Shown: positions 1-53,408 of the stretch, one piece after another
How positions within the stretch are numbered: position 1 is the stretch's first letter
How the letters are laid out: the number at the start of each line of letters is the position of its first letter
Assembly: GCA_020725865.1 (NCBI GenBank)
Contig: DYEC01000014.1
Coordinates: 1 to 53,408, forward strand
Direction: 5' to 3'
DNA from: Anaerolinea sp.
GTDB taxonomy: Bacteria > Chloroflexota > Anaerolineae > Anaerolineales > Anaerolineaceae
DNA length: 53,408 nt
Position numbers and translations under genes: made by a program
The notes under the pieces: model-generated
What the model was told of the DNA's origin: nothing
The model's database searches: none
The model's input: only the letters and a program-made list of their open reading frames with translations

Positions 1-54
<54 letters not shown>

Positions 55-73
55 AATTGATTCAACCAACCGT

Positions 74-101
74 ATTTTACCGGAAACTTTAATTTTGTCA
101 A
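74..101 (-). promoter_or_regulatory. Sigma70-type promoter of tRNA-Leu
   Basis: On the minus strand there is TTGACA (96-101), a 16-nt spacer and TAAAAT (74-79). The tRNA 5' end lies 20 nt beyond the -10 box, leaving room for a short RNase P-processed leader. The divergent gene on the plus strand cannot sensibly start inside this box, which supports a start at 182 for it. Confidence 0.7.
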
Positions 102-139
102 CCTTTACGCATCTCTCGCGGTTTGCGCAAAAAACCTTA

Positions 140-148
140 TGGTACAAT
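140..148 (+). promoter_or_regulatory. Extended -10 promoter of the antiporter gene
   Basis: TGG followed by TACAAT (143-148) forms an extended -10 element. No good -35 box is seen at 16-18 nt. The same TGGTACAAT or TGGTATAAT form occurs before rnz and thrC in this window. Confidence 0.4.
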
Positions 149-181
149 CAGGACAATTACTCAGGAGAACGACGAATCATC

Positions 182-1396
182 ATGAGCCCATTTCTGCAAC
201 TGGCGTTAGTTCTTTCAATAATCCTGTTGACAGCGAAGGCAGCAGGTTATCTGAGCACCCGGCTGGGTCAGCCCTCAGTGTTGGGGGAATTGCTGGTTGG
301 GTTATTACTGGGTCCTTCGTTACTTGATCTTACCCATCTCTATATAATCACCGATACCCACCTAAACGAAGTCGTCATCGAACTCGGCGAATTAGGCGTC
401 TTGATTTTGATGTTCCTTGCAGGGTTGGAATTGCATTTTTCCGACCTTGTGCGCAACCTGCGCGTCTCGGTATTGTCCGGGCTTTTTGGAGTGGTTGCAC
501 CGGTGGGACTGGGGTGGCTGGTTGGCGTCCTTTTTGGCTTGAATGGTCAGCAAGCCTTTTTTCTAGGCTTGTCCTTGGGGGCAACCAGCGTCAGCATCTC
601 AGCGCAAACACTGATGGAACTCAAAGTGTTGCGCAGCCGGGTTGGGCTGGGTTTGCTGGGCGCGGCGGTGTTCGATGATATTTTTGTTATTCTCCTGCTT
701 TCTGCCTTTCTGGCGCTTCTCACCAGCACCGCCGGTGGTTTGGTCAGTATCTTGATCGTATTCGGACGCATGCTGCTGTTTTTACTGCTTTCTGCTGCTT
801 TTGGGCTATGGGTTCTACCCTATCTGACGCGAAAAGTTAATGAGCTTTCCATCAGTTATGGTCTGATTACACTGGCACTAGTGATCATGATGATTTATGG
901 ACTGGCAGCTGAGTTAATTGGAGAAATGGCAGCCATTACCGGCACCTTCCTAGCTGGTCTGATGTTTGCCCGCACGCCTGAAAAAGTTCAGTTTGAAGAC
1001 GGTCTGCAAGCTATAGCATACAGCTTTTTCGTGCCCATTTTCTTTGTAACGATAGGTTTGAGTATTGATCTGCACACACTGGAGATCAGTGCCCTCTGGC
1101 TCAGTCTGGCTGTTTCGGTGATCGCCATCCTTGGCAAGCTGTTGGGCGCGGGCTTGGGTGCCCGCCTGGCACGTTTTTCCTGGCGCGAGTCTATCCAGCT
1201 TGGCATTGGTATGGTTTCACGCGGCGAGGTTGGTCTGATCGTTGCCAAAGTGGGACTGGATGCAGGGCTATTGAACAGTGTGACCTTTTCAGCGGTGATT
1301 GCAATGGTGCTAGTCACCACTCTGGTGACGCCGCCCCTGCTACGAATCGCCTTCAAACAACCGGCGGCGAAACCGGTAGCGATTGCGGAAACTTGA
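182..1396 (+). CDS. Kef-type cation:proton antiporter (CPA2 family)
   Basis: This 404-residue membrane protein is predicted to exchange Na+ or K+ for H+ across the cytoplasmic membrane. It is almost entirely hydrophobic, with about 12 membrane segments. It carries CPA2 hallmarks: an early GQPSVLGELLVGLLLGPSLL segment, a discontinuous-helix region with FDDIFVILLL, and a late SRGEVGLIVAKVGLDAG segment. The C-terminus stops after the last helix, so the TrkA-N/RCK regulatory domain of KefB/KefC is missing. The start is ATG 182, because AGGAG (163-167) precedes it and an upstream TTG at 95 falls in the tRNA promoter. A PII-like gene follows after 26 nt and could supply the missing regulation. The family assignment is firm; the ion is unknown. 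Confidence 0.9.
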   Translation: MSPFLQLALVLSIILLTAKAAGYLSTRLGQPSVLGELLVGLLLGPSLLDLTHLYIITDTHLNEVVIELGELGVLILMFLAGLELHFSDLVRNLRVSVLSGLFGVVAPVGLGWLVGVLFGLNGQQAFFLGLSLGATSVSISAQTLMELKVLRSRVGLGLLGAAVFDDIFVILLLSAFLALLTSTAGGLVSILIVFGRMLLFLLLSAAFGLWVLPYLTRKVNELSISYGLITLALVIMMIYGLAAELIGEMAAITGTFLAGLMFARTPEKVQFEDGLQAIAYSFFVPIFFVTIGLSIDLHTLEISALWLSLAVSVIAILGKLLGAGLGARLARFSWRESIQLGIGMVSRGEVGLIVAKVGLDAGLLNSVTFSAVIAMVLVTTLVTPPLLRIAFKQPAAKPVAIAET

Positions 1397-1422
1397 ATCC
1401 TCTTTAGGAGGAGAATTATTTT

Positions 1423-1791
1423 ATGTATCTCATTCTATTTGTCCTGGATGACACGAAATGCCTGGAAGATGTGCTTCAGGCGTGGGAAGAATGCGGCGTC
1501 AACGGCATCACCATCCTACCCAGCACAGGGCTGGCAAAATTACGCCAGAGAAAGTCAGCCTTGCGTGAAAATCTGCCGCTGATGCCCAGTCTGCAAGACA
1601 TCATTCGCCATGCAGAACAAATGAACCGCACACTCTTCACCATTGTCGAAGACGACAAAATGGTAGATGCGGTTGTCCATGCTACTCAGTCGGTTGTGGG
1701 CGACTTGAATGAACCCAATACGGGAGTCATGGCTGTCCTCCCATTGGCACGGGCGTACGGCCTGCACCGTAAAACGAATGCCGGCTTATGA
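1423..1791 (+). CDS. PII-like small protein
   Basis: This 122-residue soluble protein resembles the PII/CutA superfamily. It starts with a beta strand (MYLILFVLDD), has a helix with CLEDVLQAWEECGVNGITILPS, and a second beta-alpha unit with TLFTIVEDDKMVDAVVHAT. PII proteins are trimeric sensors that bind nucleotides and control transporters and enzymes. The typical T-loop is not obvious, so this would be a divergent member. A strong AGGAGGAG ribosome site precedes ATG 1423. It sits between the antiporter, which has no regulatory domain, and a glycerate kinase three bases downstream. Regulation of the antiporter is an inference from this position. Confidence 0.6.
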   Translation: MYLILFVLDDTKCLEDVLQAWEECGVNGITILPSTGLAKLRQRKSALRENLPLMPSLQDIIRHAEQMNRTLFTIVEDDKMVDAVVHATQSVVGDLNEPNTGVMAVLPLARAYGLHRKTNAGL

Positions 1792-1794
1792 GCG

Positions 1795-3162
1795 ATGGAT
1801 GCCCTCCATCTGACCAGTTTCACTCTGGAGCGTCTCCCGCAAGGCGCGCTCGTGCGCTCGGTGCTGACTGCAGCGTTGCAAGCTGCTGACCCTTATCAGG
1901 CAGTTCAGAGCGCGCTGCACCGCACAGGCGACCAACTGAGGGTTGGAGAACAAGTTTATTCCCTCAAAGACTTCCGGCAAATACACGTGGTAGGCGCAGG
2001 GAAAGCTGCCTATCCAATGGCGCTGGCGCTCGAAGATGTGCTGGGGGATTCTCTCAGCGGCGGGCTAGTCATCACCAAAGAGGGACACCTCCCTCCAGAG
2101 TCTGCACTGCGGCGAGTGCGTATTCTTGAAGCGGGACACCCTTTACCCGATGCGCGCGGGGTAGAAGCTACACGCCAGATGCTGGGTCTTCTAGACAATG
2201 CTTCCACAGAGGATCTGGTCTTCTGCCTGATTTCCGGCGGCGGCTCCGCCCTGATGACCGCGCCGGTAGATGAAGTTTCGCTGAGCGACCTGCAACAATT
2301 AACCACCCGCCTGCTGCACTGCGGCGCAACCATCAAGCAAATCAACACCCTGCGCAAACATCTGGATCAGGTCAAAGGCGGGGGGTTGGCACGGCGGACC
2401 GCACCCGCTCGTCTCTGCACACTCATTCTCTCGGATGTTGTCGGTGACCCGCTGGATGTCATTGCTTCCGGCCCAACCGTTCCGGATGCCAGTACGTTTC
2501 AGGATGCCTGGCAGGCGCTGGAATCGTTCTCTCTGTTGGATGAAATTCCGCCAGGAATCTGCGCATATCTCAAGCGCGGCTTGCAGGGCAAAGCCGCCGA
2601 AACGCTTAAGCCGGGCGATCCACTCTTCCAAAGCGTTCAAAATGTGCTGGTCGCCAGTAACATTAAGGTGGCAAAGGCTGCTGCCGAACGTGCGCGATCG
2701 CTCGGTTTCCACACTTTGCTGTTGACTACCTTTCTGCAGGGGGAAGCGCGTCAGGCTGGCGCACTGCTGGCAGCAATCGCTCGACAGGTCTGCACTAGCG
2801 CCGAACCATTACCCCGTCCGGCTTGTCTGATTGCCGGCGGCGAGACCACTGTTACCGTGCGCGGCAGGGGAAAAGGCGGGCGCAATCAGGAACTGGTTTT
2901 GGGCGCGGTCGAAGGTTTGGCGGATGTGCCGCAATCCCTGTTGATTAGCCTGGCAACCGATGGCGGTGACGGACCCACTGATGCCGCCGGCGCAGTTGCC
3001 AGTGATGCTACCTTAGCACGCGCCCGCGCTTTGGGACTGGACCCGCAGGATTATCTCAAGCGCAATGATGCCTATCACTTCTTCGAGCCGCTCGACGACC
3101 TGCTTAAAACCGGACCCACCCAGACCAACGTCAACGACTTGCAGTTTCTCTTCGTTTTTTAA
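1795..3162 (+). CDS. Glycerate 2-kinase (MOFRL family)
   Basis: This 455-residue protein phosphorylates D-glycerate to 2-phosphoglycerate, feeding lower glycolysis or serine-related metabolism. Family features include the N-terminal VVGAGKAAYPMA segment, the glycine-rich LISGGGSALMTAP loop, KHLDQVKGGGLAR, and the C-terminal MOFRL signature region with GGETTVTVRGRGKGGRNQE and SLATDGGDGPTDAAGA. Length matches the class II kinase family. ATG 1795 lies three bases after the preceding stop codon, so it is likely translationally coupled. A terminator follows at 3170-3210. The convergent neighbour is serC, also near the glycerate/serine node. Confidence 0.93.
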   Translation: MDALHLTSFTLERLPQGALVRSVLTAALQAADPYQAVQSALHRTGDQLRVGEQVYSLKDFRQIHVVGAGKAAYPMALALEDVLGDSLSGGLVITKEGHLPPESALRRVRILEAGHPLPDARGVEATRQMLGLLDNASTEDLVFCLISGGGSALMTAPVDEVSLSDLQQLTTRLLHCGATIKQINTLRKHLDQVKGGGLARRTAPARLCTLILSDVVGDPLDVIASGPTVPDASTFQDAWQALESFSLLDEIPPGICAYLKRGLQGKAAETLKPGDPLFQSVQNVLVASNIKVAKAAAERARSLGFHTLLLTTFLQGEARQAGALLAAIARQVCTSAEPLPRPACLIAGGETTVTVRGRGKGGRNQELVLGAVEGLADVPQSLLISLATDGGDGPTDAAGAVASDATLARARALGLDPQDYLKRNDAYHFFEPLDDLLKTGPTQTNVNDLQFLFVF

Positions 3163-3169
3163 GCAAACA

Positions 3170-3210
3170 TGCGGGTGACGGCTTTCGCCCCACCCGCACG
3201 AGTGTTTTTT
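3170..3210 (+). terminator. Rho-independent terminator after glycerate kinase
   Basis: An 8-bp perfect stem TGCGGGTG/CACCCGCA (3170-3177 with 3191-3198) with a 13-nt loop is followed by CGAGTG and six T residues. It separates the antiporter operon from the convergent serC. Confidence 0.75.
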
Positions 3211-3223
3211 ATGAAGCTAAAGA

Positions 3224-4291
3224 CTAATGGCTAGCTTCAAATTCCTGCATGCAATCCACAAGCGCCTGGACGCTTTCAAGCGGCAGTGCATTGTACATCG
3301 AAGCGCGGAAACCGCCCACCGAACGGTGTCCTTTGATGCCAACCATGCCCCTACTGGCGGCAAATTTGGCGAATTCCTCTTCGTACTGTTCATAGCCCGG
3401 TGCCATGACGAAGCAGGCATTCATGCGCGAACGATCTTCTTTAACTACCGTTCCGACAAAGCACTTGTTGCGGTCAATTTCATTGTAAATCAGCTCAGCC
3501 TTGGCTTTGTTGCGCTTTTCGATTTCTGTCAGACCACCAATTTCTTTAATCCACCGCAATGTCATCATAGTGACAAACACATTGAGCACGGGCGGCGTAT
3601 TGAACAGTGAATTGTTTTTAATGTGCGTGCGGTAATCCACCATCGTCGGCAACGGGCGGGAGACCTTACCCAGCAAACTTTCCTTGACAATGACGACCGT
3701 CAGCCCTGCCGCGCCGATATTTTTCTGCGCGCCCGCGTAAATCAACCCATATTTGGATACATCCACCGGACGGCTGCAAATATCCGAGGACATATCCGCT
3801 ACCAGCGGAACAGGCGAGTCAATATCGTGCAGAATTTCGGTGCCAAAGATGGTGTTATTGGTAGTGATGTGGAAGTAATCCGCATCGGCAGGGATGGTGT
3901 AATCCTTGGGAATGTAGGTGAACTTCTTATCCTCTGAAGAAGCCACCACTTCCACTTCACCAAACAGTTTGGCTTCTTTATAGGCGCGGGTTGCCCATTC
4001 ACCGGTCACCAGATAGGCGGCTTTCTTCTCCAGCAGATTGTAGGGGACGTGGAAAAACTGGGTGCTGGCACCGCCGCCGACCAAAATGACCGCGTAGCCT
4101 TCAGGGATGTTCATCACTTCCTTGAAAAGCGCAACAGTTTCATTGACAACAGCTTCAAATTCTTTACTGCGATGCGACACTTCCAAAATCGAAAGGCCGG
4201 TACCGGCAAAATCCTTCATCGCGGCAATAGTTTCATTTATCGCATATTCAGGGAGGATTGCAGGACCAGGGTTGAAATTATGTTTTTTCAT
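3224..4291 (-). CDS. serC: Phosphoserine aminotransferase
   Basis: The 355-residue PLP enzyme converts 3-phosphohydroxypyruvate and glutamate to phosphoserine, and may also act in pyridoxal phosphate synthesis. It starts with the family motif [10 protein letters not shown]. It has the GGGASTQFF segment that contacts PLP phosphate, and the Schiff-base lysine K190 in [12 protein letters not shown]. The C-terminus has [17 protein letters not shown], which binds substrate carboxylate and phosphate. Length is normal. An AAGGACGG ribosome site lies 5' of ATG 4291. It appears monocistronic; serA and serB are not in the window. Confidence 0.97.
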
Positions 4292-4307
4292 ATTCGTCCG
4301 TCCTTTT

Positions 4308-4337
4308 CTTAAAGTTTTTAGGCTTAAGTTTTGTCAA
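4308..4337 (-). promoter_or_regulatory. Possible promoter of serC
   Basis: On the minus strand, TTGACA (4332-4337) is separated by 18 nt from TTTAAG (4308-4313). The -10 box is poor and the implied leader is only about 10 nt, so this is tentative. Confidence 0.35.
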
Positions 4338-4455
4338 TCAAACACTTCCAAATGACCGTTGACAACCATATGGATTCGTTTGATACATTTCTGTTCGGCT
4401 GATTGGATTATACCCGTTCTTACCGGTTCAGTGTAGCCATCTCGGAATCTCCACA

Positions 4456-5175
4456 TCATTCTGCCAGCTCCAGCACAGGATGATCTCGGCTCAGTATTTC
4501 ATAGCGCACCCGACCGCCGCAAAAACGCTGGATCAACTCACCGGTTTCCTGACAGATTTGCTTCACCTCCGTCGGAGGTATCGGCGGCAGACCATCCACA
4601 TTGTATTCAATGGCGGTGGTGGTCAGCAGAGTCAGAGTATGGTTCGCCTGCCGCCATGTCCAGCGGCGGGTCAAGACCGTATCGCCTTCGGCAAAGATGA
4701 CTTCGCCGGGCAGAGGATGCTCCAATTCCTCACTGCCAAATGGTATAAAGGTCTCCTGCCCGCTAGCAAACCGCAAGCTGATGTCCTGTGTCAGCACATC
4801 AATGGCATGACCGCCGGTCGGCACCAGATGACGCAAAGAAAGAACATTGCCAATATCTACTAGCGCGTTAATGGAGGGAAGCTCCTGCTCCTTCACCACA
4901 CGGCGCGCCAGCGCCTCCATCGAGGGACGAAATTCGCTCGGCTTAGCACCGAAGGAACGGTACGCCTCGCGCCAGGCAGCAATGCGCGGATGTTCTGCGA
5001 TTTTATCGGGGTCAAGCTGTCTACGCACCTGCATCTCCGCCTCGCGTAGCATGGAAACCAGCTCTGGCGGCGACGGGCGGTTCTGGACGCCAAACGCCAG
5101 CACCACCCCGCGCACGTAGCCTGGGAAGCGGGTGAAGATCTCGTCAGCAATGCGATATATGAACGGTCTATTCAT
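4456..5175 (-). CDS. Standalone B3/B4 tRNA-synthetase-like domain protein
   Basis: The 239-residue protein matches the B3/B4 domain otherwise found in the beta subunit of phenylalanyl-tRNA synthetase, where it edits mischarged tRNA. Visible family features are AWREAYRSFGAKPSEFRPS, the segment LPSINALVDIGNVLSLRHLV, GGHAIDVL and the late VLTRRWTWRQ. It makes up the whole protein, with no synthetase core. Freestanding versions may edit tRNA or bind small amino acids, but that is inference. ATG 5175 is chosen because GGAGG lies 5 nt upstream; a GTG at 5181 overlaps that site. It is upstream of serC on the same strand with a 164-nt gap, so it is probably a separate unit. Confidence 0.8.
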   Translation of the reverse strand: MNRPFIYRIADEIFTRFPGYVRGVVLAFGVQNRPSPPELVSMLREAEMQVRRQLDPDKIAEHPRIAAWREAYRSFGAKPSEFRPSMEALARRVVKEQELPSINALVDIGNVLSLRHLVPTGGHAIDVLTQDISLRFASGQETFIPFGSEELEHPLPGEVIFAEGDTVLTRRWTWRQANHTLTLLTTTAIEYNVDGLPPIPPTEVKQICQETGELIQRFCGGRVRYEILSRDHPVLELAE

Positions 5176-5611
5176 CAGCACCTCCGGGCATAATTTTACC
5201 GCAACAAACGGAAAAGATCGCGATCCCCTTACCCACCATCAGTATTCCAATATTCCAGAAACCAGCACCTCTATATCACTCCAAGCCCCCAACAGGGATG
5301 TACCAAGCGCACACAGAAGGCCAAGTTTGTCAACAATAATGGAAACCTCAACCCAGTGGCAAATGGCAGCTCGCGCGTAGTCATTATCGTTGTCGTTCCA
5401 TGAGCCGTCCTGCAAAACCCGATACTCTCCTCTCTCTGATCCGCGCGGATCCTCCCGCACCGAACGCCTGTAATACCCGCATTCCAATACCAAATTCTTC
5501 CGCTGTGCAGGACGGCGGAATCCCTTCATAAATTATAACCAGTTCGATTTTTCAATTTTTGTACTCTGTGCTATATTCATCATATCGCACCTGTTGTACT
5601 AGGAGCCTGAG
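5176..5611. other. Gene-poor 436-nt stretch
   Basis: I see no convincing gene here. A minus-strand open frame (5239-5529, 96 codons) has no ribosome site and no recognisable domain, and overlaps a long inverted repeat (5404-5516). The right end probably holds the promoter of the next gene: TGCTATATT, an extended -10 form, lies at about 5569-5577. Confidence 0.5.
5404..5516. repeat. Inverted-repeat element with central palindrome
   Basis: An 11-bp perfect inverted repeat, GCCGTCCTGCA (5404-5414) and TGCAGGACGGC (5506-5516), encloses 91 bp that contain a perfect 14-bp palindrome GATCCGCGCGGATC (5438-5451). The arrangement is symmetrical like a small mobile or BIME-type element or a structured RNA. 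No target-site duplication was identified, and no second copy is seen in the window. Confidence 0.55.
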
Positions 5612-6271
5612 ATGCACCACTTAAATCATGAGTATACAGCGACAGAAACAAAAACCATAAGACCACCAAAAATCCTTAAACTGGTCGGACCAACCTTTTG
5701 GACTTTTGCCAGTTTGATTTCATTGACAGTAAATCTCATTCTGGTTATTGTCGTGATTCTGTTGGGCAGTCAATTGTTTGCCCTGAAAAAAACCTTTCGT
5801 GACGAGCTGATTGGTAAACTGTATCATAACTTTGCGTTGATGGATCGCGCCAGTATCAAGACGACGATACCAGTCAGTGCAACTGTGCCTGCCCGGTTTG
5901 ACCTGCCTTTGGAAACCGATACAACCGTGGTGCTGATCAGTGATACAACCATCCGCGGCGCCAAAGTCAGCTTGGCAACGGGGGGATTAAGTATCTTCAG
6001 CGCACCCACCGACATCGTTCTGCCCGCCGGCACCCAGTTACCGATTCATCTCAGTCTGGTTGTGCCTGTGGACCAGCTAATTCCGGTCAGCCTCGAGGTG
6101 CCGGTAGACATTCCGTTGAATCAGACCGAACTGCATGAGCCGTTCATCGGGCTTCAGGAAACTATCGCTCCCTATTATCAGATGATAGATAGAATCCCCG
6201 GCTCTTGGGCAGAAGTGTTCTGTGGCACCTCGCCGGGCGTATTCTGCAAATCCATCTTTTCAAGTGAATGA
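5612..6271 (+). CDS. Hypothetical single-span membrane protein
   Basis: This 219-residue protein has a cytoplasmic N-terminus of about 30 residues, one strong membrane helix (about residues 31-57, rich in V, I and L) and an extracytoplasmic region of about 160 residues. The outer part is beta-rich, with alternating hydrophobic stretches such as IHLSLVVPVDQLIPVSLEVP, and two late cysteines that could form a disulfide. I do not recognise a domain. TAGGAGCCTGAG before ATG 5612 gives a good ribosome site. It precedes the M16 peptidase pair by 46 nt and may be co-transcribed. Confidence 0.75.
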   Translation: MHHLNHEYTATETKTIRPPKILKLVGPTFWTFASLISLTVNLILVIVVILLGSQLFALKKTFRDELIGKLYHNFALMDRASIKTTIPVSATVPARFDLPLETDTTVVLISDTTIRGAKVSLATGGLSIFSAPTDIVLPAGTQLPIHLSLVVPVDQLIPVSLEVPVDIPLNQTELHEPFIGLQETIAPYYQMIDRIPGSWAEVFCGTSPGVFCKSIFSSE

Positions 6272-6317
6272 AAGCGCTACTCCTTCTGAAATAGTATGAT
6301 CAGCAAATAGAGGTAAT

Positions 6318-7610
6318 ATGTCAAATGTAATTAAAGTAGAACTCGAAAATGGGTTGGTAATTCACTTGAAAGAAATTCATACTGCGCCCTTAATCAGCCA
6401 TTGGATCTGGTATCGCATTGGATCCCGCTATGAGAAGCCTGGCAAAACCGGCCTTTCTCATTGGGTAGAACACATGCAATTTAAGGGGACGCCACAATAC
6501 CCTGCCGGATTCCTGGATCGTGCCATTTCGCGTGATGGTGGAATGTGGAATGCCTTCACATATCTGGACTGGACAGCCTATTTTGAAACCATGCCCGCAG
6601 ATAAAATTGTCCTGGCAATGCATCTTGAAGCAGACCGCATGGTGAACAGTTTATTCGACCCGCAAGAAGTGGAATCAGAGCGCACCGTCATTATTTCTGA
6701 GCGTGAAGGGAGTGAAAATGAGCCGCTCTTCCGTCTTGATGAAGCAATACAGATGGCTGCTTTCGACAGACACCCATACCGCTATGAGGTGGTTGGGCTG
6801 AAAGAAGACCTTTATCGTATACAGCGTGATGATTTATATCAGCATTATCGAACATATTATGCCCCCAACAATGCCATTGTTACCGTCGCAGGAGATTTTC
6901 AAACCAAAGAGATGCTGGCACAACTGCGTGAAATCTATGGCAACCTGAAGCCATCCTCGCTTCCCGAAGTGCACATTGAGAGCGAGCCGCCGCTATCAGA
7001 GGAACGGAACGTTGAAATCAGCGGACCAGGAGAGACCACTTACCTGCGCGTGGCGTATCGTGCGCCGGCAGCCAGCGACATCGACTTTTTTGCTTTCACC
7101 GTTTTGGATAGCATCCTTAGCGGTCCTGCCAGTCTCAATATGTTCGGCGGCGGGGGTGTTTCCAACAAAACCAGTCGTCTGTACCGCGCCCTGGTGGAAA
7201 CCGAGCTGGCAGTCAGCGTCTATGGCGGGTTGCAAGCCACTGTTGACCCCTTTTTATATCCCATCACCATCACTATCCACCCGCGCCAGACCGCAGAGGC
7301 AGCCCTTTCGGTTCTTGACCGTGAAATTCAACGACTGCAACAGGAGACTGTGCCAGAAGCAGAAATCCAGCGCGCTATCAAACAGGCACGCGCTCTATTT
7401 GCATACGGCAGTGAGAACATCACCAACCAGGCTTTCTGGCTCGGATATGCTGAAATCTTTGCCAGCTACGACTGGTTCGTGCATTATGTTCAGGAACTGG
7501 AAAAAGTCACTCAAACCGATATTCAGCGAATTGCCCAAACGTATCTGCAACCATTTCGGCGTGTCGTCGGCATCTATCGTCCGACAACCCCCTTAGGAGA
7601 CCGCCAATGA
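6318..7610 (+). CDS. M16 family zinc peptidase, catalytic subunit
   Basis: This 430-residue protein belongs to the M16B processing-peptidase-like family. It carries the inverted zinc motif HxxEH as H48-W-V-E51-H52, with E128 about 75 residues later as third zinc ligand (IISEREGSEN). The two-lobed M16 layout is visible: an N-terminal catalytic lobe and a C-terminal lobe with YLRVAYRAPA and later helices. No signal peptide is seen, so it probably acts in the cytoplasm. Its stop codon overlaps the start of the next M16 gene (ATGA), as in heterodimeric pairs where one subunit is catalytic and the other binds substrate. Confidence 0.93.
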   Translation: MSNVIKVELENGLVIHLKEIHTAPLISHWIWYRIGSRYEKPGKTGLSHWVEHMQFKGTPQYPAGFLDRAISRDGGMWNAFTYLDWTAYFETMPADKIVLAMHLEADRMVNSLFDPQEVESERTVIISEREGSENEPLFRLDEAIQMAAFDRHPYRYEVVGLKEDLYRIQRDDLYQHYRTYYAPNNAIVTVAGDFQTKEMLAQLREIYGNLKPSSLPEVHIESEPPLSEERNVEISGPGETTYLRVAYRAPAASDIDFFAFTVLDSILSGPASLNMFGGGGVSNKTSRLYRALVETELAVSVYGGLQATVDPFLYPITITIHPRQTAEAALSVLDREIQRLQQETVPEAEIQRAIKQARALFAYGSENITNQAFWLGYAEIFASYDWFVHYVQELEKVTQTDIQRIAQTYLQPFRRVVGIYRPTTPLGDRQ

Positions 7611-8905
7611 AGCTCACCGACTTTGCTCACCTCAAATCTCTCCCTGGTCCGGAAGACACCACTCGTGTGGTACTGCCCAATGGTATTACCGTTCTGGCAC
7701 GCGCGAATTATGACAGTCCATCGGTGGTGTTGAACGGCTATCTTACCAGCGGCAGTATGTACGATAGCGACGAAAAAGCCGGCCTGGCACATTTCACCGC
7801 GTCGGCACTGATGCGCGGTACCCAAAAACGCAGCTTTCAGCAGATTTTCGACGCGCTGGAATCTGTTGGCGCCAGTCTGGGTTTTGGCGCCAGCGTTCAT
7901 AACACCAGCTTTGGCGGACGTGCGTTGGTGGAAGACTTGCCTCTATTGTTGGAGTTGCTGGCGGAATGTCTGACAGAGCCAGTTTTCCCGCCAGAATACG
8001 TGGAACGCCTGCGTGCCCAACACCTCGCGGCGCTTGCCATTCGTGCCCAGGACACTGCGGATATGGCATCCCTGACCTTCGATAGAATCCTCTTTCCCGA
8101 CCATCCCTATGGGCGTTCAGAGGAAGGGTATCCTGAAACCATCCAGTCAATTACGCGTGAAGACCTGCTTTCATTTCACCAGAAACATTACGGACCACGC
8201 AATATGGTAATTGTCATCGTTGGTGGCATTGAGCCACAAGTAGCTGTCACACAGGTACAGGAGAAACTTGGAAATTGGCAAAACCCTAATCAGGCGGCGT
8301 TGCCCGAACTTCCTGCTATCCACCCGCCAGAAAAGATGCTGCGCAATCACGTGCATATCCCCGGCAAAAGTCAGTGTGACCTGGTTATGGGAAGTTTGGG
8401 TCCTTGTCGCAACTCAGAAGACTACCTGCCTGCTTCGCTAGGGAACAATATCCTCGGTCAGTTCGGCATGATGGGACGCATTGGCAACGTTGTACGCGAA
8501 CAAGAAGGATTGGCATATTACGCCAGTACCAGCCTGAATGCCTGGATCGTCGGTGGCTCATGGGAAGTATCTGCAGGAGTTAATCAGACCAATCTTGAGC
8601 GCGCCATTGAGTTAATTACTAAAGAAATTCGCCGCTTTATCACGGAACCTGTCAGCCAGGAAGAACTGGAAGACAGTCAGTCAAGCTTCATCGGTCGCTT
8701 ACCACTCTCGCTGGAATCGAATGCCGGCGTTGCCGGCGCCCTACTCAACCTGGAACGTTTTGGACTTGGATTAGATTACCTCCGCCGCTATCCCAAAATG
8801 GTTGCCGAGGTTACCTCAGAAATGATCCTTGAAGTTGCCCGGCGTTATCTTGACCCCGAAAGACTGGTTATTGCCATTGCCGGTACGCTGAACACTGCCA
8901 ATTGA
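7607..8905 (+). CDS. M16 family peptidase-like, non-catalytic subunit
   Basis: The 432-residue protein is homologous to its upstream neighbour but lacks the zinc site: at the HxxEH position it reads GLAHFTASALMRGT, so H and E ligands are missing. It retains family segments such as VVLPNGITVLAR, ENPLDP-like helices, and GQFGMMGRIGNVVREQEGLA, which matches the C-terminal R/Y substrate-binding region of M16 subunits. It overlaps the first gene by four bases. Known M16B systems form an alpha-beta dimer; the same is inferred here. Confidence 0.92.
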   Translation: MKLTDFAHLKSLPGPEDTTRVVLPNGITVLARANYDSPSVVLNGYLTSGSMYDSDEKAGLAHFTASALMRGTQKRSFQQIFDALESVGASLGFGASVHNTSFGGRALVEDLPLLLELLAECLTEPVFPPEYVERLRAQHLAALAIRAQDTADMASLTFDRILFPDHPYGRSEEGYPETIQSITREDLLSFHQKHYGPRNMVIVIVGGIEPQVAVTQVQEKLGNWQNPNQAALPELPAIHPPEKMLRNHVHIPGKSQCDLVMGSLGPCRNSEDYLPASLGNNILGQFGMMGRIGNVVREQEGLAYYASTSLNAWIVGGSWEVSAGVNQTNLERAIELITKEIRRFITEPVSQEELEDSQSSFIGRLPLSLESNAGVAGALLNLERFGLGLDYLRRYPKMVAEVTSEMILEVARRYLDPERLVIAIAGTLNTAN

Positions 8906-8950
8906 CCATTCAATAGTCATACCTGTCAGAGATGTGGTATCTTTTAAGGA

Positions 8951-9370
8951 ATGAATATCCTGCGTAGTGGTGTGGATATCATTGAAATTGATCGCCTGGC
9001 GAAGGTAAATCCTGGTATTCGCCAGCGCTTTTTGAGACGCGTCTATACCCCATTAGAACTGGAGATTGCCGGCAACTCGGACGCCAGCCTAGCGGGACGT
9101 TTCGCTGCCAAGGAAGCTGTATCAAAAGCGTTGGGTAGCGGTATTGGGCGTGTGCGCTGGCAGGATATTGAAATCCGCCGCGGACCAAATGGCGAACCAG
9201 AACTTTATCTATACGGCGCAGCGCGCCAACTCGCTGATGAACTTGGGCTGATCATTTGGTCAGTCAGTATAAGCCACTCCAAAACGTACGCGGTGGCAAT
9301 AGTTGTTGCACTTGGACAATCTTCCCGATCTCTCGCTGTTCAACCACATGAACATTCTGACTATCAGTGA
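8951..9370 (+). CDS. acpS: Holo-[acyl-carrier-protein] synthase
   Basis: This 139-residue enzyme transfers 4'-phosphopantetheine from CoA to acyl carrier protein, activating fatty-acid synthesis. Its motifs are diagnostic: GVDIIEIDRL with the Mg-binding Asp near the N-terminus, and AGRFAAKEAVSKALGSGIG carrying the second metal-binding Glu. Near the C-terminus is WSVSISHSKTYAVA. The last 20 residues extend past the usual end and overlap the next gene. AAGGA precedes ATG 8951. Position after the M16 pair is 45 nt. Confidence 0.95.
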   Translation: MNILRSGVDIIEIDRLAKVNPGIRQRFLRRVYTPLELEIAGNSDASLAGRFAAKEAVSKALGSGIGRVRWQDIEIRRGPNGEPELYLYGAARQLADELGLIIWSVSISHSKTYAVAIVVALGQSSRSLAVQPHEHSDYQ

Positions 9371-10010
9371 TATTGAGGTTGGAATCATCTATTCCACCCA
9401 AATCAGGGAACGCTTTAAGAACGTTGACCTGGTAATCAGCTGCGGGGATTTGCCTTACTATTATCTGGAATACATAGTTAGCATGCTAAATGTGCCGTTA
9501 TACTATGTGCGTGGTAATCATGCTGCAAAGATGGAATATGGTGAACATGGCTCGCGCACACACCCTTGGGGCGGGTTAGACCTGCATCGCCGTTGTGTCC
9601 GGGACCGCAGCGGACTGCTGATGGCTGGCATTGAAGGTAGTCTGCAATATAATTATGGGCCGTACCAGTATTCACAGGGTCAAATGTGGTCCCTAGTCTT
9701 TTCACTTGTGCCGGGATTATTCTATAACAAAATACGCCATGGTCGTTACCTGGATATTTTCGTTACCCATGCCCCGCCCTGGAAAATCCATGATTTGGAG
9801 GATCGTCCTCATCAGGGCATTAAAGCATTTCGCTGGTTGATCCAGGTATTTCAGCCAGCGTATCACTTGCACGGTCATATTCATATCTATCGTCATGATA
9901 CCATCACCCAAACAATGGTTGGACGTTGTCAGGTGATCAACACCTATGGATATCGTCAAATCCAATTTGACCCACCCGGCCTTCGCCCTTTCAAGGAAAC
10001 CAACCCATGA
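9348..10010 (+). CDS. Calcineurin-like metallophosphoesterase
   Basis: The 220-residue protein has most metallophosphoesterase motifs: ISD near residue 8, SCGDLPYYYLEY, the YVRGNH box, THAPP and the final HGHIH. The first motif normally reads D-x-H, but here it reads D-I-E, so one metal ligand is altered. Substrate is unknown. The start is taken as ATG 9348 (MNILTISD), 22 bases inside acpS; a TTG at 9303 would lie even deeper inside acpS. The next gene overlaps by ATGA, so the two are coupled. No signal peptide is seen; it should be cytosolic. Confidence 0.88.
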   Translation: MNILTISDIEVGIIYSTQIRERFKNVDLVISCGDLPYYYLEYIVSMLNVPLYYVRGNHAAKMEYGEHGSRTHPWGGLDLHRRCVRDRSGLLMAGIEGSLQYNYGPYQYSQGQMWSLVFSLVPGLFYNKIRHGRYLDIFVTHAPPWKIHDLEDRPHQGIKAFRWLIQVFQPAYHLHGHIHIYRHDTITQTMVGRCQVINTYGYRQIQFDPPGLRPFKETNP

Positions 10011-10981
10011 CTGCTGATTGGGATCACTCCGGTTTGTTAGACCGCATCGCAAGTGCAGATTATCAGGCGGCATTGCGGAAGGGCTTCTGGCGTAGCGTGC
10101 TTAGCTGGCTGACCCAGAACAGCAACGAATTGTTACCGTTTGACGAAGTGCGGAAATATCTGCCACTGCTTGGGCAACATGAAATCGGACTGCGACAGAT
10201 TCCGCTGGATAAGATCGTCGGCAGTGTCGGGCGCTATCAGGATTTTGATCGTGCTTTCCTGCCACGACAGACACATACCAAAGGGCGCTGGGTCAGTGTG
10301 GACAAGGCTCATTTACAGGACATTGTTCTGCCACCCATTGAGGTTTACAAAGTAGGCGAAGTCTACTTTGTAAAAGATGGCAATCACCGCGTTTCTGTGG
10401 CGCGTCAGCGCGGGCAGGTATTCATTGATGCTTACGTGACCGAAATTCAAACCCCTGTACAACTCGATTCAGATTTTGACCATGACGACCTGATTCGCAA
10501 AAAAGAACAGGCGGAATTTCTGCTCAACACTGGTCTCGTGAACCTGCGCCCCGAAGCACAAATTGAGCTGACAGTTCCGGGATACAGCCGTCTGCTCGAA
10601 CATATCGAGACCCACCGCTGGTTTATGGGAGAAAAATATCAGCGGCCGATTGAATGGGAAGAAGCCGTGACAAGCTGGTATGACGAAGTTTATCTTCCGC
10701 TGGTTCGGGTAATTCGAGAGCAGAATATTCTGGAGCATTTTCCCAACCGTACTGAAGGGGATTTATATCTCTGGATTATTGAACATCTCTGGTATCTCCG
10801 TGAAGAATACAAGGCAGATATCAGCCCGGATGAAGCTGCCCAACATTTTGCCGAAGAATATTCCGAGCGAATGTTCGAGCGTATCGTCAACGTTATTCGC
10901 CATACCGCACGCATCCTGACTGGCGAAGAAGAAGCAGAAATTATCCCCTCTCAAGGAAAAGAAGATGCCTCATCTACCTGA
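10007..10981 (+). CDS. ParB-like domain protein
   Basis: This 324-residue protein has a ParB/Srx-type N-terminal fold at about residues 60-145. The diagnostic stretches are IPLDKIVGSVGRYQDFDRAF and, later, VYFVKDGNHRVSVARQRG, equivalent to the ParB GNHR/GERR box that binds CTP or a nucleic acid phosphate. No helix-turn-helix DNA-binding domain follows. The C-terminal half is helical and aromatic-rich with no recognised domain. It is coupled to the metallophosphoesterase by a four-base overlap, so a shared nucleotide- or nucleic-acid-related role is plausible but unproven. A terminator overlaps its stop. Confidence 0.7.
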   Translation: MTADWDHSGLLDRIASADYQAALRKGFWRSVLSWLTQNSNELLPFDEVRKYLPLLGQHEIGLRQIPLDKIVGSVGRYQDFDRAFLPRQTHTKGRWVSVDKAHLQDIVLPPIEVYKVGEVYFVKDGNHRVSVARQRGQVFIDAYVTEIQTPVQLDSDFDHDDLIRKKEQAEFLLNTGLVNLRPEAQIELTVPGYSRLLEHIETHRWFMGEKYQRPIEWEEAVTSWYDEVYLPLVRVIREQNILEHFPNRTEGDLYLWIIEHLWYLREEYKADISPDEAAQHFAEEYSERMFERIVNVIRHTARILTGEEEAEIIPSQGKEDASST

Positions 10982-10998
10982 GGCATCTTTTGGCTTTT
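10962..10998 (+). terminator. Terminator overlapping the ParB-like gene stop
   Basis: An 11-bp perfect stem AAGATGCCTCA/TGAGGCATCTT (10962-10972 with 10979-10989) with a 6-nt loop runs into a T-rich tract. The stop codon TGA is the first triplet of the 3' arm. Confidence 0.9.
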
Positions 10999-11018
10999 CA
11001 CCAAAAAACCTTGCCCTT

Positions 11019-11267
11019 TTACACTGTCGGCGTTGTACCAGCCTCCCGAATCCCCAGCCAAAGATGATGCGGCAAAACCACCCGGTTGGGACGGATTTCA
11101 ATTCCGCGAGGAGGACTTAATGGAGCAGCTTTCAACATACTGGGATGAACAAAACAAAGATCAGGCATGCAACCGTATTTCTTTTGGTAGTAAACGGCTG
11201 CCTGATGAATCTTGGTCGAAAGATCAGTTTTGGGATCGTTATCAAACCAGAGCATACCGACGTGCAT
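11019..11267 (-). CDS. Small conserved-looking protein beside FtsK-like ATPase
   Basis: This 82-residue protein starts at ATG 11267 (MHVGMLWFDNDPKTDL) with AGGAGG well placed upstream; the longer open frame to 11453 runs into the neighbouring gene. It has an alpha-beta pattern: a GMLWFDND strand, a helix with IHQAAVYYQKKYG, a LCFVHPSML strand and a final PHHLWLGI. No catalytic motif is obvious. It follows the ATPase by 17 nt and is surely co-transcribed. I know no described function. Confidence 0.75.
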   Translation of the reverse strand: MHVGMLWFDNDPKTDLSTKIHQAAVYYQKKYGCMPDLCFVHPSMLKAAPLSPPRGIEIRPNRVVLPHHLWLGIREAGTTPTV

Positions 11268-11284
11268 AATAAATACCTCCTGTA

Positions 11285-12106
11285 TTATTTCAGGGTCAAT
11301 GTCCAAAACTTCAACCACTGCTGTTGAGAAAAAACAGCAAACTGGCGACTCGGCGGCAGACTTTGGACATTCAGCCCAGGATGCAACCCCAAGCGGATGG
11401 CAGCCTGCGGCGGCATAATCCCTAACACACGAGTACGAAAGTAACGCAGCCATCGCCCCATCTCCAGCGCATTGGCAGTTGATAATGTAGCAAGCAACCA
11501 GATGCGAGCTTTCATACCCTGATGCATGATTTGCTCTAAACGATTGCGTACATAGCAGCTTGTTGTACGGACGACGGCTAAATCATCCACAAATACAAGC
11601 GTAATCGCCTGGGAAGAAAACCCGGTTTCTTCAATCCTTTCTGTCAAAACCAGCAACGCTTCTTCTACCTGCGGGTCGTCAGGATTAAATAACCCCAGAC
11701 AATTGGATGCATACTCTTCGCAATATCGCTCAAATGGCTCGTGCTCCTCGGCAATGATCAGAAATTGGATTGTCGAGGAGGGTGACCAGTGCAATGCGGA
11801 TTCTAGAAAACCTTGCATCAGGCTGGTCTTGCCACACCCCCCATCACCAAGTATAGCAACCGGCGAAGTATTCTGATCGTTCAAATCTACCAATACCGGT
11901 AGTCCATCTTCGCAAACACCAAGTAGCGCCGTTCCATGTGGAATGTCATCGAATTGTTTTAAGAATTCTTCCAATGAGACAATTTCCAAATCGCCAGGTG
12001 ATGAAAATGACCAGTCTGATGATGGGGGCTTTGGATTGGGAGTGGTCTCATCTTTGAAAAATCGCAACCAATCTGGGAGGGTTTGGGGAATCAGTGATTT
12101 GAGCAT
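11285..12106 (-). CDS. FtsK/SpoIIIE-like P-loop ATPase, compact form
   Basis: The 273-residue protein has a Walker A box GDGGCGKTS (about residues 87-95) after a PVLVDLNDQNTSPVAILG lead-in, and a Walker B strand ITLVFVDDLA. A later RIWLLATLSTANAL stretch and the IRLGLHPGLNVQSLPPSRQF region resemble the core of FtsK/HerA-type ATPases. It lacks membrane segments and the gamma DNA-reading domain. ATG 12106 has an AGGAAA ribosome site; the track-length start at 12187 is inside the promoter. DNA or protein pumping is possible, but not shown. Confidence 0.7.
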   Translation of the reverse strand: MLKSLIPQTLPDWLRFFKDETTPNPKPPSSDWSFSSPGDLEIVSLEEFLKQFDDIPHGTALLGVCEDGLPVLVDLNDQNTSPVAILGDGGCGKTSLMQGFLESALHWSPSSTIQFLIIAEEHEPFERYCEEYASNCLGLFNPDDPQVEEALLVLTERIEETGFSSQAITLVFVDDLAVVRTTSCYVRNRLEQIMHQGMKARIWLLATLSTANALEMGRWLRYFRTRVLGIMPPQAAIRLGLHPGLNVQSLPPSRQFAVFSQQQWLKFWTLTLK

Positions 12107-12143
12107 ATTATTTTCCTGTATATAGAACATATTTTCTATTTTT

Positions 12144-12171
12144 ATTTTACCAAGAATCCACAAGAAGTCAA
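12144..12171 (-). promoter_or_regulatory. Promoter of the FtsK-like ATPase operon
   Basis: Minus strand TTGACT (12166-12171), 16-nt spacer, TAAAAT (12144-12149). It lies back-to-back with the plus-strand promoter at 12173-12201, the two -35 boxes being one base apart. Confidence 0.7.
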
Positions 12172-12172
12172 G

Positions 12173-12201
12173 TGGCAAATTTTGCAAATTTGAGGTATGC
12201 T
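12173..12201 (+). promoter_or_regulatory. Promoter of the frr-uppS-cdsA-glpX operon
   Basis: TGGCAA (12173-12178), 17-nt spacer, TATGCT (12196-12201). The leader of about 100 nt holds a small hairpin GGGAC/GTCCC (12240-12254). Confidence 0.5.
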
Positions 12202-12310
12202 TAAGACGCTGAACATCATTACGGCTATGTCCTCAACCTGGGACGACCAGTCCCATTGCTAACGCCCGCCAGACCATCAGGACAACTTTGTGTCCACAAA
12301 GGAGGTTCGT

Positions 12311-12868
12311 GTGATCAAAGATACACTAAAAGAAGCTGAACTCCGTATGAAGGGTGCAATCCAAAACCTGGAAAATGACCTATCCGGCATTCGCACCGGG
12401 CGCGCCTCACCGGCGCTGGTGGAACGTTTACAGGTGGAATATTATGGTGTACCAACCCCCTTAATGCAACTGGCAACCATCAGCGTCCCGGAGCCGCGCA
12501 CACTGTTGATTCGCCCTTTTGACCATTCCACAATGAAGAACATTGAGAAAGCTATCCTGGCTTCCGATTTGGGGTTGACACCTAACAATGATGGAAAGGT
12601 CATCCGTCTGAATCTGCCGCCTCTTACTGAGGAACGCCGCCGGGAACTGGCAAAGGTGGTTCATAACCGACTGGAAGACGCCCGGGTTGCTGTACGCAAT
12701 GTGCGACGTGATTTGATGCGCGACTTGAAAGAATTTGAGCACGAGAAACTAATCTCTGAAGATGAACTGAAAGACGGCGAAGAAGAATTGCAAAAATTAA
12801 CCGATCAAATGATTAAGCAAATTGATCAAATTGGCGAACGTAAACAAAAAGAAATTATGGAGGTATAA
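12311..12868 (+). CDS. frr: Ribosome recycling factor
   Basis: RRF splits post-termination ribosomes together with EF-G. With GTG 12311 as start the protein is 185 residues, exactly the usual length, and AAAGGAGG sits 5 nt upstream; an upstream in-frame codon at 12290 lies before this ribosome site. Family stretches seen are [33 protein letters not shown], and the [16 protein letters not shown] region followed by VAVRNVRRD. It opens an operon with uppS, cdsA and glpX; rpsB-tsf-pyrH, its common neighbours, are absent here. Confidence 0.97.
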
Positions 12869-12882
12869 CTCCAGTAAACCAC

Positions 12883-13641
12883 ATGTCTGAAACCAAAACC
12901 TATCCGCCTCTGGAAAAAATTCCCACGCATGTTGCCATTATAATGGATGGGAATGGGCGCTGGGCGAGAGCTCGTGGGCTGCCCCGCCTTGCTGGTCATC
13001 GCGCCGGAACAGAAAATCTGCGCCGAATTATCACCGCCAGCGTTGAGTTTGGAATTAAATATCTGACAATCTACGCTTTTTCTACCGAAAACTGGGGACG
13101 CCCTCAGGAAGAGGTGAGCGGGCTGATGATGATTTTGGAAGATGTCATTGACCGTGAGCTGGGAGAATTGCATAAAGAAGGTGTCCAATTACGTCATATC
13201 GGCAGGTTGGAACAACTCAGACCCGACCTGCGCCAAAAAGTGCTGGATGCCATTGAGTTGACCCGAAATAATCAGCGGCTGGTGCTTTGTGTGGCGTTTA
13301 ACTATGGCGGGCGTGATGAAATCGTTTGCGCCATACGTGATATGATTGAGGACGGTATTCAACCAGAACAAGTCACTGCTGAGTTAGTCAGCCAGTATCT
13401 CTTTACGCATGGTGTACCAGACCCTGACTTGATCATCCGTACTTCTGGAGAAATGCGCATCAGCAACTTCCTCATCTGGCAATCTGCATACGCCGAATGG
13501 TATGTCACCCCGACTCTTTGGCCAGATTTTGGCAAAGATGAACTCTATAAGGCTCTGGTAGATTACAGCCAGCGTGAGCGCCGTTTTGGATTGGTTACCC
13601 CAAGTCCCTGCGCACCGGGGGATCGCGCAGATGCTGGTTAA
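12883..13641 (+). CDS. uppS: Isoprenyl (undecaprenyl) diphosphate synthase
   Basis: This 252-residue cis-prenyltransferase adds isopentenyl units to make the C55 lipid carrier for cell-wall and polysaccharide synthesis. The catalytic motif [17 protein letters not shown] contains Asp22. Other family regions are [26 protein letters not shown], and [19 protein letters not shown] followed by [15 protein letters not shown]. Length is normal. It is 14 nt after frr, and its end overlaps the cdsA start by 11 nt. Confidence 0.97.
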
Positions 13642-14437
13642 ACGGCTGCTGGTTATCATTCCGCTTATCCCGCTTTTTGCCTTTCTTGCTGCAATTGGGG
13701 GAATTCCATTTTCCATGCTAGTCATCCTGGCATTGGGAATTGCTGCCTGGGAATATTGGCGTATGTTTTATGAAGGTGGCTACTTTGTCTCAAGAGTCGC
13801 CGTTATAGGCGGCGTCACCGCCATCGCCTTTGGCCGCGCCGTATGGGGATTTGAGCATAGCGACCTCATTCTGGTCGTGCTGATCATGCTGACCATGACT
13901 TTGCATATCCTGCGCTATGAAAATGGACGCCATCATGCTGCAACGGATTTTGGCGTTACACTGGGCGGAATTTTGTACCTGGGCTGGCTGGGCAGTTATC
14001 TCATCTCCCTGCGCAATTTGCCCAATGGGTTGTGGTGGTTGTTGCTGGTGTTGCCTACCGTCTGGCTGGCTGACACGGGTGGATATGTGTTTGGTCGCCG
14101 CTTGGGCAAAAAACCACTCTCCCCGCGCACCAGCCCCAGCAAGACTTGGGAAGGATATGCTGGGGGGATTTTGTTCGGCACATTGGGCGCACTTCTGCTG
14201 GCTGCGCTGTGGCAACTGCGCGCGCCGGAAATTACTTTCACAAAAGCCTTGATCATTGGTCTCGTTATCTCCACTGTCTCACCAATTGGCGATCTGGGTG
14301 AAAGCGTGATCAAACGCCAGTTTGGACGCAAAGACTCCAGTAACATCCTTCCCGGCCACGGCGGCATGATGGATCGCATTGATTCCTGGATTTGGGCAGC
14401 AGCCATCGGGTACTATCTGGTTCTATGGCTTTCATAA
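13631..14437 (+). CDS. cdsA: Phosphatidate cytidylyltransferase
   Basis: This 268-residue integral membrane enzyme makes CDP-diacylglycerol from phosphatidate and CTP, the branch point of phospholipid synthesis. It has about seven or eight hydrophobic helices and the family signature [12 protein letters not shown], followed by [19 protein letters not shown] and the C-terminal [15 protein letters not shown] 13631 (MLVKRLLV) is preferred over upstream in-frame codons that would place hydrophilic sequence before the first helix; it overlaps uppS by 11 bases. Confidence 0.96.
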
Positions 14438-14456
14438 GGTGAAATTGGAGGCAGCG

Positions 14457-15446
14457 ATGACAGTTGAAAATCGTCCCACTCGAAACCTGGCGTTGGAACT
14501 GGTGCGAGTGACTGAAGCCGCTGCGCTGGCAGCTGGGCGTTTCATGGGGCGCGGCGATAAAGTTGCCGCCGATCGGGCAGCGGTCAACGCCATGCGGCTG
14601 GTATTAAACACAATACAAATGAATGGTGTTGTCGTCATCGGCGAAGGAGAAAAAGATGAGGCACCAATGTTGTACAATGGTGAGAAACTCGGCACAGGTG
14701 AGCCACCAGACGTAGATATTGCCATCGACCCGATTGATGGAACGCGCCCGCTGGCATATGGCTTACCTGGATCCATTTCTACTGTCGCCTTGGCACCGCG
14801 CGGCACCATGTTCAATCCCGGACCCATCGTTTACATGCATAAAATTGCTGTCGGTCCGCAAGCCAAAGGGGTGATTGACATCAATGCTCCGGTTGAAGAA
14901 AATCTGATAAATATTGCCCGCGCCAAAGGCGAACAGGTCAAAGACTTAATGGTAGTTATCCTTGACCGCCCGCGCCATCAGGAGTTAATTGCTGAAGTGC
15001 GCCGCTGCGGCGCCCGCATCCGCCTGATCCCAGATGGCGACGTGGCTGGCGCCATGATGACCTGCATTCCGGAATCAGGTGTGGATGTCCTCTTAGGTAT
15101 TGGTGGAACGCCAGAGGGAGTACTGGCAGCTTGTGCTTTACGCAGCATGGGCGGAGAGATTCAGGGTAAATTGTATGCTCGTCACGAGCAGGATTACCGC
15201 GCCGGTCGTGAAAAAGGTTATGATTTTGACAGGGTCTTAACAATGGACGATCTGGTCGCTTCAGAGGACGTCTTCTTCGCCGCTACAGGTGTGACCAGCG
15301 GCGAGCTGCTCAAAGGCGTAGACTACTTTGCCGATGGCGCCCGCACCGAGAGCTTGGTCATGCGTGGGCTGACCGGAACCGTACGACATATCATTGCTAC
15401 ACACCGCCTGCGCAAACTGGATATGATCAGCGCCATTCAATACTGA
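14457..15446 (+). CDS. glpX: Fructose-1,6-bisphosphatase, class II
   Basis: The 329-residue GlpX-type enzyme hydrolyses fructose-1,6-bisphosphate in gluconeogenesis. It carries the class II motifs VVIGEGEKDEAPMLYNGE and the metal-binding IAIDPIDGTRP, then IPDGDVAGA, GIGGTPEGVLAACALR and FAATGVTSGELL. ATG 14457 has GGAGG 6 nt upstream; the longer frame to 14379 overlaps cdsA without a ribosome site. It ends the frr operon, 19 nt after cdsA. Confidence 0.96.
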   Translation: MTVENRPTRNLALELVRVTEAAALAAGRFMGRGDKVAADRAAVNAMRLVLNTIQMNGVVVIGEGEKDEAPMLYNGEKLGTGEPPDVDIAIDPIDGTRPLAYGLPGSISTVALAPRGTMFNPGPIVYMHKIAVGPQAKGVIDINAPVEENLINIARAKGEQVKDLMVVILDRPRHQELIAEVRRCGARIRLIPDGDVAGAMMTCIPESGVDVLLGIGGTPEGVLAACALRSMGGEIQGKLYARHEQDYRAGREKGYDFDRVLTMDDLVASEDVFFAATGVTSGELLKGVDYFADGARTESLVMRGLTGTVRHIIATHRLRKLDMISAIQY

Positions 15447-15493
15447 GTCTCCTAAAAATTTCACATTTGGAAGGTTCCCCCGGGATTCATGTT

Positions 15494-15529
15494 AAAAAAC
15501 ACCTCCCGCATCGAAACTACGCGGGAGGT
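15494..15529 (-). terminator. Terminator of the SIMPL lipoprotein gene
   Basis: A 9-bp perfect stem ACCTCCCGC/GCGGGAGGT (15501-15509 with 15521-15529), with six T residues on the minus-strand side (A15494-15499). It may also help end the convergent glpX transcript. Confidence 0.8.
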
Positions 15530-15555
15530 TATGTCAACACTTTGCGGGCAATCAG

Positions 15556-16275
15556 TTACTTGATTTCATAGGTAATATCGGCATTCACCCGCACAATCAG
15601 TTGCCCGGCTGCTACCGGCACATCAGCCGTCGCGGGCATCATCGCTCCGCCCTTGCCTTCAAAATAGGTGGGCATTGGCTCCTGAACATACGTATACAGG
15701 CTGATGATGTTGCCCAATTCAATCCCGGCGGCATCGGCGATTTCCTGCGCTGTCGCCTTAGCTTTGTCAATCGCCTGTTTGCGTGCCTGCGAAACCGCCG
15801 CTGATTTATCGGTCACATCAAAACTAACGCTGTTGATGGTATTGGCGCCAGAACGCACCACTGCATCCAAAAGCTCACCCAATTTTGAGAGGTCGCGCAC
15901 GGTGACAAAGACTATATTATCCACAACATACTCGGTGCCGGTCATTTCGCCATTTGGACCGTACATCTGTTGTGGAAAGACATTGAACGCACTGGTTTGA
16001 ATATCTTTCTCGTCCACGCCCATTTCCTTTAGCGCCTTGGCAACCGCTTGCGATTGGGCATTGTTCTGCCGTAGTGCGTCTGCGACATTTACTGCCTGAC
16101 TATGCACGCCGATATTGACGTAGGCGATATCCGGGATCAGATATACTTCACCCTGACCGGAGGCGGACATCTGGCGAACGGGTTGATCTTTTGGGGCAAC
16201 TGCCTGCGGCGCGCAGGCTGCCAGCAACACGAGCACCAAAAGACCGGTCAAAAGAACAAAAGATTTGCGCACCAT
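15556..16275 (-). CDS. SIMPL-domain (DUF541) lipoprotein
   Basis: This 239-residue protein has an N-terminal lipoprotein signal with lipobox LLAAC at about residue 21. The rest is one SIMPL domain: SASGQGEVYLIPDIAYVNIG at its start, an alternating alpha-beta body and the C-terminal VRVNADITYEIK strand. The family (E. coli YggE and BP26-like) forms ring oligomers and is linked to oxidative stress, but its reaction is unknown. It is probably anchored outside the membrane. It is a single gene with its own terminator. Confidence 0.92.
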   Translation of the reverse strand: MVRKSFVLLTGLLVLVLLAACAPQAVAPKDQPVRQMSASGQGEVYLIPDIAYVNIGVHSQAVNVADALRQNNAQSQAVAKALKEMGVDEKDIQTSAFNVFPQQMYGPNGEMTGTEYVVDNIVFVTVRDLSKLGELLDAVVRSGANTINSVSFDVTDKSAAVSQARKQAIDKAKATAQEIADAAGIELGNIISLYTYVQEPMPTYFEGKGGAMMPATADVPVAAGQLIVRVNADITYEIK

Positions 16276-16467
16276 ATAACACTCCTAATTGTTTTGATAT
16301 CGAACAAGCTATAGACGGGAAAACTTGCAAAATGGTTCCCAAAATTCAGTAAATTGTGAACTAGCAATCGGTAATTCCACGTCAATACTATATTTTCTCA
16401 TAATTCGGTGGTGAATCACGATCCTTATGCGTTACGCTTGTAATATCAAAGAGTAAGCCTGTTGGCA

Positions 16468-16514
16468 TTGACAATTGTCGGTATTTTCCATTATACTATA
16501 CCCTAGTATAGTAT
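16468..16514 (+). promoter_or_regulatory. Promoter and palindromic operator of the CstR-like operon
   Basis: TTGACA (16468-16473) and TATACT (16492-16497) with 18 nt between form a near-consensus promoter. A perfect inverted repeat ATACTATAC-CCTA-GTATAGTAT (16493-16514) covers the -10 box, where a bound repressor would block transcription. A second palindrome GACAATTGTC lies at 16470-16479. CsoR-family regulators bind such inverted repeats, and one is encoded in this operon, so autoregulation is inferred. Confidence 0.7.
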
Positions 16515-16536
16515 TTGTGTTTCGGAGGAAATAGAT

Positions 16537-16743
16537 ATGCCGCTGTATGAATATCAATGTATTGCCTGTGGCAAACAATTTGAAAAAATGGTTTCTTTTG
16601 CTGAAGCCGATCATAAACCGGAATGCCCCGATTGTCACAGCAATAACACACAAAAACGGCTCTCTTTATTTGCCTCTGCCGGTAGCTCTACCACCGGCAC
16701 AACTCTCACCAACAACTGCAGTTCACATGGTCGCTTTACCTGA
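16537..16743 (+). CDS. FmdB-family zinc-ribbon protein
   Basis: This 68-residue protein starts with the FmdB motif MPLYEYQCIACGKQFEKMVS. Two CxxC knuckles (C8/C11 and C30/C33) should bind one zinc. The C-terminus is Ser/Thr-rich. The family is named from a formamidase regulator but its function is mostly unknown. GGAGG lies upstream of ATG 16537. It leads an operon with a CsoR-family regulator and an OsmC protein under a palindromic operator. Confidence 0.88.
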   Translation: MPLYEYQCIACGKQFEKMVSFAEADHKPECPDCHSNNTQKRLSLFASAGSSTTGTTLTNNCSSHGRFT

Positions 16744-16802
16744 GGGTAAATCTATCCATGGCTGCGTGTCAGCCAATTCTAATAACCAGAAAAGAGAGCG
16801 GA

Positions 16803-17084
16803 ATGAAACTACAAAATCCGCAAGCCAAACAACAATTAATTAGTCGTTTGAGGCGAATCGAAGGTCAGATGCGCGGCATTGAAACTATGCTCAGCGAAGA
16901 ACGCGATTGCCAGGAAATCCTTCAGCAGCTCACTGCTGTCCGCTCTGCCCTGCAAAGTGCCAACCTGTTTTTCCTGCAAGCCTATGCTTCGGATTGTTTG
17001 CTAAATGCTCAGGAAAACATCGGACGGGAAGAACGTGAGCAATTGATCAAAAATCTGATGGAAATTTTGAACAAAGCTATCTGA
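16803..17084 (+). CDS. CsoR/FrmR-family repressor, CstR-like cysteine pattern
   Basis: The 93-residue all-helical protein belongs to the CsoR/RcnR/FrmR/CstR (DUF156) family, with LISRLRRIEGQMRGIETML at its N-terminus and ERDCQEILQQLTAVRSAL after it. It has C36 and C65, matching the first and last positions of the copper-binding C-H-C triad, but position 61 is Tyr instead of His. That pattern fits CstR-type persulfide sensors, not copper sensors. ATG 16803 (MKLQNPQ) is taken as start. Flanking genes encode an FmdB-like and an OsmC-like protein. Confidence 0.88.
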   Translation: MKLQNPQAKQQLISRLRRIEGQMRGIETMLSEERDCQEILQQLTAVRSALQSANLFFLQAYASDCLLNAQENIGREEREQLIKNLMEILNKAI

Positions 17085-17114
17085 AACCTTACACTTAATC
17101 CATAAGAGGAGAAT

Positions 17115-17528
17115 ATGGGAACAGCAACCGTACGTTGGATTGGGGAGAAAAAATTCGTCGGCATTGACTCCACAAATCATTCAGTCGTCCTTTCCACACC
17201 AGATGACGGGGTTGGCATGAAACCGTCTGAGCTTCTGCTAGTGGCACTGGCAGCCTGTACGGCAGTAGATGTGGTTGAGATTCTTTCAAAGAAACGCACA
17301 CCGCTGAGCGGTCTGGAAATTCAAGTTAATGGCGAACAAGATACCGATCCGCCCTGGACATTTCGCAAAATCCATCTCAAGTATATCCTCAAAGGCGAAG
17401 GGCTGACCGAAAAGGCAGTCGAACAAGCGATTCATCTTTCTGAAGAGAAATACTGCTCTGTCTCCGCCACCGTGCGAGGCGTGGCAGAAATTAGCTGGGA
17501 ATATGAAATTCTTGCCGAAGAAGCCTGA
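17115..17528 (+). CDS. OsmC-family protein
   Basis: This 137-residue protein has the OsmC/Ohr fold. The two reactive cysteines are C48 in LVALAACTAVDVVEIL and C114 in EEKYCSVSATV, in the usual places. The family reduces organic hydroperoxides or handles reactive sulfur. It follows the CstR-like gene by 30 nt with an AGGAG site, so it is likely induced when that repressor senses oxidised or sulfane sulfur. The substrate is not determinable from sequence. Confidence 0.92.
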   Translation: MGTATVRWIGEKKFVGIDSTNHSVVLSTPDDGVGMKPSELLLVALAACTAVDVVEILSKKRTPLSGLEIQVNGEQDTDPPWTFRKIHLKYILKGEGLTEKAVEQAIHLSEEKYCSVSATVRGVAEISWEYEILAEEA

Positions 17529-17537
17529 ACAGCGTCT

Positions 17538-19055
17538 TTAAACCTCAATACGGGTCTGAAACTTTTTACCATCCTCCTTGCAGAGCGCCCGCACCAGCCG
17601 TCGGGCAGACATCACCCCAGTAGGCAAACCTCCGCCCGGTTCAACCCATTGACCGCACATAAAGAAGTTCTGCAAGCCGGGCAACGTTTGCGGCATGGGG
17701 CTCATCATCACCCCGGCATTTTGCGGAGTGATCAGCCAGCCCTCGAAGCTGCCTTTCCAGTTGCCGGTATAGTGCTCAAAAGTTAACGGTGTTGCCACAT
17801 CCACCATCTCCACCTGTTGTGAGATGCCGGGAAACCGTTGTTCCAAAAGAGTAACAACTGTGCGAGCAATCTGTTCCTTCTTTTCCGTATATGCTACACG
17901 ATCCTTGCTCAACGCCTTCCAATAGTCATAATCGCTGGGCATCATTACCACCAGGCTGGTTTTTCCAGCTGGCGCCAGTGTATCATCATGATTGTAGAGA
18001 TGTACGGTTAGTCTATCGCGCACCGCATCTCCAATTTCAACAGGTTGGCACAGCGGAAAGCTAATGCCGGACACCGTCCTGGGCTCATTTTCAAATGTGC
18101 GCCTCACACCCAGCCCAATGTAAATCAAGGGTTGGAAAGTTTTCCATTTCTCGTAAGGTTCGCGAGTCTTGGCATCAGCGTATTTTCCATCCAGTAACTC
18201 GAAAATTGTGGCATGCCCATCCGCTGCCGAAATAACCCGCTCAGCAAAATGCTCGCTGCCATCCGTCAGGCGCACACCAACTGCACGGTTACTTTCCACT
18301 AGAATCTTTTCCACCCTGCTGCGATAATGAATAACACCACCAAGCGCAAGATAACGTTTTTCCATTGCCAGAGACATGGGCAAAGACCCCCCAATCGGAT
18401 ATCCCGCGTTGCGGTTATGCAAATATGCCAGCGTTGCCAACATAAAAAATATCGAGAACTCGGGTATCCACATTTCCAGCAGCCCCTGACAAATCAACGG
18501 GTCTTTGAAACGCGTCGCAAAAGCGTCAATGGTAGTTTGCATCCAACGTTGCAATGTGCGTCCCTGGGTTGCCATTACCCAAAAGAAGTTGGTTATTTTT
18601 TTGATACGCACAGGTAGGGGGTCGTATTCCGATGGAAAATCGAACTTCGCACACAGACGAATGCCTCGAATAAATTCTTTAATTACACCGGTATCCTGGG
18701 GCGACAAATCCAGCAAGTGTCTTTCGAGCCGGTCAATATCCGCGTATAGGATCAATATACGCCCATCCTTACCCTCAAAGCGAAGGTATTCGTCCAGATT
18801 AACAAATTGTCGTCCTTGTGCAACGCCAACTTCCTGCCAGTAGCGGTACATGCCGCTTTGCGGCGAAGAGCCCACCAGCCAGTGAACACAGCCGTCAATC
18901 GTAAACCCATGGCGTTTCCAAGCAGTACATAAGCCCCCCGGCAGGTCATGCATCTCGAAGATTTGGGTATCATAGCCGTTCATCTGTGCATAAATACCCG
19001 CCGAAAGCCCGGCAAACCCGGCTCCGATGATAATTGCAGATCTATTATTCATCAT
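17538..19055 (-). CDS. FAD-dependent oxidoreductase, phytoene desaturase-like
   Basis: The 505-residue protein begins with the dinucleotide-binding motif IIIGAGFAGLSAGIYAQMNG and EMHDLPGGLCTAWKRHGF, typical of CrtI-type amine oxidases. A C-terminal FAD contact is visible in NFFMCGQWVEPGGGLPTGVM. CrtI relatives desaturate carotenoids or isomerise retinoids, but no other carotenoid genes are here. It is last in a PadR-ferredoxin-oxidoreductase operon, so electrons from the membrane ferredoxin are a possible partner. Confidence 0.87.
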   Translation of the reverse strand: MMNNRSAIIIGAGFAGLSAGIYAQMNGYDTQIFEMHDLPGGLCTAWKRHGFTIDGCVHWLVGSSPQSGMYRYWQEVGVAQGRQFVNLDEYLRFEGKDGRILILYADIDRLERHLLDLSPQDTGVIKEFIRGIRLCAKFDFPSEYDPLPVRIKKITNFFWVMATQGRTLQRWMQTTIDAFATRFKDPLICQGLLEMWIPEFSIFFMLATLAYLHNRNAGYPIGGSLPMSLAMEKRYLALGGVIHYRSRVEKILVESNRAVGVRLTDGSEHFAERVISAADGHATIFELLDGKYADAKTREPYEKWKTFQPLIYIGLGVRRTFENEPRTVSGISFPLCQPVEIGDAVRDRLTVHLYNHDDTLAPAGKTSLVVMMPSDYDYWKALSKDRVAYTEKKEQIARTVVTLLEQRFPGISQQVEMVDVATPLTFEHYTGNWKGSFEGWLITPQNAGVMMSPMPQTLPGLQNFFMCGQWVEPGGGLPTGVMSARRLVRALCKEDGKKFQTRIEV

Positions 19056-19075
19056 GTTTTCCTTTCAGGTAAACT

Positions 19076-19822
19076 TTATCTGTCAGCACTGAACGAATAG
19101 AGAATGGCATTTCGGGGACAATTGTCCACACAGACGCCGCACAGAATACACTCGGCATGTTCCATTTTCTGCGTCTGCACCATGGCGTTGACATCCAAAC
19201 TCATCGGGCAGTTACTGGTGCATTTCTTGCAATCACTGCACGCTGCGACATCCGCCACCAAGCGTAAAGAAGCCCAGCCAAAGCGGTTGCGAATCCAGCG
19301 TCCAATCATCATGAACGGTGCCATCCAGCAGATCGAATGACACCCCGCTCGACGCCCAACCAACACTGCCAGACCAGTAAACAAGCCAATTACTATGTAG
19401 TATATAATATATTTCACTGGCTCATCCACTGAGATACCAGTCTCGGTCAAATGAAGCAGATGGATGCTAGAGTAACCACCAGCGCGTACTGCCAGCCAGA
19501 CGATGATTGAAATCCATGGAATCCAGACCGCCCACTTAATCCAGTCTAGCTGGCGCCTGTTCACCGCTCGGTTGTTGACCGGCTCAACAATTTCTTGCAT
19601 TCCACCGCCGGGACCAACCCAACCGCACCACGCTCGTCCCAGAAACAATGCCGAGACAAACATCAATCCAAACATTACCAGAGTGCCATTCACAATGCCT
19701 TGCTGGGCAGCGTTAATAACAATATAAGGTGACAAAAAATTCATAGTCACCGGAAAAGATAAGAAAGAAACAATAACCAGCACCTTACGAATGCGCTGAC
19801 GGGTGGGGAGTTGTCTCATCAT
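19076..19822 (-). CDS. NapH-like membrane 4Fe-4S ferredoxin
   Basis: This 248-residue protein has about four or five membrane helices and two C-terminal [4Fe-4S] motifs, CSDCKKCTSNCP and CILCGVCVDNCP. It resembles NapH/NosR/CcoG-type electron carriers at the membrane. Their usual WCGWxCPxG motif reads WCGWVGPGGG, so the second Cys is Gly. Another cysteine pair, GCHSICWMAP, lies in the middle. It lies 20 nt upstream of the CrtI-like oxidoreductase in the same operon. Confidence 0.85.
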   Translation of the reverse strand: MMRQLPTRQRIRKVLVIVSFLSFPVTMNFLSPYIVINAAQQGIVNGTLVMFGLMFVSALFLGRAWCGWVGPGGGMQEIVEPVNNRAVNRRQLDWIKWAVWIPWISIIVWLAVRAGGYSSIHLLHLTETGISVDEPVKYIIYYIVIGLFTGLAVLVGRRAGCHSICWMAPFMMIGRWIRNRFGWASLRLVADVAACSDCKKCTSNCPMSLDVNAMVQTQKMEHAECILCGVCVDNCPRNAILYSFSADR

Positions 19823-19836
19823 GATAAATATCCTTT

Positions 19837-20394
19837 CTATTTCTCAGGTACCTGTCCATTTTTGATCCGCTCTATCACGCTCTGCGCCCAAGCAAGGTTT
19901 GCGCGCATGTTGGCAATGCCGTTTTCAAGCGTCAATAACCAGAAAAAATGCTCGCGCGGTGAGGGAACGTCACGCTGATACTCTGCAATTTGGGCTGGGA
20001 TAGCCTCATATTGAGCAAGGATGTGCTGCATAATGGCAACAAAACTCTCAAACTTTGCCAGCACTTCCTCGTTGGAGAGTTGTCCGCTAAAGAAAACTTG
20101 TATTAAGGGTGCACTGCGCGGCGGTTCCATTGGCGGCGGGGCAAGCAGCCAGCGACGCAACTCTGCTTTACCGGACTCGGTGATGTGGTAAACCTTGCGG
20201 TCCGGATGGTCTTCCTGCGGCACCTTTTCCACCTCTGTCCACCCGTTTTCCTTTAATCGCGCCAGTGTTCGATAAATTTGGCTTTGATCTGCCGCCCAGA
20301 AGTGTTGCACGGAATGGTCAAAGATTTTCTTTAGGTCATACCCCGTGTATGGATGATAATTCAAAAAACCGAGGATCGCGTGTTCAAGGGACAT
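19837..20394 (-). CDS. PadR-family transcriptional regulator
   Basis: The 185-residue protein has an N-terminal winged helix typical of PadR (LGFLNYHPYTGYDLKKIF, then SQIYRTLARLKENGW and the wing with KVYHITESGKAELRRWL). A C-terminal helical Vir-like dimerisation domain follows. Its gene heads the operon with the ferredoxin and oxidoreductase, and probably represses it. AT-rich inverted repeats between its promoter and start codon are candidate operators. Confidence 0.93.
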   Translation of the reverse strand: MSLEHAILGFLNYHPYTGYDLKKIFDHSVQHFWAADQSQIYRTLARLKENGWTEVEKVPQEDHPDRKVYHITESGKAELRRWLLAPPPMEPPRSAPLIQVFFSGQLSNEEVLAKFESFVAIMQHILAQYEAIPAQIAEYQRDVPSPREHFFWLLTLENGIANMRANLAWAQSVIERIKNGQVPEK

Positions 20395-20405
20395 ATCCGA
20401 ATAAT

Positions 20406-20469
20406 CCTATATATTATTTATCTTATATATGCTTAATCTTATATTATCAAATAAAAAAGCCTTTGTCAA
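20406..20469 (-). promoter_or_regulatory. Promoter and candidate PadR operator
   Basis: On the minus strand TTGACA (20464-20469), 17-nt spacer, TAATAT (20441-20446). Downstream is an AT-rich imperfect inverted repeat with TATATA arms (about 20408-20430), well placed for autorepression. Confidence 0.65.
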
Positions 20470-20497
20470 TGTTTGGAGACAAGAATAAGAAAACGAA

Positions 20498-20506
20498 TGG
20501 TATAAT
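20498..20506 (+). promoter_or_regulatory. Extended -10 promoter of thrC-thrB
   Basis: TGG-TATAAT with the -10 at 20501-20506. No -35 is convincing at normal distance. It faces away from the PadR promoter. Confidence 0.5.
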
Positions 20507-20558
20507 CAAGCCAAAGGGAAGACTTCTCCCCGTATTTCCTTAATCAACCAGGTGGTAT

Positions 20559-21617
20559 GTGGCATACAACGGCGTTCTCTCCCGCTATGGTTCGTTATTA
20601 AACATTCCCTCTCACACGAAACCAATCACTTTACTCGAAGGTAACACTCCGCTGATTCCCATGCCGCGTCTAGCGGAAGAACTAGGCGGCGGGTTTGAGC
20701 TTTTCGTCAAGTTTGAAGGCATGAATCCGACCGGTTCTTTTAAAGATCGTGGGATGACCGTCGCTATCAGCGAGGCGGTTGGGCGCGGCGCCAAAGCAGT
20801 CATCTGCGCTTCGACTGGCAACACAGCCGCTTCCGCCGCTGCCTACGCCGCGCGCGCCGGTCTGCGGGCAATTGTCATCATTCCACAAGGCAAAGTGGCA
20901 GCTGGAAAGCTTGCCGGTGCGGTTGCCTACGGTGCTCAAGTGATTCAAATCGAAGGCTCGTTCGATGATGCCTTAAGTATGGTGGTGCAGATCAGCCAGC
21001 GCCACCCCATCGCCTTAGTCAATTCGCTCAACCCTTACCGTCTGGAGGGACAAAAAACTGCCGCCTTTGAAATCTGTGATGAGCTCGGCACCGCGCCGGA
21101 CTGGCTTTGTCTGCCAGTTGGGAATGCCGGCAACATCACTTCTTATTGGATGGGATTCCGCCAATACGACTCACTTAAACAAAGCGGATTGCCACATATT
21201 TTGGGCGTTCAGGCTGCCGGTGCTGCGCCGCTAGTACTAGGCCATCCGGTAAGCAATCCAGAAACCGTTGCTACCGCCATCCGCATTGGCAAACCGGCGC
21301 GTGGCGAAGAGGCATTGCAGGCTGCTGAACAGTCGCAAGGACGAATTATTGCTGTCACAGATGATGAGATTTTGAATGCTCAGCGCTGGCTGGCTGCCAA
21401 TGGTGTCTGGGTAGAGCCTGCCTCTGCAGCCGGAATCGCCGGACTAGCACATGAACTGCGGGCGAGAAAAATTGACTTAAAAAGAAAACGTGTTGTCGCC
21501 ATCTGCACCGGTCATGGTTTAAAAGACCCCGAAATCATTGTCCGCCGCATGCCGATACCTAAAGTACTCCCAGTCAACCTTACCGCGCTAGAAGCGCTCA
21601 TTTTAGGAGAAGCCTGA
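20559..21617 (+). CDS. thrC: Threonine synthase
   Basis: The 352-residue PLP enzyme converts O-phosphohomoserine to threonine. Lys62 in EGMNPTGSFKDRGM forms the Schiff base. Further family stretches are LLEGNTPLIPMPRL, CASTGNTAASAAAYAARAG, and the PLP phosphate-binding LPVGNAGNIT. The start is GTG 20559, preceded by AGGTGGT; no ATG gives a comparable N-terminus. It overlaps thrB by one base. Confidence 0.96.
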   Translation: MAYNGVLSRYGSLLNIPSHTKPITLLEGNTPLIPMPRLAEELGGGFELFVKFEGMNPTGSFKDRGMTVAISEAVGRGAKAVICASTGNTAASAAAYAARAGLRAIVIIPQGKVAAGKLAGAVAYGAQVIQIEGSFDDALSMVVQISQRHPIALVNSLNPYRLEGQKTAAFEICDELGTAPDWLCLPVGNAGNITSYWMGFRQYDSLKQSGLPHILGVQAAGAAPLVLGHPVSNPETVATAIRIGKPARGEEALQAAEQSQGRIIAVTDDEILNAQRWLAANGVWVEPASAAGIAGLAHELRARKIDLKRKRVVAICTGHGLKDPEIIVRRMPIPKVLPVNLTALEALILGEA

Positions 21618-22531
21618 TGCCAAAGCAAGTTACCGTGCGCATCCCCGCCACAACAGCAAACTTGGGACCGGGGTTTGATTGTTTGGCGATGGCGTTGGAC
21701 CTGTGGAACGAGACCACACTTTCGCTCGAAGGAGAAGGCATTCGGATAGAGATCATCGGCGAGGGACAGGATATACTGATCAAAGACGAGCGCAATTTGC
21801 TGGTGCGCACGGTATTGCAATTTTTCCGCAATCAAGGTGTGTCTAAACCATCAGGACTGCACGTGGTTTGTAACAACAGCATTCCGCTCAGTTCAGGATT
21901 GGGCTCCAGCGCCTCGGCGGTACTTGCCGGGCTTCTGGGTGCAAGAGCATTGCTGGAAAAAGATATTGACAACAGCGAGATTTTACGCCTGGCAGTGGAA
22001 ATCGAGGGGCATGCAGACAACGCCGCGGCAGCATTGTTTGGCGGATTAATCGTGGTTATTCAAGATCAACAATCCTTTTATACCTACTGCGTTCCAGTTC
22101 CCCCGCTCGAAGTAGTATATGTGTTGCCGGACGTGCGTCTGCCCACGCGGGTGGCACGAGCCGCTCTTCCCAAACAAGTTCCTTTATCTGATGTGGTTTT
22201 CAATCTGGGTCGCACTGCTCTGGTAGTTGAAGCATTGCGTAACGGCGACCTATCTCTATTACAAAAAGCAATGCAAGATAGTTTGCACCAACCCTACCGT
22301 CTGAAATTAATCCCTGGTGCCACAGAGGCTTTTCAAGCAGCACAACAAGCTGGTGCAAGCGGGGTTGCCCTCTCTGGTGCAGGTCCGGGATTGGTTGCTT
22401 TCTGCAGTGACAACACCGACGAGGTTGCTGATGCCATATCGGGCGCATTTAAGCAGGCCGGAATTACTACACGCACGTTCATCCTGAAAACCACCGCAAA
22501 AGGTGCTGAGGTTTCTACCACAATTGACTAA
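21617..22531 (+). CDS. thrB: Homoserine kinase
   Basis: This 304-residue GHMP-family kinase phosphorylates homoserine, giving the substrate of ThrC. The family motifs are PATTANLGPGFDCLAMAL at the N-terminus, the ATP loop PLSSGLGSSASAVLAG (about residues 90-105), and the C-terminal GASGVALSGAGPG. Start and stop share bases with thrC (TGATG), so translation is coupled. Together they form the last two steps of threonine synthesis. Confidence 0.96.
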   Translation: MPKQVTVRIPATTANLGPGFDCLAMALDLWNETTLSLEGEGIRIEIIGEGQDILIKDERNLLVRTVLQFFRNQGVSKPSGLHVVCNNSIPLSSGLGSSASAVLAGLLGARALLEKDIDNSEILRLAVEIEGHADNAAAALFGGLIVVIQDQQSFYTYCVPVPPLEVVYVLPDVRLPTRVARAALPKQVPLSDVVFNLGRTALVVEALRNGDLSLLQKAMQDSLHQPYRLKLIPGATEAFQAAQQAGASGVALSGAGPGLVAFCSDNTDEVADAISGAFKQAGITTRTFILKTTAKGAEVSTTID

Positions 22532-22600
22532 AACCAACACAAAAACAGGAACGCTTCTTGCAACCCAGGAAAATGGCGTGAAATTGAAAGCAAAGTCCGC

Positions 22601-22629
22601 TTGACGCCTTTGAACGCTTGTGCTACTAT
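22601..22629 (+). promoter_or_regulatory. Promoter of the LysM lipoprotein gene
   Basis: TTGACG (22601-22606), 17-nt spacer, TACTAT (22624-22629). It places transcription start near 22637, before the ATG at 22688, so a longer reading to 22601 is not credible. Confidence 0.7.
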
Positions 22630-22687
22630 GATAAAAGACTCGCCTTTGAGCAGAAAAGGCGGCGAGCAATTGGAAGGAGTTACGCAA

Positions 22688-23317
22688 ATGAACAGACGGT
22701 TTTATATCCTGATCCCGGTCGTTGCTGCGATCCTGATACTAATACTTGCCGCCTGCACGCGGACGGCATCCGTCGCCCCAGGCTCTGCCCAACAAACTGA
22801 AGTACCTTTTGCTGTTGGCACGGTACCAGCCAATGCACTGGAAGAGGCGAAGAGAGCCACTGAAACCGCATTGGCGCTCACCGGCGTCCCTACTGTAGCC
22901 ATTACTCCGATACCCAAAACGCAGCCAACTGCCGCGCCAGAGGAGGAAAAAGCTGTCATTCCTACTCCAGTGATCACTCGACCAGCAACTTATACGCTCC
23001 AGCGCGGGGAATGGCCCATTTGCATTGCCCGCCGTTACAACCTTGACCTGAACAGCTTTTTTGCCGCCAATGGCTTGAATATGAACTCAAAACCCGCTGT
23101 TGGCACTGTGCTGGTCATCCCGCAAACCGGCACGTGGTCAAGCAACTGGGGCCCGCGTGCATTGCGCCCTCATCCGGATAAGTACACTGTCCAGGCAGGT
23201 GACACAATTTATACCATTGCCTGTCGCTACGGCGATGTGCATCCCGACTCGATCATCGCCGTTAATGGGCTGAGCGATGGCAATGTTAAGGTCGGTCAGG
23301 TGTTGCAAATCCCTTGA
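22688..23317 (+). CDS. LysM-domain lipoprotein
   Basis: The 209-residue protein begins with a lipoprotein signal ending in lipobox LILAAC. A Thr/Pro-rich linker follows, then two LysM domains: the first with YTLQRGEWPICIARRYNL (about residues 100-145) and the second with YTVQAGDTIYTIACRYGD (about 165-209). LysM binds peptidoglycan or related glycans, so it likely sits at the cell envelope. ATG 22688 has AAGGAG upstream. A terminator follows at 23356. Confidence 0.93.
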   Translation: MNRRFYILIPVVAAILILILAACTRTASVAPGSAQQTEVPFAVGTVPANALEEAKRATETALALTGVPTVAITPIPKTQPTAAPEEEKAVIPTPVITRPATYTLQRGEWPICIARRYNLDLNSFFAANGLNMNSKPAVGTVLVIPQTGTWSSNWGPRALRPHPDKYTVQAGDTIYTIACRYGDVHPDSIIAVNGLSDGNVKVGQVLQIP

Positions 23318-23355
23318 TCACCCTCTGCGGAACAACCTTTTTCGGCTAAAATGCA

Positions 23356-23387
23356 CTGGTCTGGAGATTTTTCCAGGCCAGATTTTT
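23356..23387 (+). terminator. Terminator after the LysM gene
   Basis: A 10-bp stem (23356-23365 with 23372-23381, one G-T pair) and a 6-nt loop are followed by ATTTTT. The NUDIX gene starts only 19 nt later, so it may depend on read-through. Confidence 0.75.
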
Positions 23388-23405
23388 CACTTAAGGAAAG
23401 CTCGT

Positions 23406-23936
23406 ATGGATTTCGAACCACTGCAACGACGGACTGTATTTCATGGCCGTGCCTTTGATGTGGAGCAGGTGGAGCTAAAATTGCCTAACAATACCACTGC
23501 GCTATATGATCTGGTGAGCCATAAAAATGCCATCACCATTGTCCCACTGGATGCTGGTGGAAATATCCTCTTTGTCCGCCAGTACCGCCTTGGCGCAAGC
23601 GGCTATTTACTGGAATTACCCGCCGGAGTTTTGGAAGAGGGAGAAGACCCGCTGGAAGGTGCGCGCCGTGAAATCCGCGAAGAGACTGGTTTCGCCGCCG
23701 GAGAATGGATTAGACTGGGCGAGTTTTACATGGCGCCGGGCTATTCGAGCGAGTTAATGCATGTGTTTCTAGCTCGCCAGCTCTGTCAAAATCCCCTGTC
23801 ACCCGACAAAGATGAATTCATTGGCGTTGAGACAATTCCAATTGCACAGGCTTATGAAATGGCGCGAACCGGGCAAATACGCGACGGCAAAAGTCTTTCC
23901 TCGCTTTTTCTCGCCCAAACTTACTTACTGCCTTGA
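23406..23936 (+). CDS. NUDIX hydrolase, ADP-ribose pyrophosphatase type
   Basis: The 176-residue protein has a complete Nudix box starting at G74: G-x5-E80-x7-R88-E89-I-R-E-E-T-G-F, the Mg-binding catalytic helix. The preceding FVRQYRLGASGYLLELPAG resembles ADP-ribose pyrophosphatases, which split ADP-ribose or nucleotide sugars. ATG 23406 has AAGGAA upstream; the frame extends to 23277 but that part overlaps the LysM gene and terminator. Its end overlaps the convergent sugar transferase by 12 bases. Confidence 0.93.
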   Translation: MDFEPLQRRTVFHGRAFDVEQVELKLPNNTTALYDLVSHKNAITIVPLDAGGNILFVRQYRLGASGYLLELPAGVLEEGEDPLEGARREIREETGFAAGEWIRLGEFYMAPGYSSELMHVFLARQLCQNPLSPDKDEFIGVETIPIAQAYEMARTGQIRDGKSLSSLFLAQTYLLP

Positions 23937-24584
23937 TAAGCCCGTATCTGAGGATTGTCCTGCAGACCCCATAAACTCTGCGGCAGTCACTTGACCGGGT
24001 TGGTTAATCCCCTCGCGTTTGATGATCTTCCAGAATGTCAATGCCAGGATCTTGATGTCCAGCCAGAGCGACCAGTGATCCACATACCAGACATCCAAAC
24101 GGAATTTATCCTCCCAGCTAATTGCGTTGCGCCCGTTGACCTGCGCCCAGCCAGTAATACCGGGCAGTACATCATGGCGGCGCATTTGCTCTGGGGTGTA
24201 ACGATCCAAATACTGTACTAGTAGCGGACGCGGACCCACTAAACTCATCTCGCCGCGTAGTACATTAAAGCACTCTGGCAATTCATCTATACTAGTTGCT
24301 CGCAGCCAGCGCCCCAGCCTAGTCAAACGCTGTGCATCGGGTAGAGGCTTGCCATCAGCACCAGTTTCCTGGCGCATCGTGCGAAATTTGTATAGAGTAA
24401 ACAGCCGCCCTTTATATCCGGGGCGCTGTTGAGTAAAAAAAATTGGGCGTCCTTCCACCAGCCAGATCATCAGCGTCACAACCAATAATAGTGGGGAAAT
24501 CAAAATCAACCCTGGAATTGTCAGCATTAGATCAAAAAAACGCTTTATCGGTGGAATACCCCGCGGAAACACTTGTATTGCCAT
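23925..24584 (-). CDS. Bacterial sugar transferase (undecaprenyl-phosphate type)
   Basis: This 219-residue enzyme should move a phospho-sugar from a nucleotide sugar to undecaprenyl phosphate, starting polysaccharide or glycan assembly. It has one N-terminal membrane helix, then RPIFFTQQRPGYKGR, LYKFRTMR, the family core SIDELPECFNVLRGEMSLVG with PRPL, and LPGITGWAQVNGRN. It lacks the four-helix N-terminal region of WbaP/WcaJ, so it is the compact PglC-like form. No cluster of glycan genes surrounds it. Confidence 0.93.
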   Translation of the reverse strand: MAIQVFPRGIPPIKRFFDLMLTIPGLILISPLLLVVTLMIWLVEGRPIFFTQQRPGYKGRLFTLYKFRTMRQETGADGKPLPDAQRLTRLGRWLRATSIDELPECFNVLRGEMSLVGPRPLLVQYLDRYTPEQMRRHDVLPGITGWAQVNGRNAISWEDKFRLDVWYVDHWSLWLDIKILALTFWKIIKREGINQPGQVTAAEFMGSAGQSSDTGLSRQ

Positions 24585-24592
24585 AGGCGCAT

Positions 24593-24621
24593 TTTACCAA
24601 AAAAGTAAGTGCTGATATAAT
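24593..24621 (+). promoter_or_regulatory. Promoter of the selW-trpS unit
   Basis: TTTACC (24593-24598), 17-nt spacer, then TATAAT (24616-24621) with an upstream TGA making an extended -10. It lies between the divergent sugar transferase and the selenoprotein gene. Confidence 0.6.
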
Positions 24622-24630
24622 CCAGAAAAC

Positions 24631-24669
24631 GCAAATGCTGACCGGCATTTGCCGGCAATTGCTGGAGGG
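24631..24669 (+). promoter_or_regulatory. Two leader hairpins at the selenoprotein ribosome site
   Basis: The first hairpin pairs GCAAATGC with GCATTTGC (24631-24638, 24645-24652). The second pairs CCGGC with GCTGG (24652-24656, 24661-24665) and overlaps the start of the GGAGGG ribosome site (24664-24669). Translation control by this structure is inference. Confidence 0.4.
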
Positions 24670-24677
24670 TATGCCCT

Positions 24678-24932
24678 ATGTTATTGAATATCTCGCTGGT
24701 ATACTGCGCAGTCTGACACTACACCGATCGAGCTGTCGGTCTGGCAGCAGAATTGCTCAAACAATTTGAACCAGAAATTGAATCCATCACCCTGATTCCT
24801 TCCGATGGCGGCAGGTTTGAGCTGACAGTAAATGATACACTGCTCTACTCAAAATTAGCCACCGGCCGCCACATGGAAGCAGGGGAAGGAGCACGTTTGA
24901 TCAAAGCTTACTTACAGGGAAGGAACAAGTGA
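24678..24932 (+). CDS. SelW/Rdx-type selenoprotein (Sec at TGA codon 13)
   Basis: Reading through an in-frame TGA at 24714-24716 gives an 84-residue protein that matches the Rdx/SelW family along its whole length. The redox motif is C10-A-V-Sec13 after a beta strand (LNISLVY), the family's CxxU. Then come the helix GLAAELLKQFEPEIESITLI, the PSDGGRFELTV strand, and LLYSKLATGRHMEAGEGARL near the end. No other in-frame stop occurs. Sixteen bases after the TGA lies a hairpin with a GGTCT loop, like a bacterial SECIS element. GGAGGG lies 8 nt before ATG 24678. The stop is one base from the trpS start. Family members are small thioredoxin-like redox proteins; the exact substrate is unknown. Standard gene finding would miss this gene. 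Confidence 0.9.
24714..24748 (+). promoter_or_regulatory. Sec codon and bacterial SECIS-like hairpin
   Basis: The TGA (24714-24716) is followed after 15 nt by GCTGT-CGGTCTG-GCAGC (24732-24748): four Watson-Crick pairs, one G-T pair and a seven-base loop. The GGTCT in the loop and the TGACAC after the codon are the same as I remember for E. coli fdhF, whose apical GGUCU loop is bound by SelB. Confidence 0.8.
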
Positions 24933-24933
24933 G

Positions 24934-25917
24934 ATGAAAAAAGGCCGCGTCTTTTCCGGCGCCCGGCCTACCGGGCGTCAACATCTGGGAAACTATCTCG
25001 GTGCTATCAAAAACTATGTGGCGCTTCAGGATGAATACGAATGCATTTACTGTATTGTAGACTTGCATGCACTGACCACGCTGGACACTACTGAGGATTT
25101 GCGCCAGAACACCTATGAAATGGCGCTCGATTGGCTGGCTGCCGGCATTCGCCCGGAGGAAACCATTGTATTCGTTCAATCGCATGTTCCCCAAGTGACC
25201 GAACTGCACACCATTCTTTCAATGGTCACGCCGCTTGGAAAGTTGACCGACCTGCCCACTTTTAAGGAAAAAGTCCGCATGCAACCGCATAATGTCAACT
25301 ATGGTTTGGTCGGTTATCCGGTGTTGATGGCAGCAGACATCACGCTTTACAAAGCAAATGTAGTGCCGGTTGGATTGGATCAGGCTTCACATCTGGAGTT
25401 TACCCGCGAGACGGTGCGCTCGTTTAACTATCGCTATAAAACCAACGTATTGATCGAACCTGAGATGAAAATCACCGAAGTGCCAAAAGTGATCGGGACA
25501 GATGGACAGCAAAAAATGAGCAAAAGTTTGAACAATCACATCGAACTAGCTGCCACTCCCGAAGAAACCCTGCAGCGTGTGATGACCATGGTGACCGACC
25601 CGCAGCGTCAGCGTCGCAGCGATCCCGGCAGACCGGAAGTGTGCAATGTGTTCTCATTTCACAAAGTCTTTTCCAGCACGGAAGAAGTGCAAATGGTGGA
25701 TACCGAATGCCGCCGTGCTGGTATCGGGTGTGTGGACTGTAAGAAACTGATGGCAAGGAATCTGAACGCACATCTGGAACCATTCCGACAACGCCGTGCT
25801 GAATATGCTGCCAACGCCGATTATGTCCAGGATGTGCTAAGAGACGGTAAACAACGCGCCAGCGTCATTGCCGAACAAACCATGAAAGAAGTCCGCGCTG
25901 CAGTTGGCTTGCCATAG
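24934..25917 (+). CDS. trpS: Tryptophanyl-tRNA synthetase
   Basis: This 327-residue class I synthetase charges tRNA-Trp. It has the HIGH-equivalent RPTGRQHLGNY (about residues 11-21), the tryptophan-pocket region VGYPVLMAADITLY, and the KMSKS motif intact at 194-198. Length is typical for bacterial TrpRS. ATG 24934 is one base after the selenoprotein stop, so its translation is likely coupled to read-through of the Sec codon upstream. Confidence 0.97.
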   Translation: MKKGRVFSGARPTGRQHLGNYLGAIKNYVALQDEYECIYCIVDLHALTTLDTTEDLRQNTYEMALDWLAAGIRPEETIVFVQSHVPQVTELHTILSMVTPLGKLTDLPTFKEKVRMQPHNVNYGLVGYPVLMAADITLYKANVVPVGLDQASHLEFTRETVRSFNYRYKTNVLIEPEMKITEVPKVIGTDGQQKMSKSLNNHIELAATPEETLQRVMTMVTDPQRQRRSDPGRPEVCNVFSFHKVFSSTEEVQMVDTECRRAGIGCVDCKKLMARNLNAHLEPFRQRRAEYAANADYVQDVLRDGKQRASVIAEQTMKEVRAAVGLP

Positions 25918-25930
25918 TTTGGAGTAGCTT

Positions 25931-27052
25931 GTGTTTGGCCCCATACTTAAAGAAACCCCTTGGGCTCACGCTGAATCACGCTATCAATGTGTGACGCCGG
26001 GACTGATCGAAGAGTTACAGATTGCTTTCCTCACAGGGCAGGATTTCAAACAGGTTTCCTTAAGAGTTGGGCTTGATTATGAAGAAGCCTCATTGATTGT
26101 AGCAGAAACACTTCGTGCCGACTGCACAATTAAGCGATTCTATAAAATGTCGCTGTTGAATCAGTTGCCTAATGAGCTCGTGAAAACCAAGCCAAGCGAC
26201 TTTGAAATGGCTACTATGGCAGAACTTGCGCTGGAGATAGTAGAAGAAGCCAATTCCGCCAGCCGTAAAGAAAGCGCCGAGTGGTTTGCAATAGCATATG
26301 CTCTTTTGGAGACTATTGCCAATTCACCAACCGCCAGTCCAATGCTATGGTATGAGGATATTTTTGTTGATCTTTCAGAAGCTGCTAAATCTTTTGACTC
26401 TCAAAAGGCGCTTCAATTCCTTAAGAGAGGACTGGTTCATAACCTGCGCTACAATGATGGAGACAATGCCTTCAATTTTCTGCAGGATATAGCTGACTGG
26501 CACATACAATGCAAAGAAGTTGATCGCGGATTGGAGATATTTATCGCTCTGTTGCAACAAAAACCCGATGACATCTGGATTTACAATGAGCTTGCTCTTT
26601 CTTGCCAAAATGCCCAGCTTAACGACCTTAGCACCCGGGCTGCTCAGCGTGGTTTGGAGTTATTGAAAGCAAAGGGCGACCCTGATCAGCTCAGCTTGCA
26701 ATTAAAGCAAATTATCAAGGAAACACAAAGGCAAAAAAATCCTGCTCACAACGCAGTGCAAATAACACCTTCTATCTTGGAAGATATGAACATGGCGCTT
26801 AATCTGGATTTTGACACAGCATCCTCGCGTCCGCTGGAGATTCTGTGCCGCGAGCTAGTTCCCGATATAGATACAATGCCGGTCAAACGCCCCTTAACCT
26901 ATCTTGATTTGCCATTACCTGACCGTAACCTGATTCTAAAAGAGTTACTCGAGCCGCTACCGGAGTCGGAAGAAACCATCGAACCAATCCAGCAGACAAA
27001 TACTGCTCAAAAGCGAGGGATAAAAAGCAAGAAGAAACACAGGAAACATTGA
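25931..27052 (+). CDS. Hypothetical TPR-like helical protein
   Basis: The 373-residue protein is mostly alpha-helical, with TPR-like repeats at about residues 180-260 (KEVDRGLEIFIALLQQKPDD, then IWIYNELALSCQNAQ). The N-terminal 60 residues resemble a helix-turn-helix-like segment, but not convincingly. The last 15 residues are very basic (KSKKKHRKH), which suggests nucleic-acid or ribosome contact. GTG 25931 has GGAG 6 nt upstream and lies 13 nt after trpS. I do not recognise a family. Confidence 0.75.
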   Translation: MFGPILKETPWAHAESRYQCVTPGLIEELQIAFLTGQDFKQVSLRVGLDYEEASLIVAETLRADCTIKRFYKMSLLNQLPNELVKTKPSDFEMATMAELALEIVEEANSASRKESAEWFAIAYALLETIANSPTASPMLWYEDIFVDLSEAAKSFDSQKALQFLKRGLVHNLRYNDGDNAFNFLQDIADWHIQCKEVDRGLEIFIALLQQKPDDIWIYNELALSCQNAQLNDLSTRAAQRGLELLKAKGDPDQLSLQLKQIIKETQRQKNPAHNAVQITPSILEDMNMALNLDFDTASSRPLEILCRELVPDIDTMPVKRPLTYLDLPLPDRNLILKELLEPLPESEETIEPIQQTNTAQKRGIKSKKKHRKH

Positions 27053-27095
27053 CTTCTCTGTCAACCTGGCATAGGGGCTGGTGATTAAGTTCGTT

Positions 27096-27132
27096 AAACC
27101 ACAGGTATCCTGAAGTTTGAAATGTGGTTTTT
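27096..27132 (+). terminator. Terminator before the MFS gene
   Basis: Stem AAACCACA/TGTGGTTT (27096-27103, 27123-27130) with a 19-nt loop and a run of five T residues. The long loop makes it moderate. Confidence 0.5.
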
Positions 27133-27165
27133 CTTTCCTGATCATCCGCATCATCTACTAACAGT

Positions 27166-28788
27166 GTGAAAAATAAAACGAATCCCCTAAAAGTGAAATG
27201 GCAAAACCCGTTCCAGCGTGCACGCGCTGTGTACGAGGAATATCCGCGCCAGTTCTGGATTCTGATGCTTGGCACGTTCATTGACCGCACGGGTGGCGCG
27301 GCACTTTTCCCGTTCCTCACCCTTTACGTCACGCGCAAATTTGGCGTTGGTATGACCGAAGTCGGCGCGGTGTTTGCCATATTCGCCATTTCCAGCTTCA
27401 TTGGCAGCACCATTGGCGGTGCACTCACTGACCGTTTGGGCCGCAAATCCATTATTTTATTTGGGCTGGTGATGAGCGCCACAACCAGCGTTCTAATGGG
27501 TGTAATTGGTACCCCGTTATTGTTTGTAGTTGTAACCCTGCTGGTTGGCACACTTTCAGATGTTGCCATGCCCGCCCAACAGGCACTGGTTGCCGATATT
27601 CTTCCAGACGAACAACGTGCTCAGGGTTTTGGCATCTGGCGGGTGGTTGCCAATCTGGCAGTCGCCATCGGTCCAATCATCGGTGGTTTCCTCGCCTCAA
27701 AATCCTACCTCCTTCTCTTCGTCGCCGATGCCTTTACCAGCGTTATCACTGCAATCGTTCTCTTTTTTGCGCTCAAAGAGAGCCGTCCCGCTGCACAAAT
27801 CAAAATGGCACAGGAAAGCATGGCGCAAACCTTTCGGGGCTATCTTCAGGTGGCGCGTGACACTGCCTTTTTTTGGTTCCTGCTGGCTTCCATTCTGTTG
27901 GGTCTGGTGTACATGCAAATGAGCACCACCCTGTCGGTTTTTCTGCGGGACGTTCACGGCGTCAGCGAAAAGGACTTTGCGTACATTTTGAGCCTCAACG
28001 CTACAATGGTTGTGCTGTTCCAATTTTCAATCACCCGGCGTATTACCCTATACCGCCCACTGGTTGTGATGGCAACCGGCGCTATACTGTATGGCCTTGG
28101 TTTTGCTATGTATGGGTTTGTAAGCTGGTATGGCTTTTTCCTGCTGGCAATGGTGATTATTACCCTCGGTGAGATGCTGGTCAGCCCGGTCAGTCAGGCA
28201 ATTGTTGCCCGTCTTGCTCCAGAAGACATGCGCGGTCGCTACATGGCGGTATACGGCTTTAGCTGGCTGATACCCTTTGCTATCGGTCCCTTTCTGGCAG
28301 GTTTGATCATGGATAATTACCAGCCAAACTGGGTATGGTATTTGGCTGGCATTGTCGGGTTGATTGCTTCCGGCGCTTATCTTGCGCTGGAATGGCAGGT
28401 GGGACGCTCGCGCTTCGAAACGGCGGAACGGCGGCTGGCAATTCTTGAACAACTGGAAAACGGCAAAATCACCGCCGAGGAAGCTGGTTATCAACTAGAA
28501 AAAATGGGTGAGAGCGCATGGGGGCGTCTCATGCCGGTCGGTGAAACCTTCTCCAGACACCATTTGCGTATTCGCGTCAGCGATGCTTTGAACGGAGTCA
28601 TCAAGAGTGATCTGCGCATCCCAGTAGGGCTGATAGATATTGTCCTGCACGGACAGGGCAACATCTCCTCCAGCCTGAACACATGTGATCTGAAAGCTTT
28701 AGAGACCCTTATCCTGAAAAGCACAACTGGCTCGGGCACACAGGCAATGCGAGCCGGCAGTGACCAGATTGAAGTTTCGGTGGAATAG
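27166..28788 (+). CDS. MFS transporter with SHOCT-like C-terminal module
   Basis: The first 420 residues form a 12-helix major facilitator efflux pump, with the loop 2-3 motif GGALTDRLGRKSI and the family's RVVANLAVAIGPIIGGFL segment (motif C-like region). The last 115 residues are soluble. They contain a SHOCT-like helix pair (LENGKITAEEAGYQLE) and a beta segment, HHLRIRVSDALNGVIKSDLR followed by IPVGLIDIVL, like modules in YvlB-type proteins. This fusion is unusual. GTG 27166 is the first start and lacks a clear ribosome site. Substrate is unknown. Confidence 0.85.
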   Translation: MKNKTNPLKVKWQNPFQRARAVYEEYPRQFWILMLGTFIDRTGGAALFPFLTLYVTRKFGVGMTEVGAVFAIFAISSFIGSTIGGALTDRLGRKSIILFGLVMSATTSVLMGVIGTPLLFVVVTLLVGTLSDVAMPAQQALVADILPDEQRAQGFGIWRVVANLAVAIGPIIGGFLASKSYLLLFVADAFTSVITAIVLFFALKESRPAAQIKMAQESMAQTFRGYLQVARDTAFFWFLLASILLGLVYMQMSTTLSVFLRDVHGVSEKDFAYILSLNATMVVLFQFSITRRITLYRPLVVMATGAILYGLGFAMYGFVSWYGFFLLAMVIITLGEMLVSPVSQAIVARLAPEDMRGRYMAVYGFSWLIPFAIGPFLAGLIMDNYQPNWVWYLAGIVGLIASGAYLALEWQVGRSRFETAERRLAILEQLENGKITAEEAGYQLEKMGESAWGRLMPVGETFSRHHLRIRVSDALNGVIKSDLRIPVGLIDIVLHGQGNISSSLNTCDLKALETLILKSTTGSGTQAMRAGSDQIEVSVE

Positions 28789-28793
28789 GGCAC

Positions 28794-29609
28794 TTACCCC
28801 AGCGCCACATCCAGCAGCATCATAATAGCAAACCCCAGCATAGCGCCAAAAGTGGCGGCATGGGTATCTTTCTGTGTCTGAGCTTCCGGGATTAATTCCT
28901 CCACCACCACATAAATCATTGCCCCCGCAGCAAATGCCAACGCATAGGGCAAAACTGGACGCATTAAGACCACCAGCGCCGCCCCCAATACACCGGCAAC
29001 CGGCTCAACCATCCCGGAAAGCTGTCCTAACCAGAAACTTTTCAGGCGGCTAAGACCTTCACGGCGCAGCGGCACTGAAACCGCTGCCCCTTCCGGGAAG
29101 TTCTGAATGCCTATGCCCAATGCTAACGCCACCGCGCCAGCCAGCGAAGCGGAAGGAATGCCAGCTGCCAGTGCACCAAAAGCCACTCCCACCGCCAAAC
29201 CTTCCGGAAAATTATGTAGAGTGATTGCCAGTACCAGCAGGACACTGCGCCGCCAGGTTGTTTTCATACCTTCGGCTTCCTCAGTTGGATAACCAATATG
29301 CAAGTGCGGTAGAATCTTATCAATCCCCCATAAAAATAGACCGCCAAGCAAAAAACCAATAACAGCCGGCATCCAGGCTGGCAACGGACCTTCAGATGCC
29401 ATCTCAATCGCCGGCGCCAGCAGCGACCAGAAACTAGCCGCTACCATCACGCCTGCAGCAAAACCCAGCATGGTATCTAAAATTCGGCGGTTAATGGTTT
29501 TAAAGAAGAAGACCATTGCCGCTCCAAGAGCAGTTACAAACCAGGTAAATAGCGTGGCTATCAATGCCTGCGTTACATGACTCAGACCAATAAACCATTC
29601 CACTATCAT
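28794..29609 (-). CDS. ZIP-family metal transporter
   Basis: This 271-residue membrane protein has eight predicted helices and the ZIP metal motifs: [13 protein letters not shown] in helix 4, [13 protein letters not shown] in helix 5 and [10 protein letters not shown] near the C-terminus. It likely imports zinc or iron. The cytoplasmic loop has few histidines (LPHLHIGY). It ends five bases from the convergent MFS gene. It may be transcribed with, or separately from, the ABC transporter upstream. Confidence 0.93.
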
Positions 29610-29655
29610 ATCCCTTACCTCTGAAAAGGAATGTTAAGGAATCAAACTTCCGGAT

Positions 29656-30336
29656 TCAAGCCTTTTTTCCTTCCACGCTGTAGCCGGGAATACGTGCCCT
29701 TTCCTCGAGTAATTTCAAAAAAGCATCCAGTACATACACCATTGCCAGATAGATCACCGCCACCGCGATATATGCGCCAATCGGGTCATACGTTTGAACC
29801 GCCAGTGCTTTAGCTCTGGTCATCAAATCCGGAACGGCAATCAAAAACGCCACTGCAGTAGATTTAAGCAGTGAAACAGGCTCATTCGACCAGGCGGGAA
29901 TTGCCAGCCGTAACGCCTGCGGCAGGATAATATAGCGAATGGTTTGCCAGCGGCTCAAACCAATCGCCCGTCCAGCCATCATCTGACCTTCGCCAATTGC
30001 CAGAATAGAACCACGCAGATATTCTGCTTGGTAAGCACCGCTGTTCAGTGCCAGCGCGATAAACGCGGACGGCATTCGGTCAAGCGTCAACCCCAGCCCA
30101 GGTAAGCCATAATAAACCAGAAATAATTGCACCAACAGCGGTGTGCCACGAAACAGCTCGATATATCCGATTGCCAGCCAGCGCAACCAGCGTCCGCCAT
30201 ACACCCGCCCCAACGCCGAAGCCAGCCCCAGCACAAACCCAGCCAAAACCCCCACTGCCGTCAGCTCCAGCGTGACCAGCGCACCGTTTAGAAATGCCGG
30301 CAGCGCAGTGTAAAAGAAGTAGAACCACTCCGCCAT
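29656..30336 (-). CDS. Polar amino-acid ABC transporter permease (second)
   Basis: The 226-residue HisM/GlnP-type permease has about five helices. The coupling loop is GRAIGLSRWQTIRYIILPQA with ALRLAIPAWSNEPVSLLKST. It is the second of two different permeases in the operon, which suggests a HisQM-like heterodimer. Its start codon overlaps the ATPase stop. Confidence 0.93.
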   Translation of the reverse strand: MAEWFYFFYTALPAFLNGALVTLELTAVGVLAGFVLGLASALGRVYGGRWLRWLAIGYIELFRGTPLLVQLFLVYYGLPGLGLTLDRMPSAFIALALNSGAYQAEYLRGSILAIGEGQMMAGRAIGLSRWQTIRYIILPQALRLAIPAWSNEPVSLLKSTAVAFLIAVPDLMTRAKALAVQTYDPIGAYIAVAVIYLAMVYVLDAFLKLLEERARIPGYSVEGKKA

Positions 30337-31109
30337 TATCCGTTTTCCTCCGGTGCCTTGCGACCATGCAGCTCAGCAATCTTCCAGAGGAATTGCCGCG
30401 TGCGTTCATATTTTGGTCGTTCAAACAGATCGTCAGGGGTGCCCTCTTCCAAAATTTGACCCTTTTCCATGAAGATCATGCGGTTAGCCACCTCGCGCGC
30501 AAAGCCCATCTCATGAGTCACAACCAGCATGGTCATCCCCTCACGCGCCAGCTGCTTCATAACCGCCAGCACTTCACCGATCAACTCCGGGTCAAGGGCA
30601 GATGTGGGTTCATCAAACAACATTACACGTGGCTCCATCGCCAGCGCACGGGCAATCGCTACGCGTTGCTGCTGGCCACCAGAGAGCTGCCCTGGATAAT
30701 GCCCTGCTCGATCTACCAGCCCTACCCTCTCCAGCTCCTCCACCGCTTTGCGTCGCGCCTGCTCCTTCGGCATTTTTTTGACTTTGGTCAAGCCGATCAT
30801 CACATTATCCAGCGCCGTCAAATGGTTGAATAGCAGAAAATTCTGAAACACCATCCCAATACGCTGGCGGCATTCGTCCTCGCTGCAACATGTTGGGTCG
30901 GTAATTTCTACTCCATCCAGCCAGATTTTCCCACTATCAGCTTTGGTCAATAAATTAAGACAGCGCAGCAGGGTGCTTTTGCCCGTTCCGCTTGGACCGA
31001 CGATCACGATCGTGTCCCGCTCATTTACAGAAAGGGAAATATTCCTGAAAATCACATTATTGCCATAAGTCTTGGTTAGGTTTTGGGCAACGAGTACAGG
31101 TTGAGACAC
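30336..31109 (-). CDS. Polar amino-acid ABC transporter ATPase
   Basis: The 257-residue nucleotide-binding subunit has Walker [10 protein letters not shown], the Q-loop [17 protein letters not shown], the signature [15 protein letters not shown] and Walker [12 protein letters not shown], then the H-loop VVTHEMGFA. It closely fits the GlnQ/HisP group and drives uptake with the two permeases on either side. Confidence 0.96.
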
Positions 31110-31131
31110 AGATCACCTCATTAAGGATTGT

Positions 31132-31779
31132 TTAGCCAAGCGGGTTGGCAGGAATCTGGGTACGCCGGGCAAGATAATCCAGTAAACGATTGGCAGTAAA
31201 AACCAGAATGAAATAAATCAACGCTGCAGTGCCAAAAGCCATGAAAGGCTGTTGAGTTGTAGCGCTCAACTGCTGTGCCCGACGTAGGATTTCTGCCACC
31301 CCCAGCGCATAAACCAGCGAAGAATCTTTGAGAACAATGGAAGCCTCATTGGACCAGGGCGGTATTGCCAGTCGCAAAGCCTGCGGCAGAATAACATAAC
31401 GGATAGCTTTCAAGCGCGACATGCCAATGGCGCGCGCTGCCATCATCTGATCGCCACCCACAGACAAAATCGCTCCGCGCAGGATTTCCAGCTGATATGC
31501 ACTGCTCACCACGCCCAGCGCAATCGAACCCGCCCAGAATGGTGATAGGTTGATGGAACCAGAAATTATGAAATATAAAATGAACAAGAGCAAAATCGGT
31601 GGCATCCCGCGCATCAGTGTACTATACAGACGCATAACTTGTGTCAAAACCTTGCCGCCGTACACATGCGCCAGTGCAAAAGCCAACCCAATCACCAGCC
31701 CCAGCGGCAAAGCCACCAGCGTGACTGCTAATGTGGTCACCGTGCCAGCCGCAATATAACGAATAAATTCAATCAGCAT
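31132..31779 (-). CDS. Polar amino-acid ABC transporter permease (first)
   Basis: The 215-residue permease is a paralogue of the one downstream. It has helix TVTTLAVTLVALPLGLVIGL, the coupling loop GRAIGMSRLKAIRYVILPQA-type sequence (ARAIGMSRLKAIRY) and IPPWSNEASIVLKDSSLVYA. ATG 31779 is preferred, since the upstream in-frame ATG at 31821 lies inside a perfect 28-bp palindrome. Confidence 0.9.
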   Translation of the reverse strand: MLIEFIRYIAAGTVTTLAVTLVALPLGLVIGLAFALAHVYGGKVLTQVMRLYSTLMRGMPPILLLFILYFIISGSINLSPFWAGSIALGVVSSAYQLEILRGAILSVGGDQMMAARAIGMSRLKAIRYVILPQALRLAIPPWSNEASIVLKDSSLVYALGVAEILRRAQQLSATTQQPFMAFGTAALIYFILVFTANRLLDYLARRTQIPANPLG

Positions 31780-31800
31780 GATGAGCGCCCATAAAATCGG

Positions 31801-31828
31801 CGGGAGAATGGCAGCTGCCATTCTCCCG
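31801..31828 (-). terminator. Perfect palindrome between binding-protein and permease genes
   Basis: CGGGAGAATGGCAG and its exact complement CTGCCATTCTCCCG abut to make a 28-bp palindrome, which forms a strong hairpin. On the minus strand it is followed by CCGATTTTATG, a weak T-tract. It likely acts as a partial terminator or 3' stabiliser that keeps binding-protein mRNA more abundant, as in many ABC operons. Confidence 0.65.
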
Positions 31829-31849
31829 TCCTCGAGTTACCTCTCCGCT

Positions 31850-32638
31850 TTACTGGGCAATGTACTTCGCAATCAATTGCTCAATGAAGCCCTCGTCCTG
31901 AAGCTGCTTGATGATCTTATCCATCTCCGCTTTAAGTTCCTTATCGCCATCTGGAACAACGATGTTAAACGGTCCGCTGGTCAAGACGCCATGCCAGACA
32001 ACCTTTAACCCGCCTAAAGACTTCACCAGATACCGCGCTGGGTCATAATCGGACATCATCACATCAATGCGTCCAGACTTCAAATCCAGCGCAACCTGAT
32101 CCACCCGATCATAGCGGAAGAGGTTGGCTTCGGGCATCTTGCCGGGAGTAACAAGATTATCGGTCAACCAGCCATCCTGGGTAGTTCCAGTCTGCACACC
32201 CACTTTGTAGTTGGCAGCGTCCTCCGGCGCGTTGAACGTACCGCTGAAGCTTTCGCTCACTGTAAAGGCATCTTCTTGAGTGTAATAGGAGATCGTGAAG
32301 TCCACGACCTTATCACGTTCCTCGCTGTAGTTGAAACCGGAAATCGAAGCATCAATCTTACCCTGTTGCACACCGGCAATCAGGCTGTCAAAAGGCATAT
32401 CCACCCACTCCAACTTGACGCCCATGCGTTTGGCAATTTCGGTCATCAGTTCGATGTCAAAACCGACTTTTTCACCATTTTCAACATACTCAAAAGGCGG
32501 GTAGTCTGCCGATGTACCGACTTTGATGACACCAGCCTGCTTGATTGCATCCAGATGATTGGCAGGCTTTGCCGGGGCACAAGCTACCAGGATCAACACA
32601 AGAACCAGCAGAAGAACAACAGAATACAGGCGCTTCAT
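31850..32638 (-). CDS. Amino-acid-binding lipoprotein of ABC transporter
   Basis: The 262-residue family 3 substrate-binding protein starts with a lipoprotein signal (lipobox LILVAC). It then has VIKVGTSADYPPFEYVENGE, GFDIELMTEIAKRMGVKL and DLKSGRIDVMMSDYDPARYL, typical of polar amino-acid binders. ATG 32638 has AAAGGAG upstream; a longer frame extends to 32749. It leads the ABC operon. The exact amino acid is unknown. Confidence 0.95.
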   Translation of the reverse strand: MKRLYSVVLLLVLVLILVACAPAKPANHLDAIKQAGVIKVGTSADYPPFEYVENGEKVGFDIELMTEIAKRMGVKLEWVDMPFDSLIAGVQQGKIDASISGFNYSEERDKVVDFTISYYTQEDAFTVSESFSGTFNAPEDAANYKVGVQTGTTQDGWLTDNLVTPGKMPEANLFRYDRVDQVALDLKSGRIDVMMSDYDPARYLVKSLGGLKVVWHGVLTSGPFNIVVPDGDKELKAEMDKIIKQLQDEGFIEQLIAKYIAQ

Positions 32639-32801
32639 GATTAACTTTTCTCCTTTTTCACAAGTTGATTGGAATTTCACAGCCAGCAATGAATCACTCG
32701 GATTTGTGCTCGCTGCTGACTTAAGCTTTATAACAATAATATATAACAAAACTTTGTAAGATACCAGTGATTTTCATCCCTTCATTCCAACCCTCACTTA
32801 T

Positions 32802-33119
32802 TCATCGCAGCCATTGCAGCAGATACAAAACCGCCATCCCGCTACCAATGGTCAAAAAAACGTTGCGAGTCCTCCATGCGACCAGCGCCGCCACCAGCGC
32901 CGCGACCAAACGAAAGTTATCCGCTTGCACAGCCAGTGCACCATCGCGCATCAGCACTTCCGGAAAAATGATCGCCGAAAGCACCGCTGGCGGCACAAAC
33001 CGCAAAGCCTGCCTGAGCCAATCCGGAGGTTGCCAGCGACCAAACAAGGCGATAAATGATAGCCGTGTTAAAAACGTCAACAACCCAGCGGTTAGAATTG
33101 TCAACCAGAGCGCCGCCAT
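32802..33119 (-). CDS. azlD: AzlD-family branched-chain amino-acid exporter subunit
   Basis: The 105-residue protein has four hydrophobic helices and matches AzlD, with LTRLSFIALFGRWQPPDWLR near the N-terminus followed by FVPPAVLSAIIFPEVL. It overlaps the azlC end by 19 bases. Partner of AzlC; together they export branched-chain amino acids or analogues. Confidence 0.9.
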   Translation of the reverse strand: MAALWLTILTAGLLTFLTRLSFIALFGRWQPPDWLRQALRFVPPAVLSAIIFPEVLMRDGALAVQADNFRLVAALVAALVAWRTRNVFLTIGSGMAVLYLLQWLR

Positions 33120-33790
33120 ACCATCTCTCCCAACATACCGGCGCCAATACCAACCAGCGCCGCAAGCAACAAACCAAGTTTATAGGGCAACCCAAATGCA
33201 AACACCGATACAGCACCCGCTAACAGCGCCGCCGAGGCAGTTGCTTTATCTTCGAGCACCGGTACCACCAGCGCGATAAACGTTAATGCCAGAGCAAAAT
33301 CCAATGACCATGATGATGGCACTTGCACCCCAAGGAAGATGCCCATCGCTGTGCTGAGCTGCCAGCAAGCCCAAAGAGTAAATCCGGCGCCAAGATAGTA
33401 CCAATGCTTATGCTCCAAAGGAGTTTCTTCACTATAATGACTGATGGCCACTGCGTATGCCTCATCGGTGAGCAGATAAGCAAGCAAGGTTTTCCAACCG
33501 CGCGGTAAATGACTCACGTATGGTGCTACCGAAGCACTATATAATGAGTGCCGCAAATTAACTACAAAAGCGGTCAGCACCACTACCACCAGCGGCGTAC
33601 CATTTTGAAGCAACTGCACCGCCATAAACTGTGCGGAACCCGCAAACAACACTAAGGACATCGCCTGAGCCATAGAAACTGGTAAACCCGCTTTGAGTGC
33701 CAGGACTCCATAAATCATCCCAAATGGTGCCACACCCAGCAAGAGCGGCAGTTCAGCACGCGCGCCAGCAAAGAACTCTTTTCTAGACAT
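33101..33790 (-). CDS. azlC: AzlC-family branched-chain amino-acid exporter
   Basis: The 229-residue membrane protein matches AzlC: PLLLGVAPFGMIYGVLALKA near the N-terminus, AGSAQFMAVQLL, VVNLRHSLYSASVAPYV and LTDEAYAVAISHY. ATG 33790 (MSRKEFFAG) is chosen; the longer frame to 34042 is not hydrophobic and overlaps the divergent gene. A TATAAT lies 7 nt before the ATG, with no clear ribosome site, which suggests a leaderless mRNA. Confidence 0.9.
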   Translation of the reverse strand: MSRKEFFAGARAELPLLLGVAPFGMIYGVLALKAGLPVSMAQAMSLVLFAGSAQFMAVQLLQNGTPLVVVVLTAFVVNLRHSLYSASVAPYVSHLPRGWKTLLAYLLTDEAYAVAISHYSEETPLEHKHWYYLGAGFTLWACWQLSTAMGIFLGVQVPSSWSLDFALALTFIALVVPVLEDKATASAALLAGAVSVFAFGLPYKLGLLLAALVGIGAGMLGEMVWRRSG

Positions 33791-33797
33791 GCGCCCA

Positions 33798-33803
33798 ATT
33801 ATA
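33798..33803 (-). promoter_or_regulatory. -10 box of azlC, possible leaderless start
   Basis: TATAAT is separated by TGGGCGC from the ATG, so transcription would begin at about the start codon. No proper -35 is visible. Confidence 0.4.
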
Positions 33804-33957
33804 AGCGATATGCCCGCTGAGCACTTGCCTGCTAGTACATAAGTGATTCGGGAATTTTTCCCGGATTGATATCTAATATATAATAAGAACAGCATTGTCA
33901 TATCAAGGGAACGTGTCTTACTCAAATCTGAAAAACCACCACAAAGGGGAGGCTTAA

Positions 33958-34995
33958 ATGTCCCATAAATTATCTGTCGTTTTTCGCTTCGCTGTGTTGT
34001 TTGTAGGTTTGGGTCTGGCTCTGGCATGCGCAACACCATCAATCACATTCAATAGCAATCCAGAACAAGCCCCCGGTTTTGAAGAAACGCGCATCGCTCT
34101 AGTGATTGAATCAACCCTGGCTGCCGCCCAAGAGGGGACAAGGACCGCCCAAGAAGGCTCCACCTCGTCCGGGGAAGCAGCACCTACCTACACCCCTTAT
34201 CCAACCTACACTCCCCTGCCGACAGAAGCTCCCCAGCCCACCACACCTCCCGAACAGCGGCCAACCGAGCCGCCCACAGTAAATATAGAAGAGAAGATAC
34301 GTTCCGCAAACGTGCTGATCTTTGAGGATGTGCGCGGTTACCCGGCGCTGGAGCCGCGCGTTCACCGCGCATTGCCCGGTATGAAGTTCTCTGGCGGGCG
34401 AGTGGTAGAAGTAGGCGATGCGGTTGGGAATTTCATGAGCCAGCTCAATTCGCCCACCCGGTGGGATTTGATTGTAGTCGCAGCAGAAGCCCGCAGCGGT
34501 GTGCGGGGTGAATTCTGGGACGTAATTTACAATCAAGTCCAACGCGGCGCGGCTTTAGTGACAGAAATTTGGTATCTGGATGATATTATCAACGGGCGCA
34601 TTTCCCCCTTAATGAGTGAATGCGGTTTGAAATTGTATCGTGATTGGGAGCGCGCGCCGGGTTACGATGTATTGGATTACTCACTCTACTGGCTTGATGC
34701 ACAACACGAAATATTTACCAACCCGGTTGTCGTAGAACCGCTCTATTCACCCACGATCTACTGGGAAGGTGATGCTGGTGACCTGCTGGCACTTGGAGCC
34801 GGCGGAGATGCCATTCTGCTGGCAGGAACTCACCCGGATACGCGATCTGACCATGGCACGCTTGCCACGTGTATGGGCGGACGCGTTATCTTCCAGACCT
34901 TTTCGACACATGACTATCCCTATGATAAAACTGTTGCGTTGTGGAAAAATTACATGACTTACGCGTTGAAACAACACTTCCTGGCTGGCTACTAG
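33958..34995 (+). CDS. Lipoprotein with ThuA/GATase-like domain
   Basis: The 345-residue protein has a lipoprotein signal (LALAC at about residue 24), then a Thr/Pro-rich linker (YTPYPTYTPLPTEAPQPTTP) and a C-terminal domain from about residue 115. That domain alternates strands and helices (ANVLIFEDVRG, WDLIVVAAEARSG, GDAILLAGTHPD, GGRVIFQTFSTHDYPYDKTV) like the GATase/ThuA fold. A catalytic Cys is not obvious, so it may be binding only. GGGGAGG precedes ATG 33958. Its stop overlaps the convergent gene's stop inside CTAG. Confidence 0.75.
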   Translation: MSHKLSVVFRFAVLFVGLGLALACATPSITFNSNPEQAPGFEETRIALVIESTLAAAQEGTRTAQEGSTSSGEAAPTYTPYPTYTPLPTEAPQPTTPPEQRPTEPPTVNIEEKIRSANVLIFEDVRGYPALEPRVHRALPGMKFSGGRVVEVGDAVGNFMSQLNSPTRWDLIVVAAEARSGVRGEFWDVIYNQVQRGAALVTEIWYLDDIINGRISPLMSECGLKLYRDWERAPGYDVLDYSLYWLDAQHEIFTNPVVVEPLYSPTIYWEGDAGDLLALGAGGDAILLAGTHPDTRSDHGTLATCMGGRVIFQTFSTHDYPYDKTVALWKNYMTYALKQHFLAGY

Positions 34996-35711
34996 CCGGC
35001 AAGCGCTCGGACAACACCCGTTATCGCCAACGCTGTGCGTTCAATCCATTGCGCATCACCACAATACGGTGTTCCGCCAGGTTTTTGAGGTGCACGATAC
35101 ACAACCCGCGAACGCGAATTAAGCTCCATCTGCACTGCTGGTGTTTTCAGTGTCTCCCAGACGTAGCGAGTGATCGTTTCCTGGCGCACTCCACCGCCGC
35201 CGGTAAAGCGTCCATTCAGCTCCAATCGCCCCAGTCCTTTGCCATCAGGGGTAAAGCCCTGCTCCGCAAGCGCTGCCAGAATAAGCTCAAGCTGGCCTTC
35301 GCAGCTCTGTCCGCGCATTGTACCCAGCTCAATGCCAAAATCGTGTCGGTCAGAAGCCCCATGCAAATCCAAAATAAAGCGAATGCCAGCGCTGCGGATG
35401 ATTTCCCTCAAATGCTCCTTGTAAGGTGAGTGACGGTCATAATTGGGGTCATGGTCAAGCCTGCGACGAGCATATAGGACGTGAGCACCAGTTTGCTCTC
35501 CTACAAAGCGCGCCAGTGCGGCGGTGTATTCATCCTCTTCTTTCAGCCGACCGTTGCGACAATGCGCCGCAGCGTGAGGCGCAGAAAGCAAAACCGTTAC
35601 CCTGCCCGGTATATAGCGCCAGCTTTCCTCGCCGGGCGCAGCCGCACGGCGGTAAGCCACATCGGATTCCAGATCCATCAAGCGTTTCAACAGGGGTGAA
35701 AGATCAGCCAT
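34992..35711 (-). CDS. N-formylglutamate amidohydrolase-like protein
   Basis: The 239-residue protein resembles the FGase family of zinc hydrolases. It has VTVLLSAPHAAAHCRNGRLK, EEDEYTAALARFVGEQTGAH, HDPNYDRHSPYKEHL and FILDLHGASDRHDFGIELGT. Histidines in SAPHAAAH and DLHGA could bind zinc. It does not sit with hut genes, so the substrate may be another N-acyl or formyl compound. Ribosome site is weak. Confidence 0.75.
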   Translation of the reverse strand: MADLSPLLKRLMDLESDVAYRRAAAPGEESWRYIPGRVTVLLSAPHAAAHCRNGRLKEEDEYTAALARFVGEQTGAHVLYARRRLDHDPNYDRHSPYKEHLREIIRSAGIRFILDLHGASDRHDFGIELGTMRGQSCEGQLELILAALAEQGFTPDGKGLGRLELNGRFTGGGGVRQETITRYVWETLKTPAVQMELNSRSRVVYRAPQKPGGTPYCGDAQWIERTALAITGVVRALAG

Positions 35712-35760
35712 TCAGGTACACGACACAGACACAAAAAAATCTGGAGCCTACACATCGAGG

Positions 35761-36249
35761 TTACTCGCCATACACCAGATGAATCACTGCACGATAGAAG
35801 TCTTTCAGCACAGGCGCCGGACCTTTTCCAAGAACTTCACGCTCCATTCGCCGCGTCCATTCCACCAGCAATGTGCTTAGCTCACCTTCGGGCTCATCAT
35901 GGCGTTCCAACACGATGATCTTCGTAGTATCAGAAAGCAACAAAAAAGGTGTCACACGGTAGGGACGATATATCAGTGCCACAAAAAAAGCTTCTCGATC
36001 CACTTGGGGTTCAGGTAATGTAATGAGAGCTATTGTAGCACGACGTTCGGGTTTACGGAATTCAAAATCCAGTCCATACGGGATGGTTTTTGGCAACTTC
36101 AAATTTTCACCCACCCGATCCCAGTAAAAGCGCAGAAAGATATTCCCGTCCCGGTTCAAAAAACCAAGGCACTGTTCCGGCGTGCGATGAAAAAGGGTGG
36201 TCAGAGCCTCCTCTACAAAAACCCGTTGTTGCGTACGTTCCGTTTTCAC
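35761..36249 (-). CDS. Hypothetical protein, likely leaderless
   Basis: The 162-residue protein is soluble with no recognised domain: a helical N-terminus (ALTTLFHRTPEQCLGFLNRD), then strands with YGLDFEFRKPERRATIALIT and FLLLSDTTKIIVLERHD, then C-terminal helices ending VIHLVYGE. GTG 36249 is preferred because TTGCAT and TATAGT with a 16-nt spacer lie directly before it, leaving 6 nt between -10 and GTG. The longer frame to 36312 would span this promoter. Confidence 0.6.
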   Translation of the reverse strand: MKTERTQQRVFVEEALTTLFHRTPEQCLGFLNRDGNIFLRFYWDRVGENLKLPKTIPYGLDFEFRKPERRATIALITLPEPQVDREAFFVALIYRPYRVTPFLLLSDTTKIIVLERHDEPEGELSTLLVEWTRRMEREVLGKGPAPVLKDFYRAVIHLVYGE

Positions 36250-36255
36250 ATTTTC

Positions 36256-36283
36256 ACTATAACAACTTTGAAATAAAATGCAA
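36256..36283 (-). promoter_or_regulatory. Promoter of the hypothetical gene at 35761-36249
   Basis: Minus strand TTGCAT, 16-nt spacer, TATAGT, then GAAAAT and GTG. The first base of the mRNA would coincide with the start codon. Confidence 0.5.
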
Positions 36284-36452
36284 GCAAAGCTCGCTGGGTT
36301 GCTCGATTTCAAGAGTGCGCATAAAATTAATAAATGATTAATATTCTGTTAACGAATGAATTTGGTGAATCAGCTTGAAGCAGCAAACATGAAAAAGTGA
36401 TATACTTTTTAACATAAGTTATACATCTAACAAACACAAGGATGGTGCCGAT

Positions 36453-36977
36453 ATGAAAACGCTATTGCTCATGCGGCATGCCAAATCAAGCTGGAAAGAT
36501 TCTAAATTACCGGACCACGAGCGTCCTTTGAACAAGCGGGGATCCAAAGACGCCCCGGAAATGGGGAAATTACTCTTTAAAGCAGAACTAGTACCACAAG
36601 TTATATTGTGTTCCAGTGCCAAACGCGCACGCTTAACGGCTGAAGCTGTGGTTGAACAGAGTAATTTTCGAGGAGAAGTTACTTACCTTGATTCTTTCTA
36701 CTTGGCAGAACCGGAAACTTACCTGAAAGGTCTGCAAGACCTGCCGGACGAGATCGAGCGTGTAATGGTCATCGGACACAATCCGGGGCTGGAGGGGTTA
36801 TTACAAATTCTCTGTCGCCGGGTGGAATCACTGCCAACAGCCTCAATCGCTTATCTGGCATTGCCAATCAAACAATGGAGCGAGTTGAATGACTCGGTTG
36901 TTGGTGAGTTAGTACAGCTCTGGAAACCGCGCGAACTGAAAGAAGCCAAAAAAGAAAAGAAACAGAAGAAAAAATAG
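36453..36977 (+). CDS. sixA: SixA-type phosphohistidine phosphatase
   Basis: The 174-residue histidine-phosphatase family protein has the catalytic RHG-type motif LLMRHAKSSW (His9), NKRGSKDAPEMGKLL, SSAKRARLTAEAV and the second catalytic His109 in VIGHNPGLEGLL. SixA removes phosphate from histidine phosphotransfer domains. The C-terminal 15 residues are Lys-rich (KEAKKEKKQKKK), an extra tail. AAGGATGG precedes ATG 36453. Confidence 0.9.
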   Translation: MKTLLLMRHAKSSWKDSKLPDHERPLNKRGSKDAPEMGKLLFKAELVPQVILCSSAKRARLTAEAVVEQSNFRGEVTYLDSFYLAEPETYLKGLQDLPDEIERVMVIGHNPGLEGLLQILCRRVESLPTASIAYLALPIKQWSELNDSVVGELVQLWKPRELKEAKKEKKQKKK

Positions 36978-37000
36978 AACTTTTATAAAATATCTATCCC

Positions 37001-37783
37001 TTAACGAAAACCACCCAATCTGAATGGCAGAGCATCAAGAAACGCCAGCAGGCTCTCTGCTAGGGCGCTGGGCCGTTCCAGTAACACCATATGTCCGGCT
37101 CCAGGAATGATCTGCACAGTGGCATGGCACAAATGTTTCTGGAGATAATAAGCCAGCACCGGCGGCGTCATACTGTCCGCCGTACCAGTTACCACCCAGA
37201 CCGGCTGATCAATATTGTGCAGCTCCTCACACAGATCAAAGTGAGTAGCAGCCCGCCAATCACTGACCAATACCTCCGGTTTCACCCGGCGTAATCCATT
37301 CATTACCTTTGCGATCAATTCGCGCCGGGCGGATTGGGCAAATAAATGGGCTTCAAGATACGCCAATGCCTGCGGTATTTGCTTTGGGTCGTTTAAACAA
37401 CTCAACAATGGCTTGGGTAACGGCAAACGGGCGCCGCCTGAAATCACACCGGCTGCCGCCACCCGTTCAGAAAAGCGCAACGCTGCGGTCAATGCAATTG
37501 CCCCGCCCAATGAATGACCCACCAGAACAGCCCGATATACCCCTACAATACTCATATACTCTATGACCCGAAGTGCGTATTCTTCAACAGAGTGCAGTGT
37601 TATCCCCTGCGAGCGGCCATGCCCTGGCAAATCCAGCGCCAAGACGCGATAGCCCGGCAAACGCCGCATCTCAAGCGGCCAACACAAATGATCGCTGCCT
37701 GCGCCATGCAGCAAGATGACCGGTAATCTCAATGTATTCGGGGCTTCAGAAACGGCATAGTAAAACCCGCCGGCATAAGGCAT
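37001..37783 (-). CDS. Alpha/beta hydrolase
   Basis: The 260-residue protein has the oxyanion motif ILLHGAGSDHLCW, the nucleophile elbow LVGHSLGGAIALTA (Ser91), an acid in VTGTADSMTPP and His in GAGHMVLLERP. Substrate unknown. It lies 6 nt after the WD40 lipoprotein gene and is probably co-transcribed. Confidence 0.92.
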   Translation of the reverse strand: MPYAGGFYYAVSEAPNTLRLPVILLHGAGSDHLCWPLEMRRLPGYRVLALDLPGHGRSQGITLHSVEEYALRVIEYMSIVGVYRAVLVGHSLGGAIALTAALRFSERVAAAGVISGGARLPLPKPLLSCLNDPKQIPQALAYLEAHLFAQSARRELIAKVMNGLRRVKPEVLVSDWRAATHFDLCEELHNIDQPVWVVTGTADSMTPPVLAYYLQKHLCHATVQIIPGAGHMVLLERPSALAESLLAFLDALPFRLGGFR

Positions 37784-37789
37784 AACAAG

Positions 37790-38869
37790 CTACCGTACCT
37801 GCCACAACCGTACCAATCCATCAACAGATGCCGAAGCCAGCGTTGTTCCATCCGGTGACCATGCCAGCGAGGTGATAATATCCTCATGACCGCTCAAACC
37901 CCCAGCCAGTTGGCGCGCCGTCACATCCCACAGCATGATCTTCTTGCCATCCTGCGCTGCTAGCAAGCTGCCATCTGGTGAGAAAGCCAATACAGTCGGC
38001 ACAGAGTCACCGGCAGGTAACAAACCCAATTGCTCGCCACTGGCTACATCCCAAAGATATAAAAACGGCATAAAACCACCGTACTGCGTGCCCGCCGCAG
38101 TCGTAGCCAGTATCTTTCCATCAGGACTTAGTGACACCGCGCCGACAAAGTCTTCATGCTGAAATGCCGGACTCAAAGCGCCGCTGGTGATTTCCATCAC
38201 CTGTACTGTTGCGCGCGCTGTCCAGATTAACCGGTCGCCAGCTCCGCCAAATGTAACCCCATAGACTGGAGCGCCGGTTTCAAAACCGCCTAGAGTCTTA
38301 ATGGACTGTCCACTGACAGTATCCCACAAGGTGGCGACCATCTCACTCGCCGAACTGGTAACCAACAGCCGCCCATCCGGCGAGATAGACACACCAATGA
38401 ACCCTCCCTGTGGTGATAAGACGTGGATCGCCTGCCCAGTGGTGATCTGCCGCAGCTCCAGATTTTGCTGATCGGCGGCAGTAGCCATCAAATTCGCGGT
38501 TGGAGAATAATCCAGTATACTAATCGGAGACTGCACCTCAACACGTGCTTGCGTGGACAAATCACCTGCTTTCAATAACCACAACCCATCTAACGTTACC
38601 ACCCCCAGACTCTGACCATCCTGTGACCAGTTCAATCGTCCAGGGCTGTTTAGGGTGATTTGCTGATAGGATTGCATCTGATTGACATTGGCCGGCTGGA
38701 TAAGTTGTGGTTGCAATATGGCGGTTGGTGTGGGTAGCGGAGTGCTGCTTGGCTCGGTTTTAGGCACAGCAGCTATCCCCACGGTCGGACTGCCGATACT
38801 GGTCTGCGGTAGGCAGCCAGCCATCCCCAACAATAACACCAAAAGGAACACAAACCTATTTTTGCCCAT
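37790..38869 (-). CDS. WD40-repeat lipoprotein
   Basis: The 359-residue protein has lipobox GMAGC at about residue 19, a Thr/Pro-rich linker and a beta-propeller with about six or seven WD40-type blades. Examples are LLVTSSASEMVATLWDTVSG, LLAAQDGKKIMLWDVTARQ and LASASVDGLVRLWQVR at the C-terminus. It should be an extracytoplasmic scaffold. It lies between the PD40 membrane protein and an alpha/beta hydrolase on one strand. Confidence 0.93.
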   Translation of the reverse strand: MGKNRFVFLLVLLLGMAGCLPQTSIGSPTVGIAAVPKTEPSSTPLPTPTAILQPQLIQPANVNQMQSYQQITLNSPGRLNWSQDGQSLGVVTLDGLWLLKAGDLSTQARVEVQSPISILDYSPTANLMATAADQQNLELRQITTGQAIHVLSPQGGFIGVSISPDGRLLVTSSASEMVATLWDTVSGQSIKTLGGFETGAPVYGVTFGGAGDRLIWTARATVQVMEITSGALSPAFQHEDFVGAVSLSPDGKILATTAAGTQYGGFMPFLYLWDVASGEQLGLLPAGDSVPTVLAFSPDGSLLAAQDGKKIMLWDVTARQLAGGLSGHEDIITSLAWSPDGTTLASASVDGLVRLWQVR

Positions 38870-38923
38870 GTCACAACTCCATAAACCTCGCGTCGCAGCC
38901 CAGATATAATTTCATTATACAGA

Positions 38924-40471
38924 CTATTTTCCTACCCATACCGCCTGCACTACGCCGGGCGGGAAACTGGTCAGCAGATTTGGTTCAAAGCGCGGACCAT
39001 AGGCTACATACAAATCATTTCGGTAGAAGAAGAACAGGGTTTGTCCATCTGGTCCCCAGCGCGGCAATGACGCTGGCGCAGCAAAAATTTTGTGCGGCGC
39101 TGTCTGTGGAGCACTGATCCATAATCCCGGAAGCTCATCTCCCTCGGTTGCCCATGCCCACAAACCACTGACCGCTGAAACCTCCGGCAACAATCCCCTG
39201 ACCGCTGCGGGTATATCAGCGATTGTCCCGTCCGGAGCGAAGGCGCGTCCCCAACCATTCGAGTCATGGACGAAAAACAGGTTTGCCAGGGGATTCCACT
39301 GCACATTATCCGCCGCCCCACCGCGCAGTGGGCGCGGGTTTCCCAAACCAGCAGGCAGCAGGAAAACACCTGGCTGATCTTTATTGTCATCCGATACATA
39401 CAGAATTGTTCCACGATCGGGTTGTATTGCAACAGCGTTCACACACCCGATGTTATACAGCTCAGCCACCCCGGTTTCGGTGCGAATCAAACGCAAATCT
39501 GCCAGCTCACAATCTGCCTTACGGCTGTAAACCAGGAAGCGATTCGCCTGACTCCAACCTGCAATGACCTCAGCGCGGCTATCAAATACTTCATACAACA
39601 TGCGGCGTTCACCACTGCCAGGCAAGACCGCCATCACAGCCAGCGCTTCATCCTCTCCCATGTGCTCCGATTCAGAATAAAGAATCAACCCGCCGTCCGG
39701 TGACCAGTGCGGTTGGAAGGCATAGCGTTCACCATCACTCAGGCGGGTCACGCTTTCCGTATCCAGCGAGTAGAGATACAGACTGGCCCTTGAGCCTTCC
39801 TGCAAACCAATGAAAGCCAGGCTACGACCATCCGGTGACCAGGCAAGTGCATCGCCACTGAGCGCACGACGGTTTGCACTGGAAATCGCTGCTCGAGTAA
39901 CGCTCAAGGGCAACTTCAATCTGGTTTTTCCATCAGGAATATGAACAATAGTCAAAACAGGCTGCTCTATACCCGTGATATAGGCAACATGTCCTCCAAC
40001 AGGTGCCGCGGCGCGCCTCAAGTCCTCCGGCGCCAGCAATGGTGTCTCGCTGAGACGTACCATCCAGGATGTATCCGGTGCCAAAATCCACAGCCCATCA
40101 GATGCGCCAATCAGCAACCAAGGTCCCTGTTCAGACAATGGGACAATATCGGTTGGAGCAGGTTCAAACGGCACAATTTCAGTAGGTGTTGGTGTTGTAG
40201 TAAGTGTGGGTATCAGCGTTTCCGTTGGGAATAGTGTGGCTGTATCAGTATAGCGCAAGGGGGTAAGGGTATCCACCGGTACAGGGGTATCTTGCCGAAA
40301 CAACCCGCTTGTATCATCGAAAAACAGCAAACCAGCTGCCACCAGACAAAACAGAACAACCAGTAAGACAGTTAACAGTCCCAACAGACCTGTAAGAAAA
40401 TTAACCACCGCAGAAGAACGACCAGCTCTATCCCCGCGCGAAACCTCAGGTCCGATCATTTCATCCGGCAT
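38924..40471 (-). CDS. TolB-like (PD40) beta-propeller membrane protein
   Basis: The 515-residue protein has a cytoplasmic N-terminus, one membrane helix (about residues 27-53), a Thr/Pro linker (TLTTTPTPTEIVPFEPAPTD) and a WD40-like PD40 propeller, with blades such as LAWSPDGRSLAFIGLQEGSR, FQPHWSPDGGLILYSESEH and LPRWGPDGQTLFFFYRNDLY. Such domains bind proteins or glycans outside the membrane. Its neighbour downstream is another propeller. Confidence 0.88.
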   Translation of the reverse strand: MPDEMIGPEVSRGDRAGRSSAVVNFLTGLLGLLTVLLVVLFCLVAAGLLFFDDTSGLFRQDTPVPVDTLTPLRYTDTATLFPTETLIPTLTTTPTPTEIVPFEPAPTDIVPLSEQGPWLLIGASDGLWILAPDTSWMVRLSETPLLAPEDLRRAAAPVGGHVAYITGIEQPVLTIVHIPDGKTRLKLPLSVTRAAISSANRRALSGDALAWSPDGRSLAFIGLQEGSRASLYLYSLDTESVTRLSDGERYAFQPHWSPDGGLILYSESEHMGEDEALAVMAVLPGSGERRMLYEVFDSRAEVIAGWSQANRFLVYSRKADCELADLRLIRTETGVAELYNIGCVNAVAIQPDRGTILYVSDDNKDQPGVFLLPAGLGNPRPLRGGAADNVQWNPLANLFFVHDSNGWGRAFAPDGTIADIPAAVRGLLPEVSAVSGLWAWATEGDELPGLWISAPQTAPHKIFAAPASLPRWGPDGQTLFFFYRNDLYVAYGPRFEPNLLTSFPPGVVQAVWVGK

Positions 40472-40547
40472 AACTTTATTATAGCATTGCGACTTTAGGG
40501 GAGAACGGGGGCTTTACAGGCAAAAAAATTTTAAAGCCCTAAAATCG

Positions 40548-40781
40548 TTATTTGTTCAACAACCGCCCAATGATATTCAAAGCAATAGTCAATAGCAAAC
40601 TCAAAACAATGGAAACCAGCAAGGGGAAGATGCAGGTGAACCCTTTTCCCTCAATACGTATCGTGCCCGGCAGGTTCTCCAAGCCCGGAATACGGCTTAC
40701 CAGCCAGAGAAGCCCACCCAAAGCGACCAAACCCAACCCGGTAATTACCAACCAGCGTGCCAGAATGCTCATTGACTCCAT
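40548..40781 (-). CDS. DUF2905 small membrane protein
   Basis: The 77-residue protein has two hydrophobic helices separated by SRIPGLENLPGTIRIEGKGF, the DUF2905 pattern with its PG/D turn. Function unknown. Either ATG 40781 or ATG 40772 may be used; neither has a strong ribosome site. It follows the diguanylate cyclase by 56 nt. Confidence 0.85.
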   Translation of the reverse strand: MESMSILARWLVITGLGLVALGGLLWLVSRIPGLENLPGTIRIEGKGFTCIFPLLVSIVLSLLLTIALNIIGRLLNK

Positions 40782-40837
40782 TCCAGATTGCTCACTGTCA
40801 ACTTTCTTAAATTATAACCAAATTGATCAGAATATCA

Positions 40838-43800
40838 TCAACTAATTACTGGAGCTAAAGGGGGTAAAGCGATACGGTTACGTCCCTCCTGCTTAGCACG
40901 ATACAGCGCCAGATCAACCGATTTTAGCACGACTTCTACAGTTTCTCCATGTTCCGGGTAAATCGCTACCCCAACTGAGACCGTGACATCCTGTAATGTA
41001 ACCCCTTTGTGAACCACCTTCAGGCCCGCAATACCCCTGCGCAATTCCTCTGCACGTCGAATGGTATCTTCCCGCGTTGCCTCAGGTAATACGAGAATAA
41101 ATTCCTCTCCACCATAACGACATGGCAAATCCTCACCCCGAATATTTTTCAGAAGGAAATTGCTAAGCGCCTGCAACAGGGCATCACCAGCATCGTGACC
41201 ATAAGTGTCATTGAACTGTTTGAAGTGATCAATATCTATCATGACCACGCCTACGGTGTGCTGGCGGCGACTCGCCCGGCTAAACTCACGAGTCATTGTC
41301 TCCATCAGATAGCGACGGTTGAACAAGCCCGTGAGCGGGTCACGGATGGACTGTGTGCGTAACGTTTCTCGCAGGATAATGCCGGTCATTGCCAGCGCCA
41401 CACGCTCAGCAATCATTGCCGCCAATTGTTGAAAGCGTTCATCCAGAGTTCCGTTGCACCGCAGATGCAATAAACCGGCGGCTTCCCCCTGCAAAATCAA
41501 CGGCGCACACAGATAATCCACCGCCTGCCGCGTGACATGGCGACAGGGCAGAGCAGTTCCGGTCTGGTGATAGGTCTGTGGGCGACCGCGACGCATCGCC
41601 CAGCATTCCTCGCGCAGAAAGTTTGTTTCTGTCGGGGCAGCTTCTCCCCAGCTCACAACACATTCCAACGTTCCAAGTTGAGGGCTGAGCAGGTAAAGTG
41701 CACCGTCTGTCTCGGGGAAAAAACGCTGGCAAAAGACCTTAACCACATCATAAACATCCTGCACGGTTAAGCAGGATTGTAAAAGATCACCCATCTCAAG
41801 TAGCATTTCCGAATCCCGGTAGCGTTGTTGCAAGCCATCCATGGAAGCCTTTAAGCGATCATGTGCATTTTGCAATGCGAGGCGCGCTTGCCGGCGCTCA
41901 GTGATTTCGCGTGACGTACTTACCCACTGCTCAGGCTCTTTTCCCTTCTCTAGAATTGGATGAGCGAGGGTCTCCACCCAGACAAAGCTGCCATTTGCCT
42001 GATAGCGCCACTCAAAAACAGCATCCTGCCCCTTAGAGAGACGATCCCGCGCTTCCTGCACCAGAAGTGGATCATTATCCTTTGCAACTTCATCAAACAA
42101 ATTGCGTCCAATATGCTCCGCCAGCTTCCAGCCAAGCACTTTTTCTGCTGAGGGGCTGAGAAAAAGGATCGTGCCATCCATCTTGTGCAAACCAATGACA
42201 TCTTGAATAGAATCAGCCAGCAAACGATACTGTGATTCGCTCTTGCGTAGCGTTTCCTCAGTCCACTTGGCTGAAAGCGCATTGGACAGCACATCCGACA
42301 TCAGTTTCAGCAGCGTGAGGTCCTCCTCTACCCAGCGCCGTTCATGACGCAGCATATCCATCCCTAAAAATCCTGCCAGTTGACCGCCACGTATCAACGG
42401 CACCAATAAGAGCGAACATACGTCCTGCCTGCCCCAAAAGGCTTTCTCAGCACGTGCTTCCGCAGGTAAGTCCTCCAGGCTGAACACATGAACAAACTCT
42501 TTATGTTGCAATCGGTCGTAGAGCCACGGTAAACTTGTGAGCCACAAGCCAGCCATCTCCAGCGATTTCTGGGAAACACCCGGAGTCTGCCAGCAATACT
42601 CGTGGATAATACGCGGCTCATCCTGTCCCAAAACATACACATAACAGCGATCCACATCTGCAAATTCACCCATGATCCGCAAAGCCTGTTTAATTTCATG
42701 ATCCACTTCTTCAACCGCTAAATCAATAAAGCGCGTGGAGATACTGGTTACCAGACTTTCCATCTCAAGTCGGTGTTTCAGGCGGGCTTCCGCCAGCTTG
42801 CGCTCGGTTATATCCAGTTGCGCTACCTGAATTGCAGGGCGTCCACGATACTGGATGAGTGTATACAACGCATCCATCCAGCTTATGCTGCCATCCTTGT
42901 TAAACCTCCGGTATTCTATGCGCTGCGAACTCGTCTTGCCGATCAGGAGGTTTTTCATTAACTCTGCGATTTGCGGACGGTCTTCAGGATGCTGTCCAGC
43001 CAGAATCTCGTCAGGGGTCATCTCAAGCAACTCTGTCAGGCTGTTGCCGCTATTTATGCTCACCGTCGGATTGGCAAATACAACACGTCCATCCTGAATA
43101 ATTAGCAACTCCTGTAAGGAATGTTCGACCAGCGTTCGATACGCATAATCGCTGGCGCGTTGCGCTTCGACCGCGCGGCGCGCCTCAACCGCATGAATAA
43201 ATACTTCGCCGATCAGACGCAAAAACCGGGTATCGTTTTCTGAAACAGACAGCCCCACCCGAGAACTTACCAGGCCAAAATTGCCGATTAAAGCGTTACC
43301 TGAACGCACAGGAACCAGCACCAGAGATTGAACACCTGCTCTGTGCCACATCTGCCGCTCAGCATCAGCTTCAACAGGCAAGTCACCTATATTCGTCACA
43401 TAAACCGGTTCGTTATGGCTGAGACGCGTCATCAGCCAGGATACATTTTCCGTCGAGCGTCCTGTCATGGAATTTCCCCATGCCGGCAAACCCTTCTCCT
43501 GCCATTCATACGCCCGCTCAACTCGAACACCATCAGCTGAAAACAAAAGCAAAACCACGCGTTCCACGCCAAAAAAACCGCCAATGTTCTGAAGCGCATG
43601 GTTAATCTGGTCATCCAGCTCTTCAAGGGTAGGGCTGATGAAACGTGTCGAAATATCTGCCACCAGGCGCTCCAGCGCTACCCTGCGCCGCAATTCATTT
43701 TCGATGCGCTTCCGCTCAAGAGCATAACGGATAGCACTTCGCAACAACTCTTGATTCACCTGTTCCTTTACCAGGTAGTCCTGTGCCCCAGCCTGCACCG

Positions 43801-44077
43801 CCAGTGTAGCTAGAGTTTCATCCGAGAGGCCACTCAGCACAATCAAAGCAACCTGTGGAAAACGATTGCGCAGTCTTTCAATTGTATCCAAACCACTGCT
43901 GTCCGGCAGATTGAGATCGGCTAAAATCACATCCGGGGGAGATTGGTCAGAAATTCTCAAGGCTTCGGACAGGCGCTCACAATGCAGGATTTGAATTTCA
44001 CCCAGTCCTGTCTGTTCAATAAGTTGCCGAACCATGCGGAAATCCAGTGGATTATCTTCAAGAACGAGTAAGTTCAT
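40838..44077 (-). CDS. Multi-sensor diguanylate cyclase (REC-GAF-PAS-GAF-PAS-GAF-GGDEF)
   Basis: The 1079-residue protein begins with a response-regulator receiver (LLVLEDN acidic pocket, Asp54 in VILADLNLPDSSG, the Lys of YLVKEQ). Then come a GAF (about 150-305), a PAS (315-430, with RPAIQVAQLDITERK), a GAF (450-600), a PAS (610-735) and a GAF (770-905). It ends in a GGDEF domain with an intact CRYGGEEF active site at about 989-993 and an RxxD inhibitory site (RGED, 980-983). It should make cyclic di-GMP in response to phosphorylation and ligands. ATG 44077 is preferred over TTG 44083. No cognate kinase is adjacent. Confidence 0.92.
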   Translation of the reverse strand: MNLLVLEDNPLDFRMVRQLIEQTGLGEIQILHCERLSEALRISDQSPPDVILADLNLPDSSGLDTIERLRNRFPQVALIVLSGLSDETLATLAVQAGAQDYLVKEQVNQELLRSAIRYALERKRIENELRRRVALERLVADISTRFISPTLEELDDQINHALQNIGGFFGVERVVLLLFSADGVRVERAYEWQEKGLPAWGNSMTGRSTENVSWLMTRLSHNEPVYVTNIGDLPVEADAERQMWHRAGVQSLVLVPVRSGNALIGNFGLVSSRVGLSVSENDTRFLRLIGEVFIHAVEARRAVEAQRASDYAYRTLVEHSLQELLIIQDGRVVFANPTVSINSGNSLTELLEMTPDEILAGQHPEDRPQIAELMKNLLIGKTSSQRIEYRRFNKDGSISWMDALYTLIQYRGRPAIQVAQLDITERKLAEARLKHRLEMESLVTSISTRFIDLAVEEVDHEIKQALRIMGEFADVDRCYVYVLGQDEPRIIHEYCWQTPGVSQKSLEMAGLWLTSLPWLYDRLQHKEFVHVFSLEDLPAEARAEKAFWGRQDVCSLLLVPLIRGGQLAGFLGMDMLRHERRWVEEDLTLLKLMSDVLSNALSAKWTEETLRKSESQYRLLADSIQDVIGLHKMDGTILFLSPSAEKVLGWKLAEHIGRNLFDEVAKDNDPLLVQEARDRLSKGQDAVFEWRYQANGSFVWVETLAHPILEKGKEPEQWVSTSREITERRQARLALQNAHDRLKASMDGLQQRYRDSEMLLEMGDLLQSCLTVQDVYDVVKVFCQRFFPETDGALYLLSPQLGTLECVVSWGEAAPTETNFLREECWAMRRGRPQTYHQTGTALPCRHVTRQAVDYLCAPLILQGEAAGLLHLRCNGTLDERFQQLAAMIAERVALAMTGIILRETLRTQSIRDPLTGLFNRRYLMETMTREFSRASRRQHTVGVVMIDIDHFKQFNDTYGHDAGDALLQALSNFLLKNIRGEDLPCRYGGEEFILVLPEATREDTIRRAEELRRGIAGLKVVHKGVTLQDVTVSVGVAIYPEHGETVEVVLKSVDLALYRAKQEGRNRIALPPLAPVIS

Positions 44078-44345
44078 TGTCAACTCACAAAGATCACCCC
44101 ATTCATCACAAAAAAACTACACGGTAACGCGCTTTCAAGAGTTGTACTCCATTATTATTTTATATATACATTGCCTTTTGTAATCTGACAAGAATAAGGG
44201 GGGGAACAAGTCAAACCTGGAGCGCATCTGTGCGAAAAATGCACCATCCTTATCATCTCATATGGTAGTCAGTGCTCAAACACCCTCCAGGAATCGAATG
44301 TGAAATGAAGATTTCCCACTTTCTGAAAACCGCGCACGTAGCGGT

Positions 44346-45266
44346 TCATTCCTCGCGTTTGATCACAAACACGTCAAAATCGCGCGCCACCGTGACGTTT
44401 TCAAAGATTGCCTGCGCTTCAGCAAACACATCCTTCTCGCGATAGCGGCGAGAAATGTGGGTTAGGAACAGCCGGCGCACACCAGAACGTAATGCCAGCT
44501 CAGCCGCCTGGCGCGCCGTCAAATGCGAAAACTGGCGCGCCATTTCGGCTTCCTGTTCCAGATAGGTTGCCTCAATGACCAGCGCATCCGCATCGCGGCA
44601 AACCTCTACCAGACTTTCCACCTCGCCCGCATCACCCACATGCACCAGTTTTGTACCCGGACGATACTCCCCCAATACCCATTGCGGTTCAACCCTTCGC
44701 CCATCAGGCAGTGTCACCGGCTGACCGGCTGCCAGTTCGCGCCGCCAAGGACCGGGCGGGATTCCCAGTTCTTCCGCTTTTTCTGGAAGGAAGGGACGCC
44801 GCCCTTTCTCCTGAAATACAAAACCATAAGAATCTGCCCCGCGGTGAAAAACCGGAAAGGCTGAAACAGAGAAATCTTCGGCTTCAAAAAAGACCCTGCC
44901 ATTCAGCGGTCGCAGGTGAATGGGCATCGGCGGATTAGCGCCGCGCAGAACAACTCCAAACAACAAATCATGAATACGTTCCAGCGAAATGGGACCGGCA
45001 TAAATTTCCAGCTCTTCCATCGTCTCCCAGCGCATGAGTGTCGAAAGCAAACCCGCCAGCCCGAGAATGTGATCCAGATGACTGTGTGTGATCAGGATGC
45101 GGTTCAGACGCTTAAAACCGATACCGGAGGTCAAAATTTGGCGCTGGGTGCCTTCACCGCAATCAATCAAAAAACGATGTTCGTCATGTTTTACTACCTG
45201 AGCCGGAAGACTTCGGCGGGGTGAAGGAGCAGAAGCGGATGTGCCAAGAAAGATCAGTTCAAACAT
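44346..45266 (-). CDS. rnz: Ribonuclease Z
   Basis: The 306-residue metallo-beta-lactamase-fold endonuclease trims tRNA 3' ends. It has FLGTSASAPSPRRSLPA, the HxHxDH box ITHSHLDHILG, VFHRGADSYGF, VHVGDAGE with the bridging Asp, HLTARQAAELAL and FLTHISRRY. Length fits the bacterial form. It lies on the same strand as the tRNA-Arg. TACAAT lies 7 nt before ATG 45266 with no ribosome site, so it may be leaderless. Confidence 0.95.
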   Translation of the reverse strand: MFELIFLGTSASAPSPRRSLPAQVVKHDEHRFLIDCGEGTQRQILTSGIGFKRLNRILITHSHLDHILGLAGLLSTLMRWETMEELEIYAGPISLERIHDLLFGVVLRGANPPMPIHLRPLNGRVFFEAEDFSVSAFPVFHRGADSYGFVFQEKGRRPFLPEKAEELGIPPGPWRRELAAGQPVTLPDGRRVEPQWVLGEYRPGTKLVHVGDAGEVESLVEVCRDADALVIEATYLEQEAEMARQFSHLTARQAAELALRSGVRRLFLTHISRRYREKDVFAEAQAIFENVTVARDFDVFVIKREE

Positions 45267-45273
45267 TGCGCCA

Positions 45274-45282
45274 ATTGTACCA
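45274..45282 (-). promoter_or_regulatory. Extended -10 box of rnz, possible leaderless start
   Basis: TGG-TACAAT (-10 at 45274-45279), then TGGCGCA and ATG. The sequence after the box is much like that before azlC. Confidence 0.4.
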
Positions 45283-45322
45283 GAAAGATAGATTTCTTTC
45301 GTTAAGTTGTCGGTTTAAATGC

Positions 45323-45361
45323 GATAAACGCCGGGGTGAGGGGGGCACCCAAGCGTTTATC
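45323..45361. repeat. Nested hairpin upstream of rnz
   Basis: A 9-bp perfect outer stem GATAAACGC/GCGTTTATC (45323-45331, 45353-45361) encloses an inner GGGTG/CACCC stem (45334-45338, 45346-45350). It lies between tRNA-Arg and rnz. A T-tract is missing on either side, so it is not a classical terminator. Confidence 0.5.
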
Positions 45362-45473
45362 AATTATTATTATAGCAACTTTCATTCAAAATACAATAAG
45401 TTTAAGATTAGAGTATTTTGAAGGTTTGGTGAGAAACTAAGCCGATGTAACAAAAGAGCCCCGGCAAGGACAA

Positions 45474-45547
45474 TGCCCCAGGAGGGATTCGAACTCTCAA
45501 CCTCGGCCTTAGGAGAGCCTCGCTCTATCCGTTTGAGCTACTGGGGC
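45474..45547 (-). tRNA. tRNA-Arg (anticodon CCT)
   Basis: The minus strand gives a complete cloverleaf: acceptor GCCCCAG/CTGGGGC with discriminator A, a D-arm, and an anticodon loop CTCCTAA with CCT at 34-36. The T-arm has the standard TTCGAAT loop and one A-C mismatch; the anticodon stem also has one mismatch. No CCA is encoded. It decodes AGG arginine. Confidence 0.85.
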
Positions 45548-45556
45548 ATTGATTAA

Positions 45557-45565
45557 ATTATAGCA
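45557..45565 (-). promoter_or_regulatory. Extended -10 promoter of tRNA-Arg
   Basis: TGC-TATAAT on the minus strand (-10 at 45557-45562) lies 9 nt before the tRNA 5' end. A -35 box is not clear. Confidence 0.5.
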
Positions 45566-45697
45566 TATTCAACCGGCCAGTTGCCCCTGCTGCGCAGAAA
45601 ATTCGACCTGATTATACAGCGTTACATTTTGAGACTAGATTGACAGTATAATCTAGAAAATTATCACTCTGACAAATTGTGAGTATGGAATTTGCTG

Positions 45698-46714
45698 ATG
45701 GATTTTACGCTACTGAGAACATTTTCTGATACTTTAGAGGATGAATGGAATGCGCTGCTGGATCAAACTGCATCGCATGTGCCGTTTCTGCGCTATGAGT
45801 ACCTGCGCGCTTGGTGGAAAACGATGGGCGGCGGGGAATGGCAGGAAGGCGATCTGATGCTGATCACCGCCCGGCAGGAGGGCAAGCTGGTCGGCGCTGC
45901 GCCGCTTTTTTTCAGCAGAGATAAAGGTGTTGATGCACTCTATCTGGTGGGATCCATTGAGGTTTCCGATTATCTCGATTTGCTGGCAGCGCCTGAGGAT
46001 ATGCCTGGGTTCTGTTACGGCTTACTTCGTTTCCTAAACTCTGCCGAACTACCCCGCTGGCAGCAGCTTGACCTGTATAACATTCTCGATTCCTCCCCTG
46101 CTCTTCCGGCGCTGAAAGAGGCTTCGCACTCATTAGGCTGGCGGTACGAAGAGCAAACCCTTCAACACTCGCCCTACATTCGGCTACCCGGTGATTTTGA
46201 AACTTATCTGGCAGGGATTGATAAAAAACAGCGCCATGAGATTCGCCGCAAAGTGCGCCGTGCAGAAGCTTCCCCTGTGCCAGTGAGCTGGTATCTGGTC
46301 AAGGATGCAAACCGGCTCGATTCTGAAGTCGAAGCCTTTATGGATTTAATGAGCTTTGAGCCGGAGAAGGCTGCTTTCCTCACTCCACCAATGCGGGAGC
46401 ATTTTAAAATCATCGCACACTGCGCCTTTGAGAAAGAGTGCTTGCACCTGGCTTTTCTGACCATCGGCGGAGAAAAAGCCGCTGCTCATCTTGGTTTTCA
46501 TTACCTAAACAAATTATGGGTATATAATTCCGGCATCAACCCGCGCTTTCGGGAATACTCACCCGGCTGGGTACTGCTGGCATTTCAACTTCAATGGGCG
46601 TGCGAAAACCAAATTGACGAGTTCGATTTCATGCGCGGTGATGAAGCCTATAAGTACCGCTTTGGGGCAGTGGACCGCTTCGTGATGCGGACGTTAATCG
46701 AACGCCCGTCTTAA
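45698..46714 (+). CDS. GNAT-like acetyltransferase (BioF2/CelD-like)
   Basis: The 338-residue protein matches the GNAT-related PF13480-type family: N-terminal SHVPFLRYEYLRAWWKTMGG, ITARQEGKLVGAAPLFFSRD, the KKQRHEIRRKVRRAE segment, AAAHLGFHYLNKLWVYNSG and FDFMRGDEAYKYRFGA at the end. Relatives act on lipid- or glycan-linked substrates, or in polysaccharide synthesis. The start is ATG 45698 (MDFTLL). No partner genes are adjacent. Confidence 0.85.
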   Translation: MDFTLLRTFSDTLEDEWNALLDQTASHVPFLRYEYLRAWWKTMGGGEWQEGDLMLITARQEGKLVGAAPLFFSRDKGVDALYLVGSIEVSDYLDLLAAPEDMPGFCYGLLRFLNSAELPRWQQLDLYNILDSSPALPALKEASHSLGWRYEEQTLQHSPYIRLPGDFETYLAGIDKKQRHEIRRKVRRAEASPVPVSWYLVKDANRLDSEVEAFMDLMSFEPEKAAFLTPPMREHFKIIAHCAFEKECLHLAFLTIGGEKAAAHLGFHYLNKLWVYNSGINPRFREYSPGWVLLAFQLQWACENQIDEFDFMRGDEAYKYRFGAVDRFVMRTLIERPS

Positions 46715-46763
46715 GCCAGTTTTCCCTTCCCTTTCGCCAGTTTTTCGGTTAAGCTTGGGGCTT

Positions 46764-47651
46764 ATGCGCCTCAAAGCTGATCTTCTGCTTCTTCTCACTT
46801 CGCTAATCTGGGGCAGTGCTTTTTCTGCCCAGCGCGTAGCCGCACAATTTGTCGGCCCATTTCTTTTCAACGGCGCCCGTTTCCTGTTGGCTGGGCTGAT
46901 ACTGTTGCTGATCTTCCGGCGTTTGCCGTGGAAAGCTGAACGCAGACAGTGGTTCTGGATGGCTGCGGCGGGCGGTTTTCTCTTCCTTGCCAGCACTCTG
47001 CAGCAGGCGGGATTGCGCTGGACGACCGCCGCCAATGCGGGTTTTATCACCACTCTGTATGTTGTCATTGTGCCGCTGGTGTTGCTGACACTGGGCGAAA
47101 AAGTGAATTGGCAGGTCTGGGCAGGCGCGGCGCTGGCAGCCGGCGGTGCCAAACTGCTCAGCTCACCCGGCACGTTGCACCTTGCCCCCGGCGATGGGCT
47201 GGAACTGCTTGGAGCAGTTATGTGGGCATTTCACATTGTCCTCATCAGCCGCATTGTCCACCATGTGGATGCCATGCAGTTTGCCATCGGGCAATATTTG
47301 GTCTGTGGAACACTAAACCTCGGCGTTGGACTGGTCGCCGACCGGCAAACCGTTGGCGGCTTGCTTCCCGTTTGGTGGGCAATTGCTTACACAGGCATTT
47401 TTTCGGTTGCGCTGGGATATACCATGCAGGTCATTGCCCAGCGCTTCGCACCACCCAGTGACGCAGCGCTCTTAATGGGCACTGAAGCCGTTTTTGCCGC
47501 ACTGTTTGGTTATCTGACGCTTGGTGAAGGTCTGACAGCTGTGCAGGTGCTCGGCTGTGGGTTGATACTGGTAGCAGTTGTGCTGGTGCAGTGGCGGCGT
47601 CAGGGAACTGCTGAGCCGGTTTTTGAAAAGACCGCCGAACCGGGATTATGA
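46764..47651 (+). CDS. EamA/DMT-family transporter
   Basis: The 295-residue protein has ten hydrophobic helices in two EamA repeats. The first starts LLLLLTSLIWGSAFSAQRVA and contains FLFLASTLQQAGLRWTTAAN; the second includes TEAVFAALFGYLTLGEGLT. It likely exports a metabolite or amino acid. ATG 46764 (MRLKADLL) is used. It overlaps the convergent UPF0173 gene by 6 bases. Confidence 0.92.
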   Translation: MRLKADLLLLLTSLIWGSAFSAQRVAAQFVGPFLFNGARFLLAGLILLLIFRRLPWKAERRQWFWMAAAGGFLFLASTLQQAGLRWTTAANAGFITTLYVVIVPLVLLTLGEKVNWQVWAGAALAAGGAKLLSSPGTLHLAPGDGLELLGAVMWAFHIVLISRIVHHVDAMQFAIGQYLVCGTLNLGVGLVADRQTVGGLLPVWWAIAYTGIFSVALGYTMQVIAQRFAPPSDAALLMGTEAVFAALFGYLTLGEGLTAVQVLGCGLILVAVVLVQWRRQGTAEPVFEKTAEPGL

Positions 47652-48329
47652 CAGCTCAAAACTCTCATCCGCTTTGAGAATGTGAACGCGGGCGCTGCTG
47701 TCTGCCTGAACACGCTGCGCCCAGCGCTGTGCATCCTGACGGATCAAGTCAAAGGTGCCAAAATGGATCGGAATGACATGCTTGGGCTGCAAGAGTTTGA
47801 CCGCCCTCAGCGCATCCTCCGGTCCCATGGTGTAGTTATCGCCGATTGGCAACACGGCAAGGTCCAGCCCCTCTTCGCCGATCAGTTTCATATCGCCAAA
47901 CAGCCCTGTATCCCCGGCAAGATATACTTTTAAGCCATCCGGTGTGGTCAGCAGGAAACCCGCCGGATTGCCGCCATAGGTGCCATCGGGCAACGCCGAA
48001 CCATGCAGAGCAAAGGTCAGTTTGAGATACCCAAAGGGGTGCTGATATCCCCCGCCCAGATGCTGGGCATGGGTTTTAACGCCCTTTTTATCAAGCCAGT
48101 TACAAATCTCATAATTACTGATCACCAGCGCCCCACATCGGCGGGCAATTGCCACTGTATCGCCCACATGGTCGCCATGTCCGTGCGTCACCAGAATAAA
48201 ATCTGCCTGAACCTGATCCGCCCGGACCGGCGAAAGCGGATTGCCACTGAAGAAGGGGTCAACCAGAATTCTATAGCCGCCGCTTTCAAGTCCAAGTGTA
48301 GCATGTCCATACCAGGTGATTTTGAACAT
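47646..48329 (-). CDS. UPF0173 metal-dependent hydrolase
   Basis: The 227-residue metallo-beta-lactamase-fold protein matches UPF0173: ITWYGHATLGLESGGYRILV, DPFFSGNPLSP, the VTHGHGDHVGD metal box, VYLAGDTGLFGDMKLIGE and VIPIHFGTFDLI. The reaction is unknown. AAGGAGG precedes ATG 48329. It is divergent from the LCP gene. Confidence 0.95.
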   Translation of the reverse strand: MFKITWYGHATLGLESGGYRILVDPFFSGNPLSPVRADQVQADFILVTHGHGDHVGDTVAIARRCGALVISNYEICNWLDKKGVKTHAQHLGGGYQHPFGYLKLTFALHGSALPDGTYGGNPAGFLLTTPDGLKVYLAGDTGLFGDMKLIGEEGLDLAVLPIGDNYTMGPEDALRAVKLLQPKHVIPIHFGTFDLIRQDAQRWAQRVQADSSARVHILKADESFELS

Positions 48330-48400
48330 GGGTTACCTCCTTGAACATAATGATACCTGAAAGACTTCAAGGGAGCAAATTCCCAGAGCAGGTTGTAGGC

Positions 48401-48406
48401 TATAAT
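48401..48406 (+). promoter_or_regulatory. -10 box of the LCP gene
   Basis: TATAAT lies only 4 nt before ATG 48411 and 10 nt before ATG 48417. No ribosome site is seen, so the mRNA is leaderless or nearly so. Confidence 0.4.
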
Positions 48407-48416
48407 CAAAATGGAT

Positions 48417-49769
48417 ATGGCTAAGGTTAATCTTCGTAGACAATCCCTGTTCCGGAGAGTATTTCCGTTATCGCTAATCCTCTGGTTGGTGTTGTCTGCC
48501 TGCTGGTTCAGTGCACCGCAGACACCAACGCCAGAACAACCCGCTACCGCCAGCCTATCAGCTACTCCCCTGCCGCCCTCTGCGACGCCCTCTGCCACTC
48601 TGGGCATTCTGCCGGTATGGGGGGCTTATCCGCCGCCCAGCCTGCCCCCGGCTCGTCCAATTCCCACACCTTACAGTCCTCTGCCGCTTCCGCAGGGGAC
48701 AAAGGTGTATGTCCTGCTGGGGGTGGACCGCGATTATCCGCATGTCGGGCGGACAGACGCCATCCTGATTCTGCTGTTCAATTCGCAAAACCGGCGCGCC
48801 AGCCTGCTTTCCGTTCCGCCTAACCTGTTTGTTTATCTGCCGGGTTTCACCATGCAGCGTCTGAATATTGCCTACGCGCAGGGCGGCTTTGAGATGCTCT
48901 CGCTGGCGTTGGCATACAACTTTGGACTGCGTCCCGAAAAATATCTATTAGCACATAAGGACGATTTTGCTCAGTTTATCGATGATCTGGGCGGACTGAC
49001 CATTACGCTGGAACAAGATGAACCAGACCTGTGCGAAGGCTTGAAAGCCGGTCGGCAGCATCTGGACGGCGAAATGGCGTTGTGCTACGTGCGCAGCCGC
49101 ACTCTTACCGACGAACATTCGCGCAGCCTGCGCCACCTACAGGTAGCGCGGCTGATCTTTGAGCGCATGGCGCAGGGCGGCAATCTGGTACGCCTGCCGG
49201 ACTTGTTCGATATTTACAGGAAGCGGGTGGAAACCAACCTGAGCCTTGCCGAACTGCTTGATTTGGTGCCGTTGGCGCTGGAGCTGGCTGCGCCGGGCAG
49301 AGTTGGCTTATTCACCTTCGATGCGCAGGATGTCGAGCCTTGGGATTTATCCGAGGCGGGCGGCTTGCCCGTCCTACTCCCCCGTCCAGAACGGCTGCCG
49401 CAGGTGCTGGAAGCGGCTGTAACCTTCCTGAACACTCCGGCGCCGCCATCTGTGCTGGTCACAACCTATGTCGTTCAGGCAACTACCTCCCCCACGCCTA
49501 GCCGGACGCCGACCGCCACGCTGACCCAAACCCGCACCGCGACGCGCGTCCGCACCAGCACGCCCACCCGCCCCACGCGCACGCCCACCCGCACGCGCAC
49601 GCCGACGCGCACGCGCACACCAACGCGCACCCTCACCCCCAGCGTCACTCAGACCCCGACGGTGACCCTCACCCCAACCGAGACAGAAACCCCCACCGAA
49701 ACACTTACGCCAACCGAATCGCCCACACCAACAGAGACTGAAACCCCCACCGTCACCGAAACACCGTAA
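48417..49769 (+). CDS. LytR-CpsA-Psr (LCP) lipoprotein with Thr/Pro tail
   Basis: The 450-residue protein has a lipobox LVLSAC, a Thr/Pro/Ser linker and an LCP domain (about residues 95-290): VYVLLGVDRDYPHVGRTDAI, RASLLSVPPNLFVYLPGF and MALCYVRSRTLTDEHSRSLR, which carry the Asp and Arg residues of this phosphotransferase family. LCP enzymes attach glycans to peptidoglycan or lipids. The last 100 residues are a Thr/Pro repeat (TPTRTRTPTRTRTPTRT). ATG 48417 is preferred for its promoter distance; 48411 is also possible. Confidence 0.88.
   Translation: MAKVNLRRQSLFRRVFPLSLILWLVLSACWFSAPQTPTPEQPATASLSATPLPPSATPSATLGILPVWGAYPPPSLPPARPIPTPYSPLPLPQGTKVYVLLGVDRDYPHVGRTDAILILLFNSQNRRASLLSVPPNLFVYLPGFTMQRLNIAYAQGGFEMLSLALAYNFGLRPEKYLLAHKDDFAQFIDDLGGLTITLEQDEPDLCEGLKAGRQHLDGEMALCYVRSRTLTDEHSRSLRHLQVARLIFERMAQGGNLVRLPDLFDIYRKRVETNLSLAELLDLVPLALELAAPGRVGLFTFDAQDVEPWDLSEAGGLPVLLPRPERLPQVLEAAVTFLNTPAPPSVLVTTYVVQATTSPTPSRTPTATLTQTRTATRVRTSTPTRPTRTPTRTRTPTRTRTPTRTLTPSVTQTPTVTLTPTETETPTETLTPTESPTPTETETPTVTETP
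49547..49640 (+). repeat. GC-rich short tandem repeat coding Thr/Pro/Arg tail
   Basis: Imperfect repeats of CACGCGCACGCC-type units encode alternating T-P-T-R. They make an ordinary frame-by-chance on the other strand, which is not a gene. Such tracts change length easily. Confidence 0.7.
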
Positions 49770-49797
49770 CCCGGCGCTTTTAACGCCGGGCATTTTT
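49770..49797 (+). terminator. Terminator after the LCP gene
   Basis: Stem CCCGGCG/CGCCGGG (49770-49776, 49784-49790), a 7-nt loop CTTTTAA, then CATTTTT. It begins at the base after the stop codon. Confidence 0.9.
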
Positions 49798-49829
49798 CCA
49801 TTTGTATTTCTGTTGCGAAAATAACAGGC

Positions 49830-50048
49830 TCAGGTTTCTTTTATCAGCGGATGATAGCCCTTCTGCTCCACTGCCTGAAGGATTTGCGCCATGGTAACCA
49901 GCGACTCATCAAACTCCACCACCATTTCCTGACGGTGATAGCTGGCGTCAATCCGATAAATACCGGGCAGTTCATCCTCAATGGATTCCAGCCGCATGAC
50001 ACACGCCGGACAGCTCATTTCGTTGACTTTCAGGATTTTCCGCGTCAT
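49830..50048 (-). CDS. HMA-domain metal-binding protein
   Basis: The 72-residue protein is a single heavy-metal-associated ferredoxin-like fold with the MxCxxC site (M11-S-C13-P-A-C16). The strand-helix pattern ends in ILQAVEQKGYHPLI. It resembles copper chaperones. It lies 11 nt after the SafE-cupredoxin gene and they likely handle copper together. Confidence 0.93.
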   Translation of the reverse strand: MTRKILKVNEMSCPACVMRLESIEDELPGIYRIDASYHRQEMVVEFDESLVTMAQILQAVEQKGYHPLIKET

Positions 50049-50059
50049 GGCTTGCTACC

Positions 50060-51115
50060 TCAATTGAACCGGATCACCCCGCCGTACATCCCCATCGAAC
50101 AACTGAATTGCAACACCGAGCCGGCAGGCTGAGGGGGTATCTCGACTACCACTGTGCCGGTGGCAGGCAGCAGTTTTTCAAGCTTGAGCGCAGGGATAGT
50201 AAACGCACGCGAGCAGGAACGGGTATTCCACGTCTTCAATTCCAGCCGTACGGGGCGGTCAGCCGCGGCAACCAGCACCTCCGGTATATAGCCGTAGTTT
50301 TTCACATCAATACTCAAGACCTGTGCGCCATCCGGCATGGCTTCGGCAGCCGCTACTGGCGCGCCGGTCAGATTGCGTGCCAGTGCGCTGATGGAATACG
50401 GGGAGCCCATTAGGTTCAAACCGGTCTCGATTGCCACAAACCCTAGCACTAGCACCGTAACCGCAACCAGACGGTTGAAATACCTCTCCAGCCGTGTGCC
50501 CAGCCGGGTGGCGAAATATGCCACAGCAAAAAACACCGGACTGGCGCCCAGCGTAAAGGCAAACAAAATCGCCGCGCCGGCAAACGGGTCACCGGTTGCC
50601 ACCGCCAGTGCCATCATGGACTGCGTCACTCCGCAGGGGATCAGCACCGTCAGCGCGCCAAGCAGTAAGGGGGTCAGCCAGCCGGTATCGCGTTTCGCCC
50701 TGCGCCGCAGATAGCGCGTCAGCACTTTGGGCGGCTCAAAGGCAAAATAGCGGAAGATGGGATGCACATTCAGCATCCGTAAAGCGTTGCCGATCATGAA
50801 GACGCCAATAGCAAACTGTAAGACCGCGCGCCCGATTGTTCCCAGTTGAACCATAGAACCTGCCAGTCCCAGCAGAAAACCCAACAGCGTATAAGCCGCC
50901 AGTTTGGCAGCCAGAAAGAGCAAAATCGGCGCCGCCATCCCCGGCGGCACCGGTCTGTCAGCATTTCCCTGCCGGGAGCGCGGCGGACGCGGCTGCTGCA
51001 CATCCTGCTCTAACTGCGCCGCCAGCGAACTGGCAAGCAGCCCGCCCTGCACCGCCAGACAGCTCAGCCCGCCAGTGGTCAGCCCCGTGATCAGCGCAAT
51101 CAAAGCATTTACCAT
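50060..51115 (-). CDS. SafE/TauE-like membrane protein with cupredoxin-like domain
   Basis: The 351-residue protein has about six or seven helices of the SafE/DsbD-like family (GLTTGGLSCLAVQGGLLASS, then IPCGVTQSMMALAVATGDP), an Arg-rich cytoplasmic loop, and a C-terminal outer domain of about 85 residues. That domain resembles a cupredoxin: ends with FSCSMGMYGGVIRFN and has NTRSCSRAF, giving Cys and Met ligands for copper. It is paired with the HMA gene, suggesting copper transport or cytochrome oxidase assembly. Confidence 0.85.
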   Translation of the reverse strand: MVNALIALITGLTTGGLSCLAVQGGLLASSLAAQLEQDVQQPRPPRSRQGNADRPVPPGMAAPILLFLAAKLAAYTLLGFLLGLAGSMVQLGTIGRAVLQFAIGVFMIGNALRMLNVHPIFRYFAFEPPKVLTRYLRRRAKRDTGWLTPLLLGALTVLIPCGVTQSMMALAVATGDPFAGAAILFAFTLGASPVFFAVAYFATRLGTRLERYFNRLVAVTVLVLGFVAIETGLNLMGSPYSISALARNLTGAPVAAAEAMPDGAQVLSIDVKNYGYIPEVLVAAADRPVRLELKTWNTRSCSRAFTIPALKLEKLLPATGTVVVEIPPQPAGSVLQFSCSMGMYGGVIRFN

Positions 51116-51295
51116 AGGTCACCTTGTGTGTAAAGCGGATATTATTTGTCTTGTTACAATAATTTTGATTATACATGAAAGCCCTGCTGGTGGAAAGCCC
51201 TCTGCGGTGTAAATTTCAAATCTGTGCTATCCATCGGTTTGCACCGTTCGCTATAAACGTTGTTAAACTGCAAGATTCGCAGGTGGCTCTGTTGC

Positions 51296-51324
51296 TTGAT
51301 TCGGGTATGGGATTATTGTAGAAT
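51296..51324 (+). promoter_or_regulatory. Promoter of the surface-protein leader
   Basis: TTGATT (51296-51301), 17-nt spacer, TAGAAT (51319-51324). Transcription start would be about 51331, so the leader is about 365 nt. Confidence 0.65.
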
Positions 51325-51475
51325 AGAAACAGAAGAAGTGGCATTTTCCACCTGAATCAGCCCATTTCTTTACAGCGGTAAATTATTTGAGGAGGGTTTC
51401 AGGCAAAACAGACAAGGAGGGAAATTCAGAAAACGTAAAACACTTGGGAAACAATTGATTTCCTGCGGCAATGAT

Positions 51476-51529
51476 CGAATGACTGAATCTGGTCGCTTAA
51501 CCGGTTGCCCAAACCGGGGAGGTCATTCG
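51476..51529 (+). ncRNA. Structured RNA in the leader, unidentified
   Basis: A stem of nine pairs (CGAATGACT, 51476-51484, with GGTCATTCG, 51521-51529; last pair T-G) encloses a hairpin CCGGTT/AACCGG (51501-51506, 51512-51517). I tried the glycine, cyclic di-GMP and cyclic di-AMP riboswitch consensus from memory; none fits well. Confidence 0.45.
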
Positions 51530-51542
51530 GGAGCCAGTAGCG

Positions 51543-51579
51543 AAACCGGCACAACCAGTCTGCGCCGGTTTGTTTTTTT
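51543..51579 (+). terminator. Leader terminator upstream of the surface protein
   Basis: An 8-bp perfect stem AAACCGGC/GCCGGTTT (51543-51550, 51564-51571) with a 13-nt loop and a G followed by seven T residues. It is in the leader of the gene, 117 nt before its ATG, and could attenuate it, or end a separate small RNA of about 250 nt. Confidence 0.8.
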
Positions 51580-51695
51580 ACCGGCGGCAGAACAAGCCTC
51601 AAGGCAGTTTCAACAGCGATCTTGGTAAAAATTTTCTCAATCGTAATCGTAATGATCTATTTTTGACCCAAACACACAGAAAGGAGTTTTGGATC

Positions 51696-53408
51696 ATGAA
51701 ACATAAGACCTTCAAAGTGTTCACCATCCTGATAGCACTGTTTCTCGCCGCTGCCCCGCTCACCGCGCTGGCGGATAACATCGTCAACAATCTTGACACC
51801 ACAGTTGACCCGGCTTTGGAAACAGCCACGATCACCGCTGGTGGTTCAGTAACGGTTGGATTCTACATTGTTGGAACAACTGGCGGAGGAGATGCCAGTG
51901 GCTGCAATGCCACAGGAAATCAGCCGGCTTACCTGACGATCACCCCGCCAGTCGGCGTCACCGTAAGTTGGACTGGATATCCCAACCCAATCGAGTTTGT
52001 GGGCTGCAATAACACAAAAAATGTGACGTTCTCATCCAGCGTGCCCGGTACATACACAATCAGTAATTTCAGCATGACCGGCGGCAAGGATGGCAGCCAG
52101 TGGAACTACGAAACAGCCAAGTTTACGCTGGTTGTCAACGCTGCCCCCCCCTCCGATACCACCCCGCCGGTAATCAGCTACACCATCTCGGGCACCCCCG
52201 GCAATAACGGCTGGTACACCAGCAACGTGTTCGTTGACTGGACTGTGACCGATCCAGAATCTGCCTTCACAATAACTGAAGGCTGTGTAGATACCAATAT
52301 TGACTATGACACCGCAGGTGTTACGCTCACCTGCAAAGCCAAGAGTACTGGCGGCACGAGCAGCGATTCTGTTACCATCAAGCGTGACGCCACCGCACCG
52401 TCCATCTCCGCCGCGGTCAGCCCGGCCCGCCCGGCAGGCGGCTGGTGGAACATCGCTTCCGGCGCTCCGACCGTGAGCTTCACCTGCAGTGATGCGCTCT
52501 CCGGTCTTGCAGGCGCATGCCCCGCGGCCTATACCTTCGGCGAAGGCGCCGATCAATCCTACAGCCAGACAATCTACGACAACGCCGGCAACAGCGCCAC
52601 CGCCGGTGTGAGCGACATTGACGTTGACCTCACCAAACCGTCCATCACAGCCAGCCGCTCACCGGATGCTAACGCCAACGGCTGGAACAACAGCGACGTG
52701 ACCGTTTCCTTCAGCGGCACGGATGCACATTCCGGAATTGCCTCCTGCACTTCGGCTGTGGTTTTGAGCAGCGAAGGCGCCGGCCAATCTGCTTCTGGCA
52801 CCTGCACCGACAAAGCCGGCAATGTCAGCGACCCCGCCACTATCAGCGGCATCAATATTGACAAGACCGCCCCAACCATCTCCGCCGCACTGGATAAATC
52901 TCCTGCGGCAACCGGCTGGTTCAACATCAGCACCGGTGCGCCGACCGTGAGCTTCACCTGCAGCGATGCGCTCTCCGGTCTTGCAGGCGCATGCCCCGCG
53001 GCCTATACCTTCGGCGAAGGCGCCGATCAATCCTACAGCCAGACGGTTTACGACAACGCCGGCAACAGCGCCACCGCCGGTGTGAGCGACATTGACGTTG
53101 ACCTCACCGCTCCGTCCATCTCCGCCGCAGTCAGCCCGGCCCGCCCGGCAGGCGGCTGGTGGAACATCGCCTCCGGTGCACCGACCGTGAGCTTCACCTG
53201 CAGTGATGATACCTCTGGTCTTGCAGGCAACTGCCCGGAGGACTATACCTTTGGCGAAGGTGCCGATCAATCCTACAACCAGACGGTTTACGACAACGCC
53301 GGCAACAGCGCCACCGCCGGTGTGAGCGACATTGACGTTGACCTCACCGCTCCGTCCATCTCCGCCGCAGTCAGCCCGGCCCGCCCGGCGAGCGGCTGGT
53401 GGAACATC
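51696..53408 (+). CDS. Secreted Ig-like repeat protein, 3' end outside window
   Basis: The open frame from ATG 51696 (AAGGAG at 51681-51686) runs 571 codons to the edge without stop. A signal peptide ends at ALA-DN (about residue 26). An N-terminal beta domain (about 27-150) with cysteines is followed by an AAPPSDTTPPVI linker and an Ig-like domain (about 155-230). Then come 80-residue repeats, each with SFTCSD, TFGEGADQSY, YDNAGNSATAG and a DLTAPS boundary. It is likely exported and displayed on the cell surface. It is probably much longer beyond the edge. Confidence 0.85.
   Translation, partial: MKHKTFKVFTILIALFLAAAPLTALADNIVNNLDTTVDPALETATITAGGSVTVGFYIVGTTGGGDASGCNATGNQPAYLTITPPVGVTVSWTGYPNPIEFVGCNNTKNVTFSSSVPGTYTISNFSMTGGKDGSQWNYETAKFTLVVNAAPPSDTTPPVISYTISGTPGNNGWYTSNVFVDWTVTDPESAFTITEGCVDTNIDYDTAGVTLTCKAKSTGGTSSDSVTIKRDATAPSISAAVSPARPAGGWWNIASGAPTVSFTCSDALSGLAGACPAAYTFGEGADQSYSQTIYDNAGNSATAGVSDIDVDLTKPSITASRSPDANANGWNNSDVTVSFSGTDAHSGIASCTSAVVLSSEGAGQSASGTCTDKAGNVSDPATISGINIDKTAPTISAALDKSPAATGWFNISTGAPTVSFTCSDALSGLAGACPAAYTFGEGADQSYSQTVYDNAGNSATAGVSDIDVDLTAPSISAAVSPARPAGGWWNIASGAPTVSFTCSDDTSGLAGNCPEDYTFGEGADQSYNQTVYDNAGNSATAGVSDIDVDLTAPSISAAVSPARPASGWWNI
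52401..53408 (+). repeat. Tandem 240-bp coding repeats of the surface protein
   Basis: Unit starts are at 52401, 52641 (divergent unit of 234 bp), 52875, 53115 and 53355 (cut by the edge). Units 1, 3 and 4 are close to identical over long stretches at DNA level, including silent positions, which points to recent duplication or gene conversion. Confidence 0.9.

Follow-up and report, generated by a model that had tools for sequence, protein, structure and literature searches.

What becomes of a UGA codon that stands in an otherwise uninterrupted reading frame just ahead of the gene for tryptophanyl-tRNA synthetase (TrpRS)? The question is raised by the window, by which we mean the whole analysed stretch of 53,408 nucleotides from Anaerolinea sp. 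(contig DYEC01000014.1), in which an earlier note, made from the letters alone, had described an unannotated SelW/Rdx gene and concluded that the organism makes selenocysteine (Sec) and uses this gene. Sequence comparison, which provides the machinery genes, a TGA kept in relatives, one Cys form at the same position, a conserved frame and a covarying hairpin, supports that conclusion, and we consider it very probable that 24678-24932 is a working gene for a SelW-like (Rdx family, thioredoxin-like) selenoprotein. We infer that at codon 13 SelB with Sec-tRNA-Sec would bind a hairpin at 24732-24748, that selenocysteine would be inserted to give an 84-residue CxxU oxidoreductase, and that translation would end one base short of the trpS start, which makes co-transcription of selW and trpS as one unit probable. 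The features, all on the plus strand, are these:

24664..24669, plus strand: Shine-Dalgarno-like GGAGGG, 8 bases ahead of the selW ATG (from the sequence)
24678..24932, plus strand: predicted selW-like (Rdx family) selenoprotein gene, 84 residues, C10-A-V-U13 (profile matches; TGA kept in relatives)
24714..24716, plus strand: in-frame TGA, predicted to be decoded as Sec13 (TGA of relatives; Cys at the same site in the G016 homologue)
24732..24748, plus strand: bacterial SECIS-type hairpin, stem GCTGTC/GGCAGC, loop GGTCT at 24738-24742 (covariation, codon controls, RNAalifold, folding)
24934..25917, plus strand: trpS, tryptophanyl-tRNA synthetase, starting 1 base past the selW stop (best PDB match 2g36)
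25642..25740, plus strand: four-cysteine motif C-x21-C-x6-C-x2-C, TrpRS residues 237-269, with Cys237, 259, 266 and 269 (from the sequence, aligned to 2g36)

Read directly from the window, the frame has 84 residues and a single internal TGA, codon 13, which completes the CxxU motif C10-A-V-U13; its own stop is likewise a TGA, one base ahead of the trpS ATG at 24934. The earlier note had given just such a frame with no other stop, a good ribosome site, a stop one base from trpS and homology to Rdx/SelW before and after the TGA, and all of this agrees with what we find. The Pfam Rdx profile PF10262 matches residues 5-76 with 66.2 bits (cut-off 22.6) and TIGR02174 matches residues 5-75 with 48.0 bits (cut-off 34.2), both crossing the TGA; NF041051, with 65.3 bits, stays below its cut-off of 88. 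Furthermore, a PDB sequence search gave seven matches at E ≤1, with 2fa8 as the best and 2p0g also among them, named selenoprotein W-related, while a search of phage proteins returned no match. From family and motif, the product is predicted to have a thioredoxin-like fold and redox activity.

Relatives were collected in two sets sharing at least six sequences, namely 26 confirmed relatives from genome_contigs (24 labelled Chloroflexi or Anaerolineae taxa and two Actinobacteria/Actinomycetota) and 61 genomes of the same family and order, the own genome included. TGA stands at the Sec codon in 26 of 26 sequences of the former set and, in the latter, in 34 of the 35 genomes with a selW match (own included), the exception being G016, whose homologue reads YCVPC, with Cys at the Sec position, and lies directly ahead of a trpS of the same kind. 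The alignment with Rdx relatives to which the earlier note had pointed places TGA or, once, Cys at position 13, and instead of the frame damage that it had held to mark a pseudogene, relatives retain the frame together with this TGA; what was counted as a further TAG in L100 and L105 is in each case the gene's own end, the stop codons of selW in relatives being TAA, TAG or TGA. Differences between the window gene and its relatives are concentrated at third codon positions, to the same degree before and after the TGA (62 % and 61 %, compared with 20-32 % at first and second positions). The TGA, the frame and the pairing of the hairpin are conserved across many genera, beyond chance. The Cys form of G016 (L126, G016:C17:342121-342336, CVPC, about 32 % identity), whose genome has selA, reflects either a change from Sec to Cys or a replacement. 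The SelW homologue of G025 (L127, G025:C18:158799-159017; 28 % identity, a 3-residue gap) is more distant, has TGA at the CxxU position and does not adjoin trpS.

The distribution of the gene follows that of selA: in the 61 genomes, 34 have both, none has the gene only, 17 have selA only (G016, without the TGA form, included) and 10 have neither, with a Fisher p of 9e-5 that, like the other Fisher values and permutation counts reported here, is inflated by kinship among sequences of common ancestry and is no true probability. Two of the calls behind this table deserve mention, as the selA match of G038 is a contig-edge piece of 27 bits and that of G037 consists of two pieces; with G038 counted as lacking selA the table becomes 33/1/17/10 (p 0.0014). 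No selW gene was found in any of the 10 genomes without selA, among which we count G046 and G048, whose weak matches were taken as a paralogue. As 26 of the 61 genomes have no selW match, and 16 of these have a selA match, the gene is dispensable.

Sixteen bases past the TGA begins the window hairpin, which the earlier note had noticed with its GGTCT loop and which our analysis places at 24732-24748. Across this region 53 selW sequences align without gaps (the divergent G025 homologue and G016, which has no TGA to align, are left out of the SECIS counts). Sorted by eye into two registers before counting, which favours both of the following percentages, 42 sequences of register 1 form a stem between +16..21 and +27..32, which closes a loop of mostly RGTYT type, with 94.7 % of cells paired vs 87.7 % after shuffling, whereas in the 11 sequences of register 2 this first stem is mostly broken and a stem shifted 5', with a loop CGTGR or similar, fits with 94.8 % of cells paired. 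Without sorting, all 53 sequences on the first stem give 85.9 % paired vs 80.7 % shuffled.

Register 1 shows 24 double-change cells vs 6.0 in shuffles, with double changes in four of the six pairs, and whole codons compensate each other in the stem: Val GTC goes with GCG or ACG, Ile ATC with Met ATG, and Thr ACC with Val GTG. Of 252 pair positions 238 form, compared with a mean of 191 and a maximum of 205 in 2,000 synonymous redraws that keep the protein fixed, and with at most 229 in 10,000 permutations of whole 3' arms (codon blocks) among sequences. Codon choice agrees: T is the third base of the loop codon in 38 of 39 sequences, compared with 33 of the 196 Gly/Ser codons elsewhere in the gene, and 27 of the 28 Val codons at +19..21 are GTC, compared with 42 of 159 Val codons elsewhere (L128, L143 and L144, which are in the SECIS counts, are left out of these third-base counts, hence 39 of 42). 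RNAalifold finds the register-1 hairpin unprompted, and 41 of the 42 sequences, folded from +12 on, give it as well. For the window, the whole 48-base stretch has a competing hairpin as its minimum-energy fold (-11.2 vs -8.9 kcal/mol for the SECIS hairpin), whereas the SECIS hairpin becomes the minimum from +12 on, which we assume to be approximately the RNA left free by a ribosome at the UGA. This covarying hairpin is of the bacterial SECIS type, to which SelB is predicted to bind, and the 53 aligned sequences show clearly how a bacterial SECIS covaries.

The 11 register-2 sequences seem to use a shifted hairpin. All of them fold into the shifted stem, which a slide control also favours, and their preceding Arg codon is CGG in 11 of 11 vs 6 of 38 Arg codons of register 1; within these 11 there is no covariation, and pairing is no better than in their own shuffles. 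The fixed CGG and what looks like a register switch may reflect shared ancestry, that is, one ancestral event. A shifted SECIS hairpin of this kind was not met in the passages of the open-licence papers searched, and the possible switch could offer a way to probe recognition by SelB. A divergent SelW in G045 (L128:532-576) has other residues in the hairpin, keeps five of the six pairs and carries the loop CGTGC.

A likeness to the SECIS of E. coli fdhF, to which the earlier note had drawn attention, proved right when set against the K-12 sequence, in which codon 140 reads TGACAC and GGTCT lies 19 bases past the TGA. Both genes thus read UGACAC from the Sec codon on, with GGUCU further along, but the gene and the stem are different, and GGUCU starts 22 bases past the UGA in the window, compared with 19 in fdhF.

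Decoding of the UGA would require the Sec machinery, and the earlier note had made its reading depend on selA, selB, selC and selD. The assembly that holds the window as contig C12 (3.12 Mb in 26 contigs, 99 % complete, 4 % contamination) contains, on other contigs, selA (543 bits), selB (344 bits) and two selD genes, so that this part of the expectation stood, while selC is present in a form truncated by a contig end. Both selD genes (L018, G000:C10:89698-90630, and L019, G000:C21:88704-89633) are Sec-type, with a TGA within the frame as the U of CxGU, and share 63 % identity; one of them may stem from the contamination or be a genuine second copy. Near selA, on contig C18, lies a SAM riboswitch (RF00162, 83.5 bits, L017:3326-3442).

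As for selC, its 3' two thirds, with the TTCAAA anticodon loop (TCA), stand at the end of contig C11 (G000:C11:166847-166913), identical in 67 of 67 bases to the selC region of G021 and matched in 46 of the 61 genomes (own included). ARAGORN, which over-predicts tRNA-Sec according to a passage in PMC5330540, calls a complete tRNA-SeC (tca) in 10 of 12 selC loci, all from relatives, the other two being the own locus and L115; its calls here are homologous to one another. For the 5' part, a pattern search of the own genome gave 14 matches, none acceptable as selC, and a full-length selC from a relative found the 3' part as its sole strong match in the own genome. The selC pattern search of this genome gave 30 matches vs 16 with the pattern reversed, one of them being the 3' part. 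As the contig ends within selC, at its anticodon loop, an automatic annotation of the genome could overlook tRNA-Sec. Candidates from RF01852, for which 150 of 302 first-look candidates were scored, were rejected as selC: ARAGORN identifies the eight in the own genome among the matches listed as tRNAs for serine, leucine, arginine and glycine.

The pairing with trpS is, in our view, the most interesting feature of the locus. In 43 of 50 distinct loci (window included) trpS lies directly downstream on the same strand, with a largest gap of 211 bases and, in 16 of the 43, an overlap of 1 or 4 bases, these distances being approximate as trpS starts were taken by script as the nearest start codon. 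The seven loci without trpS next door include both from Actinobacteria, and six loci identical to others over the compared stretch are left out of the linkage, SECIS, TrpRS-motif and neighbour counts. Likewise, 28 of the 35 SelW genes in the 61-genome set (Cys form included) precede a close trpS on the same strand. The other neighbours are less constant: the divergent sugar-transferase gene upstream of selW recurs in 13 of the 44 loci whose upstream sequence exceeds 1.2 kb, and the gene next downstream of trpS in the window recurs in none of the relatives' loci within the flanks compared, which makes selW-trpS the tighter link. Co-occurrence of SelW with a close TrpRS over the 61 genomes is moderate (30/5/14/12 for both, SelW only, TrpRS only and neither; p 0.009). 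The link is real, and this steady pairing provides a lead to the role of bacterial SelW; the passages of the open-licence papers searched gave no description of a selW steadily ahead of trpS.

These data also weigh on other readings of the TGA. That it is a nonsense mutation in a pseudogene, with a hairpin due to chance, we regard as very improbable: although it is the sole internal stop and selC is incomplete in the assembly, the same codon is TGA in the Sec-type relatives examined, differences past it keep their third-position bias, the hairpin covaries and the presence of the gene is tied to selA. A change of code, making UGA a sense codon in this organism, is the most far-fetched reading and virtually negligible, as no point was found in its favour and selW itself ends in TGA one base ahead of trpS, the same gene ending with TAA, TAG or TGA in relatives. 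The close spacing, by contrast, is what would be expected if the UGA were a regulatory stop with trpS as its real target, be it in a short leader peptide or as a site at which readthrough by tryptophanyl-tRNA senses the charging of tRNA-Trp; the tight linkage described above, with its 16 overlapping loci, and its persistence in four loci with another type of TrpRS fit this idea. However, such a stop explains neither a distribution that follows selA nor the covariation of the hairpin, the replacement in G016 is Cys and not Trp, and the 84-residue reading is conserved past the TGA, which renders it improbable. A Sec-dependent effect on trpS through translational coupling could coexist with Sec insertion.

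A working SelW-like selenoprotein gene, the reading that we prefer, adds a well supported selenoprotein gene to a little-studied bacterial class, although its discovery value is modest since the kind is already known in bacteria. Sequence family and CxxU motif are common to the window protein and bacterial SelW-like selenoproteins (PF10262/TIGR02174), which have long been known, for instance, from Geobacter, Desulfotalea, Symbiobacterium and others, as a passage in PMC1794560 relates, and which form the largest family, with 427 sequences, in the Global Ocean Sampling (GOS) selenoproteome table of PMC2398784. What sets the window-type genes apart from the SelW-like reports, as far as the passages of these sources go, is their occurrence in Anaerolineae and their steady place ahead of trpS. 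A 2026 review mentions operons of SELENOW-like genes with peroxiredoxin, and a term search of its main text gave neither 'tryptophan' nor 'Chloroflexi' nor 'Chloroflexota' (PMC13188914). In deep-sea Chloroflexi, selenocysteine is mentioned for formate dehydrogenases, with no SelW in the passages concerned (PMC5736913), and PMC10778597, the one paper among those searched that combines selenoprotein, TrpRS and SelW, has them in unrelated places.

Why should selW accompany trpS? The window TrpRS has as its best PDB match the [4Fe-4S] TrpRS of Thermotoga maritima (TM0492, PDB 2g36; 276 bits), with cysteines at the cluster positions in the anticodon-binding region. It differs in its x21 spacing, and its own cluster is a prediction from the cysteines; for T. 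maritima, a passage in PMC2954223 gives C-x22-C-x6-C-x2-C, with x21-24 in homologues. Of 41 complete TrpRS sequences next to selW, that of the window among them, 36 have the four-cysteine motif (iron-sulfur type), 34 with x21, one with x22 and one with x20 (L104, just outside the published range); our first spacing rule, exactly x22, had matched one of 41 and was relaxed to x20-24 after the published x21-24. None of 18 second TrpRS copies examined has the motif, a zero that is less sure since these copies were taken as the longest frame and a literal KMSKS is found in only six of them. Thirteen SelW genomes have TrpRS of both kinds, and SelW lies beside the window-type copy in 12 of them and beside the other in none; 11 of these 12 copies have all four cysteines, that of G037 having lost one.

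Most likely, and this is the least certain part of our interpretation, SelW protects or reduces a redox-sensitive target that shares its control with TrpRS, possibly TrpRS itself. A stricter form of this idea, compatible with the selenoprotein reading, assigns SelW specifically to the iron-sulfur TrpRS, whose cluster cysteines it would, as a dedicated redox partner, keep in the reduced state or repair. It draws on the frequency of the motif next to SelW, on the choice of the window-type copy in genomes with two TrpRS and on the closeness of the window TrpRS to 2g36. We nevertheless consider it rather unlikely, as the single TrpRS detected in each of G061-G064 is preceded by SelW but has no such motif, L063 and G037 (the same gene region) have lost one of the cluster cysteines, and SelW is missing from 14 of the 44 genomes with a close TrpRS, 12 of the 13 examined among these retaining all four cysteines. 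Somewhat broader, and put forward only tentatively, is the proposal that SelW and TrpRS work together as a pair in Anaerolineae, either through upkeep of the cysteines of iron-sulfur TrpRS or because UGA decoding, and hence selenium supply, sets TrpRS levels by translational coupling across their short gap or overlap, together with a SECIS register switch in one group, in which CGUGR or similar stands for RGUYU and the preceding Arg codon is fixed as CGG. If the pair were true, selenium status would feed into tryptophan decoding.

Some loci depart from the usual arrangement. The window-type TrpRS of L096 (G037), L063 and L132 (G051) reads GCVDD for GCVDC and has thus lost one cluster cysteine; G051 has neither SelW nor a selA match, and its L132 is the remaining one of the 13 TrpRS examined from SelW-less genomes. 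At L052, L056, L061 and L065, SelW lies ahead of a different TrpRS, with 33-36 % identity, no cluster cysteines and no other TrpRS detected, perhaps as a result of trpS having been replaced in place.
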